NCBI GenBank assembly: GCA_030532405.1
Contig: JAUNLF010000013.1
Coordinates: 1 to 50,310 of the forward strand
Source: Actinomycetaceae bacterium
Lineage (GTDB): Bacteria > Actinomycetota > Actinomycetes > Actinomycetales > Actinomycetaceae
Length of the DNA stretch: 50,310 nucleotides
Direction of reading: 5' to 3'
Positions 1-50,310 of the stretch are shown here, one piece after another; position 1 is the first letter of the stretch, and each line of letters begins with the position of its first letter. Both the position numbers and the translations under genes were made by a program. The notes beneath the pieces were generated by a model, which saw nothing but the letters and a program-made list of their open reading frames with translations, had not been told where the DNA came from and ran no database searches.

Positions 1-461
1 CGAACAGGATCCTCCACGATCGCGCCCCAAGCCTCAACCGGGTCCTTACCCGACTGGCGTTCATCGCGATACATATCAAGCAGCACACCGCGAATGTGCG
101 GGTAGCGGATACGCGTCGGCGAGTACTCATACCAGGAGAACGCGGCACCACGAGGGCATCCGCGCGGCTCATACTCGGGCATATCCGGGCCGGTCGACGG
201 GTAATCAACCGCCTGAGACTCCCACGTAATAATGCCGTCCTTCACGTAAATCTGCCACGAGCACGAGCCCGTACAGTTCACGCCGTGAGTCGAACGCACC
301 ACCTTGTCGTAAGACCAACGCTGACGGTAGAAAACGTCTGCGTCACGGCCTCCCTCCAAGAAGATCTGGCGAGCATCGCCAGACATTTCACCGCGGCGAA
401 GCTTCGAACCCAGCGAAAAAACGCCGGAAGTCGACTCGCGGTAACCTTTCGTAACAGTCAT
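1..461 (-). CDS. narG: Respiratory nitrate reductase alpha subunit, N-terminal part (cut by window edge)
   Basis: Reading leftward from ATG at 461 gives 153 codons with no stop before the edge. The product begins MTVTKGYRES and carries the NarG FS0 iron-sulfur ligand set: H59-x3-C63-x3-C67, then C102 in the context EPRGCPRGAAF. In the family this subunit holds the bis-MGD molybdenum site and reduces nitrate to nitrite on the cytoplasmic side of the membrane, together with NarH and NarI, which presumably lie beyond the left edge. A GGAGG ribosome binding site lies just before the ATG. The gene follows narK by 24 bases, so the two are probably co-transcribed. The catalytic remainder is not visible. 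Confidence 0.95.
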   Translation of the reverse strand, partial: MTVTKGYRESTSGVFSLGSKLRRGEMSGDARQIFLEGGRDADVFYRQRWSYDKVVRSTHGVNCTGSCSWQIYVKDGIITWESQAVDYPSTGPDMPEYEPRGCPRGAAFSWYEYSPTRIRYPHIRGVLLDMYRDERQSGKDPVEAWGAIVEDPV

Positions 462-485
462 GACTTAACCTCCACCTATGCAAGC

Positions 486-1817
486 TCAGCCAGGGAACGG
501 CGCATTCTTGCGCGCGTACAACATCCAACAAATAACAGAACAGATCACGCAGTAAACCGCGCAAGCAAAGAAGAACGTCGAAGCCGACATCATCGACAAG
601 CCCATACCAACCAAGAACGGGCCAAGCGCTGCGACCGCGGCCGTGAAGCCAATCGCGCCGCCCGCCTGCCTCTTCGGCATGATCATCGGCATCTGCTTAA
701 ACGTGCCCGCGTTACCAATACCGGCAAAGAAGAACATGATCAGCATCATCCAAAGGAATCCGTTGAAATCGCCCTTACCAGACGGGTTAATCAGGAAGAA
801 TCCGGATGCGGCGAGCGTGACTGCAAGACCAACTCCGGAGACGAACGTCCAGATACCGCCACCGAACTTGTCACACAGCGGACCCCACGCGACGCGAACC
901 AGGGAGCCGATTAGCGGGCCAAGGAACGCGTACGACGCGCCCTGCACCGCAAGCTGAAGCGGAGAATCAGCGCCGTAGTTGTTGTTAATCAACAGGCCGA
1001 ACTGTGCGGAAACACCAGAGAATACGCCGAACGTCATGACGTACAGGAGCGTCATGTACCAGGTGTTCTTGTTCGAGAAGATATCTAGCTGTTCGCGAAT
1101 ATTCGCCTTAACCGGAACGTCCTTCAGCATCGTAAATGCAAGGAGGGCGGCTAGGAACGCCCACGGGATAAAGAAGATCGCCGGGTTGTAAACCCAAATC
1201 GGGCTACCGGACGCATCCGACTGCGGGGCGAGCCACGTCATGCCGAACAGCGAGAAGCCCATCAAGACCGGGCCGACCATCTGAATGATCGACATGCCGA
1301 GGTTACCGATACCGGCCTGCACGTTAAGCGCGGTGCCGGCGAGGCGCTTCGGGAAGAAGTAGCCCGTCGACGGCATGTAGCCGGAGAACGAACCGCCACC
1401 AATACCGCACATGAACGACAGGACCAGCAACCACCAGTACGGGGTGGACACGTCCTGCACTGCGAAGAACCAGCCGAACATTGGAATGGTGAACAGGATC
1501 GAGGAGATACCCACGAGCTTGCGCGTACCAATAATTGGGGGCAAGAACGTGTAGATAAGTCGGATCAAGCCGCCAGACAGGCCCGGCATCGCTGCCAGCC
1601 AGTACAGCTGGGCTGCGGTCAGGTCAAAACCAATCTGATTCAGCTTCGGCGCCAGTGCCGAAACCAAGAACCACACACAAAACGCTAAGACCATTGAGTA
1701 AGTGGAGACAACCAGCGTTGTCCACGCGATCTTAGAACTCCATTGATTTGGATCTTCCGGATTCCAGTTTTTTAAGACCTTCCCGGAAGTATCTAATCGT
1801 TTATCTACTTCAGACAT
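486..1817 (-). CDS. narK: Nitrate/nitrite MFS transporter NarK
   Basis: 443-residue major facilitator with about twelve hydrophobic helices. Both nitrate-signature glycine-rich stretches are visible: GIGGGSFSGYMPSTGYFFP followed by QAGIGNLGMS in the first half, and FFAGIGNAGTFKQMPM with AGGAIGFTAAVAALG in the second. NarK proteins move nitrate in and nitrite out across the cytoplasmic membrane. An upstream ATG at 1835 is in frame, but ATG at 1817 is chosen because GAGGAGAG sits directly before it. It lies immediately upstream of narG, a common narK-narGHJI order, so it should supply substrate to that reductase. A perfect 6+6 dyad lies 45 bases upstream (1862-1877). Confidence 0.95.
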   Translation of the reverse strand: MSEVDKRLDTSGKVLKNWNPEDPNQWSSKIAWTTLVVSTYSMVLAFCVWFLVSALAPKLNQIGFDLTAAQLYWLAAMPGLSGGLIRLIYTFLPPIIGTRKLVGISSILFTIPMFGWFFAVQDVSTPYWWLLVLSFMCGIGGGSFSGYMPSTGYFFPKRLAGTALNVQAGIGNLGMSIIQMVGPVLMGFSLFGMTWLAPQSDASGSPIWVYNPAIFFIPWAFLAALLAFTMLKDVPVKANIREQLDIFSNKNTWYMTLLYVMTFGVFSGVSAQFGLLINNNYGADSPLQLAVQGASYAFLGPLIGSLVRVAWGPLCDKFGGGIWTFVSGVGLAVTLAASGFFLINPSGKGDFNGFLWMMLIMFFFAGIGNAGTFKQMPMIMPKRQAGGAIGFTAAVAALGPFLVGMGLSMMSASTFFFACAVYCVICSVICWMLYARKNAPFPG

Positions 1818-1861
1818 TTCTCTCCTCGCCGTCACTTATCGGCGTCGTTCAAATACAATTT

Positions 1862-1877
1862 GAAACTAGCAAGTTTC
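1862..1877. promoter_or_regulatory. Inverted repeat in the narK/mog divergent region
   Basis: GAAACT-AGCA-AGTTTC is a perfect 6+6 dyad in an AT-rich 239-base intergenic region between narK (leftward) and mog (rightward). It does not match the FNR-type TTGAT-N4-ATCAA pattern. It could be an operator for an unknown regulator or a short RNA hairpin in the narK leader. Its placement 45 bases from the narK start favours narK control. Confidence 0.4.
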
Positions 1878-2056
1878 TATTTGTTTTTGCGAAGTCGATA
1901 AATCCACAGCCCGAGTAACTTCAAAAACCGCATAAACACGGGCTTTTCTGTAAAAATACTTTATCAAAACGTGGCCTCGGTCACTTGCTGATTCGCGCAA
2001 TTAGTTAACAACGTTGGTATTAAAATGGAAAAATCCGTGATTAAGGAGTGGTCGAA

Positions 2057-2563
2057 ATGAAGGAACCGCAGCTTCCAAACATCAAGGCAGCAATCATTAC
2101 CGTAGATTCGCGCGTAGTGTCAGGCGTCAAGCCACCTTCGGGAGCTGATAAAGCGGCTGACATTTTACAAAAAGCAGGCATCCCCGTGGTCAGCAATGTG
2201 GTGATTGACGACTTGGCAGCCCCTCTGCGACGCGAGTTTGACCGTGCCCGCGAAGTGGGTGCACGCCTGATCGTGACAGTTGGTTCCACGGGCATTTCCG
2301 CGCGCAACATCGTTCCCGAAACCACCCTGGCTATCTGCGACGCCGAGCTACCTGGCATCGCGGAACAGATTCGCGCAGAAGGCCTAAAGAACACTCCGCA
2401 AGCCGTACTTTCGCGCGCCGTCGTAGGCGTTACCTCACGAACCTCAAAGGGAGCTGTGATCGTTAACTGCCCGAGCTCATCCGGCGGAGTCAAAGACGCC
2501 CTCGGCGTCCTCATGCCCCTGTTGCACTACATTTACGAGCAGATGGACCAAACCGAAGCGTAA
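2057..2563 (+). CDS. mog: MogA/MoaB-family molybdopterin biosynthesis protein
   Basis: 168-residue MoCF_biosynth-fold protein. Family members adenylylate molybdopterin before molybdate insertion (Mog) or are close relatives (MoaB). The glycine-rich nucleotide loop reads VTVGSTGISARNIVPETT (family form TGGTGxxxRDVTPE), and the C-terminal proline/serine loop reads NCPSSSGGVKDALGVLMP. A GTG at 2048 is in frame, but AAGGAG at 2043-2047 is correctly spaced for ATG 2057. It is transcribed away from narK-narG. Nitrate reductase needs a molybdenum cofactor, so the pairing is functionally sensible. Mog and MoaB cannot be separated by eye. Confidence 0.88.
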   Translation: MKEPQLPNIKAAIITVDSRVVSGVKPPSGADKAADILQKAGIPVVSNVVIDDLAAPLRREFDRAREVGARLIVTVGSTGISARNIVPETTLAICDAELPGIAEQIRAEGLKNTPQAVLSRAVVGVTSRTSKGAVIVNCPSSSGGVKDALGVLMPLLHYIYEQMDQTEA

Positions 2564-2958
2564 GCCGCGCCCTTGCACGCAAAAGCACGCTGGGCGGCCC
2601 GAACCCACTCGTCAAGGGGGCGTGCCGCCCGGCCGAGAGGCGCCCTCGGGAAATAAACAAGTTACCTGGGGAACCATTTCGAATAAATTTCATATATCAT
2701 TTTTATTTTTATTTAATATTACGGCCCGTCAGTAAAGTGATTATAAATACGGGCGTTTAGTCCCGATAATTTCAACCGAACGAGGACGAGCTGGGGGCGG
2801 TACGGGTGCGCCCGCGGACGGGCGGGCCCCGGATGGCTGCCCGCAAGAGCAAACGGCAACTAAAACCGCTGACCCCAGCGCGCCGCACGCCGCTAACAGC
2901 GCGGCGCCGGCAACGCGCGGGGTTTCGCGGCGCGGCGGGGATTTAGTAGACTTCCCTG
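2564..2958. other. Intergenic region, mog to MFS gene
   Basis: 395 bases with no convincing gene. The first 90 bases are GC-rich with an imperfect dyad near 2632-2650 (CCGAG...CTCGG) but no T-run. Bases 2690-2735 are a conspicuous AT stretch. The right half is very GC-rich up to the promoter of the next gene. A leftward open frame here overlaps the next gene and has no family resemblance, so it is not called. Confidence 0.6.
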
Positions 2959-2961
2959 GTG
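2947..2961 (+). promoter_or_regulatory. Leaderless -10 element before MFS gene
   Basis: TAGACT at 2947-2952 is followed by six bases and then GTG at 2959. There is no Shine-Dalgarno sequence. Transcription is expected to start at or next to the start codon. Confidence 0.65.
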
Positions 2962-4455
2962 TTGAATTCTTACCGCGACATACTCTCGATACCTGGGGCG
3001 TGGAAGTTTTCCCTGGCGGGCTCGATTGCCCGTTTCCCCATGTCGATTGTGGGGATCTCTCAGATCTTGATGGTCTCGACGCTGTACGAGTCATACACGC
3101 TTGCCGGCCAGATTAGTGCGACGAATATTGTGTCGTACGCGTTGTTCGCTCCGGTGCTTGCGCGGCTGGTTGACCGGTTCGGTCAGGCGCGGGTCATGTT
3201 CCCGTCGGTGACGATCTCGGTGCTGTCGTTGATCGGCGTTATTGTGTCGGCGCTGGTTCAGGCTCCCATCGCGTTCCTTTACGTATTTACCGCGATTTCC
3301 GGCGCATTTTCAGGGTCGCTGGGTTCGATGGTGAGGTCGCGTTGGACTCACATCGTGAAAACACCGGCGCAGCTTCACACGGCTTTCGCGATGGAATCAA
3401 CCATTGACGAGTTCGTCTACATGACCGGCCCCATCATCGCCACAGTTTTAACAACCGGCGTGCACCCGATGGCCGGCCTGGTCCTCACGATCGTGCTGGC
3501 AATGGGCGGCGGCTACTGGTTGTTGTCGCAACGCGCCACAGAGCCCCCGACGTCCGCGCCAACCGACCCGAAGCCGAAGGGCTCGGTGATGGCGAAGCCA
3601 GTGATGATCGCCCTCGCAACCGTATATATAGGAGCGGGAGCAATGTTTGGCGCGATCGACATTTCGGTGGTCGCGTTCACCGAGGCGCTCGGCGTGAAGT
3701 CCATTTCCGGCCTGCTACTGGGCATTTTCGCGGGCGGGTCGATGCTTGCCGGCCTGCTGTACGGGGCGCGCACGTGGCGGTTCCCCCTGTGGAAACTGTT
3801 CGTCGGGGGCGTCATGTTCCTCGCCCTTGGCGCAACCTTGACGAGTTTTTCAAAAACGATCATCGGCGTTGGCGTCATCCTGTTCATAACGGGATTCTCC
3901 GTGTCGCCCACCATGATCAACGTGAACGCGATGGTTCAACGAGCCGTACCACCCCTTCGCCTAACCGAGGGCCTCACGTGGATGTCGACCGCAATGAACG
4001 TCGGCGTGTCGCTCGGCTCCGCCCTCGCCGGCCAAATGGTTGACAAATCCGGCTTCAAAGGCGGCTTCCTAGTCGTGATCGTGTCCGCGTGGACGATGCT
4101 CGCCGTCACGTTAGTTTCCATCCCGTTCCTGCGCGAAACGTCCCGCAAACGCCGCGCACGCCTCCCCATGGAGCTACGCTCCCGCCGCCTCGGCCTCGGC
4201 CGCATCTGGAAACGTCGGCCCGAAAGTGAAAACACACAGTCGATGGCTTCCGACAGCATTTCCATCCACGAGGGCGATCCTGCAAGCCCATCTTTAGAAG
4301 ACCAACTGCCCGGCGTGCGCAAAGAAGACGTTGAGTCCGGACCCGACGCCGACATCGAAGGCACCACCGACCCTGCCGCCGACATCGGGGATGGCACCAC
4401 CGACACTGCCGCCGGGGATGGTACCAATCCCGGGGATGAGGACGAGAAGGCTTAA
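2959..4455 (+). CDS. MFS transporter with acidic C-terminal tail
   Basis: 498-residue major facilitator, probably a small-molecule exporter. Roughly twelve hydrophobic segments occupy residues 10-395. A central cytoplasmic linker is proline-rich (ATEPPTSAPTDPKPKG). The last 100 residues are hydrophilic: a basic stretch (RKRRARLPMELRSRRLG) and then a strongly acidic Asp/Gly/Thr tail, unusual for the family. The N-terminal half contains the MFS loop-2-like RLVDRFGQAR. The start is GTG at 2959, with a leaderless promoter. It ends 39 bases before the App1-like gene, which has its own -10 element. Substrate unknown. Confidence 0.8.
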   Translation: MLNSYRDILSIPGAWKFSLAGSIARFPMSIVGISQILMVSTLYESYTLAGQISATNIVSYALFAPVLARLVDRFGQARVMFPSVTISVLSLIGVIVSALVQAPIAFLYVFTAISGAFSGSLGSMVRSRWTHIVKTPAQLHTAFAMESTIDEFVYMTGPIIATVLTTGVHPMAGLVLTIVLAMGGGYWLLSQRATEPPTSAPTDPKPKGSVMAKPVMIALATVYIGAGAMFGAIDISVVAFTEALGVKSISGLLLGIFAGGSMLAGLLYGARTWRFPLWKLFVGGVMFLALGATLTSFSKTIIGVGVILFITGFSVSPTMINVNAMVQRAVPPLRLTEGLTWMSTAMNVGVSLGSALAGQMVDKSGFKGGFLVVIVSAWTMLAVTLVSIPFLRETSRKRRARLPMELRSRRLGLGRIWKRRPESENTQSMASDSISIHEGDPASPSLEDQLPGVRKEDVESGPDADIEGTTDPAADIGDGTTDTAAGDGTNPGDEDEKA

Positions 4456-4482
4456 CCGCTGTGCTCTAAGGCCGATTGCCCG

Positions 4483-4497
4483 TAGACTGGGGTTGTG
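4483..4497 (+). promoter_or_regulatory. Leaderless -10 element before App1-like gene
   Basis: TAGACT at 4483-4488, spacer GGGGTT, GTG at 4495. It has the same hexamer and spacing as the upstream MFS gene, and no separate ribosome binding site. Confidence 0.65.
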
Positions 4498-5733
4498 ATT
4501 CTGACTGCAGTTACCAAACTTGGCGACGTCGTAAGCAAGGGGATCGTTCAAGTTTTAGCCGATAGCGGGTGGCGGCCCGAGATGCTTGGCTATGGCGGAA
4601 TCGGAAACACAAAGAGGGTCCGGATTTTTGCTCGCGCCCTCATGGCACCCACTTATTTTGAAGAAAAATACGAGATTTGGGTACGCAGGCGCGGGTTGCC
4701 AACACTGGAAGAACTACAGCTCGGCGCAGCTGAACGCGTGCCCACCGGCATGGGTGACATGATCAAGGATGCGATCGGTGCCGACTCTGACGACGACACG
4801 GACACGACCGCGAAGTCGCGCGGAGAGCGCGGGTGGCGACAGTTCATTGACGCGCAAATCCCCTACCAGCCAGTCCTCGTGCGCCTAGGTGGCATCAAGA
4901 AGGTCGTTTACACGGACCGCGGCGGCTACATTGACATCACCATCGAAGGGCACAACCTCACCCCCGGCTGGCACACGGCAAGCATCCAAGCGTTGAAAGC
5001 CGACTCGGTTGCCCGCGGCGAAAAACGAGTACGCGCGTCACGCCCCGTCGCCGTTCCCGTACGAGTGGTCGCCGCGAAAGAGACGCACGGCCTGGTGTCC
5101 GACGTTGACGACACGGTGATGGTGTCCTGGCTGCCCCGCCCTCTTGTAGCAATGAAAAACGCGTTCTTTACCTACGTTTCCTCGCGGCAAGCGGTTCCGG
5201 GAATGGGCGGGTTCCTGTCCGCGATTGCAAGCAAATACTCGGTGGACGGCGTGACGAACACTTCGCGCGGCAACAACACGGTCGCAACCGTCTACCTGTC
5301 TACGGGCGCGTGGAATGTGGCGCCAAGTTTGCGGCGCTTCCTGTCACGCGGATCATTCCCCACGGGCACGCCATTCATGACGGACTGGGGGCCATCGCAA
5401 ACCGGCTGGTTCCGATCCGGCCAAGAACACAAGCGCACACAACTTCGTCACCTCGCGCGAGAGTTGCCGTGGGTGAAATGGATCCTGGTCGGCGATGACG
5501 GGCAACACGACCCGTCGATTTACTCCGAGTTCGCCGCAGAATACCCCGACCACGTTGCGGGCGTGTTTATTCGCACGCTCACCACCGCCGAGCAAGTGCT
5601 GAACCACGGTGCGCCCGACCCGCGGGAGGAACTCGGCCCGCTTCTTTCCAGAATCCCCAACACGATCCCCGTGATCATTGGCGAGGACGGCTTTGACCTG
5701 GCTCGAAAAGCGCGCGAGGCGCATATCTTATAA
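4495..5733 (+). CDS. App1-family (DUF2183) phosphatase
   Basis: 412-residue protein of the DUF2183/App1 family, HAD-like phosphatases named after yeast Mg-dependent phosphatidate phosphatase App1. Visible motifs in order are SDVDDTV (203-207 = DxDxT nucleophile motif), YLSTGAWNV (267-275, motif II Ser/Thr), HKRTQL (312-317, motif III Lys) and GDDGQHDP (333-340, motif IV acids). The N-terminal 190 residues include an extended beta-rich region and an Asp-rich linker (98-104). No signal peptide is seen, so it is probably cytoplasmic or membrane-associated. Bacterial substrates are not established; a role in phospholipid turnover is inference. The GTG start is leaderless. Confidence 0.85.
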   Translation: MILTAVTKLGDVVSKGIVQVLADSGWRPEMLGYGGIGNTKRVRIFARALMAPTYFEEKYEIWVRRRGLPTLEELQLGAAERVPTGMGDMIKDAIGADSDDDTDTTAKSRGERGWRQFIDAQIPYQPVLVRLGGIKKVVYTDRGGYIDITIEGHNLTPGWHTASIQALKADSVARGEKRVRASRPVAVPVRVVAAKETHGLVSDVDDTVMVSWLPRPLVAMKNAFFTYVSSRQAVPGMGGFLSAIASKYSVDGVTNTSRGNNTVATVYLSTGAWNVAPSLRRFLSRGSFPTGTPFMTDWGPSQTGWFRSGQEHKRTQLRHLARELPWVKWILVGDDGQHDPSIYSEFAAEYPDHVAGVFIRTLTTAEQVLNHGAPDPREELGPLLSRIPNTIPVIIGEDGFDLARKAREAHIL

Positions 5734-5778
5734 TCCGACCGGGCGGGCGCGTTTAGGTATCACGTTTCGGAACGAAAT

Positions 5779-5807
5779 CTGACAGAAACCGGGCGGTTGC
5801 GTAATGT
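5779..5807 (+). promoter_or_regulatory. Sigma-70-type promoter for trpB2
   Basis: CTGACA at 5779-5784, a 17-base spacer, and TAATGT at 5802-5807. This is the clearest -35/-10 pair in the left part of the window and predicts a leader of about 75 bases before trpB2. Confidence 0.65.
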
Positions 5808-5838
5808 ATAGGGGCGGGCAACCTGCCCGTATGTAATT

Positions 5839-5855
5839 CGCGACGAAGCGTCGCG
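5839..5855 (+). promoter_or_regulatory. Leader stem-loop before trpB2
   Basis: CGCGACG-AAG-CGTCGCG is a perfect 7-bp stem with a 3-base loop in the predicted trpB2 leader, 35 bases upstream of the ATG. No T-run follows and no Trp-rich leader peptide is apparent. It may modulate translation or mRNA stability. Confidence 0.4.
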
Positions 5856-5890
5856 GGAAGAAACTACCCAATCTCTTAAAGGGGACGAAA

Positions 5891-7225
5891 ATGGCAAACA
5901 CACCAGCGCCTACAGATGCGCTTGACTATGCAATTCCTTCGACTGTCCCCACGCATTGGTACAACTTAGCGGCAGATTTTCCGGAGCCCGTCGCTCCGCA
6001 TCTGAACCCGGAGACTCGTGAGCCGATGAAGCCCGAGGAACTGCACCCGCTATTCGCCAAAGCGTTGGTGGAACAAGAGTTTTCCACCGAGCGATGGATC
6101 GAGATCCCGCAGGCCGTTCGCGAGGTGTACGCCAGCTGGCGTCCGTCGCCACTGTTCCGCGCGCGTCGTCTAGAGCAGCGCCTGGGAACCAAGGCGAAGA
6201 TTTATTACAAGTATGAGGGCGTGTCTCCGGCTGGTTCGCACAAGCCGAACTCGGCTGTCGCGCAGGCTTACTTTAACGCTATCGAGGGTACGACGAAGCT
6301 GACGACCGAGACCGGTGCCGGCCAGTGGGGTGCTTCCCTGTCGATGGCCGCCGCGATGTTTGGTTTGGAGTGCGAGGTTTTCCAGGTGCGCTCCTCGTTT
6401 GATGCGAAGCCTTACCGTCGCATGCAGATGGAGGCGTACGGCGGCACGTGCCACTCTTCGCCCTCCACGATTACGAATGCGGGTCGCGAGATTCTGAAGA
6501 AGGATCCCGACACGACCGGGTCGCTGGGCATGGCGATTTCGGAAGCGATTGAGGTTGCGGTTACCTCCGAGAATGCGCACTACGCGCTGGGTTCGGTGCT
6601 CAACCACGTGATGCTGCATCAGACTGTTATTGGCCTGGAGGCGATCGAGCAGTTGAAGGAGGCCGGCGAAGAGCAGGCTGACGTCGTGTTCGGTTGCGCC
6701 GGTGGCGGTTCGAACCTGGCTGGCTTGGCGTTCCCGTTCATTGGTGAGAACCTGCGTGACGGTAAGACGACGCGCATTGTCGCATGTGAGCCGGCTGCAT
6801 GTCCGTCGATGACGGAGGGCGAATTCCGCTACGACTACGGTGATGTCGCGAAGATGACGCCGCTGCTGAAGATGTACACGCTGGGTAACGAGTTTGTTCC
6901 CCCGTCGATTCACGCTGGCGGCCTGCGCTTCCACGGTATGAGCCCGATGGTTTCGCACGCTAAGCACCTTGGCCTGTTGGACTCCGTTGCGGTTGGTGAG
7001 CACGACACGTTCTCCGCTGGCCTGGAGTTCGCTCGCGCGGAGGGCATCATCCCCGCACCCGAGTCGACCCACGCAGTTGCGGGCGCACTGAACTACGTTA
7101 AGAGCGGTCAGGCAAAGGACGGCGAAGTCATCGTCATCGGCCTGTCCGGCAACGGTGTTCTGGACCTTCCCGCCTACGAGAAGGAACTCGACCTGGAACG
7201 CCAGCAGAAACTAGGCAACAACTAG
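5891..7225 (+). CDS. trpB2: Tryptophan synthase beta chain-like protein, TrpB2 type
   Basis: 444-residue PLP enzyme of the long TrpB2 subfamily (TIGR01415-like), which condenses serine with indole. The Schiff-base lysine is K118 in SPAGSHKPNSA. The phosphate-binding loop is GCAGGGSNLAG. The extended N-terminus (WYNLAADF...LNPETREPM) distinguishes TrpB2 from canonical TrpB of about 400 residues. No trpA or other trp gene is in the window, and TrpB2 enzymes characteristically act without TrpA, so indole salvage or a related beta-replacement reaction is plausible. AAAGGGG is spaced correctly before ATG 5891. A strong terminator follows. Confidence 0.93.
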   Translation: MANTPAPTDALDYAIPSTVPTHWYNLAADFPEPVAPHLNPETREPMKPEELHPLFAKALVEQEFSTERWIEIPQAVREVYASWRPSPLFRARRLEQRLGTKAKIYYKYEGVSPAGSHKPNSAVAQAYFNAIEGTTKLTTETGAGQWGASLSMAAAMFGLECEVFQVRSSFDAKPYRRMQMEAYGGTCHSSPSTITNAGREILKKDPDTTGSLGMAISEAIEVAVTSENAHYALGSVLNHVMLHQTVIGLEAIEQLKEAGEEQADVVFGCAGGGSNLAGLAFPFIGENLRDGKTTRIVACEPAACPSMTEGEFRYDYGDVAKMTPLLKMYTLGNEFVPPSIHAGGLRFHGMSPMVSHAKHLGLLDSVAVGEHDTFSAGLEFARAEGIIPAPESTHAVAGALNYVKSGQAKDGEVIVIGLSGNGVLDLPAYEKELDLERQQKLGNN

Positions 7226-7245
7226 CACTTACGCGAAAGGCGTCA

Positions 7246-7278
7246 AAAGCGGGACTGTCAGCGGCAGTCCCGCTTTTT
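7246..7278 (+). terminator. Rho-independent terminator after trpB2
   Basis: AAAGCGGGACTG and CAGTCCCGCTTT form a perfect 12-bp stem around a 7-base loop, ending in five Ts. It lies 20 bases past the trpB2 stop. Confidence 0.92.
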
Positions 7279-7376
7279 GTGTCCCACGCGGGCCCGGGTT
7301 TCGCCGCAAGCAACGCGCGCGGGGTCGTGGCCCTCTTTTCGCGCGGTTAGCATGCTGCGGGTCGAAATGTTTGGAT

Positions 7377-8084
7377 TCACCTCCCGATTTCTATTACGGG
7401 GCACTTGGCAAGCACGTTGATCATGGCTTGCCGTTCAGCTTCGGTGACGGATAGGCCCCACTTGGATTTCACCCACACTTGGCGGGCGACGAACGCGCAG
7501 TGGTAGTCCTTGTTTTCGGGTAGCCACTGGTCTGCGGACAGGTGGCCCTTGTCTTGATTCGCGTCCCCTGAGACGGCAAGAAGGTTGCGATGATCGTTGG
7601 CGAACCTTTGCCGGGTTGGTCGATCCCACTGCCACGCCCCCGAATACCACGCGTTCGCGAGCGCTACCACGTGGTCGATTTGCACCACCGCGGACGTGTC
7701 GGCGCCGCGTTCAAACTGGATCACATGGGAGGTGTAGGGATCGCGCAACACACCCGACTGCACAACGCAGTTATGCGGGGCGTCTAAGAACTCGAGCGAA
7801 GCCATGTCGCGGGCCAGTACGTCATTTCGCGTGTCGCACCCGTTGAAGTCCTCATCAGCCCACGCCTCGCCGAACTCCGCACGATTGTAGTCGGGCGCGT
7901 CCACCCACCCGCGCACTTGCAACCCACTCAGGCGAGTTTTGACCTCCGAGGCAGGCACGTCCTCAATCCGCGAAAATCCCGTAAACAAGCGCGAAAGATT
8001 CGGCGATACCAACACCAGTAGTACCGCCGCGATCGTCGCAATAATCACCATGCCGATTAGGTCGCCGAGTCCGGGTTTACGCAT
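7377..8084 (-). CDS. Membrane-anchored/secreted HNH endonuclease (DUF1524-type)
   Basis: 235-residue protein with one N-terminal transmembrane or signal segment (residues 9-30, LIGMVIIATIAAVLLVLVSP) followed by an extracytoplasmic nuclease domain. The C-terminal half matches the GmrSD C-terminal/DUF1524 HNH fold: IDHVVALANAWYSGAW supplies the Asp-His pair, and NDHRNLLAVSGDANQDKGHL with the following WLP motif completes the metal-binding beta-beta-alpha site. Such secreted nucleases are common in corynebacteria and Actinomyces and probably degrade extracellular DNA. Three cysteines in the exported part could form disulfides. It converges with trpB2. ATG 8084 is preceded by GAGG at short spacing. 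Confidence 0.85.
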   Translation of the reverse strand: MRKPGLGDLIGMVIIATIAAVLLVLVSPNLSRLFTGFSRIEDVPASEVKTRLSGLQVRGWVDAPDYNRAEFGEAWADEDFNGCDTRNDVLARDMASLEFLDAPHNCVVQSGVLRDPYTSHVIQFERGADTSAVVQIDHVVALANAWYSGAWQWDRPTRQRFANDHRNLLAVSGDANQDKGHLSADQWLPENKDYHCAFVARQVWVKSKWGLSVTEAERQAMINVLAKCPVIEIGR

Positions 8085-8319
8085 ACCTCAACTGTGCCTC
8101 AAACCGCGGACACCACCTAAATCGGACCGAAATTCTGTGGACGAGGGCGGCTTCGACGCCCTGTGGACAAAGGGTGGGGCTGCGGGGCGGGGCTACGCGG
8201 CGGGGCTCATGCGGGGTCGGCGTTCATGCGGGCCGCGCGGATGCCACCCGCGAAACAATTCCGGCGCGTGACGGCCGCGAACGGACACCGGCAAGGGGGC
8301 CACCAGTCGCGCGGGCCGG

Positions 8320-9006
8320 CTAGTCGATGGGTTCGATGAGGCTCGGGTTGTTGTTGCGCACGTTGCCGACGGCTTTACCGACGCGGCGCGGGTGCAGGGC
8401 GGGGCCGGGAATGGCGTCAAGCATTTGCTGTACGGAGCTGTCGTCCTGCGTTTGCGGGTCCAGCCAGTCGCTCCACATGTCTTGGGGGACGACGACGGGT
8501 GAGCGGTCGTGAATGTGCCCCACCGCGTCCGGCGCGGACCGCGTGATAATCGCGAAAGTGCGCAGCCACTGCTGGGATTCGGGGTCTTGCCAAGCGTCAA
8601 AAATACCCGCAAAACCCATTACCGGATCACCGTCGCCCTGCGAGAGGAACCAGGGCTGTTTGCCCCCGTCCTCAACCTGCCATTCAAAATACCCATTCGC
8701 CGGCACAAGGCACCTTTGCCTGCGGGCGGACGCCTTAAAGGAAGGCTTGTCAAGCAAGGTTTCAGAGCGCGCGTTTATCATCGGGCGCTTCGCGGTTTTC
8801 GCCCACGTGGGGACGAGCCCCCACTCAAGCAGTTGCATGCGGCGGGCGGGTGACTCAGCGCCGTCCTCGTAACGTTCAAAAACAACCGGCAACATTTGCG
8901 ACGGTGCCGCGTTATACGTGGGGCCAAAATCGCCGATGCGGTAATCCACGTCGAAAAGTTTTGCCACATCGTCTTCGGGGGCCCAGAGGCCGTAACGTCC
9001 GCACAT
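8320..9006 (-). CDS. yedK: SRAP-domain protein (YedK/HMCES family)
   Basis: 228-residue SOS-response-associated peptidase. Family members crosslink covalently through Cys2 to abasic sites in single-stranded DNA, shielding them during replication. Cys2 is present (MCGRYGL), as are the active-site Asn in PTYNAAPSQM, the Glu in ANGYFEWQ and the His in VGHIHDRSPVVV. Length and motif order fit full-length YedK. AGGAGG lies five bases before ATG 9006. It is the third gene of a leftward operon after the VIT1-like and TRIC-like genes, with only 11 bases separating it from the latter. No LexA box was identified. Confidence 0.93.
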   Translation of the reverse strand: MCGRYGLWAPEDDVAKLFDVDYRIGDFGPTYNAAPSQMLPVVFERYEDGAESPARRMQLLEWGLVPTWAKTAKRPMINARSETLLDKPSFKASARRQRCLVPANGYFEWQVEDGGKQPWFLSQGDGDPVMGFAGIFDAWQDPESQQWLRTFAIITRSAPDAVGHIHDRSPVVVPQDMWSDWLDPQTQDDSSVQQMLDAIPGPALHPRRVGKAVGNVRNNNPSLIEPID

Positions 9007-9017
9007 GGTGCCTCCTG

Positions 9018-9773
9018 CTAGTTCCCTTCCGGCTCGCGGGGGTCGTTTTTTAGGACCTCAAGGTCTTTTGAAGTGAGGCGCCAGCCGGCTCCGCGGCGTT
9101 TGCGAAGCAAGCGAAGCTGGCTAGACGTGAGGGTTAACGTCCAGTCCGCATGGGCCGGCAACTGCCAGCTGCGCCAATGCGCGACCACGGTGAACGAAGA
9201 CCCAACGATCGTCGCCATTAACATACCGATCATGTTCAAGTCGAAGTAGAAGAAAATAACCATCACGATGGACGCCACCGCCGCCGGAGTCGCATACAAG
9301 TTATTGCCGCCGAACACCATCGGAACGTTGCCGGCCGAAACGTCGCGGATCATTCCCCCACCGATCGCCGTGGTCATGCCCAGCAAAATCGCGGGCATCA
9401 CGCCAAACCCCAAGGCCAGCGTCTTCATCGCGCCCGTCGCCGCCCACGTGCCCAGCACCAGGCCATCCGCAACAAGCATCGCGCGGGACGCGAACTTCGA
9501 GTCAAGCCTCCACAAGAACGCGATCAGCGCCCCCACCAGCGCAGTACCCAAATAGTACGGGTCAGTCAGCGCAACCGGCGGGCCCGCCTGCAGTAAAGTG
9601 TCACGAACCATGCCCCCACCGAGGGCCGACATGATCGCCAACACCGCGAACCCCACGGCGTCAAAACGTTTCTGACGCGCTAAGCGCCCTCCAATAATCC
9701 CGTTTAAAAACACGCCCGTCAGGTCGATAACACGAAATAGGTCCGGCAGGGCCGCGTCAAGAGCTTCGAGCAC
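9018..9773 (-). CDS. TRIC-type/UPF0126 seven-helix membrane protein
   Basis: 251-residue membrane protein with the duplicated UPF0126 (YicG/TRIC-like) unit. The diagnostic glycine-rich repeats are GGGMVRDTLLQAGPP in the first half and GGGMIRDVSAGNVP in the second. Prokaryotic TRIC homologues are trimeric monovalent-cation channels; some UPF0126 members are annotated as glycine transporters, so the substrate stays open. The C-terminal 50 residues are basic and cytoplasmic. The start is GTG 9773 with AAGGAGG four to five bases upstream. It sits between the VIT1-like gene (26-base gap) and yedK. Confidence 0.88.
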   Translation of the reverse strand: MLEALDAALPDLFRVIDLTGVFLNGIIGGRLARQKRFDAVGFAVLAIMSALGGGMVRDTLLQAGPPVALTDPYYLGTALVGALIAFLWRLDSKFASRAMLVADGLVLGTWAATGAMKTLALGFGVMPAILLGMTTAIGGGMIRDVSAGNVPMVFGGNNLYATPAAVASIVMVIFFYFDLNMIGMLMATIVGSSFTVVAHWRSWQLPAHADWTLTLTSSQLRLLRKRRGAGWRLTSKDLEVLKNDPREPEGN

Positions 9774-9799
9774 CGGGCCTCCTTAAACGCGCGCAATAC

Positions 9800-10927
9800 T
9801 CAGATTGCGGAGGATCCAAACACTAAACCAAGAGTATATGTCACAGCCGCCGCGCCATAACCAATCGCGAGTTGGCGCAAGGCGCGCGGTGTTGGCGGCT
9901 TGCCGGACAGGACGCCCACGATTCCGCCCGTGAACAACAGCGCCATGCCGACGATCACGGCTGAAACAATCACGCCCGTAACACCCGACAGGCCAAACAG
10001 GAACGGCAGTAGCGGGATCAGTGCGCCAACCGCAAAGAACATGAATGAGGACGCCCCTGCCGCCCACGCGTGGCCGATTTCCTCGTGTGAATCCGAGTTG
10101 CTCCGCTCGCTTCTCTCCTTGGATCCCAGCAGGGAACGCGAAGTGACAATGCTTCCGGTGGTTAGCTCGCTCTCGGGCCGGTTGATGACTTCGAGCAGCA
10201 GGCGGGCGTGTTTCTTGGACTCCTCCGGGGAGTCGCCGCGAGCGCGGAACACGAGTTCGAGCTCGTTACTCTTAACGTTTAGTTTGCCGACCTGGCGGTG
10301 GGCGTCGGGGGACGGGTCGGAGGCCTCCAGGAGTTCGCGCTGGGAAGTCACCGAAATGTACTCACCCGCCGCCATCGACAACGCGCCAGCCAATAGGCCC
10401 GCAATCCCCGTTGCGATTACCATCGCGTTTGACGTTCCCGTCGCTGCAATACCGAGGATCAACGCAAGGTTCGACACGAGGCCGTCATTCGCGCCAAACA
10501 CTGCCGCGCGGAACGTTCCCGCCATGCGCGCACGCGAACGGGCAGCCAGGCCGCGCACGACCTCACCGTGAATATGCTCATCCGCTGCCATCTCTTCAGT
10601 AGCGTCCGAATCCACGTCGTACGTTTCACGCTGCTCACCGCGCTGCGCCAACGCGAGCACAAAAATCGAACCAAACATGCGGGCCAAACCCGCCAAAATC
10701 CGCGAGTTCAACGCCGGTTTCGGCGCGGGATTCGCATGCTCGCCCAGCAGGCCCAGCCAGTACTGTTCGTGACGCTGCTCCGCGTCCGCCAACTGGCGCA
10801 AAATGTCAGCCTCTTCACCGCTACGACGATCCGCCAAATCACGGTACGTCTTTTGCTCCATGCGTTCCTCCGCCAAATAGCGGCGCCAACGCTTGATCTG
10901 CTCCGGTGTCGGAGACGATTCAGCCAT
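9800..10927 (-). CDS. Ferritin-like domain fused to VIT1/CCC1 iron-manganese transporter
   Basis: 375-residue protein. Residues 1-130 are a helical rubrerythrin/ferritin-like region rich in Glu and His (YLAEERMEQKTYRDLA, LADAEQRHEQYW). The rest is a VIT1/CCC1 membrane domain, recognised by FRAAVFGANDGLVSNLALI and an MAAGEYISVTSQRELL segment. The fusion resembles membrane-bound ferritins such as MbfA, which export or sequester iron; the direction of transport here is inferred. The open frame extends upstream to 11056, but ATG 10927 (MAESSPTPEQ) has GAGG upstream and fits the family start. It is first in an operon with the TRIC-like gene and yedK. Confidence 0.88.
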   Translation of the reverse strand: MAESSPTPEQIKRWRRYLAEERMEQKTYRDLADRRSGEEADILRQLADAEQRHEQYWLGLLGEHANPAPKPALNSRILAGLARMFGSIFVLALAQRGEQRETYDVDSDATEEMAADEHIHGEVVRGLAARSRARMAGTFRAAVFGANDGLVSNLALILGIAATGTSNAMVIATGIAGLLAGALSMAAGEYISVTSQRELLEASDPSPDAHRQVGKLNVKSNELELVFRARGDSPEESKKHARLLLEVINRPESELTTGSIVTSRSLLGSKERSERSNSDSHEEIGHAWAAGASSFMFFAVGALIPLLPFLFGLSGVTGVIVSAVIVGMALLFTGGIVGVLSGKPPTPRALRQLAIGYGAAAVTYTLGLVFGSSAI

Positions 10928-11098
10928 CAAAACCTCACAACCAACTGGCCACTTCCAGCCACCAAACCTCGAACCCACCCGGGCCACCAAGCCCGACCCA
11001 TCAGGTCCGCCATCGGGCCGCCCGCCAACCCACCCGGACTGGAGGCGTACGCCCAAAAGAGAGCGAGGGCGGAAGCCCCGCCCTCGTCAATCAAGATT

Positions 11099-11410
11099 CT
11101 ATTTTTCTGTCGGTTCCCCGTACTCGTCAACTTCCACGACTGTGATGTCGACGAACTCCTCGCTGCGTTGCGGCTGGCCAAACATGCGTTCCTTAATGAC
11201 GCCAACCATCTTGTCAGTGGCGGCCTCCCCGCCGCGACGAACAGCCTCACTGAGCTTCTCCGACGCCGAATCCATCGGCTTCGAAACGGCGGGCGACTGG
11301 CGGATCTTCGACGCCTGCCGCTTGATTTGCTCATAGCGCTCGCGGCCGGCACGCGTTCCCAGGACGTATCCCAAGCCAGCGCCGACAAGCAATCCAAACT
11401 TCGTACCCAC
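11099..11410 (-). CDS. YtxH-like small membrane-associated protein
   Basis: 103-residue protein with one glycine-rich N-terminal hydrophobic segment (GTKFGLLVGAGLGYVLGTRA) followed by GRERYEQIKRQASKI and an amphipathic, charged tail. This layout is typical of small YtxH-type actinobacterial proteins of unknown, possibly stress-related, function. The frame stays open to 11443, but GTG 11410 is preferred because GGAGG lies four bases before it and the family usually begins MGxxxGLLVG. It lies 171 bases upstream of the ferritin-VIT1 gene on the same strand, so co-transcription is possible but not shown. Confidence 0.75.
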   Translation of the reverse strand: MGTKFGLLVGAGLGYVLGTRAGRERYEQIKRQASKIRQSPAVSKPMDSASEKLSEAVRRGGEAATDKMVGVIKERMFGQPQRSEEFVDITVVEVDEYGEPTEK

Positions 11411-11546
11411 GGGTCCTCCAAGATTGTGCGCGGTAGTTACCACACCAAGTTTACCGGCGATACGCTCGCTCTACACATTTGGGGGCCTATTTCACGCGAT
11501 TTTTGAGGACGTGGCTGGGGATGGCGACTTATAGAGCTTTTTGCAA

Positions 11547-11561
11547 TAGGCTTAGATCGTG
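11547..11561 (+). promoter_or_regulatory. Leaderless -10 element before alpha/beta hydrolase
   Basis: TAGGCT at 11547-11552, six bases, then GTG at 11559. No ribosome binding site is present. Confidence 0.6.
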
Positions 11562-12335
11562 ACAGAGGTAAGGATTTCAACTCCCCGCGGCGTGAGCTTG
11601 GCGGGCACCTTTGTCGACCCTGTGGACTCGACGGACGCGGCGGTGATTTTTTCGCACTCGTTTATGGCGGACCGTCATTCGGGTGAGCATTTCGACCGCT
11701 TGTCCGCCGCCTACCGGGGTGCGGGATACGCGACGTTAGAGTTCGACTATTCCGGTTGTGGGGATTCGGATGATGACGTGCTGACGGTGGCGAATCACGT
11801 GGAGGACTTGCATTCAGTGTCCGCGTGGGTGAAGTCCCAGGGCTTCACACGCCAGTTGATACACGCGCACTCGTTCGGCACGCTAGCGGCATTGCGCGCC
11901 CGCCCAGAGGCGGCACAAACTATGGTGCTGACCGGCATGATAACGGGCCCGCTGTCATTCGACTGGCCGAAGATTTTTTCCGAATCGCAGCTAGACGACT
12001 TGGAAAAGCACGGGTACGCGCGCATTCCTGACGACAACCAGTCCAAGCGCGAATACTTCGTCATCTCTAAGCAAACCCTGGTCGACTTGTCGATGAACGA
12101 GCCCGACCCGCTGATCAACAATTTGAAGATCCCGATCCTCGCGATTCACGACCACGACGACGAGCAAATGGGCCTGGTAGAAATGACCGAAGAGATCTTC
12201 GGGCGCCTACCGCAAGGCTCCAAACTTGAAGTGGTTCGCGGCGTTAGTTTCGGACGCCACGAGGGCGTAGACCTGCTACGCAACCTCTCGGTCGAATGGG
12301 CCAAAACCCACATCCCGGTGCGCCCTAACAACTAG
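11559..12335 (+). CDS. Alpha/beta hydrolase
   Basis: 258-residue alpha/beta-fold hydrolase without signal peptide, so cytoplasmic. The nucleophile elbow is IHAHSFGTLAAL (A-H-S-F-G, with Ala in place of the usual first Gly). The oxyanion region is near FSHSFMADRHSGEHFDRL. A candidate acid lies in AIHDHDDEQMG, and the catalytic His is probably in FGRHEGVDLL near the C-terminus. Substrate unknown; such proteins are usually esterases or lipases. It is transcribed from a leaderless promoter and converges on the PfkB kinase. Confidence 0.83.
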   Translation: MTEVRISTPRGVSLAGTFVDPVDSTDAAVIFSHSFMADRHSGEHFDRLSAAYRGAGYATLEFDYSGCGDSDDDVLTVANHVEDLHSVSAWVKSQGFTRQLIHAHSFGTLAALRARPEAAQTMVLTGMITGPLSFDWPKIFSESQLDDLEKHGYARIPDDNQSKREYFVISKQTLVDLSMNEPDPLINNLKIPILAIHDHDDEQMGLVEMTEEIFGRLPQGSKLEVVRGVSFGRHEGVDLLRNLSVEWAKTHIPVRPNN

Positions 12336-12421
12336 CGCCCAGCCGCGGCGGGTGTAACCGCGTGCGCCGGGAGTGCGCCCGCGCGGGGCACCGCGCGAAC
12401 CGGTAGCCCGCGCCCAGTCGT

Positions 12422-12435
12422 CGCCCGCGCGGGCG
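12422..12435. repeat. 14-bp perfect palindrome between convergent genes
   Basis: CGCCCGCGCGGGCG is self-complementary over 14 bases, just beyond the 3' end of the PfkB kinase in a GC-rich 103-base gap. It may act in termination for either gene. There is no T-run. Confidence 0.4.
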
Positions 12436-12438
12436 CCC

Positions 12439-13578
12439 TCAGGCTTGATTAACTTTTTCGAAGAGGACGGCTAACTCGTGGTCGATGGTTTCTTGGTCGG
12501 CCATCCAGGTGCGGGTGCCGAACGCGGTGGTGGAGATCGACGCGATGCGGTTGGCGAAGTCAACCATGATGGTGGGGTCTTGCGTGTCGCGGGTTAGGAT
12601 TCCGCGAGCGCAGCCCCACGCGAACGCGCCGTGGAACGTGTCGCCCGCGCCCAGGGTGCAAACGGCGTCGACTGCGGGAGGCTCGGCCTGCCCCGTGTTT
12701 CCGAGCCACGACCAGCGCACGGGCGCGGCCCCGTCGGTGCGGATGACGCGTTCGATGCCGAAGCCGCGTAGGAACGCGACGGTGTCTTCGAAAGTTGATG
12801 CGCCCGGCGGCAGGAAGTCCGCCGAGATTATGGCGACGTCAATGTAGCCCAGGATGCTGGGCAGCCACGGCTTCCAAGACCCGCCGTCAAGGATGCGCAG
12901 GTAGCCGGGCTTGTATTCCTGGCCGGCGAACGGGTTGGCGTCCTCCATATCGGTTTGATTGCCGGCGGAACCCGCGCCGGAGGCCAAGTCGGCTTCGTCT
13001 TCAGCGGAACGCGCGGCCTGTGTGCCAAAGGTTAGTGTCGCCACGGCCAGTACGGGGTTGTGCCCGTCAACGAGTAGCACCTGCGGGGCGCCCATCGCCT
13101 CCAGTGTGGCAACAGCGTGTTCGGGTTTAAGTGGCAGGCGCGTGTTCGTCGACGCGACCGTGCGCGCCCCGGATTGCGCGTTCACCATGATTGTCGACAG
13201 TGATGGTGTTAAGTCCAGTTTGCCGATTTCTTCGGGGACTTCAGCGTCGTAATCCGTGCAATCTACGAGGGCGACTCCCGCCTCGTCCAGGTCTTCTAAG
13301 ATCAGGTGCGCGGCGGGGCCTTCCCCGATCGCGGTAACTAGCATCGTGCCGAGCATCCCGCCCGGGTTTCCACCGCGAATGCTGCTGTTCACCCGCTGAC
13401 TTTCCCGCAAGTGCGCCCACGAGCGCGCCAGCCTGGCGAACACGACCGCCGCGTTCGTTGCCGGCCCTCCCGCCGCGAGCATCTGGTCCAGCGAAGTGAC
13501 CTTCTGATTCTCCGCAACCGTCCCAGCGGTCAGCTGCGCCACGTCCAGCGTGGTTATTCCCGCAAAAAGTCCGTACAT
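12439..13578 (-). CDS. PfkB-family sugar kinase (ribokinase-like)
   Basis: 379-residue carbohydrate kinase. The N-terminal PfkB signature is GGPATNAAVVFARL. The C-terminal signature GAGDTFHGAFAWG contains the anion hole and catalytic Asp. Length exceeds typical ribokinases (about 310) because of a hydrophilic insertion of about 45 residues in the middle (EDEADLASGAGSAGNQ and following). The substrate could be ribose, fructose or another sugar or nucleoside and cannot be fixed by eye. ATG 13578 has only weak ribosome-binding potential; a GATAAT hexamer ends eight bases upstream. It follows the peptide-transport operon but is separated from it by a hairpin. Confidence 0.85.
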   Translation of the reverse strand: MYGLFAGITTLDVAQLTAGTVAENQKVTSLDQMLAAGGPATNAAVVFARLARSWAHLRESQRVNSSIRGGNPGGMLGTMLVTAIGEGPAAHLILEDLDEAGVALVDCTDYDAEVPEEIGKLDLTPSLSTIMVNAQSGARTVASTNTRLPLKPEHAVATLEAMGAPQVLLVDGHNPVLAVATLTFGTQAARSAEDEADLASGAGSAGNQTDMEDANPFAGQEYKPGYLRILDGGSWKPWLPSILGYIDVAIISADFLPPGASTFEDTVAFLRGFGIERVIRTDGAAPVRWSWLGNTGQAEPPAVDAVCTLGAGDTFHGAFAWGCARGILTRDTQDPTIMVDFANRIASISTTAFGTRTWMADQETIDHELAVLFEKVNQA

Positions 13579-13710
13579 AGCTTCCGATTATCGCACGGTT
13601 CCAAACGCCGAACAGTTTCGTCCGCCCCGGGGATGCCCCGGCCGAGTACCCGTCCGCACTAGGAACGCCCCCGGCGAGCATGAGCCGCACGGTTGTCACC
13701 CCGCACGTGA

Positions 13711-13742
13711 GAGGCTCCCGAGGTTAAACCCCCGGGAGCCTC
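13711..13742 (-). terminator. Hairpin terminator after the peptide ABC operon
   Basis: GAGGCTCCCG and CGGGAGCCTC form a 10-bp stem around a 12-base loop, 27 bases past the stop of the double ATPase. There is no strong U-tract, as is common in high-GC actinobacteria. Confidence 0.7.
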
Positions 13743-13768
13743 ATCGAAGGCGAAAACTCACCCGCGCG

Positions 13769-15469
13769 TTAGAACGCGCCCAGTGGGATGTCGCGGCCAG
13801 GAATCGAGTCAATCAGATTCCTGGTGTATTCCGTCCTCGGATTGTCAAATATTGCGTCGGTCTCTCCGGTTTCAACGACCTTGCCGTTTTGCATGACGAC
13901 CACGTCGTCCGCGATTTGGCGGACAACAGCCAGGTCGTGCGTGATGAACAGGTAGGACAGTTTCATCTCGGCCTGAATGTCGTTGAGCAGGTGCAGGATT
14001 TGGTCTTGCACAAGAACGTCGAGTGCCGACACGGCCTCGTCTAGTACGAGCACGTGCGGGCGCAACGCGAGTGCGCGCGCGATGGCGACGCGCTGACGCT
14101 GACCGCCGGACAGCTCGTTGGGGTACCTGCGCATGGCTGACCGCGGTAGTGCCACCATGTCTAGCAGGTCGGCGACTCGCTTTTCGCGTTCCTTCTTGCT
14201 TCCGATTTTGTGGACGCGAAGTGGCTCTTCGATCGCCCGGTAAATCGAGTACATCGGGTCCAGCGAACCGTACGGGTTTTGGAACACGACCTGCAGGTTG
14301 CGACGCATTTCGAAGCGTTCGCGCTTGTTGAGGGTTGCCACGTCCACGCCCTCAAAAATGACTTTGCCGGAGTCTTGTTCTAACAGGCCGAGGACGATAT
14401 TCGCTGCCGTGGACTTGCCCGACCCGGATTCGCCGACGACACCGAGCGTGGTGCCTTTTCGCAGGTTGAATGACACGTCGTCCAGCGCTTTGAACGTCTG
14501 GCCGCGCTTGCCACGGATTGGGAACGTCTTGGTTAGGTTGTGGACTTCAACGGCGGTTTCGGTTGCCGTGGAGCCCATCCCCGCGCCGAGGAGTTCCTCG
14601 TCCGTAATCTCGATGCCCTGCTTGTGGGCCGACATGATGCGCGCGGACGTGAGTGAGGGCGCCGCTGCGACAAGCCTTTGCGTGTAGGGGTGCTGCGGGT
14701 TCTGGAGGATCTGCAGGGCCGGGCCGGATTCGACAATCCGTCCGCGGTGCATAACCACCAGGTGTTCGGCGCGTTCAACTGCCAGGCCCAGGTCGTGGGT
14801 GATGAACAGTACGGCTGTGCCGAGTTCCTTCGTCAGCGTTTCCAAGTGGTCCAGGATGCGTCTTTGGACCGTCACGTCCAGTGCGGAGGTCGGCTCGTCC
14901 GCGATCAGCAGTTCCGGCCTTGCAGCCAGTCCGATTGCGATGAGGGCGCGTTGGCGCATGCCTCCGGAAAACTCGTGCGGGTACTGCTTTGCCACTCGCT
15001 CGGTGTCTTCCAGGCCGGCTTCGGCAAGGAGCTGGTTCACTCGCTCGTGGGCCTGTGAACCTTTCACCACGTTGTTAGCTTTGAGGGCTTCCCTAACTTG
15101 GAAGCCGATCTTCCACACGGGGTTCAAGTTCGACATCGGGTCCTGCGGGACCAAGCCGATGTGCTTGCCGCGCAGGCGTTCCATGGCTTTGCGTGACTTT
15201 GTGGTCAGCTCTTCACCTTGGAACTTGATGGAGCCGCCCGTGATCTTGCCCGTGCCGGGCAGTAGGTTGATGATCGCGTGAGCGGTGGTGGACTTACCGG
15301 AACCGGACTCACCCACGATCGCTACAGACTGGCCGGGGTAGATCGTCAGATTCGCCTTGCGAACAGCCGGGACCATGCCCGTTGAGGATTGGAAAGCAAC
15401 TTCCAGGTCCTCAATTTCAAGCAGGGGCTCCACGCCCTCGTACGATTCTTTTTCAGTCATGTTGCTCAC
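13769..15469 (-). CDS. Fused peptide ABC transporter ATPase (OppD-OppF type)
   Basis: 566-residue protein holding two complete ABC ATPase domains. Domain 1 has Walker A GESGSGKST, signature FSGGMRQRALIA and Walker B LLIADEPTSALD. Domain 2 repeats GESGSGKST, LSGGQRQRVAIARAL and VLVLDEAVSALD. Both catalytic Glu residues are present, so both sites look competent. It energises uptake of oligopeptides or related substrates with the adjacent permeases. GTG 15469 overlaps the TGA of the preceding permease (GTGA), with AGGA just upstream, so translational coupling is likely. Fusion of the two ATPases is common in actinobacteria. Confidence 0.94.
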   Translation of the reverse strand: MSNMTEKESYEGVEPLLEIEDLEVAFQSSTGMVPAVRKANLTIYPGQSVAIVGESGSGKSTTAHAIINLLPGTGKITGGSIKFQGEELTTKSRKAMERLRGKHIGLVPQDPMSNLNPVWKIGFQVREALKANNVVKGSQAHERVNQLLAEAGLEDTERVAKQYPHEFSGGMRQRALIAIGLAARPELLIADEPTSALDVTVQRRILDHLETLTKELGTAVLFITHDLGLAVERAEHLVVMHRGRIVESGPALQILQNPQHPYTQRLVAAAPSLTSARIMSAHKQGIEITDEELLGAGMGSTATETAVEVHNLTKTFPIRGKRGQTFKALDDVSFNLRKGTTLGVVGESGSGKSTAANIVLGLLEQDSGKVIFEGVDVATLNKRERFEMRRNLQVVFQNPYGSLDPMYSIYRAIEEPLRVHKIGSKKEREKRVADLLDMVALPRSAMRRYPNELSGGQRQRVAIARALALRPHVLVLDEAVSALDVLVQDQILHLLNDIQAEMKLSYLFITHDLAVVRQIADDVVVMQNGKVVETGETDAIFDNPRTEYTRNLIDSIPGRDIPLGAF

Positions 15470-16428
15470 CGCTTCCTACTTGTCGGATCCAGCGCGTCAC
15501 GCACGGCATCACCCATCATGATGAAGCTGAGCACGGTAAGCGCCAGCGCGCCAGCCGGATAGAACAGTACGGAAGGCTGGGTTCGAAGCGAAACCTGCGC
15601 CTTGTTGATGTCGCCGCCCCACGAGACAACGTCGGGGGGTAGGCCCACGCCAAGGAACGACAGGGTTGCTTCGGCAACAATGAACGTGCCTAGTGCGACG
15701 GTTGCGTACACGATGATTGGCGCGGCGGCGTTCGGCAGGATGTGGCGCACCAGGATCTTCCATTTGGACTCGCCCAGCGCTTGCGCGGCGGACACGAACT
15801 CTTCGTTCTTGACGCTCATAACAGCGCCGCGCGTGATGCGCGCAATTTGTGGCCAGCCGAAGATCGCGAGGACGACCACAACTGTCCAGGTTGCGCGCTG
15901 CTCGCGGAACATCTGCATAACGACGATCGCGGCCAGTAGGAACGGGATTGCGAACACAATGTCGGTGATGCGCGACAAGAATGCGTCTAGTATTCCGCCG
16001 AAGTAGCCGGCTAGCGAACCGAAGATCGCTCCGATAAGGGTCACCACGATCGTGGTGAAAATGCCGACCATTACCGACGCGCGAGCGCCGTAAATGGTGC
16101 GCGCGTAAATGTCACATCCCTGGCGGTCAAAGCCGAACAGGTGGTTACTGCTGGGCTGTTCCATGGAGCGGGACAGTTCGCAGAACATCGGATCTGTGGA
16201 GGTGAATAGGCTGGGGAATGCCGCCAGCATTACCGCCACGAAAATGATGAATGCGGATACCCAGAAGGTGGGGCGTTTGCGCAGGTTCTTCCACGCTTCT
16301 CCCCACATTGATGAGGGCGCAGAGTCGTCTGCTACGGCGTCAACAGCTCCCAGTCCGGACTCGTCAACCTCTGACACGAAGTGCTTTTGCCCCGGACGGA
16401 AGACAGGCTCATGAGTGTTCTTATTCAT
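15466..16428 (-). CDS. Peptide ABC transporter permease (OppC/DppC family)
   Basis: 320-residue permease. A long hydrophilic N-terminus (about 55 residues) leads into the first helix (FWVSAFIIFVAVMLAAFPSL), then the family motif GTDxxGxDxxSR-like region, here FGFDRQGCDIYARTIYGARAS. The EAA loop is EFVSAAQALGESKWKILVRH. It forms the channel heterodimer with the OppB-type permease. Its start overlaps the end of that gene by eight bases, and its stop overlaps the ATPase start, indicating a tightly coupled operon. Confidence 0.92.
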   Translation of the reverse strand: MNKNTHEPVFRPGQKHFVSEVDESGLGAVDAVADDSAPSSMWGEAWKNLRKRPTFWVSAFIIFVAVMLAAFPSLFTSTDPMFCELSRSMEQPSSNHLFGFDRQGCDIYARTIYGARASVMVGIFTTIVVTLIGAIFGSLAGYFGGILDAFLSRITDIVFAIPFLLAAIVVMQMFREQRATWTVVVVLAIFGWPQIARITRGAVMSVKNEEFVSAAQALGESKWKILVRHILPNAAAPIIVYATVALGTFIVAEATLSFLGVGLPPDVVSWGGDINKAQVSLRTQPSVLFYPAGALALTVLSFIMMGDAVRDALDPTSRKR

Positions 16429-17347
16429 AGCGAATCCTCGGATCCAAAGCTGCGTACAGCAGGTCGATTAGTAGGTTGGCAACGATGTACACGATGACCA
16501 GGACGGTGGTGAACGACACTACGGTTGCGGGTTCTCCCTTAATGATCGCCTGGTACATGTTTCCGCCAACACCGTTGATGGCGAAGATACCTTCCGTGAC
16601 GATTGCACCGCCAATGAGGGCGCCCAGGTCGGCTCCTAGGAATGTGGCGACGGGGATTAGCGAGTTACGCAGAACGTGGTTCTGGATCACCTTGCCGCGG
16701 CTTAAGCCCTTCGCGCGGGCTGTACGGACGTGGTCTGACGCCATGGTTTCGGACACGGACTGGCGGGTCAGGCGCAGCACGTAGGCGAATGACACTGCGC
16801 CCAGTACGATCGCGGGCATTAGGAGCGCGTTAAACGTTGTGTTTCCACCGACCGTTGTTGGCGCCCACCCTAACTTCACGCCGATTATGAACTGCATTAC
16901 GAAGCCGATAACGAAGGTCGGAACGGCGATCACGAAAAGTGAAACTATAAGCACGGTGGCGTCGAAGAACCCACCGCGACGCATGCCTGCAATCAGGCCG
17001 AAAGTGATACCGAAGATAGCTTCGAATGCGAGGGCCATTAGGGCGAGTTTAATCGTGACGGGGAAAGCGTCTGCCATTACGTCCGTCACTTCGCGGCCCG
17101 AGAATGTCGTGCCGAAGTCTAGGACAAAAATACCCTTGAGGTACAGAAGGTACTGCACTATGAAGGGCTTATCGAGGTTGTAGCGTTGCCTCATTTGTTC
17201 GGCCACTGCGGGTGGAAGGCCGCGGTCACCACCAAGCGCCTGGATTGGGTCGCCAGGCATGAGGAACACCAATGCGTAGATGAGCAGTGTCGCGCCAATG
17301 AAGACGGGAATCAACTGCAGGAGTCTACGTCCGATATACCGGATCAT
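16421..17347 (-). CDS. Peptide ABC transporter permease (OppB/DppB family)
   Basis: 308-residue integral membrane permease beginning MIRYIGRRLLQLIPVFIGAT, the classic OppB/DppB N-terminus, with six predicted helices. The EAA loop reads HVRTARAKGLSRGKVIQNHV, followed by the LRNSLIPVATFLGADLGALI signature. It pairs with the OppC-type permease. A strong hairpin (17415-17454) separates it from the binding-protein gene, so its mRNA may be less abundant than that of the binding protein. ATG 17347 has GGAG-type sequence upstream (AGGAGATCCCA). Confidence 0.93.
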   Translation of the reverse strand: MIRYIGRRLLQLIPVFIGATLLIYALVFLMPGDPIQALGGDRGLPPAVAEQMRQRYNLDKPFIVQYLLYLKGIFVLDFGTTFSGREVTDVMADAFPVTIKLALMALAFEAIFGITFGLIAGMRRGGFFDATVLIVSLFVIAVPTFVIGFVMQFIIGVKLGWAPTTVGGNTTFNALLMPAIVLGAVSFAYVLRLTRQSVSETMASDHVRTARAKGLSRGKVIQNHVLRNSLIPVATFLGADLGALIGGAIVTEGIFAINGVGGNMYQAIIKGEPATVVSFTTVLVIVYIVANLLIDLLYAALDPRIRYE

Positions 17348-17414
17348 TGGGATCTCCTAAAATACTGCGGTTTGCAGTGCGTGTTTACTCGAGCGTAATC
17401 GTACCACTCAAGGA

Positions 17415-17454
17415 AGTGGGCTCGGAGAAGAGGTCCATCTGCTCCGAGCCCACT
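17415..17454 (-). promoter_or_regulatory. Intercistronic hairpin between binding protein and permeases
   Basis: AGTGGGCTCGGAG and CTCCGAGCCCACT form a perfect 13-bp stem with a 14-base loop, starting 17 bases past the binding-protein stop. There is no U-tract, so partial termination or 3'-end protection of the binding-protein mRNA is more likely than full termination. Confidence 0.75.
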
Positions 17455-17471
17455 AGTTCAATAACTGAACG

Positions 17472-19082
17472 TTACTTGGTGATTTCGTAGTACAACGGGA
17501 CGGAGTTCCAGCCGAACTCGACATTGTCGACAGTGTCAGCGGAGCCACCGGTTACGTTGGAGTACCACAGCGGGATTGCCGGTAGGTCTTCGAACAGGAC
17601 TGCCTGGGCATCCAGGTAGATCTTGTTGGATTCTTCAACCGACTGGGCGCCCGCAGCGTCCTTTAGGAGCTTGTCGAATGCGGGGTTGGAGTAGTCACCG
17701 TCGTTGGAGCCAGCGCCGGTCGCGTACAGCGGGGCGAGGAAGTTACCAAGACCGGGGTAGTCTGCCTGCCAGCCGGTACGGAACGCGGACTGGATGTTAC
17801 GGTTGGTGATTTCGTCACGTAGCGACTTGAAGTCGGGGTACGGGTCGCCAACCGCTTCGATGCCGAGGGTGTTCTTGATGGAGTTGACGGTTGCGTCAAC
17901 CCACGCCTGGTGGCCGCCGTCAGCGTTGTAGGCGAGTTTGAATTCGCCCTCCCATGCGGAGATGGCGTCAGCCTTTGCCCACAGTTCCTTGGCCTTTTCA
18001 GGGTCGTACTGGAGGACTTCGTTGCCTGCAACGTTCTTGTCGAAGCCGTCAATAACGGGCGAGGTGAAGTCCGACGCCGGGGTGCGAGTGCCCTGGAAAA
18101 TGGTGTCGGTGATTTCTTCACGGTTGATTGCGTGCGAGATGGCCTGCTTGCGCAGGATGCCCTCTTCACCTTCAAAGTGAGGTAGGCGCGCGGGGATCGT
18201 GAAGGACTGGAAGATAGCGGACGGCTGGTTTACAGCGCGGTCGCCGAGCTCGGTTTCAAACGTGGAGAATGCCGAGTCGGGTACGGCGTCGAGGACGTCA
18301 AGGTTTCCGGCTAGGAGGTCGTTGTAGGCCGCGTCCTGCTGAGCGTAGAACTTGAAGTCGATACCTTCGTTCTGGGCCTTGCGCGGGCCGTCGTACTCGG
18401 GGTTGACCTTCAGGATCATGGACTCGTTGTGCTTCCAGTCGTCTGCGGACTCAAGCATGTAGGGGCCGTTGCCGATCGGGGCGTTGCCGTACTCGGGGTT
18501 GTCGATACCTTCGGGGTGGAGCGGGTAGAACGCGGAGTAGCCCAGTCGAAGCGGGAAGTCCGCTTCGGGCTGCGATAGCTCAATGGTGAAGGTGGTGTCG
18601 TCTACAACCTTTAGGCCTTCGAGTGCCTGGAAGTCAGGACCGGGCTCGCCGCCCTCGGGGTATCCCTTGATGGGTTCGAAGAAGTAGCTGGACAGGTGAG
18701 CTTCGCGTACGCCCTGGTTCCAAGCTTCAACGAAGTTGGCTGCGGTTACGGGCGTGCCGTCCGAGAAGGTCTCGCCTTCCTTGATCTTTACGGTGTAGTT
18801 CTGGGAGTCTTCGGTCTCGATAGACTCGGCCAGGTCGTTGTGTACGGCGCCTTCGGCGTCGTAGTAGACGAGGCCGGCGAAGATCAGGTCGACAATCTTG
18901 CCGCCGCCGACCTCGTTGGTGTTGGTCGGGATCAGCGGGTTTTGCGGCTCAGTGTTGTTAGCTACCACGTAGTTGGAGCCACCGGCGGAGCCTGCGTCGT
19001 CAGTGCCACCTCCGGAGCATGCGGTTAACGCTAGCGCGGCAACCGCGAACGGGGCTGCTAGGCGCACGAATGAGCGTTTCAT
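17472..19082 (-). CDS. Peptide ABC transporter substrate-binding lipoprotein
   Basis: 536-residue SBP_bac_5 (OppA/DppA class) protein. The N-terminus MKRSFVRLAAPFAVAALALT ends in a lipobox (LTACSGGG), so it is exported and lipid-anchored on the outer face of the membrane. Mature-domain family features include TNEVGGGKIVDLIFAGLVY, the PVTAANFVEAWN segment, NGPYMLES, and the C-terminal AVLFEDLPAIPLWYSN. It captures oligopeptides, or another ligand of this broad family, for the downstream permeases. GGAGG lies four bases before ATG 19082. It is first in the operon and divergent from hrpA. Confidence 0.94.
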   Translation of the reverse strand: MKRSFVRLAAPFAVAALALTACSGGGTDDAGSAGGSNYVVANNTEPQNPLIPTNTNEVGGGKIVDLIFAGLVYYDAEGAVHNDLAESIETEDSQNYTVKIKEGETFSDGTPVTAANFVEAWNQGVREAHLSSYFFEPIKGYPEGGEPGPDFQALEGLKVVDDTTFTIELSQPEADFPLRLGYSAFYPLHPEGIDNPEYGNAPIGNGPYMLESADDWKHNESMILKVNPEYDGPRKAQNEGIDFKFYAQQDAAYNDLLAGNLDVLDAVPDSAFSTFETELGDRAVNQPSAIFQSFTIPARLPHFEGEEGILRKQAISHAINREEITDTIFQGTRTPASDFTSPVIDGFDKNVAGNEVLQYDPEKAKELWAKADAISAWEGEFKLAYNADGGHQAWVDATVNSIKNTLGIEAVGDPYPDFKSLRDEITNRNIQSAFRTGWQADYPGLGNFLAPLYATGAGSNDGDYSNPAFDKLLKDAAGAQSVEESNKIYLDAQAVLFEDLPAIPLWYSNVTGGSADTVDNVEFGWNSVPLYYEITK

Positions 19083-19364
19083 TTGTCCTCCAAACTGAAA
19101 CTTTTTAAGGGATGAGAGCCACTAGAAATTACTGCGTCCTCATTTCCGTTGAACTTTAGCAAAATGACTACCCTGCAGATACGTGCCGTTTGCACTATGG
19201 AAAGGTTGAGCGGCCAACTATGGGTGCACACGGGTACTTTTCGTTGTTATTTCAAGGAAAATCCGTAGGTAACAATCGGGCAACAACTGCACATCTCATC
19301 CAATAGGTGAGACGCGTCCGCATGTTGAGACGGTTCAAAAGTGTGGAGATAGCGCGGTTTTCCC

Positions 19365-19380
19365 TAGGATAGGGATCATG
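19365..19380 (+). promoter_or_regulatory. Leaderless -10 element before hrpA
   Basis: TAGGAT at 19365-19370, seven bases, ATG at 19378. It lies at the right end of a 295-base divergent region shared with the peptide operon, in which no other gene is visible. Confidence 0.6.
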
Positions 19381-22300
19381 GCAGGCAAGCAGAAGTCGAA
19401 GTATTCAAGGGAGCAACTGGCCGGGCGCGTGGCCGCCCTGCCGGTAATTACGTATCCGGAACAACTGCCTGTTTCTGCGCGCCGTGACGAAATCGCGAAC
19501 GCGGTTGAAAACAACCAGGTCGTGATTGTTTCGGGTGAGACGGGGTCGGGTAAGACCACGCAGCTTCCGAAGATTTGCCTGCAGCTGGGCCGGGGAATCC
19601 GCGGCATGATTGGGCACACGCAGCCGCGTCGCCTTGCGGCCCGCACCGTGGCGGACCGGATCGCGGAAGAACTGGGCACGAAGGTGGGGAATCGGCCCGG
19701 TGACGTGATCGGTTTCCAGGTGCGTTTCACCGACGAGGTTGGCCCCACCACCTTGGTGAAGCTGATGACGGACGGCATTTTGCTGGCCGAGATTCAAAAC
19801 GACCCGAACTTGTACAAGTACGACACGATCATTATTGACGAGGCGCACGAACGCTCCCTCAACATCGACTTCCTGATCGGCTACCTCACGCGCCTGCTGC
19901 CAAAGCGTCCGGATTTGAAGGTCATCATCACGTCGGCCACCATCGACTCGCAGCGGTTCGCCAACCATTTCGCGAAAGCGCTAGGCCGGCCGGTGCCCGT
20001 TGTGGAGGTGTCGGGGCGCACGTACCCTGTGGAGATCCGTTATCGCCCCCTCGCGCAAGCCGATCCGCCCTCGAATATCGAAATGGAGGACGAGGACGAC
20101 GCGCCGGTTTCTGTGAAGGGCCTGGTGCTGGAAGACCCGGATTCGCCGCTGGTGACGCTGGGTTACGGGATGGGTGAAGACATTGACCACCTGACCGGGA
20201 TTTGCGAGGCCGTGGACGAACTGGCCGCGGAAGGGCCGGGCGACATTTTGGTGTTTTTGCCCGGCGAGCGCGATATTCGCGACTCGGCGTCGGCCTTGCA
20301 GGATCATTTGGGAGGGCGTTACATCCCGGCCGGCGAGGCGAATCAGAAGAGTCCGCTGGATGGGATCGAAGTGTTGCCGCTGTACTCGCGGCTGTCGGCG
20401 CCGGAGCAGCAGCGCGTGTTTCGCCCTCACCCGCGAAGGCGCGTGGTGCTGGCAACGAACGTGGCGGAAACTTCACTGACGGTGCCTGGGATTCGGTACG
20501 TGATTGACCCGGGTTTGGCGCGGATTTCTAGGTATTCGAACCGCACGAAGGTGCAGCGCCTGCCGATTGAGCCGGTGTCGCAGGCGTCGGCGAATCAGCG
20601 GTCGGGCCGGTCGGGGCGCGTGGCGGATGGTATTGCGATTCGCTTGTATTCGCAGCAGGATTTTTTGAATCGGCCCAAGTACACGGAGCCGGAGATTTTG
20701 AGGACGTCTTTGGCTGCCGTGATTTTGCAGATGGCGTCGCTGGGGTTGGGCAATGTTGAGCATTTCCCGTTTTTGGATGCGCCCGCGCCGAAGGCGGTTC
20801 GCGACGGCGTGAACTTGCTTGAGGAGATCGGCGCGGTTCGTCACCGTAAGAATGCGAAGGAGCCGTTAAAGCTGACGCGCATTGGGCACGACTTGGCGCG
20901 CCTGCCCATCGACCCGCGGCTGGGGCGCATGCTGATTGAGGGCCAGCGCGGCGGGGTGGCGTCCGAGGTTCTGATTATTGTGGCGGCACTGTCGATGCAG
21001 GATGTGCGCGAGAGGCCGGCGGAGTTCAAGGAGGACGCGGACCGCGCTCACGACCGGTTTTTGGATCCGGAGTCTGACTTCATCACGTACCTGTCGCTGT
21101 GGCGGTATTTGCGCACGCAGTCGCGGGAGATGTCGAACTCGGCGTTTAGGCGCATGTGTCGGCGCGAGTTTTTGCACTATTTGCGGTGGCGCGAGTGGCA
21201 GGACGTGGTCGGACAGTTGCAGGAGTTGGCGCGGCCCCTGAAGTTGGACGTGCATTCGTTGGAGTTGCCGTCGCGCGGTGAGATTCGTCGTCAAGAGCGT
21301 GAGGGCGGTGCTGTGGACGCGGTTGCTCGAGCGGTGACGGCGTTTACGGCGCGAACTTCGGGGAGGAACTCCGAGCAGATCCACAGGTCGTTGCTGGTGG
21401 GGTTGCTGTCGAACCTGGGCGCGTGGGATCAGCAGAAGCAGGACTATTTGGGCGCGCGCGGAACGCATTTCGTGGTGTGGCCGGGGTCGGGTTTGGCGCG
21501 CAAACACTACGACTGGGTGATGGCGGCTGAGCTTGTGGAGACCTCGCGCCTGTTTGCCCGCACTGTCGCGAAGATCAAGCCCGAGTGGGTGGAGCCGCTG
21601 GCGAAGCGCCTGGTGAAGCGCGTGTATTCCGAGCCGTACTGGTCGTCCAAGATGGGGGCGGCGATGGTTCGCGAGAAGGTCATGCTGTACGGGTTGACGC
21701 TGGTTGCGGACCGGCCAGTACTGTTGGGGAACTTGCCGGCGGGTGTGAAGGTGGATGCGCCGCAGGCGGCCACTTCGATTGCGGCGCGCACGGGCGCCGG
21801 GGTGACCGGGTTTGCGGGGTCCACGCCTCGTGAGGTGGCTCGCGAGATGTTTATCCAGCACGCCCTCGTGGATGGGGATTGGCGGTCGCATCACAGGTTT
21901 GTGAAGCACAATGCGGAATTGTTGGATGAGATTCACGAGTCGGAGAAGAAGCTGCGGCAGGGCGGTACGGTTTCGGATGACGCGATTTACGCGTTTTATG
22001 ACGAGCGCGTGCCGGCCGAGGTCGTTTCGGCGCGGCATTTTGATGGCTGGTGGCGGCGGCAGCGGGACAAGAAGTTGTTGGAGATGTCGCGGCGGGACTT
22101 GCTTCCCGGGTCCGGCGAGGTTGATGCGGCGGGCTACCCGTCGCAGTGGCGGCAAGGGGATATTTCGTTGCCGTTGCGCTACGAGTTCGACCCGGGTTCG
22201 CCGCGTGACGGCCTGACGATTCGCGTGCCTGTCGCGATGCTCACGCGAGTGCGTGACCGCGGGTTTGAGTGGCTCGTTCCCGGCATGTTGGACGAGCTTG

Positions 22301-23967
22301 TGACGGCTACGATTCGGGCGCTGCCCAAGCAGGTGCGCGCGCAGCTTGTGCCGGCTCCCGACGTTGCGAGCGACCTTTCCGCGTGGATCCGAACGCACAT
22401 TTGGAACGTGAATGAGGGCGAGCCTGACTCCGGGGCGGGTGACTCTACGCCCAGCGGTGCCGGTACTGGCGGGGCTGGTGCGGCCAGCGGGGACAGCGCG
22501 GGCGGCGCGGGTTCTTCCGCTCCGACGGCTGGATCAAGCCCTGCAACATCCCCGGCTACCTCAGCCGGTGTGAACCCTGAGGACCCGCAGGATCCCCAGG
22601 ACACGCAGGAACCCGAGGAGGATGAGGTGGATCCGCGGTCGTTGGAGGCGTCCCTGGGCAGGTTGGCGGCGTGGGCGTCGAAGTCGGGGGCGGCTGATAA
22701 GAAGACGATTGCGCGGATGGAGAAGGCTGCCGAGCGTAAGCCCGCTAAAGTGCGGGCGGAAAAGGCCGCGAGCGCGGGTGAAATGCGCGCGGAGTCGCCC
22801 TCTAAAATCGAAGGTCCGATGGTGCCGGGGACGCGTGGTGGTGAATATTTGCCGCACTTTTTTGACGCGTTTGTGCGCGCGGCGAGCATGGTGAAGGGCG
22901 TGGATGTTCCACGGGATTTGTGGGGCGAGTTGGATTTGCCGGGCCATGCGACTCCGACGTTTGTGGTGGTGAACGAGCAGGGTCGCGAGGTGCGTGCCGC
23001 ACAGGATCTGACGTGGCTGCAAAAGCAGTTGGGCGCCCAGTCGCGTAAGGCGTCGCGTTCGGCGATGCGTCAGGCGCTCGATCAGGCGTTGAAGGAGTCG
23101 GGTGGCCGGAGGGCGCCCGATGCGCGGACGTTGAAGGCGTTTGAGGACGTGACTCCCGGTGGGGCGGGCGCGTCGAAGGCTGGCGCTCCGGGCGTGTCGA
23201 AGGCGGACGCTCCGGGTGCCGCGGGCGCTCCGGTGGATGCGGAGGAGTATCGCGCGGGTTTGGCACGCTTGGTTTTGTCGAGGACGATGTTGCCGACGGC
23301 GCGGGTTTCGACGCGTTGGACGGGGCGGGAGGCTTTGGTGTTGGCGGCGGGCCCGTATCCGGATACGCAGAAGCTGGTGGCGGACGCGCAACTGGCGGCG
23401 GTGGACTCGCTGTTGGACGAGTATGAGGTGCCGCTGTTAGAGGTGCGTTCGCGTGGCGTTGTGGATGAGCTTGTCGCGTGGGTGCAGGATCGTATTGAGG
23501 ATCGTACTTACCAGATTTTAGGTTGGACTGTTGCCGCGTTTAGTGAGTATGCGGATTTGGATAAGCGGGTTCGAAGCACGTCCTCGCCGTCAATGATTCG
23601 ACTGTTGAGTGACGTGCGTGAGCATTCGAATTCGCTGGTTTATGACGGTTTCTTGTTGGATGTGCCGTTTGAATGGTTGCCGCATGTGGCGCGGTTTGTG
23701 CGCGCGGATGCGATGCGGGTTGACAAGGCGTCACGGTCTGCGGATGTGTTGGCTCGCGATGAGGGTCTTTGGCGTGCGATTAAGGATTTTGAGGGCGAGC
23801 TGGCGGCGGCTCGGGAGCGGCTGCCTCTGCATGAGGTTGCGCGGCGGCGCGAGTTGGAGAATGCCGTCTGGCTTGTCGAAGAGCTGCGGGTGTCGTTCTT
23901 CGCGCAGGAACTGGGGACTTCGCAAAAAGTGTCGCTCAAACGCCTGTACACGATCCTGAACGCCTGA
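19378..23967 (+). CDS. hrpA: ATP-dependent DEAH-box RNA helicase HrpA
   Basis: 1529-residue DEAH helicase; typical HrpA is about 1300. Residues 53-60 are Walker A (GETGSGKT), 154-157 DEAH, 186-188 SAT, and QRSGRSGR near 405 is motif VI, followed by helicase-associated and DUF3418 C-terminal regions. HrpA unwinds structured RNA and in E. coli helps rescue stalled ribosomes. Two low-complexity insertions account for the extra length: residues about 1015-1081 (Gly/Ala/Ser/Thr, then Asp-Pro-Gln repeats) and 1259-1284 (an SKAGAPG/SKADAPG repeat). Codons lean heavily on TTG and GTG. The start is leaderless. It ends 11 bases from the convergent VbhA-like gene. Confidence 0.95.
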   Translation: MAGKQKSKYSREQLAGRVAALPVITYPEQLPVSARRDEIANAVENNQVVIVSGETGSGKTTQLPKICLQLGRGIRGMIGHTQPRRLAARTVADRIAEELGTKVGNRPGDVIGFQVRFTDEVGPTTLVKLMTDGILLAEIQNDPNLYKYDTIIIDEAHERSLNIDFLIGYLTRLLPKRPDLKVIITSATIDSQRFANHFAKALGRPVPVVEVSGRTYPVEIRYRPLAQADPPSNIEMEDEDDAPVSVKGLVLEDPDSPLVTLGYGMGEDIDHLTGICEAVDELAAEGPGDILVFLPGERDIRDSASALQDHLGGRYIPAGEANQKSPLDGIEVLPLYSRLSAPEQQRVFRPHPRRRVVLATNVAETSLTVPGIRYVIDPGLARISRYSNRTKVQRLPIEPVSQASANQRSGRSGRVADGIAIRLYSQQDFLNRPKYTEPEILRTSLAAVILQMASLGLGNVEHFPFLDAPAPKAVRDGVNLLEEIGAVRHRKNAKEPLKLTRIGHDLARLPIDPRLGRMLIEGQRGGVASEVLIIVAALSMQDVRERPAEFKEDADRAHDRFLDPESDFITYLSLWRYLRTQSREMSNSAFRRMCRREFLHYLRWREWQDVVGQLQELARPLKLDVHSLELPSRGEIRRQEREGGAVDAVARAVTAFTARTSGRNSEQIHRSLLVGLLSNLGAWDQQKQDYLGARGTHFVVWPGSGLARKHYDWVMAAELVETSRLFARTVAKIKPEWVEPLAKRLVKRVYSEPYWSSKMGAAMVREKVMLYGLTLVADRPVLLGNLPAGVKVDAPQAATSIAARTGAGVTGFAGSTPREVAREMFIQHALVDGDWRSHHRFVKHNAELLDEIHESEKKLRQGGTVSDDAIYAFYDERVPAEVVSARHFDGWWRRQRDKKLLEMSRRDLLPGSGEVDAAGYPSQWRQGDISLPLRYEFDPGSPRDGLTIRVPVAMLTRVRDRGFEWLVPGMLDELVTATIRALPKQVRAQLVPAPDVASDLSAWIRTHIWNVNEGEPDSGAGDSTPSGAGTGGAGAASGDSAGGAGSSAPTAGSSPATSPATSAGVNPEDPQDPQDTQEPEEDEVDPRSLEASLGRLAAWASKSGAADKKTIARMEKAAERKPAKVRAEKAASAGEMRAESPSKIEGPMVPGTRGGEYLPHFFDAFVRAASMVKGVDVPRDLWGELDLPGHATPTFVVVNEQGREVRAAQDLTWLQKQLGAQSRKASRSAMRQALDQALKESGGRRAPDARTLKAFEDVTPGGAGASKAGAPGVSKADAPGAAGAPVDAEEYRAGLARLVLSRTMLPTARVSTRWTGREALVLAAGPYPDTQKLVADAQLAAVDSLLDEYEVPLLEVRSRGVVDELVAWVQDRIEDRTYQILGWTVAAFSEYADLDKRVRSTSSPSMIRLLSDVREHSNSLVYDGFLLDVPFEWLPHVARFVRADAMRVDKASRSADVLARDEGLWRAIKDFEGELAAARERLPLHEVARRRELENAVWLVEELRVSFFAQELGTSQKVSLKRLYTILNA

Positions 23968-23978
23968 GGCCGCCTGGC

Positions 23979-24209
23979 TTAGGCTAGGACAGTTTGCCTA
24001 CTGACAATGGAGACTGCACGACGCTTGTATTCATTAGCGTCGATGTCGCCACGTGCGTAATCTGTCAGGTTTTCTATGTCCTGCTTTGAGGGCGAAAAGC
24101 CCTCGTGCCAAAGCGATGCGATGGTGTTTCGAACTCCTCGCAACTGGGTTTCATCAAGTCCGCGAAAGAGTTCCGGCCAACGCCTCTCGATATCAAACTT
24201 GTTCGACAT
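23979..24209 (-). CDS. VbhA-like Fic antitoxin, orphan
   Basis: 76-residue protein that resembles VbhA-type antitoxins, which block Fic AMP-transferases by inserting a Glu from an [S/T]xxxE[G/N] helix into the ATP site. Here S32-LWH-E36-G37 matches that motif exactly, followed by FSPSKQDIENLTDYARGDID, a pattern typical of these small helical domains. ATG 24209 (MSNKFD) is preferred over the upstream ATG at 24245 because AAGGA is suitably placed. No Fic-domain gene (HxFx[D/E]GNGR) is in this window. It lies downstream of, and on the same strand as, the HTH-PIN pair, 85 bases away. Confidence 0.7.
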   Translation of the reverse strand: MSNKFDIERRWPELFRGLDETQLRGVRNTIASLWHEGFSPSKQDIENLTDYARGDIDANEYKRRAVSIVSRQTVLA

Positions 24210-24280
24210 AACGGCCATCCTTAACACAGGGTCTAAATCAAGCACCTACATATGGCCCGAAACGGGTTAACACCAAACAG

Positions 24281-24295
24281 ATGCGTTCAACGCAT
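24281..24295. repeat. Dyad at the 3' end of the PIN gene
   Basis: ATGCGTT-C-AACGCAT has 7-base arms with a single central base and abuts the PIN stop codon. It could be a protein-binding site or a weak hairpin between the PIN and VbhA-like genes. Confidence 0.4.
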
Positions 24296-24855
24296 TAATC
24301 TGATGACTCTCGATAAGCACTCACGAAATTTGGGCAACTAACTTCTAGAGACGAGACTAGTTGTCCGATAGTGACCGCAGGGTTTCGGCGCATCGCTTGC
24401 ATACTTTCGAGTGCCTTTGTAAACCTTTCAGGGTATAGGTCGAATAAGTCCAGTAGAAAGTCATCACAAGACTTTGCATGCAAACCATGTAGGGCCAAGG
24501 CCTCGTCTGGGAAGTCTTTCAGATTGTTGGTTACAATCGCGGAAGCGTTGCCTTCGATTGCAGCAGCGATCACGTGTCTGTCGTCTGGGTCCGGGATCCC
24601 TTTAATGCCGCCTACTAGGCCCTCCCAGTTATGTATTTGGGCATCCGGAAAGGCTTCATTCATCATTGCTACTCGCCGCAACGCATTTTGTTCACTAGTG
24701 GCGCCTGTGGAGATTAGCGCCCGCGTTAGTTCACCAAGGATTTCCGCACTCCAGAGGGGTACGTAAGCATTTTCGTCCGCTAAGTGAAGTAGCAGATCAG
24801 CCTGCACGATTGGGAACAGTACGTTCGCATCGAGGGCAACGCGAAACCCTGCCAT
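24295..24855 (-). CDS. PIN-domain toxin (VapC-like, PIN_3 group)
   Basis: 186-residue PIN-domain ribonuclease, longer than classical VapC (about 130) and resembling the PIN_3/COG1569 group. The acidic Mg-binding residues are visible: D9 in ALDANVLFP, E38 and E42 in SAEILGELTRAL, D92 in DPDDRHVIAAA, and D114 in IVTNNLKDFP. PIN toxins cleave RNA, often tRNA or rRNA. The C-terminal extension (CDDFLLDLFDLYPERF and beyond) is helical. It starts five bases after the HTH gene, which presumably encodes its antitoxin. Confidence 0.85.
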   Translation of the reverse strand: MAGFRVALDANVLFPIVQADLLLHLADENAYVPLWSAEILGELTRALISTGATSEQNALRRVAMMNEAFPDAQIHNWEGLVGGIKGIPDPDDRHVIAAAIEGNASAIVTNNLKDFPDEALALHGLHAKSCDDFLLDLFDLYPERFTKALESMQAMRRNPAVTIGQLVSSLEVSCPNFVSAYRESSD

Positions 24856-24860
24856 CGGAA

Positions 24861-25331
24861 TCAGTCTCGCGTCTCAAGGGACTGGACGTCATAAAGACCA
24901 TCTTCTTCGGCGTCTTGCACCATTTGTTGAAAGATTCGCTTTCGTTTGGCGCGAAGGTCGCTTTGATATTTGAGGAGATCTGTTAGGAGGATCCTTCTGT
25001 GTCGACTGTTTGGCAGTTTCTCGTATGGGATGGCGCCAGATTCCAACTGTTTAATTAGGGTGGGGCGGCTCATGCCAAGGAAGTCTGCTGCAGCTTGGGT
25101 TGTGAGTTTCTGGTCGATGGGTACGACTGCGATTGCTTGATGGTTAGCCATCGCTCTGACCACGTCTACAAGAGCTTTATAGACCTGTTCTGGTAGCTCG
25201 ACCTGTTCGCCGTCGGGTCCTAGTAAGAGAGCAGGAGCAGAAGTGTGCTCAAGAAATCGAGAGGTGTCAGCTAATTCCTCCAATTGTTCAGGAGGGAACG
25301 TCACTGCGGGGGGCTCCATTACTGTCTTCAT
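24861..25331 (-). CDS. Excisionase-type HTH protein, probable antitoxin of the PIN toxin
   Basis: 156-residue protein with a MerR/excisionase-like winged helix at residues 76-123 (LTTQAAADFLGMSRPTLIKQ, then LPNSRHRRILLTDLL). The N-terminal half (PEQLEELADTSRFLE and VELPEQVYKALVDVV) looks like a dimerisation or oligomerisation region. The C-terminal tail is charged and probably contacts the toxin. HTH-plus-PIN pairs of this kind act as toxin-antitoxin operons in which the HTH protein also represses the promoter. The start is ATG 25331, with a -35/-10 pair six bases upstream and no ribosome binding site. A solitary phage excisionase is less likely, as no integrase is near. Confidence 0.8.
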   Translation of the reverse strand: MKTVMEPPAVTFPPEQLEELADTSRFLEHTSAPALLLGPDGEQVELPEQVYKALVDVVRAMANHQAIAVVPIDQKLTTQAAADFLGMSRPTLIKQLESGAIPYEKLPNSRHRRILLTDLLKYQSDLRAKRKRIFQQMVQDAEEDGLYDVQSLETRD

Positions 25332-25337
25332 AAAACC

Positions 25338-25366
25338 AGAATGACAGATATTCGAAATAATCGCAA
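25338..25366 (-). promoter_or_regulatory. Promoter of the HTH-PIN operon
   Basis: On the minus strand TTGCGA, 17 bases, CATTCT, then six bases to ATG 25331. The -10 lacks its first T, but spacing and position fit a leaderless transcript. A TTCGAA core within the spacer could be an autoregulatory site. Confidence 0.45.
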
Positions 25367-25409
25367 TGGTTGTTTTGGTTCTGTGGACACTGCCCAGAGA
25401 ACACTCGGC

Positions 25410-26504
25410 CTACGAGTGCGCGCGTTCGTAGGTTGTTGTTCGCACCCCTTGCCCGCCCTGCATAGAGACTATGCCTGCGGTTTGCATTTTCTTCAGTGCA
25501 TATGTGACCTGTCGTTGGCTGAGGCCAGTTCGCGCAACGATGTCGGCCACTCCCGCAGCTTGCGCGAGTGCTTCCCAAATAGCGAGGCCGTTCGAAATGT
25601 TTGCCAAAGCCTCATCGGGAAACAAGGTGGTGCCCTCTCTGTGAGTATCGGGAGCGGCGACTCCGGTGCGAGTCCTACCGCGGAAGAGCTTCGCCGTAAA
25701 ACTAACGCCGGTGTCTACGAGTTCGGGTTCGGGCAGACCTGCGGTTTCGAACCTGTAGAGCATTTCGGGAATGCCGCCGCCTTCACCTTCGATGATTCGT
25801 TCGCCCTTCGGTAGGGTGATTAGTTTGCAGAGGTCGTAGAGCACTTGGTTGACGGCGCTCTTGTCGCCGCGGTGTCGGAGCCTGTCCGTGGTTGTCCCCC
25901 AAAGTCCGCCTGGGTTTGTGATGACGAGTAGCTCGTTTGTGAGGCGAATTTCAATGTTCTTGGAAGAGGTTAACGCTTCTAGGCTTCTATGAACTAGAGC
26001 GTTTGAGATGATTTCGCGAATGCCGATGAGGGGGAACTCTGGCCGATCCACAGCATGACCATCTGGACGGTACACAATCTCGGTAGATGCGTTACGCGCA
26101 ATCCAGTCAACCGCGCCTACAAGCATGTCCGAAAGTGGCCCGTCAAGATCAACAGGATCGCGTAGCCTTTCGCTCCCTCCGAGAGGCAACTGAACTGCGG
26201 CAGTAATCTTCAAACTTGGCAGAAACTCCTGCGGATAGTTTCCGAGCACGTAAAGCCCTGCAACCGTAACCTCTCCCGACTGGGTGAGCACGCCCTTCGC
26301 CTTTAAAACCTGCTCATCTGAAAGATTACGCAATCGCGGCGACTGCTCCTTCGCGTTCGCAACCACTTGCTCTATTAGTGCAGGATCCAGATGGTTAATC
26401 GTTGCGCCTGGAACCGGATTGCGATCATACTGAGGACGCCCGACCTGATTCTTCAACTCCTGAACTTGGGTGGGCTGCTCTTCATTAAGCTTTGCACGTT
26501 CCAT
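25410..26504 (-). CDS. ATP-binding wHTH regulator lacking its AlbA_2 domain
   Basis: 364-residue protein matching the C-terminal two thirds of AlbA_2/Schlafen-type putative transcriptional regulators. Residues about 165-290 are the HATPase_c_4 region (FPLIGIREIISNALVHRSL, GEGGGIPEMLYRFETAGLPE). The C-terminus is a winged helix (ADIVARTGLSQRQVTYALKK). Full-length relatives carry about 150 further N-terminal residues; this frame begins at the segment that normally follows AlbA_2 (GRPQYDRNPVPGATINHLDP). An in-frame stop lies 15 codons above ATG 26504 and there is no ribosome binding site, so it is either an N-terminally eroded gene or a short variant. A repeat array overlaps its start. Confidence 0.7.
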   Translation of the reverse strand: MERAKLNEEQPTQVQELKNQVGRPQYDRNPVPGATINHLDPALIEQVVANAKEQSPRLRNLSDEQVLKAKGVLTQSGEVTVAGLYVLGNYPQEFLPSLKITAAVQLPLGGSERLRDPVDLDGPLSDMLVGAVDWIARNASTEIVYRPDGHAVDRPEFPLIGIREIISNALVHRSLEALTSSKNIEIRLTNELLVITNPGGLWGTTTDRLRHRGDKSAVNQVLYDLCKLITLPKGERIIEGEGGGIPEMLYRFETAGLPEPELVDTGVSFTAKLFRGRTRTGVAAPDTHREGTTLFPDEALANISNGLAIWEALAQAAGVADIVARTGLSQRQVTYALKKMQTAGIVSMQGGQGVRTTTYERAHS

Positions 26505-26541
26505 GTATATCTGTGTATATCTTGTATGTTTGCGTGTATAT
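26504..26541 (+). repeat. TGTATRT repeat cluster A
   Basis: Four same-direction copies: TGTATAT at 26504, TGTATAT at 26514, TGTATGT at 26523 and TGTATAT at 26535 (spacings 10, 9 and 12). On the minus strand the core reads ACATACA/ATATACA. The cluster begins at the ATG of the truncated regulator and covers its proximal upstream region. Confidence 0.8.
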
Positions 26542-26573
26542 TTTGTCGATCATTTCATGAGGGAGAGCCTCGC

Positions 26574-26596
26574 AAACCCCTGTATTTCAAGGGTTT
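26574..26596. repeat. Inverted repeat between the two TGTATRT clusters
   Basis: AAACCC and GGGTTT, 6-base arms separated by 11 bases. The centre contains another TGTAT. Possible operator or hairpin in the intergenic region. Confidence 0.5.
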
Positions 26597-26621
26597 ACAC
26601 AATCGCCACAGATGCACACAA

Positions 26622-26694
26622 ACATACAATCAAATGTACAAAGTTTGTATGTTTATTTGTATGTCTGTGTATGTTTCGTGTAGGTCTTGTATGT
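26622..26694 (+). repeat. TGTATRT repeat cluster B with an inverted copy
   Basis: Five direct copies at 26646, 26658, 26668, 26679 (TGTAGGT) and 26688, spaced 12, 10, 11 and 9 bases, mean 10.5. An inverted copy (ACATACA) lies at 26622-26628. Extended context is often TTTGTATGTTT. The whole 26505-26781 stretch is visibly AT-richer than its surroundings and has no credible gene. Confidence 0.8.
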
Positions 26695-26781
26695 TTACGT
26701 GTCGATCTGCGGGACGCTCAGCATCATTCAGACCGTTCCGGCCACCGCCCGAGTGTACATATGCAGACCCATCCTAGAGCC

Positions 26782-27636
26782 TCACCGCCCCAGGGGGTCG
26801 CCGAACCATGCGCGGAAGAGTCCGTAGAAGTTCATGTTGCCCCACGATGAGCATTCCTCCGGCATTCCTTTCACCGTCGCTTCGGTGGGTTGGTAGGGCG
26901 TGTAGTTGTAGAGTCCCGCGGTCGCCTGGTTTTGCACGAATATTTCGCCGCGGCCGCATTCCGCGTCCGGATTGTACGCAATACTGTTCTCGCGTCCGGC
27001 GATCACGTCGTACTTGTGCGGTTGCACTCTGTACATCTGGAATTGGTGCGCCGCATTGTAAATTTGCCGCGCGAATCCCATGTATTTCGGGTCGCACGCC
27101 CCACCGTCGGGGCACCCGTACCCCATCGCGATCGCGTAATCATCGTGGCTAAGATTGTGTCCCGAGGCCGTAATCAGCCCTTGTTCCTTCTGCAACACGG
27201 TCAGTAGCACTTGCGGATTCACGTTGCAGGCCTTCGCCGCTTTATTAATTATCGAGGGCGCGCTGTCGCCGGGTTCGCCCACAAAATCGCCGGGGCAAAA
27301 AGCGTCGGCTGTCCAGCTCGTTGAGTCCTCAACATACTGCGCTAAACACGGCGCCCCATCCGCCCCTGCTACGCAGCCTGCATTCCACTTTTCGATGAAC
27401 TCGGTGATCTGATCTTGATCCATTGTCTCGGAGTCGAAGAAAACCTCATCCGAAACTATGTATCCCGGGTCGAACCCCTCCATGTCTAGCTGTGGCCCAG
27501 ACACCTGCGCGGTCACGCCCTCATCGGCCTCGTCCGCGTTTGGCTTGATCGCCCAAACAAACAAGGCCAACAACAGGCCCAACACGATAAACGGGATCAA
27601 GTAGATCAACCGCGATTGTGAAGCTGCGTCGGGCAT
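26782..27636 (-). CDS. Membrane-anchored extracytoplasmic protein of the actinobacterial hemagglutinin/lysozyme-like type
   Basis: 284-residue type II membrane protein. One N-terminal helix (LIYLIPFIVLGLLLALFVWA) is followed by a large exported domain with many cysteines. The domain closely resembles one repeated in actinobacterial surface or hemagglutinin-annotated proteins. Conserved pieces are FDPGYIVSDEVFFDSETM, VNPQVLLTVLQKEQGLIT, MGYGCPDGGACDPKYMG and QNQATAGLYNYTPYQP, ending WGNMNFYGLFRAWFGDP. The Gln-Lys-Glu-Gln segment inside a helical fold hints at a lysozyme/glucosaminidase-like domain, but catalysis is unproven. ATG 27636 has its own leaderless -10 and follows the phosphatase gene by 58 bases. 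Confidence 0.75.
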   Translation of the reverse strand: MPDAASQSRLIYLIPFIVLGLLLALFVWAIKPNADEADEGVTAQVSGPQLDMEGFDPGYIVSDEVFFDSETMDQDQITEFIEKWNAGCVAGADGAPCLAQYVEDSTSWTADAFCPGDFVGEPGDSAPSIINKAAKACNVNPQVLLTVLQKEQGLITASGHNLSHDDYAIAMGYGCPDGGACDPKYMGFARQIYNAAHQFQMYRVQPHKYDVIAGRENSIAYNPDAECGRGEIFVQNQATAGLYNYTPYQPTEATVKGMPEECSSWGNMNFYGLFRAWFGDPLGR

Positions 27637-27648
27637 GCCTCCATCCTA
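27634..27648 (-). promoter_or_regulatory. Leaderless -10 element, surface protein gene
   Basis: On the minus strand TAGGAT, six bases (GGAGGC), ATG 27636. The GGAGG within the spacer is one base from the ATG, too close for a normal Shine-Dalgarno interaction. Confidence 0.55.
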
Positions 27649-27694
27649 AAACACGATTCAAACGGCCCCGCGCAGGCTTTGTTACCTACGCGAG

Positions 27695-28225
27695 CTACTT
27701 TGCGAGCTGCTGTTTTACGTGCTCTACGATTGCGTCGGCTGCGGATTCTATTGTTTCTAGGGTTTCTTCGAAGTCGTCTTGGTCGCCGTACCAGGGGTCG
27801 GGGACGTCCATGTCGCGCCTGCGAGTTACGCCTGCGAACTTCGGGTCGAAGGATCGGAACATGCGAATGTCCGTGGCGTGAGGGTCGCCGACGGCAGGGT
27901 TCTCTACGATCTCCACGCCCGCCCGGTCCGCAAGAGACTCCAACCGGCTCATGTGGTGGGATGTCATTGCCAAAATGAGGTCGTAATCGACGATTTGGTG
28001 TGCTTGCACTTGTTTCGCGAAGTGGTCGGGCACGTCATAGCCGGCGCGGCGCAGCGTTTTTTGGGCGCGGTAGTCAATGGGGTTGCCGTGTTCCTCGTCG
28101 GAAATACCGGCGGATTCCACGACCGCGTCAACGCCCTCAGACTGTAAACGGTCATTCAAAACAACCTCAGCCATCGCAGAGCGGCAGATGTTGCCTGTGC
28201 ACACCATTAGGAGTCGATACGTCAT
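27695..28225 (-). CDS. Low-molecular-weight protein-tyrosine phosphatase
   Basis: 176-residue LMW-PTP. The P-loop CTGNICRS gives nucleophile C9 and R15 (C-x5-R), directly at the N-terminus as in the family. The general-acid loop is VPDPWYGDQDDFEETLE. It dephosphorylates phosphotyrosine on proteins; in actinobacteria homologues act in signalling or surface-polysaccharide control. No cognate tyrosine kinase is in the window. ATG 28225 is preceded by TAGACT at six bases and no ribosome binding site. The downstream membrane-anchored gene is on the same strand but has its own promoter. Confidence 0.94.
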   Translation of the reverse strand: MTYRLLMVCTGNICRSAMAEVVLNDRLQSEGVDAVVESAGISDEEHGNPIDYRAQKTLRRAGYDVPDHFAKQVQAHQIVDYDLILAMTSHHMSRLESLADRAGVEIVENPAVGDPHATDIRMFRSFDPKFAGVTRRRDMDVPDPWYGDQDDFEETLETIESAADAIVEHVKQQLAK

Positions 28226-28237
28226 GCGCCGAGTCTA
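28223..28237 (-). promoter_or_regulatory. Leaderless -10 element, LMW-PTP gene
   Basis: On the minus strand TAGACT, six bases (CGGCGC), ATG 28225. Confidence 0.65.
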
Positions 28238-28320
28238 ACAAGTCGCGCAAATCGCCCCCAAGGAGCCGTGCCCCACTGGTATGAGCGGCCGTCCCTAGAA
28301 CAGGATTTTTCGTGAGGCGC

Positions 28321-28376
28321 AAAAGGCCCCGGCCATTTGTGCATTCCTGGTCACAGAAAGAGGCCAGCCGGGGCTC
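28321..28376 (-). terminator. Hairpin terminator after the glycan-uptake operon
   Basis: GCCCCGGC (28326-28333) pairs with GCCGGGGC (28367-28374), with further TGTG/CACA pairing inside. On the minus strand the stem is followed by TTTT. It lies 24 bases past the DUF4091 stop. Confidence 0.75.
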
Positions 28377-28399
28377 TATCGATCTGACACTACACGCGC

Positions 28400-30142
28400 T
28401 TACAACAAGTCGTCGAGTGAGGCGCGGCGGCGCAGAACTTCCTCCTCACTGACCCATCCGGCGTTATAGTCGAGGGTTCCGTCAGGGTCAATAATCGCAA
28501 GCACGGCGTCCCGCCCGGCGATCTTCTCGGCAAGTTGGCACACCGCTAAGTCGTCGAACGCGGCGCGCAACATGCGGTGGCGAATACTCTCGCGAACTGT
28601 ACCGTCAGCAGCCGGGTAGACAACGAATGTGTCGCCGGAAATAAAACCTCCGCCCGCCGAAGTGTCCCTGTACGGATCCAACGCGCGCAACGAGTACTGC
28701 GTGTTATAAAAGTTGAACGCCCAATGCAAAAAGCCCTGCGCACCCGCCTTAAACAGTTGGAACCCAAGCATGCGGTGCCGGTTCGGACGCTGCGCCAAAA
28801 ACCGGTTGGCCACGCCCTCATCCTGTGCCACACAGTAGTAAACCCACTCCGGTTCAATACCCTCCGCGCGGAAACGCGGAATCATATTCGTTGCCACCAC
28901 CGGTGTTTCAACAAGGGGTTGGAAGTCCGGATCCCCCAGCGCGTCAATCATCTGCGCCCCCTCAAGCAGGTGCGCAACCACCCCGCGAGCCGCCCTATAC
29001 GACTCCACGTGCTCCGCCTCCGGCTCGTCAGACACGTGATACCAAACGTGATCCTCCCCAACCTGCGCGTCCAAGAACCCCCGAAGCGCTGGAATCAGCT
29101 CCTCCAAGAACTCCTTGTACTCACCCGACGTGGCGGGCGTATCCCAACCAAAACGCGGGCCAAGCTGCCCGTCCTCGTCCTCAATCCAAAAACGCGGCGT
29201 ATGTTCCGCCCCCCACTGCGTGAACAAGTGCGGAATTTCAACACCCGTTAATCCACTTGATTTCAGGAGGGCGATCCAGCGCTCCAGGCGGCTGAAGTCA
29301 AACTCGTAGCCCCCACTCGTCTGCCGAATACCGAGCAACTGCACGTTGCGGCGGTAAACACCCGGCGCAATATCCAACGGAGGCGTCCACACCGGCGTCA
29401 AAACCGTATTCACACGCATGCGCGCACACGACTCCATGTGAGCCTGGACGACCCTCCAGTGAGGTTCAGTCCAGGGTTCCACGCCATAGTAATTTGCGAG
29501 GGAGTCCGCGTGGAACCACTGGACATTAGTCAGCTTCGGAGCTGACAGCTTAGTCGCACGAACACGAACACTAATGCGCTCGCGCCACAAAACTTCTTCA
29601 CGATCCTCAAGGTCATGGCCGCGACGATTCCTAACCGAACCTTGCACCTCCAGCGCAGCCAGGCCCGGTATCGCCGTTAAGTCCCACCACAACGAATTCC
29701 AACCCCTATGCGCCGACTGCGCGCTCGCGGTGAAGTCCGCGCCCTCCTGCAACTGAACGGGCTCCAAAATATCGGGCAACAGCGTCGGATCCACCGTGAA
29801 GTAACCATCGTCGGGGTCCGCCGGCGCCGGCATATTCGCCGGCACAAGTCCCACGTGAAACACGCGCACCCCAAGCGATTGTGCGAGGACGGGCGAGGCG
29901 TCCTCAGAGAACACCGGTTTCACGCGGATTATCACCTGCGCGCGTTGCGCTCTCGGCATCGTGTCCAGCCACGCCGTTTGAAAAGACAACGTCTCGCCAG
30001 CCAGCCCGCTCAACACGAGAGCCCCACCAAACGTGCCACCCGGCGCGGAGCTTCCGTCACCATCCGGCGCGGGCGCGGCGGCTCTGGGAGTCGTGGCAGG
30101 TAGAACTTTGGTCAGGGAGTCACAGAGTTGAAAAGTAACCAT
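28400..30142 (-). CDS. DUF4091 / GH123-like glycoside hydrolase
   Basis: 580-residue protein, cytoplasmic by lack of a signal peptide. The C-terminal half is a DUF4091 TIM-barrel related to glycoside hydrolase family 123 (beta-N-acetylgalactosaminidases using substrate-assisted catalysis). WYHVSDEPEAEHV carries the Asp-Glu pair expected at the active site. GFQLFKAGAQGFLHWAFNFY and RIRHRMLRAAFDD-like segments are characteristic of the family. The N-terminal 180 residues look like a beta-sandwich. Last gene of the ROK-linked sugar-transport operon, seven bases after the permease stop, so it probably hydrolyses the imported saccharide. GalNAc-containing substrate is only a guess. Confidence 0.82.
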   Translation of the reverse strand: MVTFQLCDSLTKVLPATTPRAAAPAPDGDGSSAPGGTFGGALVLSGLAGETLSFQTAWLDTMPRAQRAQVIIRVKPVFSEDASPVLAQSLGVRVFHVGLVPANMPAPADPDDGYFTVDPTLLPDILEPVQLQEGADFTASAQSAHRGWNSLWWDLTAIPGLAALEVQGSVRNRRGHDLEDREEVLWRERISVRVRATKLSAPKLTNVQWFHADSLANYYGVEPWTEPHWRVVQAHMESCARMRVNTVLTPVWTPPLDIAPGVYRRNVQLLGIRQTSGGYEFDFSRLERWIALLKSSGLTGVEIPHLFTQWGAEHTPRFWIEDEDGQLGPRFGWDTPATSGEYKEFLEELIPALRGFLDAQVGEDHVWYHVSDEPEAEHVESYRAARGVVAHLLEGAQMIDALGDPDFQPLVETPVVATNMIPRFRAEGIEPEWVYYCVAQDEGVANRFLAQRPNRHRMLGFQLFKAGAQGFLHWAFNFYNTQYSLRALDPYRDTSAGGGFISGDTFVVYPAADGTVRESIRHRMLRAAFDDLAVCQLAEKIAGRDAVLAIIDPDGTLDYNAGWVSEEEVLRRRASLDDLL

Positions 30143-30148
30143 TTTTAA

Positions 30149-30970
30149 TCAGCCCTTAATACCGGAGGAGGTAACGCCCTCAACAAACTGACGTTGCAAG
30201 AACACGTAAACAAGAAATGGAACAAGGAATGCGATTGTTGTACCAGCCATCACCATGCCGTACTGGGTTTCGAACGCGCCGGTCATTTGCGAAACGGCGA
30301 GGGTAACGGTTCGTGTCTGATCAGACGTCAACGAAATCAGTGGCCACATGAAGTCGTTCCACGTAGTTAGGAACGTGAACACAGTTAGTGCCACAAGAAC
30401 CGACTTGATCAGCGGCAAGATGATGGTGAGGAAAACCCTCAGGTCCGAAGCGCCATCAATGCGGGCCGCTTCAAGCAGCGAGGGCGGAATCGAATACATG
30501 AACTGGCGTACTAGGAACACGCCAAACGCGTTCACCACGGGAAGCGCAAGCGATATGTGCGACCCCAGGATCCCCATTTCTCGGAACATGATGAACATAG
30601 GAATCATCGTTACCTGGGCCGGAATCATCATGGTGCCCAAGTAGATCCAGAACAGGACCTCGGATCCGGGGAACCGCTTGAACGCGAACCCGAATGCCGC
30701 GAGCGAACACACGATCACGTTCATCACACACGCAAGAACCACAACTATCGCGGAGGTCAAGATCGCGGACCCGAATCCTTGAACCGTGAACAGGTTGACG
30801 TAGTTTTCGAGCGTGAATCTTTCTGGCGTGATGAAGAACGTCAGTTTCGTGGTTTCCTGCAAAGAGCTCACAACCATAAGCAGGAAGGGCGCCACCGCGA
30901 GCACTAGCAGCACTGCCACGAAGAACCACAGGATGCCTTTTCCGATACGAGCCACCATTTTAGTTCTCAC
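30149..30970 (-). CDS. Sugar ABC transporter permease (CUT1, MalG-like)
   Basis: 273-residue permease with six helices. The EAA loop is SLLEAARIDGASDLRVFLTI, diagnostic of CUT1 MalG-type subunits. The C-terminus ends QRQFVEGVTSSGIKG, the usual MalG-like ending. GTG 30970, with AAGGA upstream, overlaps the end of the preceding permease by 11 bases, implying translational coupling; ATG 30958 is an alternative. It functions with the MalF-like partner and lipoprotein. No MalK/MsmK ATPase is encoded here, so a shared ATPase elsewhere is expected. Confidence 0.93.
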   Translation of the reverse strand: MRTKMVARIGKGILWFFVAVLLVLAVAPFLLMVVSSLQETTKLTFFITPERFTLENYVNLFTVQGFGSAILTSAIVVVLACVMNVIVCSLAAFGFAFKRFPGSEVLFWIYLGTMMIPAQVTMIPMFIMFREMGILGSHISLALPVVNAFGVFLVRQFMYSIPPSLLEAARIDGASDLRVFLTIILPLIKSVLVALTVFTFLTTWNDFMWPLISLTSDQTRTVTLAVSQMTGAFETQYGMVMAGTTIAFLVPFLVYVFLQRQFVEGVTSSGIKG

Positions 30971-31865
30971 CGTCCTTCATCAAAGCCTTCTGCAACGCGG
31001 AGAACACGATGATGATGACGAGCAGGACCATCGCGATAGCCGACGCGCTTCCCATTTGGAAAAGCTTGAAGCCCTGCTGGTAAATCGCCATGACGATTGT
31101 GGTGGTTGCGCCTCCCGGGCCGCCACCGGTCATGATGTACACGAGGTCGAACACTTGGAACGACCAGATCGTCGAAAGGATGACGCACAGCAGGGTGACC
31201 GGCCGCAAGCCTGGAAGGGTTATGTGAAGGAACTGTTGCACGGGGCCAGCCCCATCAACCGAGGCTGCCTCGTAGCGCTCCGCGGGTATGTCAAGCACAC
31301 CCGCGTAGAAGAGGACGAGGAAGTAGCCGATGTTCTTCCAAGCGCTGACAGTAATAACAACGGCCATCGCCCACGTGGGGTGTCCAAGGAAGTTCACCGG
31401 ATCCACGCCCAGGTAGCCGAGGATCGAGTTAAAGAACCCGGTGTCTCCCGAAAGCATGAAGCGCCACACCGTACCCACCAAGATGAGCGACGCCACTACG
31501 GGGACAAACAGTACCGACCGTACGAAGCCGGACAGCCACTTTTCTTTTGTCCTAGAAAGGAGGTCGGCTAGCACGATGGGAATGAAAATCTGCAACGGCA
31601 CGGTGAAGACCGTGTAGATCACCGTGTTTTTCAGAGCGGCCCAGAACTTCGCGTCGTTGATTAGCTTCTCGTAGTTCGCCCCGCCAACCCACGAGGGGTC
31701 GGAAAGCACGTCGTATTCCGTGAACGACAAGTACACGGTGTAGATAATCGGGATGATCGCGATTAGCAAAAGGACGCCAAAAGATGGGAGGACGTACGGG
31801 ATCCCGCTCCACCTTTCAAGCTTGCTCTTGCGTTTGCTGGGAGCTGCTGAGACAGGGGTAGCCAT
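30960..31865 (-). CDS. Sugar ABC transporter permease (CUT1, MalF-like)
   Basis: 301-residue permease. A basic cytoplasmic N-terminus leads into WSGIPYVLPSFGVLLLIAII, then six helices. The EAA loop is AERYEAASVDGAGPVQQFLH followed by ITLPGLRPV. MalF-like partner of the downstream permease. It is separated from the binding-protein gene by a strong hairpin (31900-31930) and lies in the same leftward operon. Confidence 0.93.
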   Translation of the reverse strand: MATPVSAAPSKRKSKLERWSGIPYVLPSFGVLLLIAIIPIIYTVYLSFTEYDVLSDPSWVGGANYEKLINDAKFWAALKNTVIYTVFTVPLQIFIPIVLADLLSRTKEKWLSGFVRSVLFVPVVASLILVGTVWRFMLSGDTGFFNSILGYLGVDPVNFLGHPTWAMAVVITVSAWKNIGYFLVLFYAGVLDIPAERYEAASVDGAGPVQQFLHITLPGLRPVTLLCVILSTIWSFQVFDLVYIMTGGGPGGATTTIVMAIYQQGFKLFQMGSASAIAMVLLVIIIVFSALQKALMKDGEN

Positions 31866-31899
31866 TAGAAGACTTTCGTTTACGGGTACGGTTTTGGCA

Positions 31900-31930
31900 A
31901 GGCGTGGTGCTGGGAGTCAGCACCACGCCT
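31900..31930 (-). promoter_or_regulatory. Intercistronic hairpin after the sugar-binding lipoprotein gene
   Basis: AGGCGTGGTGCTG and CAGCACCACGCCT form a perfect 13-bp stem with a 5-base loop, 17 bases beyond the lipoprotein stop. Same position and stem length as the hairpin in the peptide ABC operon. Confidence 0.8.
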
Positions 31931-31947
31931 TTCTTGCGAGTCGCAAG

Positions 31948-33183
31948 CTATTGGAGCATCGCGTTAGCTTCCGCCGCCGCGTCTGCGAGTGCCTGTTCGG
32001 GGGTCTTTTGACCGTTAATCATCTGTTGGAGGTTCTCGTAGAGCACCTGGTAGGTACCGGTTCCGTTGGGAATCACAGGAAGCGGGTGCAGCATGTCAGC
32101 CTTGTCGGCGTACATTTGTACAAACTCTTCCGGATAGTTCGGCGTCTCGTCCTTACCCAGCGGAGGGAAGGCAGCCTGCGTGTGTAGCTTCTCCATTTGC
32201 GGGCCGGCAGTTACAAACGAAATGAGGTCGTAGCACAGCTGCGGGTCTGCACACTTCTTCAAAACCGTGAGCGAGTCCGACGCGATGAACGTGCCTTCTT
32301 CCTTGTTCGTGAGGGACGGTACGAAGCCCCAGTTAATGCCAGCATCCGTCCACTTTTGCATGTCCTGGTCGGACGTGATGACGAAGCCCGCCTTGCCTTC
32401 TTCGAAGTCTTTTCGTTGCGTCTCCGGAGTGGTTCCCGTTGCCGTGTCGTCAAGGACACCTGTTTCGCGCATCTTCATAATGAAGTTCGCTGCTTCAAGA
32501 ACCTCGGGAGAATCAAAGTTAGTGGTGGATCCGTCCTCTGCGAAAAGATCCCCACCGGCCTGGTAGACGAACGGGAAGAACAAACTGTTCATCGAACCGC
32601 GTGCCGGGTCTCCCCAACTTGCCGTGTAGGGTTTGATTCCCGCTTCCTTTAGTTTCACACCGGCGTCGATGAATTCCTCCCACGTCGTCGGAGGCTCCGC
32701 ACCGGCTTGTTCCAGGAGGTCCTTGTTGTAGAACAGGACGCGTGCGCCACCTACGATTAGGGGGATCGCGTACTGCTTGCCGTCGAACACGCCGTTCTTA
32801 AGGAAGTAGAAGTTATCCTCCTGCTCGCTTGTCACCATGTCCGTCATGTCTACAAGCTGATCTTTGACGATGTAGTCCCCAATCATCTCCGAATACATGT
32901 ATCCGACATCCGGACCCGCATTCGAGGAGATACCCGTTAGGAACTTAGTTTCGTACGCATCCCAAGGAATAACGCTGATATTGACCTCTACGCCACGTTC
33001 TTCTTCGAACGGCGCAACAATCTCGTCCCACAGCGCCTTGTCCTGGTTATTCGCTGCAAGCGGCGGAACCCATAGTTCTAATTCCGATGGGGATGAGGTC
33101 GTGTCCGGGGACCCTCCCGAACATCCTGCCAGTAGCGACACGCTTGCTGCCGCTACCACCAGTGTTGTTAGTGAGCGTTTCAT
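31948..33183 (-). CDS. Sugar ABC transporter substrate-binding lipoprotein
   Basis: 411-residue extracellular solute-binding protein family 1. The signal sequence MKRSLTTLVVAAASVSLLAG ends in lipobox LLAGCSGG, so it is lipid-anchored outside the membrane. The mature part shows the CUT1 pattern ELWVPPLAANNQDKALWDEI, GKQYAIPLIVGGARVLFYNK and LLEQAGAEPPTTWEEFIDAG. AGGAGT lies four bases before ATG 33183. First gene of the operon, divergent from the ROK regulator, which probably controls it. The ligand is unknown, most likely an oligosaccharide given the hydrolase downstream. Confidence 0.94.
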   Translation of the reverse strand: MKRSLTTLVVAAASVSLLAGCSGGSPDTTSSPSELELWVPPLAANNQDKALWDEIVAPFEEERGVEVNISVIPWDAYETKFLTGISSNAGPDVGYMYSEMIGDYIVKDQLVDMTDMVTSEQEDNFYFLKNGVFDGKQYAIPLIVGGARVLFYNKDLLEQAGAEPPTTWEEFIDAGVKLKEAGIKPYTASWGDPARGSMNSLFFPFVYQAGGDLFAEDGSTTNFDSPEVLEAANFIMKMRETGVLDDTATGTTPETQRKDFEEGKAGFVITSDQDMQKWTDAGINWGFVPSLTNKEEGTFIASDSLTVLKKCADPQLCYDLISFVTAGPQMEKLHTQAAFPPLGKDETPNYPEEFVQMYADKADMLHPLPVIPNGTGTYQVLYENLQQMINGQKTPEQALADAAAEANAMLQ

Positions 33184-33224
33184 TATTACTCCTGACTTTC
33201 GTGGCGTCTTTGCCGACGTGAAAA

Positions 33225-33254
33225 AGCTTAACCTAACAAAACCCAGTTTCGCAA
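33225..33254 (-). promoter_or_regulatory. Promoter of the CUT1 sugar operon
   Basis: On the minus strand TTGCGA (33249-33254), an 18-base spacer, TAAGCT (33225-33230). It lies about 40 bases upstream of the lipoprotein ATG in the region shared with the ROK gene. Confidence 0.5.
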
Positions 33255-33288
33255 CCCCTTTTAGATACCTATTTATAAACTTGTTATG

Positions 33289-33303
33289 TATACTGAATTC
33301 ATG
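33289..33303 (+). promoter_or_regulatory. Leaderless -10 element before the ROK regulator
   Basis: TATACT at 33289-33294, GAATTC, ATG at 33301. A nearby ATAA-N5-TTAT dyad (33275-33287) could be an operator, but it is weak. Confidence 0.65.
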
Positions 33304-34470
33304 GTGATTCCATTAGCAAATTCCGCTGTTGCGCCGGGCGAATATGCGCTTGCTTCCACGCGTGAGAACTCCGTTAACGCAGTTCTTGACGTGCTGGCAT
33401 CCGAGCCTTTCACGTTCACGATTACAGAGATTTGTCGGATCACCACGCTTTCACGACCCACGGTTACGCGCATCCTTAACGACCTCATTGACCTTGATGT
33501 TGCAAACGCGCAGACAGCATCCAGGTCGCACTCTTCCGGCGGGCGCAGGCCGCAAATCTTTTCGCTAAACCGGTTCCATCACTGCTCGGTGGTGCTACGC
33601 GTCAACTACGACGTGGTGGAAGGGTGGGCGATAGATGCTGCTGGGGGGATCATAAAAAGTGTTTCCCTGCCTCCGGTATCCGCGGGAGACATTTCGGACA
33701 GGCTTGCGGGCGCGTTAACTCAAATATTGCAGGCCGTGGACTCCACGGTTTACGCCGTAGCCGTTGTGGTTATGGGCATTGTGGACCAAGGACGAGTCGT
33801 ACGGTCCGAGTCGTTCCCCGAACTGAACTCGAACTCTTGGATCGGTCAGCTGAACGCGATCCTGGATGACTTCGACCAAAGTGCGCGCGTTGTCGCGCTA
33901 AACGACGCGAAGGTCGCCGCCAAGTGGATGTACAGCCAGTGTTGCACTCTGGGCGTGGGGCCTGAATCCATGATCGCCATTCACTGCTCGGAAGACTTCG
34001 GTTGCGGCCTCGTATTTGGGGGGAACCTACTTGAGGGCGCACACGGCGCGGCCGGGGAAATCCTGCAAGACGAGGGGTCCATGTGGTCGAAGGCCTCTAG
34101 CTTCCTGCGAAAAATTGAACAAGACCAAGACGTGTCCCTTCGCGAGTTCTTCGCGAACGCCGAAGCCTACGACCAAGAAAACGCGTTCATTGAACCACTC
34201 GGGCGACTGATGGGTAAAGCACTTTCCAGCATGGTTTTAACGTTGGATCCCGACGCGGTCGCTATCGGTGGAGCAATCGTAGACTGCGGGCCACGCCTGC
34301 TGACCGCGATCGAACAGGAGCTTCGAAAGGCCACTCCCACTCCCCCCAGCGTGCACGTGTCACCGCAGGGAGCTCAATCCGTCAGCGAAGGCGCGAAAAT
34401 GCACGTCCTCGCCGAAGCTAGGCGCACAACCCTACAGCGAGTTCTTCCTCCTGCCGACCAAAACCACTAG
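33301..34470 (+). CDS. ROK-family transcriptional regulator
   Basis: 389-residue NagC/XylR-type regulator. Residues about 20-85 are a winged helix (TITEICRITTLSRPTVTRIL), followed by a ROK sugar-binding domain. VVVMGIVDQGRVVRS and FGCGLVFGGNLLEGAHGAAGEI match ROK. The usual cysteine-rich zinc motif after AGE is missing: it reads EILQDEGSMWSKASSF. ROK repressors release DNA upon sugar binding. It is divergent from the CUT1 operon, so it probably regulates that operon and itself. The frame is open to 33286, but the leaderless ATG 33301 is preferred. Confidence 0.88.
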   Translation: MVIPLANSAVAPGEYALASTRENSVNAVLDVLASEPFTFTITEICRITTLSRPTVTRILNDLIDLDVANAQTASRSHSSGGRRPQIFSLNRFHHCSVVLRVNYDVVEGWAIDAAGGIIKSVSLPPVSAGDISDRLAGALTQILQAVDSTVYAVAVVVMGIVDQGRVVRSESFPELNSNSWIGQLNAILDDFDQSARVVALNDAKVAAKWMYSQCCTLGVGPESMIAIHCSEDFGCGLVFGGNLLEGAHGAAGEILQDEGSMWSKASSFLRKIEQDQDVSLREFFANAEAYDQENAFIEPLGRLMGKALSSMVLTLDPDAVAIGGAIVDCGPRLLTAIEQELRKATPTPPSVHVSPQGAQSVSEGAKMHVLAEARRTTLQRVLPPADQNH

Positions 34471-34596
34471 GCCAGCAACCAGGAGAGTCGCTCTCAGCGT
34501 TGCGAGGCCGGTGAACTCTACGCCCGTCCTCACTAGCGAAAAACCACCCTGACACGGTTCAACACAAGCGTTCGCATGCCTGGCGGCGACAGCGCG

Positions 34597-34630
34597 AAAG
34601 CGCGGAACCAAATTGGGGTCCGCGCTTTTT
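34597..34630. terminator. Bidirectional terminator, ROK gene / nrdF
   Basis: AAAGCGCGGA and TCCGCGCTTT form a 10-bp stem, extendable by CC/GG, followed by T-runs on the plus strand. It lies between the convergent ROK and nrdF genes. Confidence 0.88.
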
Positions 34631-34697
34631 AACTATTTGGGGGCGAACCCTGCCGGATCCGCCCCCAGTGTCTGTGACACGTTTTTACGACTTGTAC

Positions 34698-35690
<993 letters not shown>

Positions 35691-35884
35691 TCAAAAAATC
35701 ATCCCCATAATCATTACACGAAACGAGGACGATATCTTTTGCAGTTTCACACATCACGCGCGAGGGCGGGGCTGCGGGTGTGTGTCACGTTCGCCGGGGC
35801 GCTGGGCGGGTTTTGCTGGGCGCGTCCGGCGCTGCCTGCCGCGCCGGACTACGGGTAAAAACCGGCGCGAGGCCGCGGCAATAC

Positions 35885-36376
35885 CTACTTTCTTAGTAGG
35901 TAGTACGCGAGGCCGCCCGTAGCGGCACCCAGGCACAGGGCTTGACGAACGTGCGGGAACTTTTTGCCTTGCTTCTTGCGGCGCTCACCGCGGTGGAGGA
36001 TGTAGCGCTCCACCACCGAGTTCACCTTCAGGGCCGTGACCGCGCCGCTAACTCCGATCGCAACTTGGGCGGCGGGAGGCAGGTGACCGAGGTTGTCTTT
36101 CCAAAGCTTCTGGCAGTTCTCTAGCGCGACCTGAACCTTATTGTCATCGTCATTCAGGTGGTAGTAGTACGACCCCAGTCCGCCGAGCAGCGCCGTCTTC
36201 GCGACGAACCGAACCGCGGACGACTTCGTCACGTCCGGCATCGCATACCAAACAAACGTTGCGGCCCCCAGCACGCACGCCTCAGACGAGCGAGGGTTAT
36301 CGACGCTCCAGTCGTGAAAACGCTCGAACGCGTCTACCAGCTGATCCTCAACATTCAAGTTTTCCAGCTTGTTCAT
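35885..36376 (-). CDS. Small membrane protein, unknown function
   Basis: 163-residue protein not recognised as a named family. Visible features: hydrophilic start (MNKLENLNVEDQLVDAFERF), hydrophobic segments around residues 33-48, 60-78, 98-118 and the C-terminal ALCLGAATGGLAYYLL, with a basic loop HRGERRKKQGKKFPHVRQ. The frame remains open to 36655, but that extension is Pro/Arg/Ala-rich shadow sequence; AAAGGA five bases before ATG 36376 decides the start. Its neighbours are nrdF (same strand, 212 bases downstream) and dhaKL. Confidence 0.65.
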   Translation of the reverse strand: MNKLENLNVEDQLVDAFERFHDWSVDNPRSSEACVLGAATFVWYAMPDVTKSSAVRFVAKTALLGGLGSYYYHLNDDDNKVQVALENCQKLWKDNLGHLPPAAQVAIGVSGAVTALKVNSVVERYILHRGERRKKQGKKFPHVRQALCLGAATGGLAYYLLRK

Positions 36377-36708
36377 GGCGTTCCTTTCGTTGAAAACAGT
36401 CCCTTCCAGCTTAATCGCCACGCCGTTTCCGCGCGCGCTTGTTGACACAAAACCCCCGCAAGCGCGGGCGGGCGCGTGGGTGGCGGGCGTGTGGGTGGCG
36501 GGCGCGCGGGTGGCGGGCCGAAGTCCGGCCCGCGGGTGAGGGATGCCCGGCTGGAGGTTCGCGGGCGCGTGGCATGGAGTTTCGCGAGCACGCGGGTGCC
36601 GGGTAGCGTGTCGCGCGCGGGATACAGTGCCTGGGATACAGTTCGGCGCCCTCACGTGCCAAAATCACGGTCACGCAAGAGCGCCTGAACGTTTACCTGT
36701 AGTGGGGT
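36377..36708. other. Intergenic GC-rich region with tandem repeat and hairpin
   Basis: 332 bases without a supportable gene. It holds three 15-bp tandem units (36470-36514) and, directly after, a GC hairpin at 36513-36533 (GCGGGCCG-AAGTC-CGGCCCGC). It may carry the 3' end of dhaKL transcription and the promoter of the small membrane protein. Confidence 0.6.
36470..36514 (+). repeat. Three tandem 15-bp GC-rich units
   Basis: Units GGGCGCGTGGGTGGC, GGGCGTGTGGGTGGC and GGGCGCGCGGGTGGC, differing at one or two positions, followed by a partial fourth. Confidence 0.85.
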
Positions 36709-38394
36709 TTACTTGAGCGCCCTCGCGAGCGTTTCAATGATCATTGCAAGCGAGATCGCACCCGCGTCCGGTGTGCCCAGCGATTTTTCGCCAAGGGGAC
36801 GCGCGCGGCCAACTTTGGCGACAAGGTCTTTGGTGCGGTCCGCTCCAGCCTTCGCGGCGTCGGCGGCATCGTCCCAGGATTTGCCGGACTCCAGGGCTTC
36901 AACCGCGGGAGTGAACGCGTCAACCATCGTCTTATCACCCGGCTTCGCACCACCCAGCCGCGTGACGGCATCCAATGCAGCGCGTGCCGCGCCCGTCAGC
37001 GTGGTGCCAGTTGCCTTATTTTCGTCGCCGAGGACGGAGCCAAACGCTGTGATTAGCGCGCCCCACAAGGCACCCGAAGTTCCACCGGCCGACGCGGACC
37101 ACGCGTCCCCCGCGCCCGCAAGCACCGTGCCCGCGCCACCACCGTCAGCGGCGAGCCGTTCAGCTTGCTCCACCGCGGCCTTGGATCCGCGCGCCATGCC
37201 GATCCCGTGGTCACCGTCGCCCGCCACAGAGTCGATCTGGCCCAGTTCCTTTTCCTTCTCTTGCATGAGTTCCGAGATCGCCCTCAAAACGCCAAGCGCC
37301 TTTTCTGCTAATGCTTGCGACTCTTCACTCCCCCGCTTCGCGACGGTCACGGGTTCCGGAGCGGACGCAAGTTGGGTGGTGTCCGCTTCGGGACGTTCCA
37401 TGTTGCCCTTGCGGTACGCGGGCGTGTCGCAGGGAGCGAACCAGTATTTTTCGATCTCATCATCCAGCCACACGAGCGTGAGGGAAACACCGGCCATGTC
37501 CAGGGAGGTCACGAACTCGCCGACTTCGCCCTCAACAATCTCGAGGTCCGCGTCGCGCAGGCGGCGCGCAATATCGCGGTAGAGGACGAACATCTCTTCG
37601 TACTTGGTGTCGCCCAGGCCGTTGACGATTGCGATGACCCGGTTGCCGGGATTTTCGGGGCGGTCGGCAAGCAGGCCGTCAACTAGGGTTTTCGCGACGT
37701 CGTCGGAGGTGCCGAGGGGTTTTTCGTCAACGCCGGGCTCACCGTGGATTCCCAGGCCGATACCCATCACGCCCTCGTCTAGTGAAAATAAGGGGCCATC
37801 CGCGCCGGGGAGCGTGCATCCGGAGAACGCGACGCCGAACGAGCGAGTGCGTTCGTTGACGTTGTTGAAGACGGCTTCGACTTCGTCGATGGAAAGGCCA
37901 GCTTCCGCGGCGGCTGCAGTGACTTTGAATGTTGGGAGGTCGCCTGCGATGCCGCGGCGCTTCAAGTGCTCGTCGGGGCCGCCCGACGCGATGTCATCCG
38001 TGACGGCGAGTGTGCGCGCGTCGATACCTTCAGAGCGGAGGCGTTCGACGGCCTGCCCGAAGTGGAGGACGTCGCCCGCGTAGTTACCAAAGCCGATGAG
38101 TACGCCGGCGCCGCGGTCGGCTGCTTTCGCGACCGAGTAGGCTTGCGCAGCGGACGGGGAGGAGAAGATATTGCCGGCAACAGCTCCGTCGGCGAAGCCG
38201 GGGCCAACCCAGCCGGCAAACGCCGGGTAGTGGCCGGAGCCGCCACCCACAATCAGCGCGACCTTACCTTCTTCTACTTTCGTTGAGCGGACTACACCGC
38301 CGTACACGGGCTTCACCCATGCGCTGAACGCGTCAGCAAATCCTGCGAGTGATTCTGCCGGGAAGTCTTCGGGGTCATTTACCAAAACTGTCAT
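36709..38394 (-). CDS. Dihydroxyacetone kinase, fused DhaK-DhaL
   Basis: 561-residue ATP-dependent dihydroxyacetone kinase. Residues 1-330 are DhaK: GGGSGHYPAFAGWVGPGFAD is the substrate loop and GIGLGIHGEPGVDEKPL contains the His that binds dihydroxyacetone covalently. Residues about 360-561 are DhaL, with the Mg-ATP motif VAGDGDHGIGMARG, then GGTSGALWGALITAFGS and GDKTMVDAFTPAVEAL. Fusion implies direct use of ATP, as in Citrobacter, rather than PEP/DhaM phosphotransfer; no dhaM is seen. It yields dihydroxyacetone phosphate for glycolysis. GAGGAC precedes ATG 38394. It is divergent from an alcohol dehydrogenase. Confidence 0.95.
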   Translation of the reverse strand: MTVLVNDPEDFPAESLAGFADAFSAWVKPVYGGVVRSTKVEEGKVALIVGGGSGHYPAFAGWVGPGFADGAVAGNIFSSPSAAQAYSVAKAADRGAGVLIGFGNYAGDVLHFGQAVERLRSEGIDARTLAVTDDIASGGPDEHLKRRGIAGDLPTFKVTAAAAEAGLSIDEVEAVFNNVNERTRSFGVAFSGCTLPGADGPLFSLDEGVMGIGLGIHGEPGVDEKPLGTSDDVAKTLVDGLLADRPENPGNRVIAIVNGLGDTKYEEMFVLYRDIARRLRDADLEIVEGEVGEFVTSLDMAGVSLTLVWLDDEIEKYWFAPCDTPAYRKGNMERPEADTTQLASAPEPVTVAKRGSEESQALAEKALGVLRAISELMQEKEKELGQIDSVAGDGDHGIGMARGSKAAVEQAERLAADGGGAGTVLAGAGDAWSASAGGTSGALWGALITAFGSVLGDENKATGTTLTGAARAALDAVTRLGGAKPGDKTMVDAFTPAVEALESGKSWDDAADAAKAGADRTKDLVAKVGRARPLGEKSLGTPDAGAISLAMIIETLARALK

Positions 38395-38454
38395 TACACG
38401 TCCTCGTGGTTTGATGTCGTTTTGTAAGTGGCGTTTTCTTAGCGTCGTTCTTGG

Positions 38455-38614
38455 TTCCTGCCTGGCGGCACCTGCTAGGTGGCGCCTTTTCGCTTCGGCG
38501 TCTTTGGTGCCCGCCTACCGGTTCCTGCTTGGCGGTGCCGGCCTGGCGGCACCGTTCAGCTTCGATGCCTTTCGCTTCGGCACTTTGGCTTCGGTGCCTT
38601 TTGAAGCGAACACG
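38455..38614. repeat. Degenerate repeats in the dhaKL / dehydrogenase divergent region
   Basis: The stretch contains several imperfect copies of TTCCTGCxTGGCGGxxCC and of CTTTCGCTTCGGC. Complementary GGTGCC/GGCACC elements could fold. No frame gives a recognisable protein. Confidence 0.5.
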
Positions 38615-38678
38615 TCGAATGTGACGCTCTTATAGAATATCAAGGGAAGTGCTAAGTTTCGCAGGAAGTTGGTTAAAA

Positions 38679-39728
38679 ATGAAGGCTGCAGTGTTAAATT
38701 CGCCGGGTGACCTGCAACTTGTTACCAGGGAGGATCCGAAGGCGGGTCCGGGTGAAGTGATTATTAGAACCGCTGCGAATACGCTGTGCGGCACTGATTA
38801 TCGCTTGTTTACGGGTGCGAAGACTGCCGGGGTGCGTCCGGGCGTTGTTCCTGGGCATGAGGTTTCGGGGTTTATTTTTGAGATTGATGAGGGCGCCGCG
38901 AAGTTCTTGCCAGGTGTGAAGGTGGGGCAGCAGGCAACAGTGTCGATCGTGGTGTCATGTGGGGCGTGTCGGAATTGTTTGCGCGACATGGAGCATTTGT
39001 GTGAGAACTTGGAGCTGTTTGGCTACGGGATTGATGGGGGTTTGCAGGAGTACATTAGGGTGCCTGCGCGGGCGGTGGCTCGCGGGAATGTGATTGTGAC
39101 TGATAGGGAGTTGGATCCGAAGGCACTGTGTTTGGCGGAGCCCTTGTCGTGTTGTTTGAACGGGATCGACAATTATCGTGTTGAGGTTGGCGACACGGTG
39201 GTTGTGCTCGGGGCGGGTCCTATTGGGTTGTTGCATACGCAGTTGGCGTTTGCGATGGGTGCGGGCCGCGTGATTGTGTCGAACAGGTCGAAGCCGAGGC
39301 GCGATCTGGCGGAGAAGTTCGGCGCGATTGGTGTGGATCCGTCCTCGGAAAGTTTGGAAAAACGTGTTCGCGAGTTGACGGGCGGGGATGGCGCGGACGC
39401 GGTTGTCGTGTGTATCGGCGCGCCGGAGCTGGCGGATGAGGCGCTTATTTTGGCGCGTGAGGGCGGGCGCGTTAACTATTTTGCGGGATTCCCGAAGGGC
39501 TCGACGTCTACGATGGAGCCGAACTTGATCCACTACAAGGAGCTACAGGTTACGGGTGGGTCGAATGCTCGCCGACGTGACGTGAAGCGCGCGATTAAGA
39601 TCCTGGAGTCCGGCGCGATTGATGTGGATGCGATGATTACGCACGAGTTTCCTCTGTCGAAAGTTCACGACGCTTACGACGCTGTCAAAGATCGCGTGGG
39701 CGTCAAAATCGCAGTAGTTCCCGACTAA
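38679..39728 (+). CDS. Zinc-dependent medium-chain alcohol dehydrogenase
   Basis: 349-residue MDR-family oxidoreductase. Catalytic zinc residues are C37 (NTLCGTDYR) and H60-E61 (PGHEVSG). Structural zinc is held by C94, C97, C100 and C108. The NAD(P) Rossmann motif is VLGAGPIGLLHTQLA. The pattern resembles polyol/sorbitol or threonine dehydrogenases; together with the divergent dihydroxyacetone kinase, a polyol or ketose route is plausible but inferred. The frame opens at 38649, but ATG 38679 (MKAAVLNSPG) is the family start. TATAGAAT near 38631 may be the -10. Confidence 0.9.
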   Translation: MKAAVLNSPGDLQLVTREDPKAGPGEVIIRTAANTLCGTDYRLFTGAKTAGVRPGVVPGHEVSGFIFEIDEGAAKFLPGVKVGQQATVSIVVSCGACRNCLRDMEHLCENLELFGYGIDGGLQEYIRVPARAVARGNVIVTDRELDPKALCLAEPLSCCLNGIDNYRVEVGDTVVVLGAGPIGLLHTQLAFAMGAGRVIVSNRSKPRRDLAEKFGAIGVDPSSESLEKRVRELTGGDGADAVVVCIGAPELADEALILAREGGRVNYFAGFPKGSTSTMEPNLIHYKELQVTGGSNARRRDVKRAIKILESGAIDVDAMITHEFPLSKVHDAYDAVKDRVGVKIAVVPD

Positions 39729-39751
39729 CTCTCTGACTCTCTGACTCTCTG
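39728..39751 (+). repeat. 8-bp tandem repeat after the dehydrogenase stop
   Basis: ACTCTCTG three times followed by ACTTTCT, lying between the stop codon and the terminator. Confidence 0.9.
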
Positions 39752-39762
39752 ACTTTCTACTG

Positions 39763-39790
39763 GCCGGGCATCGCAAGATGCCCGGCTTTT
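39763..39790 (+). terminator. Rho-independent terminator after the dehydrogenase
   Basis: GCCGGGCATC-GCAA-GATGCCCGGC, a perfect 10-bp stem with tetraloop, then TTTT. Confidence 0.93.
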
Positions 39791-39813
39791 CTACGCGGTG
39801 CACGTTTGCGTGT

Positions 39814-41601
39814 TTATGGGTTGGGCCAGGGGTTGGTTTGGCAGCCGCGCATGTTGAGGGTTTGTTGGAGCATGACGGGTGCTGTGGCGCCGGGGGCGGG
39901 GCAGGGTGCGTGGCCGTGGCCGATGGCGTGACCAACTTCGTGGGAGATTACGTATTGTCGGTATTCTTCGATTGTGCCGCCGGCTTGCAGGAAGGGGCTG
40001 GCGCCGTAGGCCCAGCGTTCAATGTTGATTGCTGTGTATTGGTTGTTGTTGCAGGATGTTTGCCCCATGGTTTTGAGGGGCGCGCAGAGTTTGTCGACGA
40101 GGTTTGGGGATGCGAGGATGATGCGCGTGTCTGCTTTGGTGGGGTCGTTGATTTGTTGGAAGTTGCGTCCCCAGCCGTGCTTGTTGTTGAGGGTTGCGGA
40201 TACTTCGCGTGAGAATTCTTCGCCTTCGACGGGTAGGCCTTGGTCGATTTCGATGGTGTAGGTGAAGGGCTCGCCTTGGCCCGTGGTGAGGCCGTCGGGC
40301 GCGTTGATGAGGGTGGGTTTGCCGATGCCTTTGCCGATGACGTCGGTGGAGGTTAGGCCTCCGGAGAGTGTTTTTGTGGGGCGCGGGTCGAAGATGCGCC
40401 CTCGTGTTCCTTGTTTGCCGATGGCGATGAAGCGGCTTGAGGACGCTCCTGTGAGTCGGTTGGCTGTGGCGACGGTTGTGATGGCTTCTTTGGTGGAGGT
40501 TTCTGGGGCGATTGGGATTAGTGGGCCTGTGGAGGTGCCGGCTGCGAGGATCAGGCTCGCGGGGTCGTCGATGGGCACGAGTGAGGTTGTGACTGTGGGG
40601 TCGAGGTTGCGTGCGGACGCAGCGTTGAGCGCGATGGTGGTGGTGGAGGATCCTGTGTAGCGGCTTTTCATGAAGTCGCGGGAGACTTCGTCTAGTAGGT
40701 CGCTACTGATTTTGCCTGTGCCGACGACGTATTCGGGTTGTAGTTCGGCGAGGAGTGTTTTGACTTCGTCGGTGGTTTTTTCGTCGATGAGGACGATTGG
40801 GCCTTGGCCGATTGAGCCGGCAACTGCGGCTAGCGGCATGATTGCGGCGATGCTTTGGTTTGCGTCGATTAGGTAGACGCGTCGCGGCTTGTTGGGGTAG
40901 AGGTTTTTGGCGAGTTGGATTGATGTGTGGATCGCGTCGGGCGCGTCCCACGTTTGGGTGGTGACTTGTTGCGGGGTTTTGTTGCCGCTTGTGAGGTTGT
41001 TGTGCGCGGTTTGGGATGCGTCGCGTGCGGTGTTGATGGTTTGGGTGGGGATGGAAGCTTGGCCGCCGACTGCGATTATGGTTTTGGGACGTAGGCGTCC
41101 AATTTCGGAGATGATTCGTTCGTTGATTGCGCCAGTGTTGTCAGTAAAGAGGACGGGTCCAGGTCGCTGTGATTTGACGGCCGCGGTGATGCCTGCGGAT
41201 GCGGCTGGGTCGTGGGGGTTAACTAGGTAAACGGTTTCGGCGGTGTTTGGGAACGCGTGGGTGGATGCGGTGATGGACGCTTCGATAGGGTCCTGGTCGT
41301 AGCGGACCATGCTGATTTCACCGTCAGAGTTCGCGGCAACCACCACTGCTTGCGGAACCCGCACGTCTGCGGTTGCCTGCGAGAGTTGCACTGCCGCGCT
41401 CGCCTGCGGAACTTGCGCTGCCGCGCTCGCGGCTCCCACCTGCGGAACTTGCGCTGCCGCGCTCGCGGCTCCCGCTTGCGGAACTTGCACGTCTGCGGTT
41501 GCGGTGCCCGCTGGGATTGCGGCGAAGAACATGGAAAACGGCAGGATGAGCGCCGCCCCCGAAATTAGTGGACGGAACTTCTTCAACTGCTTTGTTGTCA
41601 T
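39814..41601 (-). CDS. Secreted CW_binding_2 / DUF3152 zincin-like protein
   Basis: 595-residue exported protein. A signal peptide (FRPLISGAALILPFSMFFAA) is followed by a 12-residue tandem repeat (QVPQxGAASAAA). Two cell-wall-binding-repeat-2-like units follow (GPVLFTDNTGAINERIISEI / RLRPKTIIAVGGQASIP; GPIVLIDEKTTDEVKTLLAE). The C-terminal DUF3152 domain has a metzincin-type zinc site HEVGHAIGHGH (H-E-x2-H-x2-G-x2-H class) and paired cysteines. DUF3152 proteins are surface or secreted putative metalloproteases; coupling to wall-binding repeats suggests a tethered enzyme. ATG 41601 is used; GTG 41613 is an in-frame alternative with a too-close GAGGGG. Codons favour CTA, CCA and GCA. Confidence 0.85.
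   Translation of the reverse strand: MTTKQLKKFRPLISGAALILPFSMFFAAIPAGTATADVQVPQAGAASAAAQVPQVGAASAAAQVPQASAAVQLSQATADVRVPQAVVVAANSDGEISMVRYDQDPIEASITASTHAFPNTAETVYLVNPHDPAASAGITAAVKSQRPGPVLFTDNTGAINERIISEIGRLRPKTIIAVGGQASIPTQTINTARDASQTAHNNLTSGNKTPQQVTTQTWDAPDAIHTSIQLAKNLYPNKPRRVYLIDANQSIAAIMPLAAVAGSIGQGPIVLIDEKTTDEVKTLLAELQPEYVVGTGKISSDLLDEVSRDFMKSRYTGSSTTTIALNAASARNLDPTVTTSLVPIDDPASLILAAGTSTGPLIPIAPETSTKEAITTVATANRLTGASSSRFIAIGKQGTRGRIFDPRPTKTLSGGLTSTDVIGKGIGKPTLINAPDGLTTGQGEPFTYTIEIDQGLPVEGEEFSREVSATLNNKHGWGRNFQQINDPTKADTRIILASPNLVDKLCAPLKTMGQTSCNNNQYTAINIERWAYGASPFLQAGGTIEEYRQYVISHEVGHAIGHGHAPCPAPGATAPVMLQQTLNMRGCQTNPWPNP
41405..41490 (-). repeat. 36-bp tandem repeat encoding the AQVPQ-repeat region
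   Basis: Two nearly identical 36-bp units (41405-41440 and 41441-41476) and a partial third, coding for 12-residue repeats just after the signal peptide of the DUF3152 protein. Degenerate copies flank it. Confidence 0.85.
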
Positions 41602-41898
41602 GGAGCGATTCACTCCCCTCGTTTCCCAGGCCGTATTCGCATTTGTAAACTATGTTACGCAAGTTTGCCACACGTCACACAACGCAAATTATTTACTGCT
41701 GAACCTGTTGACGCAAGACTTAAATCTTGAATACTCAACACGCCGCGCGGAACCGTTATCAAAATGTAATCATACCGCGCATTACGGGCGAGAATCCACT
41801 TCCGCACTTCTGTCCGTTCCCGCCCGCTTCAATGCTTCGATCCACTTCGAATCAAATACGAAATTGGGCCGAGATCGATATGTCCCAAAAAGGAGTTT

Positions 41899-44154
41899 TT
41901 ACTCCTCCGCGAGATCCATTAGTTTGCGCAGTACGCGTGCGCCGTCGGCGCGCAGGCCGTCGTGTTGATACTCATTCGTCACCCACGTGCGCACGCCAGC
42001 CAGCTGCGCCGTTTCCAGTGAAAGCCCCGTCGGCACAAACATGTCCTCAAAATAAACCGCCGCAGCTGCAGGAACTTCGTTCGACGCCAAATGCTCCGGA
42101 TAATACAACGGCCCCCACTCCGTGAAATCCGCCAACCTGTGCGCCAACTCGCGCAATGGCCGTAACGCCGGATCTTCCTCAAACACAAACGGGTAAATAT
42201 GCTCACCCGTCAAATAAATGGGATCACCCGAATCGTAATCCGGCTCCGGAGCAAAACCCGCCTCCAACTGCGCAACAGACAAACCAAACCCTGGCGCCCC
42301 CACAAAACCAGAACCAGCAGAGAAGGAAGACGCGTCACCAGAGAAAGCAGCCGCGTCAGCGGGCAAGGAAGCAGCGTCAGCCGAAGAATCGGAACGGAAA
42401 CCAAGCTCGCCCTCGTACAATAAACGCGACGCAGCCCACGACGTGGACCGTCCCTGAAGGGCGGGAGTGGATCCAGCGTAAATCGTTTCGTGTAGGAGGG
42501 CGTACATGGGTGAGGCGCCCATCGAGATTTGGCGGGCCGCCATGTCTAGGAACTCGGTGGAAAGGCGTTTTTCGCCGCGGACTGTGACGAATGGACCCTC
42601 GAAGAAGTAATGCAACTGGTCGAACCCGGTCGTCGTGCCAAGCATCATCCCGAGCATGCGCAGGCGGCGTGAGGAGAGGCGCTCACCGGTTGGGAGGAGC
42701 TCCTCGTGCGAATCAAGATGCCTCAACACGTCACGCAACACGCCACGATCCGCGGGATACCGGGCGAAAAACACCTCATTACGAGCCGCAGTCGCGCGAT
42801 ACGTCAACCGGTAAATATCATCCACGCTCGTCAGGCCAGGCAGGCCGCCCGTGAAATAAACGCGTGAAAGGCCCTCAGGGTGCATACTCAGGTAGGTCGT
42901 GTTGATAAAACCGCCATACGACTGGCCGAGGCTCGCCCACGGCCTCCCACCATTAATTAACGCACGCAGGCGCTCCGCGTCTTTCACAATCGAATCCGCG
43001 CGGAAATGCTTCACATAATCCACCTGCTCGTCGACAGAATCGAACTCAGACAGGGTGAGCTCATCCAAACGTGACGACAACCCCGTACCGCGCTCATCCA
43101 TTAGGATCACGCGGTGCGTCTTGAGGGCCTCACCAATCCACCCATCCCGAAAATTCCCAGGACGCGGGCCACGACCCCCAGGACCTCCCTGCATGAAAAT
43201 GAGGGCGGGCTGGTCCGTGTTCGACCCATCAGCATCCAGCGTAAGTTCGCGCGCAAACAACACAATCTGCCTGCCACTCGGATCCGCATAATCCAACGGA
43301 ACACGAACCCGATGCTCCGTCACATACACCCCGTGCTGCCTATACGACACGCGCGTATGATCCGGCACATCCTCCTCCGGGACTGGGGCCGGGGTTGGGG
43401 TTGAGGCCGACGCGGGGACGGGTGCCGGGGTCGACGCGGGGGTTTTGCTTGCGCGTGTAGGCGCAGATTCCGAAGTCTGCACAGGAGCCGTTTTTGCGCG
43501 AGCAGTCGACGTTGCCGAGGTCGCATTACCACGCGCAGGGGTTGCGTTCGCGCGCACAGGAGCGGGCGCCGCAGATTGCGCCGGTTCGCCCTCATCAAAC
43601 GAAAACAAAGAAGGGGCGTCAGAAGCAGGAGAGGAAGTAGAGCCCGCCACAGGAGAGGAAGATTCAGCGGAGGGTGCGTGGGAGAAGCCGGGGCCGGTCT
43701 TCACTTCGCGGCCGTCGCGGATGGCTTCTGAAGCGCCGCGAGCGTAATCATCAGCCTTCTCGTTCATCTCGTGATTCGCGTGTCCGCGGACCCACTCAAA
43801 CGTGACCGAAATGCCGCGCCGCTTACGATCGTTAAGCTCCTCGTCAAGAGCCTCCATGATCTCCCGATTCGCAACCGGCTTCCCATCAGCCTTCTTCCAA
43901 CCCTTACGCTTCCAGTTGAAACGCCACTTCGTGAGCGCATTGATCACGTACTGCGAATCCGCGTAAATGAGAACATCCTCATCCACACCCCTCGTTTGAC
44001 GCAGAAAATCAAGAACCGCGAGAAGCTCCCCCACATTGTTCGTACTTTGCGCGAGGGCGCCCGCACTCCAATTCTGCTCGTCCATAAACCAAGCCCAACC
44101 CGCCGGGCCCGGATTGCCAAGAGAAGATCCATCAGTCGCCACAATCAAAGTCAT
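41899..44154 (-). CDS. RNase HI fused to proline iminopeptidase-like alpha/beta hydrolase
   Basis: 751 residues in one uninterrupted frame. Residues 1-150 are a complete RNase HI that degrades RNA in RNA-DNA hybrids: D8 (ATDGSSLGNPG), E43, D66 (YADSQYV), H125 and D135 (KADDYAR). Residues 150-275 are a Pro/Ala/Ser/Thr linker. The remainder is a serine aminopeptidase of the S33 family: MQGGPGGRGP oxyanion loop, MDERGTGLSS, nucleophile elbow LGQSYGG and catalytic His in YQHDGLR. A second Ala/Ser-rich insertion interrupts the hydrolase. No signal peptide. The start is leaderless (TAGAAT, six bases, ATG). The combined role is unknown. Confidence 0.9.
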   Translation of the reverse strand: MTLIVATDGSSLGNPGPAGWAWFMDEQNWSAGALAQSTNNVGELLAVLDFLRQTRGVDEDVLIYADSQYVINALTKWRFNWKRKGWKKADGKPVANREIMEALDEELNDRKRRGISVTFEWVRGHANHEMNEKADDYARGASEAIRDGREVKTGPGFSHAPSAESSSPVAGSTSSPASDAPSLFSFDEGEPAQSAAPAPVRANATPARGNATSATSTARAKTAPVQTSESAPTRASKTPASTPAPVPASASTPTPAPVPEEDVPDHTRVSYRQHGVYVTEHRVRVPLDYADPSGRQIVLFARELTLDADGSNTDQPALIFMQGGPGGRGPRPGNFRDGWIGEALKTHRVILMDERGTGLSSRLDELTLSEFDSVDEQVDYVKHFRADSIVKDAERLRALINGGRPWASLGQSYGGFINTTYLSMHPEGLSRVYFTGGLPGLTSVDDIYRLTYRATAARNEVFFARYPADRGVLRDVLRHLDSHEELLPTGERLSSRRLRMLGMMLGTTTGFDQLHYFFEGPFVTVRGEKRLSTEFLDMAARQISMGASPMYALLHETIYAGSTPALQGRSTSWAASRLLYEGELGFRSDSSADAASLPADAAAFSGDASSFSAGSGFVGAPGFGLSVAQLEAGFAPEPDYDSGDPIYLTGEHIYPFVFEEDPALRPLRELAHRLADFTEWGPLYYPEHLASNEVPAAAAVYFEDMFVPTGLSLETAQLAGVRTWVTNEYQHDGLRADGARVLRKLMDLAEE

Positions 44155-44166
44155 GACCCCATTCTA
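44152..44166 (-). promoter_or_regulatory. Leaderless -10 element, RNase H fusion gene
   Basis: On the minus strand TAGAAT, six bases (GGGGTC), ATG 44154. Confidence 0.65.
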
Positions 44167-44205
44167 AACAGACCACCCCAAGCAACACTTCCCACACACA
44201 TATTT

Positions 44206-44223
44206 TCGTATTACGATATTGGT
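44206..44223 (+). promoter_or_regulatory. Operator-like dyad overlapping the RHH gene promoter
   Basis: TCGTA-T-TACGA (44206-44216) overlaps the -10 hexamer TACGAT (44212-44217), which ends six bases before ATG 44224. An autoregulatory site for the encoded ribbon-helix-helix protein is a natural reading. Confidence 0.5.
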
Positions 44224-44481
44224 ATGAAAGAGACGATAGCGGGACGAGAGGTTACCGAGGAACAGATCTCCAAATGGGTCGACGAGGCTGAGGCCGGCTA
44301 CGACCCCGCCGAACTAAAAAAGCGCGGGCGCCCCGGGCCGGGACGCCCCGGACGCGGGACTTCACCAAGCCAAGTCGTAGCCGTCCGGTTCACCTCCGAA
44401 GAGTTAAAACAAATCGACGACCGCGCCCGCGCCGCAAACATTTCAAGGTCCGCTCTAATTCGCGAAGCTGTCCTATCGTGA
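44224..44481 (+). CDS. Ribbon-helix-helix (CopG-type) DNA-binding protein
   Basis: 85-residue protein. The C-terminal 40 residues form an RHH domain: beta strand QVVAVRFTSEE, helix ELKQIDDRARAANI, turn SRSALIREAVLS. The N-terminus (ITEEQ-like VTEEQISKWVDEAEAGYDPA) plus a basic Gly/Pro/Arg linker (KKRGRPGPGRPGRG) resembles an AT-hook. Many such proteins are antitoxins, but no toxin gene adjoins it. The frame extends upstream to 43771 as shadow of the RNase H gene; the dyad and -10 element fix ATG 44224. It is divergent from the RNase H fusion and 113 bases ahead of the ABC-class ATPase gene. Confidence 0.78.
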   Translation: MKETIAGREVTEEQISKWVDEAEAGYDPAELKKRGRPGPGRPGRGTSPSQVVAVRFTSEELKQIDDRARAANISRSALIREAVLS

Positions 44482-44581
44482 GCATCTCCCTACATCCCTC
44501 CGCACGAAAGCATCAACTACGTGGTGGGTAATGAACTAGTGATTCATGCGATGAAGGCGCGGAGCAAATATGTCGGTTTGC

Positions 44582-44597
44582 TAAATTGATGGGCATG
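44582..44597 (+). promoter_or_regulatory. Leaderless -10 element, ABC-class ATPase gene
   Basis: TAAATT at 44582-44587, seven bases, ATG at 44595. Confidence 0.5.
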
Positions 44598-46421
44598 GCA
44601 GAGAACAGTTTCCACGGCAATCGTAGCGACAGGTACCGTAGCGCAGGCACGTACCGGGGTGATAGGGACACGCGCGGTCGTGGCCCGGCCCGGTCGCACC
44701 GCGAGTTTGAGCGCCGGCCCCACCGCGAGTTTGAGCGCCGCTCGGGCTCCGACCAAGACTTGATTGACAGGTTCCACGAGATTGACGGCCGCAACTACGG
44801 CCAGTACAAGTCCGTGATTGGCGACTACGACTACGGAGACTTCACCCTCCACATCGACCGCGTCCAGTCCGACCCGTACGCCCCGCCCTCACAACTACGC
44901 GCGACGTCCAACCCCAAACGCATGGGGATCCCTGAAGACCTACTGCAAACGCGTGATCAGAGGCTCGCCGTCGCGGACTTCCTCGCCCGCGAATTCGCCC
45001 GCAATAGCGCAAAATCACAAGAAATCCGCATCGCTCGTTGCGGTCAGGAAATCCTAGAACGGTCCTACGCGTCAGTCGACCCCACCACCGTCGAGCTGCG
45101 CTTCCAATGCCAGTTCCCCGCCCGCGGCCGCACGATCCTCGGCCGTTCCATGGCGCGCCTCGCTGACGTCGACATTCCCTACGCCGTTATGGACACGTTC
45201 GATTTCATTTCCGAGGACGCCGCTGGCCACCTCGAAAGCTTACGCAAACACGTCGAAACCTATGTCGACTACCGGGCGCTCCAGGCCGCCCTCACAGAAA
45301 ACAACTGGATCGGCTTCGTCGCGAACAACTCGACTCTTGCCCGCAGGTCCGGCATTTCAGACCTGCCCATGGACGACTCCGTCACATTCACGGCACCGGA
45401 ATCCTTAGCGCAAACGGTGACGCTCCCCCATGCGGGCGAAGTCACCGGTATGGCCCTGAAACCCGGTATCACCGTGATTGTCGGCGGCGGATACCACGGC
45501 AAGTCCACACTGCTTAACGCCCTCCAACGTGGCGTTTACGCGCATGTTCCCGGGGACGGCCGCGAACTAGTCGCCATTGCCCCTGACGCCGTGAAAGTGC
45601 GTGCCGAGGACGGGCGCGCTGTCACCTCGGTTGACGTTTCAGCCTTCATCAACGACCTGCCCGGGGGCGCCGAGACGACCTCGTTCTCCACAGAAAACGC
45701 GTCCGGGTCAACGTCGCAGGCAGCCTCAATCGTGGAAGCTGTGGAACTAGGCTGCCCCGTACTGCTTGTGGACGAAGACACTTCGGCTACGAACCTGATG
45801 ATTCGTGATGAGCGTATGCGCGAACTCGTGGCTGACGACAAGGAGCCGATCACTCCGTTCGTAGACCGCATTGGCGGCCTCTCCGCGAAAGGCGTGTCCA
45901 CAATCCTGGTGATGGGCGGCTCGGGCGACTACCTGGATGTTGCCGACCTCGTGCTAATGATGGATAACTACGAGGCCCGCGACGTCACGGGCCGCGCGCG
46001 CGAGGTTGTCGAAGCTCAGCCGCGGGAGCGTTCCGACGTTTCCGACTTCCCCGAGGTTCGCCAACGCGTCCCCATGCCGTTGAAGGCGCACGGGGGGAAG
46101 GCGAAGACCAAGTCGAAGGGCCTGGACAACATTTCGCTTGACCGTCAAGACATTGACGTGTCTGACGTGGAGCAGATTGTGGATTCGGGTCAGACGGAGG
46201 CGATCGCATGGGCGATCCGGGCGCTCACCGACTCAGAGCGCGCGACTGCTTTCGACGGGGAAACAACCCTATCCGACGCGCTCGACCGCCTGGAAGAAAT
46301 CCTCGACCAGCACGGGCTGGACGGCCTCGGCGGCCCCGCGAAATCCGCGTTCATGGTTCGCCCGCGCCGCGTGGACGTCGCGGCGGCGCTAAACAGGTAC
46401 CGTTCGCTGCGAGTGTCCTAG
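44595..46421 (+). CDS. Predicted ATPase of the ABC class (PF09818-like)
   Basis: 608-residue soluble protein. After an Arg-rich N-terminus (RSHREFERRPHREFERR, a short duplication) comes the family core. Walker A is GGGYHGKSTLLNAL near residue 300, a variant P-loop typical of this family, and Walker B is CPVLLVDEDTSATNLMIRD. A downstream STILVMGGSGDYLDVADLVL segment is also conserved. These proteins lack transmembrane partners and their role is not established; nucleic-acid-linked functions have been proposed. ATG 44595 is chosen on the leaderless -10; TTG 44586 and ATG 44589 are in frame. It ends before a strong hairpin. Confidence 0.85.
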   Translation: MAENSFHGNRSDRYRSAGTYRGDRDTRGRGPARSHREFERRPHREFERRSGSDQDLIDRFHEIDGRNYGQYKSVIGDYDYGDFTLHIDRVQSDPYAPPSQLRATSNPKRMGIPEDLLQTRDQRLAVADFLAREFARNSAKSQEIRIARCGQEILERSYASVDPTTVELRFQCQFPARGRTILGRSMARLADVDIPYAVMDTFDFISEDAAGHLESLRKHVETYVDYRALQAALTENNWIGFVANNSTLARRSGISDLPMDDSVTFTAPESLAQTVTLPHAGEVTGMALKPGITVIVGGGYHGKSTLLNALQRGVYAHVPGDGRELVAIAPDAVKVRAEDGRAVTSVDVSAFINDLPGGAETTSFSTENASGSTSQAASIVEAVELGCPVLLVDEDTSATNLMIRDERMRELVADDKEPITPFVDRIGGLSAKGVSTILVMGGSGDYLDVADLVLMMDNYEARDVTGRAREVVEAQPRERSDVSDFPEVRQRVPMPLKAHGGKAKTKSKGLDNISLDRQDIDVSDVEQIVDSGQTEAIAWAIRALTDSERATAFDGETTLSDALDRLEEILDQHGLDGLGGPAKSAFMVRPRRVDVAAALNRYRSLRVS

Positions 46422-46505
46422 CCGTGTCGGCAGGCGTAGCAGCCCTGCGGACCTAGCCACCCTAACGGCCGCGCCCGCAGACTTACCTTCGCGTTGAAAG
46501 AGAGC

Positions 46506-46549
46506 TACCCCAAGGGATGCTTTAAAAGCACACCCTTGGGGTAACTTTT
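46506..46549 (+). terminator. Terminator after the ABC-class ATPase
   Basis: TACCCCAAGGG and CCCTTGGGGTA form an 11-bp stem with a nested TGCTTT/AAAGCA stem, followed by CTTTT. It is placed between convergent genes and may serve both. Confidence 0.9.
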
Positions 46550-46602
46550 ATGGCCGTCCAGCAGGCGTGGCCAGCGCGTTACGCGCGCTGGCCGTCGCTC
46601 AG

Positions 46603-49452
46603 CTAGTACGTGCCGGTGATGACGACTTGGGGTTCGCCTCCGTTGAGCTCGATGTGTCCGCGGACGGTGAAGTCGTAGGACTTCGGGTCTTCAACTTTGT
46701 TGGTGAAGAAGCTAATCCTTTCTATGGTTACTTCGCCGCCTTTAACGGTGAAGTCCAGCTGGTTGCCGTAGTCGTCGAATTCGACGAGTGAGGGCGGGCT
46801 GGTGAGCTCTAGGGAGTGGAGCTTGCGGTCTTGTAGCACGTACGGGCAGTCCGAGTTCAGGTTGTTCGGGGGCGTGACGCATTCGGTGGCGAAGTTGTTG
46901 GCTTCGCTTAGTATGAGGTCTTCGAGCGCCTGCGTGGGGCGCGGGTCGATTCGCACCGAGGATTCGGCTTGCGTGTCGATGGTGACCGGGTCGGCTTCGA
47001 AGTACTCGTTTGATTGGAGGCCGAACGTGTATGTGATGGGGTATGCGGGTAGTTCTAGGTAGTCCGTGTCTGTGACGCCTTCCGCGATTAGTTGCCCGTT
47101 TGCTGTGACTGTGGAGCAGTCTTTGCCGCATTCGATGTACACGTTGGATAGGGGCACGTTGCGTATTTGCCAGGTGTCGAACACGAGGTTGCGTTTGGGG
47201 CCTTCTACTAGGGTTACGGGGATTTCGTGTTGTAGCCCGTCTGTTCGTAGCGTGACGATTACTGTTCGTTCTGTTCCGCCGGGGTTTTCGGGCTGTTCGC
47301 CGTCCATCCAGCTGTTTCCCCAGTCTTCCGTGTCGTCGACGGCTAGGTCACCCAGGAGTCGCACGTCTTCGATTTGCGTGTTTCCTGGCTGGTTTGCGAG
47401 TACTTCTGCACTTAGGAGGGCGCGATCCGTGTCGGCAACACTGGGGTTGTGCATTTCGAACGCGGTTTGGGCGTCTCCGGCCAGGATGGCGTCGAAGTAT
47501 TCTCGCGCGGTGTTTTCTGGCGTGTTATTTCGATTGAGGACGGACACGGCTATCGACCCGCCAATGGCTGCGACTGCTAGTACGGCCACGACTACGACGC
47601 CAGCGATGATGCGTTTCTTTGTCTTAGGATTCATCGGGCGCGGCTGTATCGGCTGTCCAGGTACGGGCTGGCCAGGCATGGGCTGGCCGGGTGCCGGTGG
47701 TTGCGCCTGAATTGGTTGCGCGTTTGGCCTTTGTTGGCCAGGCGCGGCCGGGGTTGGTTGTCCGGCTGTGGGTGGTGCCGGGGGCGCGGGTGGTGCCGGT
47801 GGTGCGGGTGGCGGGGTTTGTCCTGCGAAGTTGTTTCCTGTTTGTCCCGTGAGGACGGGCGTCGCCTGCGATGCTTGCGCTGATGCGGGCGCGCCCTGCG
47901 CGGGTGGCTGGGGAAGGGCAGCACTGGGGGTGCCTGTAGCGCCGGGCGTTGCCGGTGCGGGTTCCCCTTGGTACCAGGTGGTGACGGCTGTGGATCCGAG
48001 TAGGGTGACGAGGGGTTGGGGGATGGTTGTGAGGACGGTTCCGAGTAGTTCTGCGAGGACGCTGACTAGTGCCGCGGCGAGGATGATGGTGATGTAGCCT
48101 TGTTCGCCGAGTCCGATGCTGCCGTCCGCGACGGTCATGTTAACGCTGATTTTTGCGAGTAGTCCGAGTGTTAGGGAGACGGCGATCATGGCGGTGGGTA
48201 GTTGCCATACGCGGGCGATGTTGAATGTGCCGGTGCGTGGTCGGCGCACCATGACGTACATGGTGGCGGTGACGATTGCGAGGGCGGCGATGATGATGAA
48301 GAGGCTTATGACCCATGCTGGCAGGCCGAGTTGGTCGGAGAACATGGTGACTGTCATTGATCCGCTTGCTGATGGGATTATGGGGACGTTGCCGCCGGCG
48401 TGTATGGATCCTAGTAGTACGAATGCTGTTAGGTAGATGATGAGGTTTGGTAGGAATAGTAGGGCTATTAGGATGATGCCGACGAGGCCGCTTGGGGCTC
48501 CGCCTCTGATTAGGCTGTCTATGATCGTGATGATCAGTACGAGGGTGCCTGCTGCTAGGAAGGCCCCGGTGGTGGGGATGATTTCGTGGCGCAGTTGCTT
48601 CCACCAGGCGGGTCGGAATTCGATTCCGGTGGTGTTTAGGCGGGCGAGTAGTGTGGCTGTTCCGTTGATGAGTGTTACTAGTACCCATAGTTTGAGTGTT
48701 GATGGGCTTAGGGAGATGTCGAAGACTGCGCCGAAGGCGTCGCCGATCCCGAAGGAGTCCATGGAGCCGAGTGTGTCGCCGAGGTTGATGGGGTATTTCG
48801 CGAAGTTGAATATGATTGCGAGGATGGTTGCGATGATGGCGGCTTCAGCGAAGGATTTCGCGGCGATGGCGCGTTTCTTTGTGGGCGTGGTTTCGGGTGT
48901 GGCGTCGCGTCCGGTGCGCACCATGGTTCGTATGATCTGGTAGGTCGCTATGGCGGCTGCTATGTGTAGCGTGAGGGGCATCATTGCGCCGCTGACGGTG
49001 ATTAGTGGGTTGGAGAGGCTGAATCCGCCTGCTACTAGTGTTGCTGCGGTGAAGAGTCTGAATTTTGTTGAGTCACCTTGGATTCCGGGTATATCTAGTG
49101 CGGATAGGTCGACTGTTAGTAGGAGTATCCATACGAGGGCGACGAGGCCGAGCCATACGAGGCCTGTGAAGGCGAGTACGGGTAGGCCTTTGCTGGTGAA
49201 GATGGAGCGTAGTTGTTCGACGACTTGGCGCGTGTTTTCGGATTTTGGTTTTGGAAGCTTCGGTAGTTGGGGCGCGGGTTGGTTTGTGCCTGGAGGCGCG
49301 GTGTAGGGCTGGTTTGGCTCGTAGGGGGCCACGGGGTTGGGGGTGGGTGTGGGCCCGTATGGGGGAGTTTGTCCTTGTGGTGGGACCTGGTTGTTGGGGG
49401 GTGTTTGTGGTTCTTGCCCGGGCTGGGGTTGTGGTTCGGGATTGTTTGTCAT
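46603..49452 (-). CDS. Large proline-rich multi-spanning membrane protein with extracytoplasmic C-terminal domain
   Basis: 949-residue protein of unknown function. Residues 1-70 are a Pro/Gln/Asn-rich cytoplasmic stretch. About ten hydrophobic helices span residues 90-490. A second Pro/Ala/Gln-rich linker (about 495-615, with PGQPMPGQPVPGQP-type repeats) precedes another helix (RIIAGVVVVAVLAVAAIGGS). The exported C-terminal 300 residues hold an NTF2/DUF4878-like start (NTPENTAREYFDAILAGDAQ) and two Cys pairs (IECGKDCSTV, ECVTPP...DCPYV). A role in envelope assembly or sensing is conjecture. CTA, ATA, ACA and CCA codons are strikingly frequent, unlike the transporter genes. TACACT lies upstream as a possible -10. 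Confidence 0.75.
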   Translation of the reverse strand: MTNNPEPQPQPGQEPQTPPNNQVPPQGQTPPYGPTPTPNPVAPYEPNQPYTAPPGTNQPAPQLPKLPKPKSENTRQVVEQLRSIFTSKGLPVLAFTGLVWLGLVALVWILLLTVDLSALDIPGIQGDSTKFRLFTAATLVAGGFSLSNPLITVSGAMMPLTLHIAAAIATYQIIRTMVRTGRDATPETTPTKKRAIAAKSFAEAAIIATILAIIFNFAKYPINLGDTLGSMDSFGIGDAFGAVFDISLSPSTLKLWVLVTLINGTATLLARLNTTGIEFRPAWWKQLRHEIIPTTGAFLAAGTLVLIITIIDSLIRGGAPSGLVGIILIALLFLPNLIIYLTAFVLLGSIHAGGNVPIIPSASGSMTVTMFSDQLGLPAWVISLFIIIAALAIVTATMYVMVRRPRTGTFNIARVWQLPTAMIAVSLTLGLLAKISVNMTVADGSIGLGEQGYITIILAAALVSVLAELLGTVLTTIPQPLVTLLGSTAVTTWYQGEPAPATPGATGTPSAALPQPPAQGAPASAQASQATPVLTGQTGNNFAGQTPPPAPPAPPAPPAPPTAGQPTPAAPGQQRPNAQPIQAQPPAPGQPMPGQPVPGQPIQPRPMNPKTKKRIIAGVVVVAVLAVAAIGGSIAVSVLNRNNTPENTAREYFDAILAGDAQTAFEMHNPSVADTDRALLSAEVLANQPGNTQIEDVRLLGDLAVDDTEDWGNSWMDGEQPENPGGTERTVIVTLRTDGLQHEIPVTLVEGPKRNLVFDTWQIRNVPLSNVYIECGKDCSTVTANGQLIAEGVTDTDYLELPAYPITYTFGLQSNEYFEADPVTIDTQAESSVRIDPRPTQALEDLILSEANNFATECVTPPNNLNSDCPYVLQDRKLHSLELTSPPSLVEFDDYGNQLDFTVKGGEVTIERISFFTNKVEDPKSYDFTVRGHIELNGGEPQVVITGTY

Positions 49453-49535
49453 TGGGAACAGCCTTCTGTGTTGAACTGGTGCTGTTCCTAGTGTAATCGG
49501 GGTGTGCAGGTTTGGTTGGGTTGGTTGGGTATGGG

Positions 49536-49578
49536 TTTCCCCCGAGGTCGAAGGTTTTGCCTTTGGCCTCGGGGGAAA
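49536..49578 (-). terminator. Hairpin between the adhesin and the 949-residue protein gene
   Basis: TTTCCCCCGAGG and CCTCGGGGGAAA form a perfect 12-bp stem with a 19-base loop, 17 bases past the adhesin stop. There is no U-tract. Confidence 0.75.
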
Positions 49579-49594
49579 CTGTTAGTGGTTGCTA

Positions 49595-50310
49595 TTAGCT
49601 GTTGGTGCTCTTACGGGAGCGGGCCACCAGCATTCCGCCTGCTGCTAGCAGGGTGATAGCTAGTCCGATGAGTCCGGTGACTTGGACGCCGGTCTTGGCT
49701 AGGTTGCCGGTTCCGGTGTTGGTTCCAGGTGCGGGCTTGGTCGGAGTGTTGGTCGGCTTGACAACCGGCTTGTCGGTCGGCTTTACAGTCGGCTTGTCGG
49801 TTTGTTCGACGTCGGCCGGGCTGTTCGGATCGTTGGGATCGCTTACGGGATCCTTCTGGTCCGGGTTCGGGACCGTGTTGCCGTTTTCGTCAACCATGGT
49901 GTTGAGTTCGTCGCCGTCGTTGACACCGTCTCCGTCGGAGTCGGGGTTCAGCGGGTCGGTCGGGTCGCCCTTGCCATCGTTGTCGTCGTCGAACGGGTTG
50001 TGGTCGCCGCCGTTGACTTCGTCGCCATCGTTGATGCCGTCGTTGTCCGTGTCCGGAACGGTCGGGTCAGTTCCGAGGTCAACCTCTTCCTTGTCCGTTA
50101 GACCGTCGTTGTCGGTGTCAGCGTTGTTCGGATCGGTTCCGAGCTCGGCTTCTTCCTTGTCGGATACGCCGTCGCCGTCGGTGTCAGCCTCGTTCGGGTT
50201 GGTGACTGGGTCGGTCGCGTCCGGGTCGGTGACCGTGTTGCCGTTTTCGTCGACGATGGTGTTGAGTTCGTCGCCGTCGTTGACACCGTCTCCGTCGGAG
50301 TCGGGGTTCA
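49595..50310 (-). CDS. Cell-wall-anchored adhesin-like protein, C-terminal part (cut by window edge)
   Basis: 238 codons are visible; the N-terminus lies beyond the right edge. The visible part is a run of thrombospondin type-3-like calcium-binding repeats ([63 protein letters not shown]). These are followed by a Lys/Pro/Thr wall-spanning stretch ([20 protein letters not shown]) and the sorting signal LAKTG, a hydrophobic helix and a basic tail (RSRKSTNS). LAXTG is the pattern used by class E sortases. The protein is thus probably covalently attached to peptidoglycan with a Ca-rigidified stalk. Confidence 0.9.
49861..50310 (-). repeat. Long repeat unit with 360-bp period inside the adhesin gene
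   Basis: 49861-49950 recurs at 50221-50310 with few mismatches, and the last 55 bases are identical. The 360-bp offset corresponds to 120 residues. The array continues past the window edge. Confidence 0.85.

Follow-up and report, generated by a model that had tools for sequence, protein, structure and literature searches.

A genus-specific RNase HI–peptidase fusion carries a conserved LF element, a candidate clamp-docking motif, in its disordered tail

Why should an RNase HI be joined in one reading frame to a peptidase, and what might the segment between them do? The question is raised by a gene on the minus strand (41899..44154) of a 50,310-nucleotide stretch of DNA from an Actinomycetaceae bacterium (contig JAUNLF010000013.1), which as a whole is called the window here. 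The gene starts with ATG, stops at 41899-41901 and encodes 751 amino acids: an intact RNase HI (residues 1-157), a Pro/Ala/Ser/Thr tail (158-263) and an intact peptidase (264-751). The RNase HI domain itself, residues 3-142, lies at 43729..44148, the tail, which follows a conserved GPGF, at 43366..43683, and the peptidase, a serine alpha/beta-hydrolase, at 41902..43365, all on the minus strand. An AlphaFold model of the full protein, built with 14 aligned sequences, has two folded domains and a mean pLDDT of 73. The pLDDT drops below 50 across residues 156-259, where the chain is predicted to be disordered, and residues 583-623 are also modelled with low confidence. Around the latter, an Ala/Ser/Gly-rich insertion of ~40 residues (586-628; 42271..42399, minus strand) interrupts the peptidase of the window's protein and of no other aligned row. 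The preliminary description had read the gene as a single 751-codon frame joining two complete enzymes through a linker of 125 residues. The Pfam matches to residues 3-142 and 316-473 bear out the two enzymes, and the linker length was a fair estimate, with ~106 residues after GPGF (158-263) and ~121 when the count starts where the Pfam match stops.

The fusion is real and is a trait of one small actinobacterial genus, placed with Gleimia europaea, G. coleocanis and Actinomyces urinae. All 11 genomes searched within it gave matches, and in 10 of them one open frame without a stop runs through both parts. Because these ten share the single frame, the fusion is neither an artefact nor a matter of chance. 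One of the ten, G003, is seen on a contig that begins inside the RNase H domain, leaving the last 30-odd residues of that domain visible. A sequencing frameshift or misassembly as the source of the fusion is ruled out, as separate assemblies agree. The frameshift check in relatives that had been proposed at the outset finds the fusion throughout the genus save in one species, where the genes are split. In that species (genome G008, locus L035), a 239-codon RNase HI frame is followed by ~160 bases and then by a 466-codon peptidase in another frame.

Pfam PF00075 (RNase_H) matches residues 3-142 with 110.8 bits against a cut-off of 25.8 (E 7.7e-32). The best NCBIfam match, NF005116, aligns positions 6-156 of 161 with 151.9 bits, below its cut-off of 280. 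The RNase HI equivalog NF001236 (113.6 bits, cut-off 160) and the bifunctional RNase H/acid phosphatase NF005567 (35.8 bits, cut-off 326) likewise score under their thresholds, and the 751-residue protein has no Pfam match to His_Phos. Because the scores lie below the NCBIfam equivalog cut-offs, the half is named RNase HI by its domain and active site. Residues D8, E43, D66, H125 and D135 sit where the preliminary description had placed them and are identical in every genus row that covers the RNase H domain. We take the catalytic roles of D8, E43, D66 and D135, and that of H125 as the loop His, from E. coli RNase HI, whose structures are among the Foldseek matches of the AlphaFold model.

The peptidase half contains both motifs picked out earlier, GQSYGG with the nucleophile S412 and QHDGLR with H731. 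S412, D704 and H731 do not vary among the rows covering the peptidase domain (the residue aligned at 731 in the RNase-only row L035 is meaningless) and form a probable catalytic triad, in which D704 is the likely acid, given its near-invariance and its suitable spacing from H731. Abhydrolase_1 (PF00561) matches residues 316-473 with 51.1 bits against a cut-off of 25.8 (E 1.9e-13). Scores stay under the cut-offs for the serine aminopeptidase S33 family (PF12146; 19.1 bits, cut-off 27), the prolyl aminopeptidase equivalog (TIGR01249; 22.9 bits, cut-off 259.75) and pro_imino_pep_2 (20.5 bits, cut-off 167.65). Judged by these profiles, the second domain is a relative, not a member, of the prolyl aminopeptidase equivalog. 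A sequence comparison at E 1e-5 finds two DM3 chains (8jgm/8jgn; E about 1e-91) as the only solved relatives, and 8jgn is also the best Foldseek match of the model (TM 0.87 on the target, 36% identity). These matches point to a DM3-like S33-type hydrolase. As to a second peptidase copy in the window's genome, just a 35% match to residues 283-379 occurs elsewhere. Both fused enzymes probably work, and presumably independently of each other.

The preliminary description overlooked, in the linker, a conserved LF within an element that resembles a beta-clamp motif, DAPSLFSFDE (residues 179-188; 43591..43620, minus strand). We took as the tail the sequence after GPG[W/F/L] and obtained expected counts by shuffling each tail. 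The genus tails are hypervariable, with a median pairwise identity of 0.15 over 55 pairs. LF is nevertheless present in 11/11 of them, against 1.11 expected (1.47 for [LM]F), values that serve as a yardstick and not as a probability, since the shuffles ignore kinship. Eight of the 11 have the form LFSF. The contexts include MDLF, IDLF, LDLF, WDLF, DMLF and PSLF; the window's own APSLF lies within the predicted disordered tail, and the unfused RNase HI of the split species ends ...QDTLF-stop. The codons used for LF within the genus are TTG-TTT, CTG-TTC, CTC-TTC, CTC-TTT, CTA-TTT, TTA-TTT, CTG-TTT and CTT-TTC. This synonymous variation indicates that the amino acids are what is kept.

Unfused relatives in a second genus mostly carry LF at their C-terminus. 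In another genus of the same family, here called g11, RNase HI is found in 31/31 sampled genomes, and 24/30 loci end exactly in LF-stop, against an expectation of 0.033 over the 27 tails of at least 8 residues. The ends include QTDALF, GTLF and ETLF. The six loci without a terminal LF comprise three that are almost tailless, one that runs off the end of the locus, one with a GNAT domain and one with an unrelated tail; when they are dropped, all 24 phenylalanines in the tails belong to the terminal LF. LF is the top dipeptide by observed minus expected count in both genera (11 genus tails; 24/30 g11 tails). Other genera of the family are thinly sampled. Three of them (G011/L093, G012/L094, G019/L064) have an RNase HI that possesses neither LF nor a tail worth the name, and a search for RNase HI in a further member of the family (G048) gave no match at 1e-10. 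Among 23 further loci sampled across the order, nine tails are shorter than 8 residues and 6/14 of the others contain [LM]F, where 2.78 would be expected. Of 15 tails sampled across the class, 10 are shorter than 8 residues, and one of the remaining five contains [LM]F. Single further members have clamp-like elements, EELDLF (L058), EPDLF and a C-terminal AQALHLF. Overall, LF is a strong feature of two genera and a scattered one outside them. Closest to the clamp consensus among the sequences that we saw is MPEQFSLF, at the N-terminus of a distant RNase HI (L066), upstream of its RNase H domain.

The bacterial clamp motif is given as QL(S/D)LF, with much variation, in the available text of PMC9690074. 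The tail LF resembles it and is, by this likeness, a candidate DnaN-docking motif; the window's APSLF is without the consensus Gln and the hydrophobic second residue, and LF alone is invariant. These departures count against clamp docking, as do the three same-family genera whose RNase HI lacks the motif and the use of SSB by the E. coli enzyme. According to the part of PMC8228993 at hand, the C-terminus of actinobacterial NucS reads [E/K]-[L/Y]-[T/R]-L-F, and C. glutamicum NucS needs its C-terminal region for clamp binding. NucS ends [E/D]xRLF-stop in 11/11 genomes of the genus. The reading that we favour, with reserve, is a clamp-tethered RNase HI whose tail gained a separate peptidase, the fusion being genus-specific and the peptidase trimming peptides. 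The disordered RNase HI tail of the genus and of g11 would most likely dock its LF in the hydrophobic pocket of DnaN, as NucS does, which would bring RNase HI to forks and to Okazaki junctions. The tail would have been there first; the gene for a DM3-like S33-type peptidase, until then on its own, would have come in frame behind it in the ancestry of the genus. The resulting chain would be RNase HI, tether and peptidase, with the LF motif retained internally and the peptidase half keeping its general peptide-trimming job. Both the DnaN binding and this order of events are what we infer.

In the titles and opening lines of abstracts surveyed, we found no description of an actinobacterial RNase HI that binds the clamp, a weak absence given the thin coverage of subscription papers. 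The available texts of PMC8228993, PMC11253446, PMC9690074, PMC12448304, PMC11352351 and PMC3984812 hold no mention of an RNase HI–clamp link for actinobacteria, and that of PMC7466739 contains neither 'clamp' nor 'DnaN'.

The history of the fusion was read from relatives and trees. Among 8 sampled genomes outside the genus, six have clear matches to both parts, and the peptidase and RNase HI are apart in all six (G011, G012, G014, G016, G017, G018). In G011 and G012, which belong to the same family, the two genes are not neighbours; in G011 they are ~26 kb apart on one contig, and a second peptidase lies on another. No peptidase partner on RNase HI was seen beyond the genus in 71 loci (a few incomplete) from 68 genomes, where partners were read by eye save for eight tails scanned with Pfam; this agrees with the earlier remark that an aminopeptidase partner is unusual. 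In the peptidase tree, the split species L035 sits beside two fused ones (96/96). Its split is disfavoured as the ancestral state, since it nests with two fused species, and this nesting favours one fusion followed by a later split, although a clade of all fused proteins is not rejected (p-AU 0.087). The RNase H tree, of 37 rows (10 from the genus, 12 of the 30 g11 loci and 15 others) with some very long branches, leaves the genus ungrouped, with 3 changes, at least 2 of them forced by well-supported branches. A single RNase H clade for the genus is not rejected (p-AU 0.116), so that two origins or a replacement of the domain are possible.

Could the two genes simply have been joined and kept by drift, with an idle linker and an incidental LF? 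The best-studied parallel invites this view: in the available text of PMC7466739, the RNase HI-CobC protein of M. smegmatis (MSMEG_4305) is judged to be drift-fixed and its linker, which varies greatly, to be probably of no significant use, and L035 manages without the fusion. An incidental LF is hard to square with its presence in 11/11 tails of ~15% identity and at 24/30 C-termini in g11, in codons that vary synonymously. The conservation of LF explains the tail and not the attachment of the peptidase, however, so drift still accounts well for the fusion step; neutrality of the whole arrangement is a serious but minority possibility. Another view grants LF a function and gives it a different target, another replisome protein, or makes it a C-terminal signal. 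The flanks leave room for this, as they range over QTDALF, MDLFSF and PPALF with LF alone invariant. A C-terminal signal would hardly survive internally, but all 10 fused copies retain LF, and LF also closes the NucS of these genomes; we regard a target other than DnaN as unlikely.

The chain could also be made as two proteins from an internal start, or be cut by proteolysis within the linker, and in either case the fused form would have no action of its own. The linker is predicted to be disordered in the AlphaFold model, and in the window's gene a GGAGG stands ahead of a GTG before the peptidase anchor. An SD-like sequence with an in-frame ATG or GTG occurs within 12 codons before that anchor in 4/10 fused genes, and SD-like starts are found in 6/10 when the last 60 codons are counted. 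Their position and start codon differ among species and 4/10 genes have none, and Glu codons would easily yield GAGG and GGAGG. No conserved internal start before the peptidase was found in the 10 fused genes, and we think it rather improbable that two separate products are the working form. The suggestion in the preliminary description that the peptidase serves a nucleic-acid-linked task draws on the physical link between the enzymes. One such task might be to trim peptides or proteins at R-loops. Nothing else points there: the two parts lie apart in the six outside genomes, and other RNase HI tails bear unrelated partners (GNAT, DUF4440, histidine phosphatase). Such a task is very improbable. 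The clamp-tethered RNase HI with a peptidase acquired behind its tail remains the account that we prefer.

Other partners are attached to RNase HI tails in related bacteria. Eight of 16 tails were scanned with Pfam, and two of these gave no match. A g11 protein (L116, genome G098) is an RNase HI–GNAT acetyltransferase fusion (E 2.6e-14) whose sole LF lies inside the GNAT domain. In other families of the order, L058 and L062 join RNase HI to DUF4440 (E 2.8e-16 and 9.4e-11), and the tails of L059 and L061 resemble DUF4440 by eye only. An LF element stands between RNase HI and the DUF4440 or DUF4440-like domain in L058, L059 and L062. L095 carries a histidine phosphatase (E 1.1e-39). The tails of L054, L056, L057 and L060 end in what looks by eye like a ribbon-helix-helix; L054 has no Pfam match, L060 has a NikA-like match below the cut-off, and all Pfam matches of the L060 and L063 tails lie below the curated cut-offs.

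The set of tail partners (DM3-like peptidase, DUF4440, GNAT, RHH-like helices) suggests a further reading. Folds such as these often form dimers or higher oligomers. The title of PDB entry 8jgn describes DM3 as a compartmentalised hexamer, and the RNase HI–peptidase fusion could therefore be multivalent. RNase HI of the genus, g11 and some relatives would be clamp-tethered, its tail repeatedly gaining partners for oligomerisation and not for catalysis, and the fusion would be a six-headed hexamer. If so, the hexameric peptidase would present six copies of RNase HI and as many clamp hooks, a high-avidity grip on the dimeric clamp. We hold this reading to be doubtful.

The fused gene has two close neighbours. 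A small ribbon-helix-helix gene (44224-44481, plus strand), with NikA-like and RHH_1 matches over the cut-off, is divergent from it at a distance of ~70 bases. On its other side, a gene for a DUF3152 protein with Ala/Val/Pro/Gln-rich repeats near its N-terminus (39814-41613, minus strand) adjoins it.

Recruitment of RNase HI to the fork is documented for E. coli, where it goes through SSB and not the clamp (available part of PMC11253446); for actinobacteria, we found none in the literature accessible to us. A tail hook of the NucS type points to a candidate second recruitment route, and the 'meaningless linker' of an RNase HI fusion becomes a candidate functional element. The unfused, fused and side-by-side forms make up a natural series on why unrelated enzymes join.

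The fusion by itself is a lineage-specific relative of known RNase HI fusions. A literature description of an RNase H–proline iminopeptidase fusion was not found, the lone co-mention being in a reference list and subscription coverage being thin. Four known systems bear comparison with it. The mismatch nuclease NucS/EndoMS is, like the RNase HI considered here, a nuclease with a short C-terminal ...LF motif, but it has another fold, and its clamp binding is known for C. glutamicum NucS. RNase HI of g11, with 58-62% identity over the RNase H query, shares the GPGW extension and the variable LF tail; it has no peptidase, its tail stops at LF in 24/30 loci and one locus is the GNAT fusion. DM3 (DANGEROUS MIX 3), a plant alpha/beta hydrolase, is the closest solved relative of the peptidase half and, unlike the window's fusion, has no RNase HI. 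The precedent rightly named in the preliminary description is RNase HI-CobC (MSMEG_4305, Rv2228c, SCO2299), which is also actinobacterial and also has an N-terminal RNase HI, a variable linker and an unrelated C-terminal hydrolase. The domains of MSMEG_4305 are dissociable in vivo (available text of PMC7466739). In RNase HI-CobC, the partner is a histidine phosphatase, and the linker of one such protein, L095 of genome G012, is without LF, whereas the window's fusion has a peptidase partner and a linker with a conserved element.
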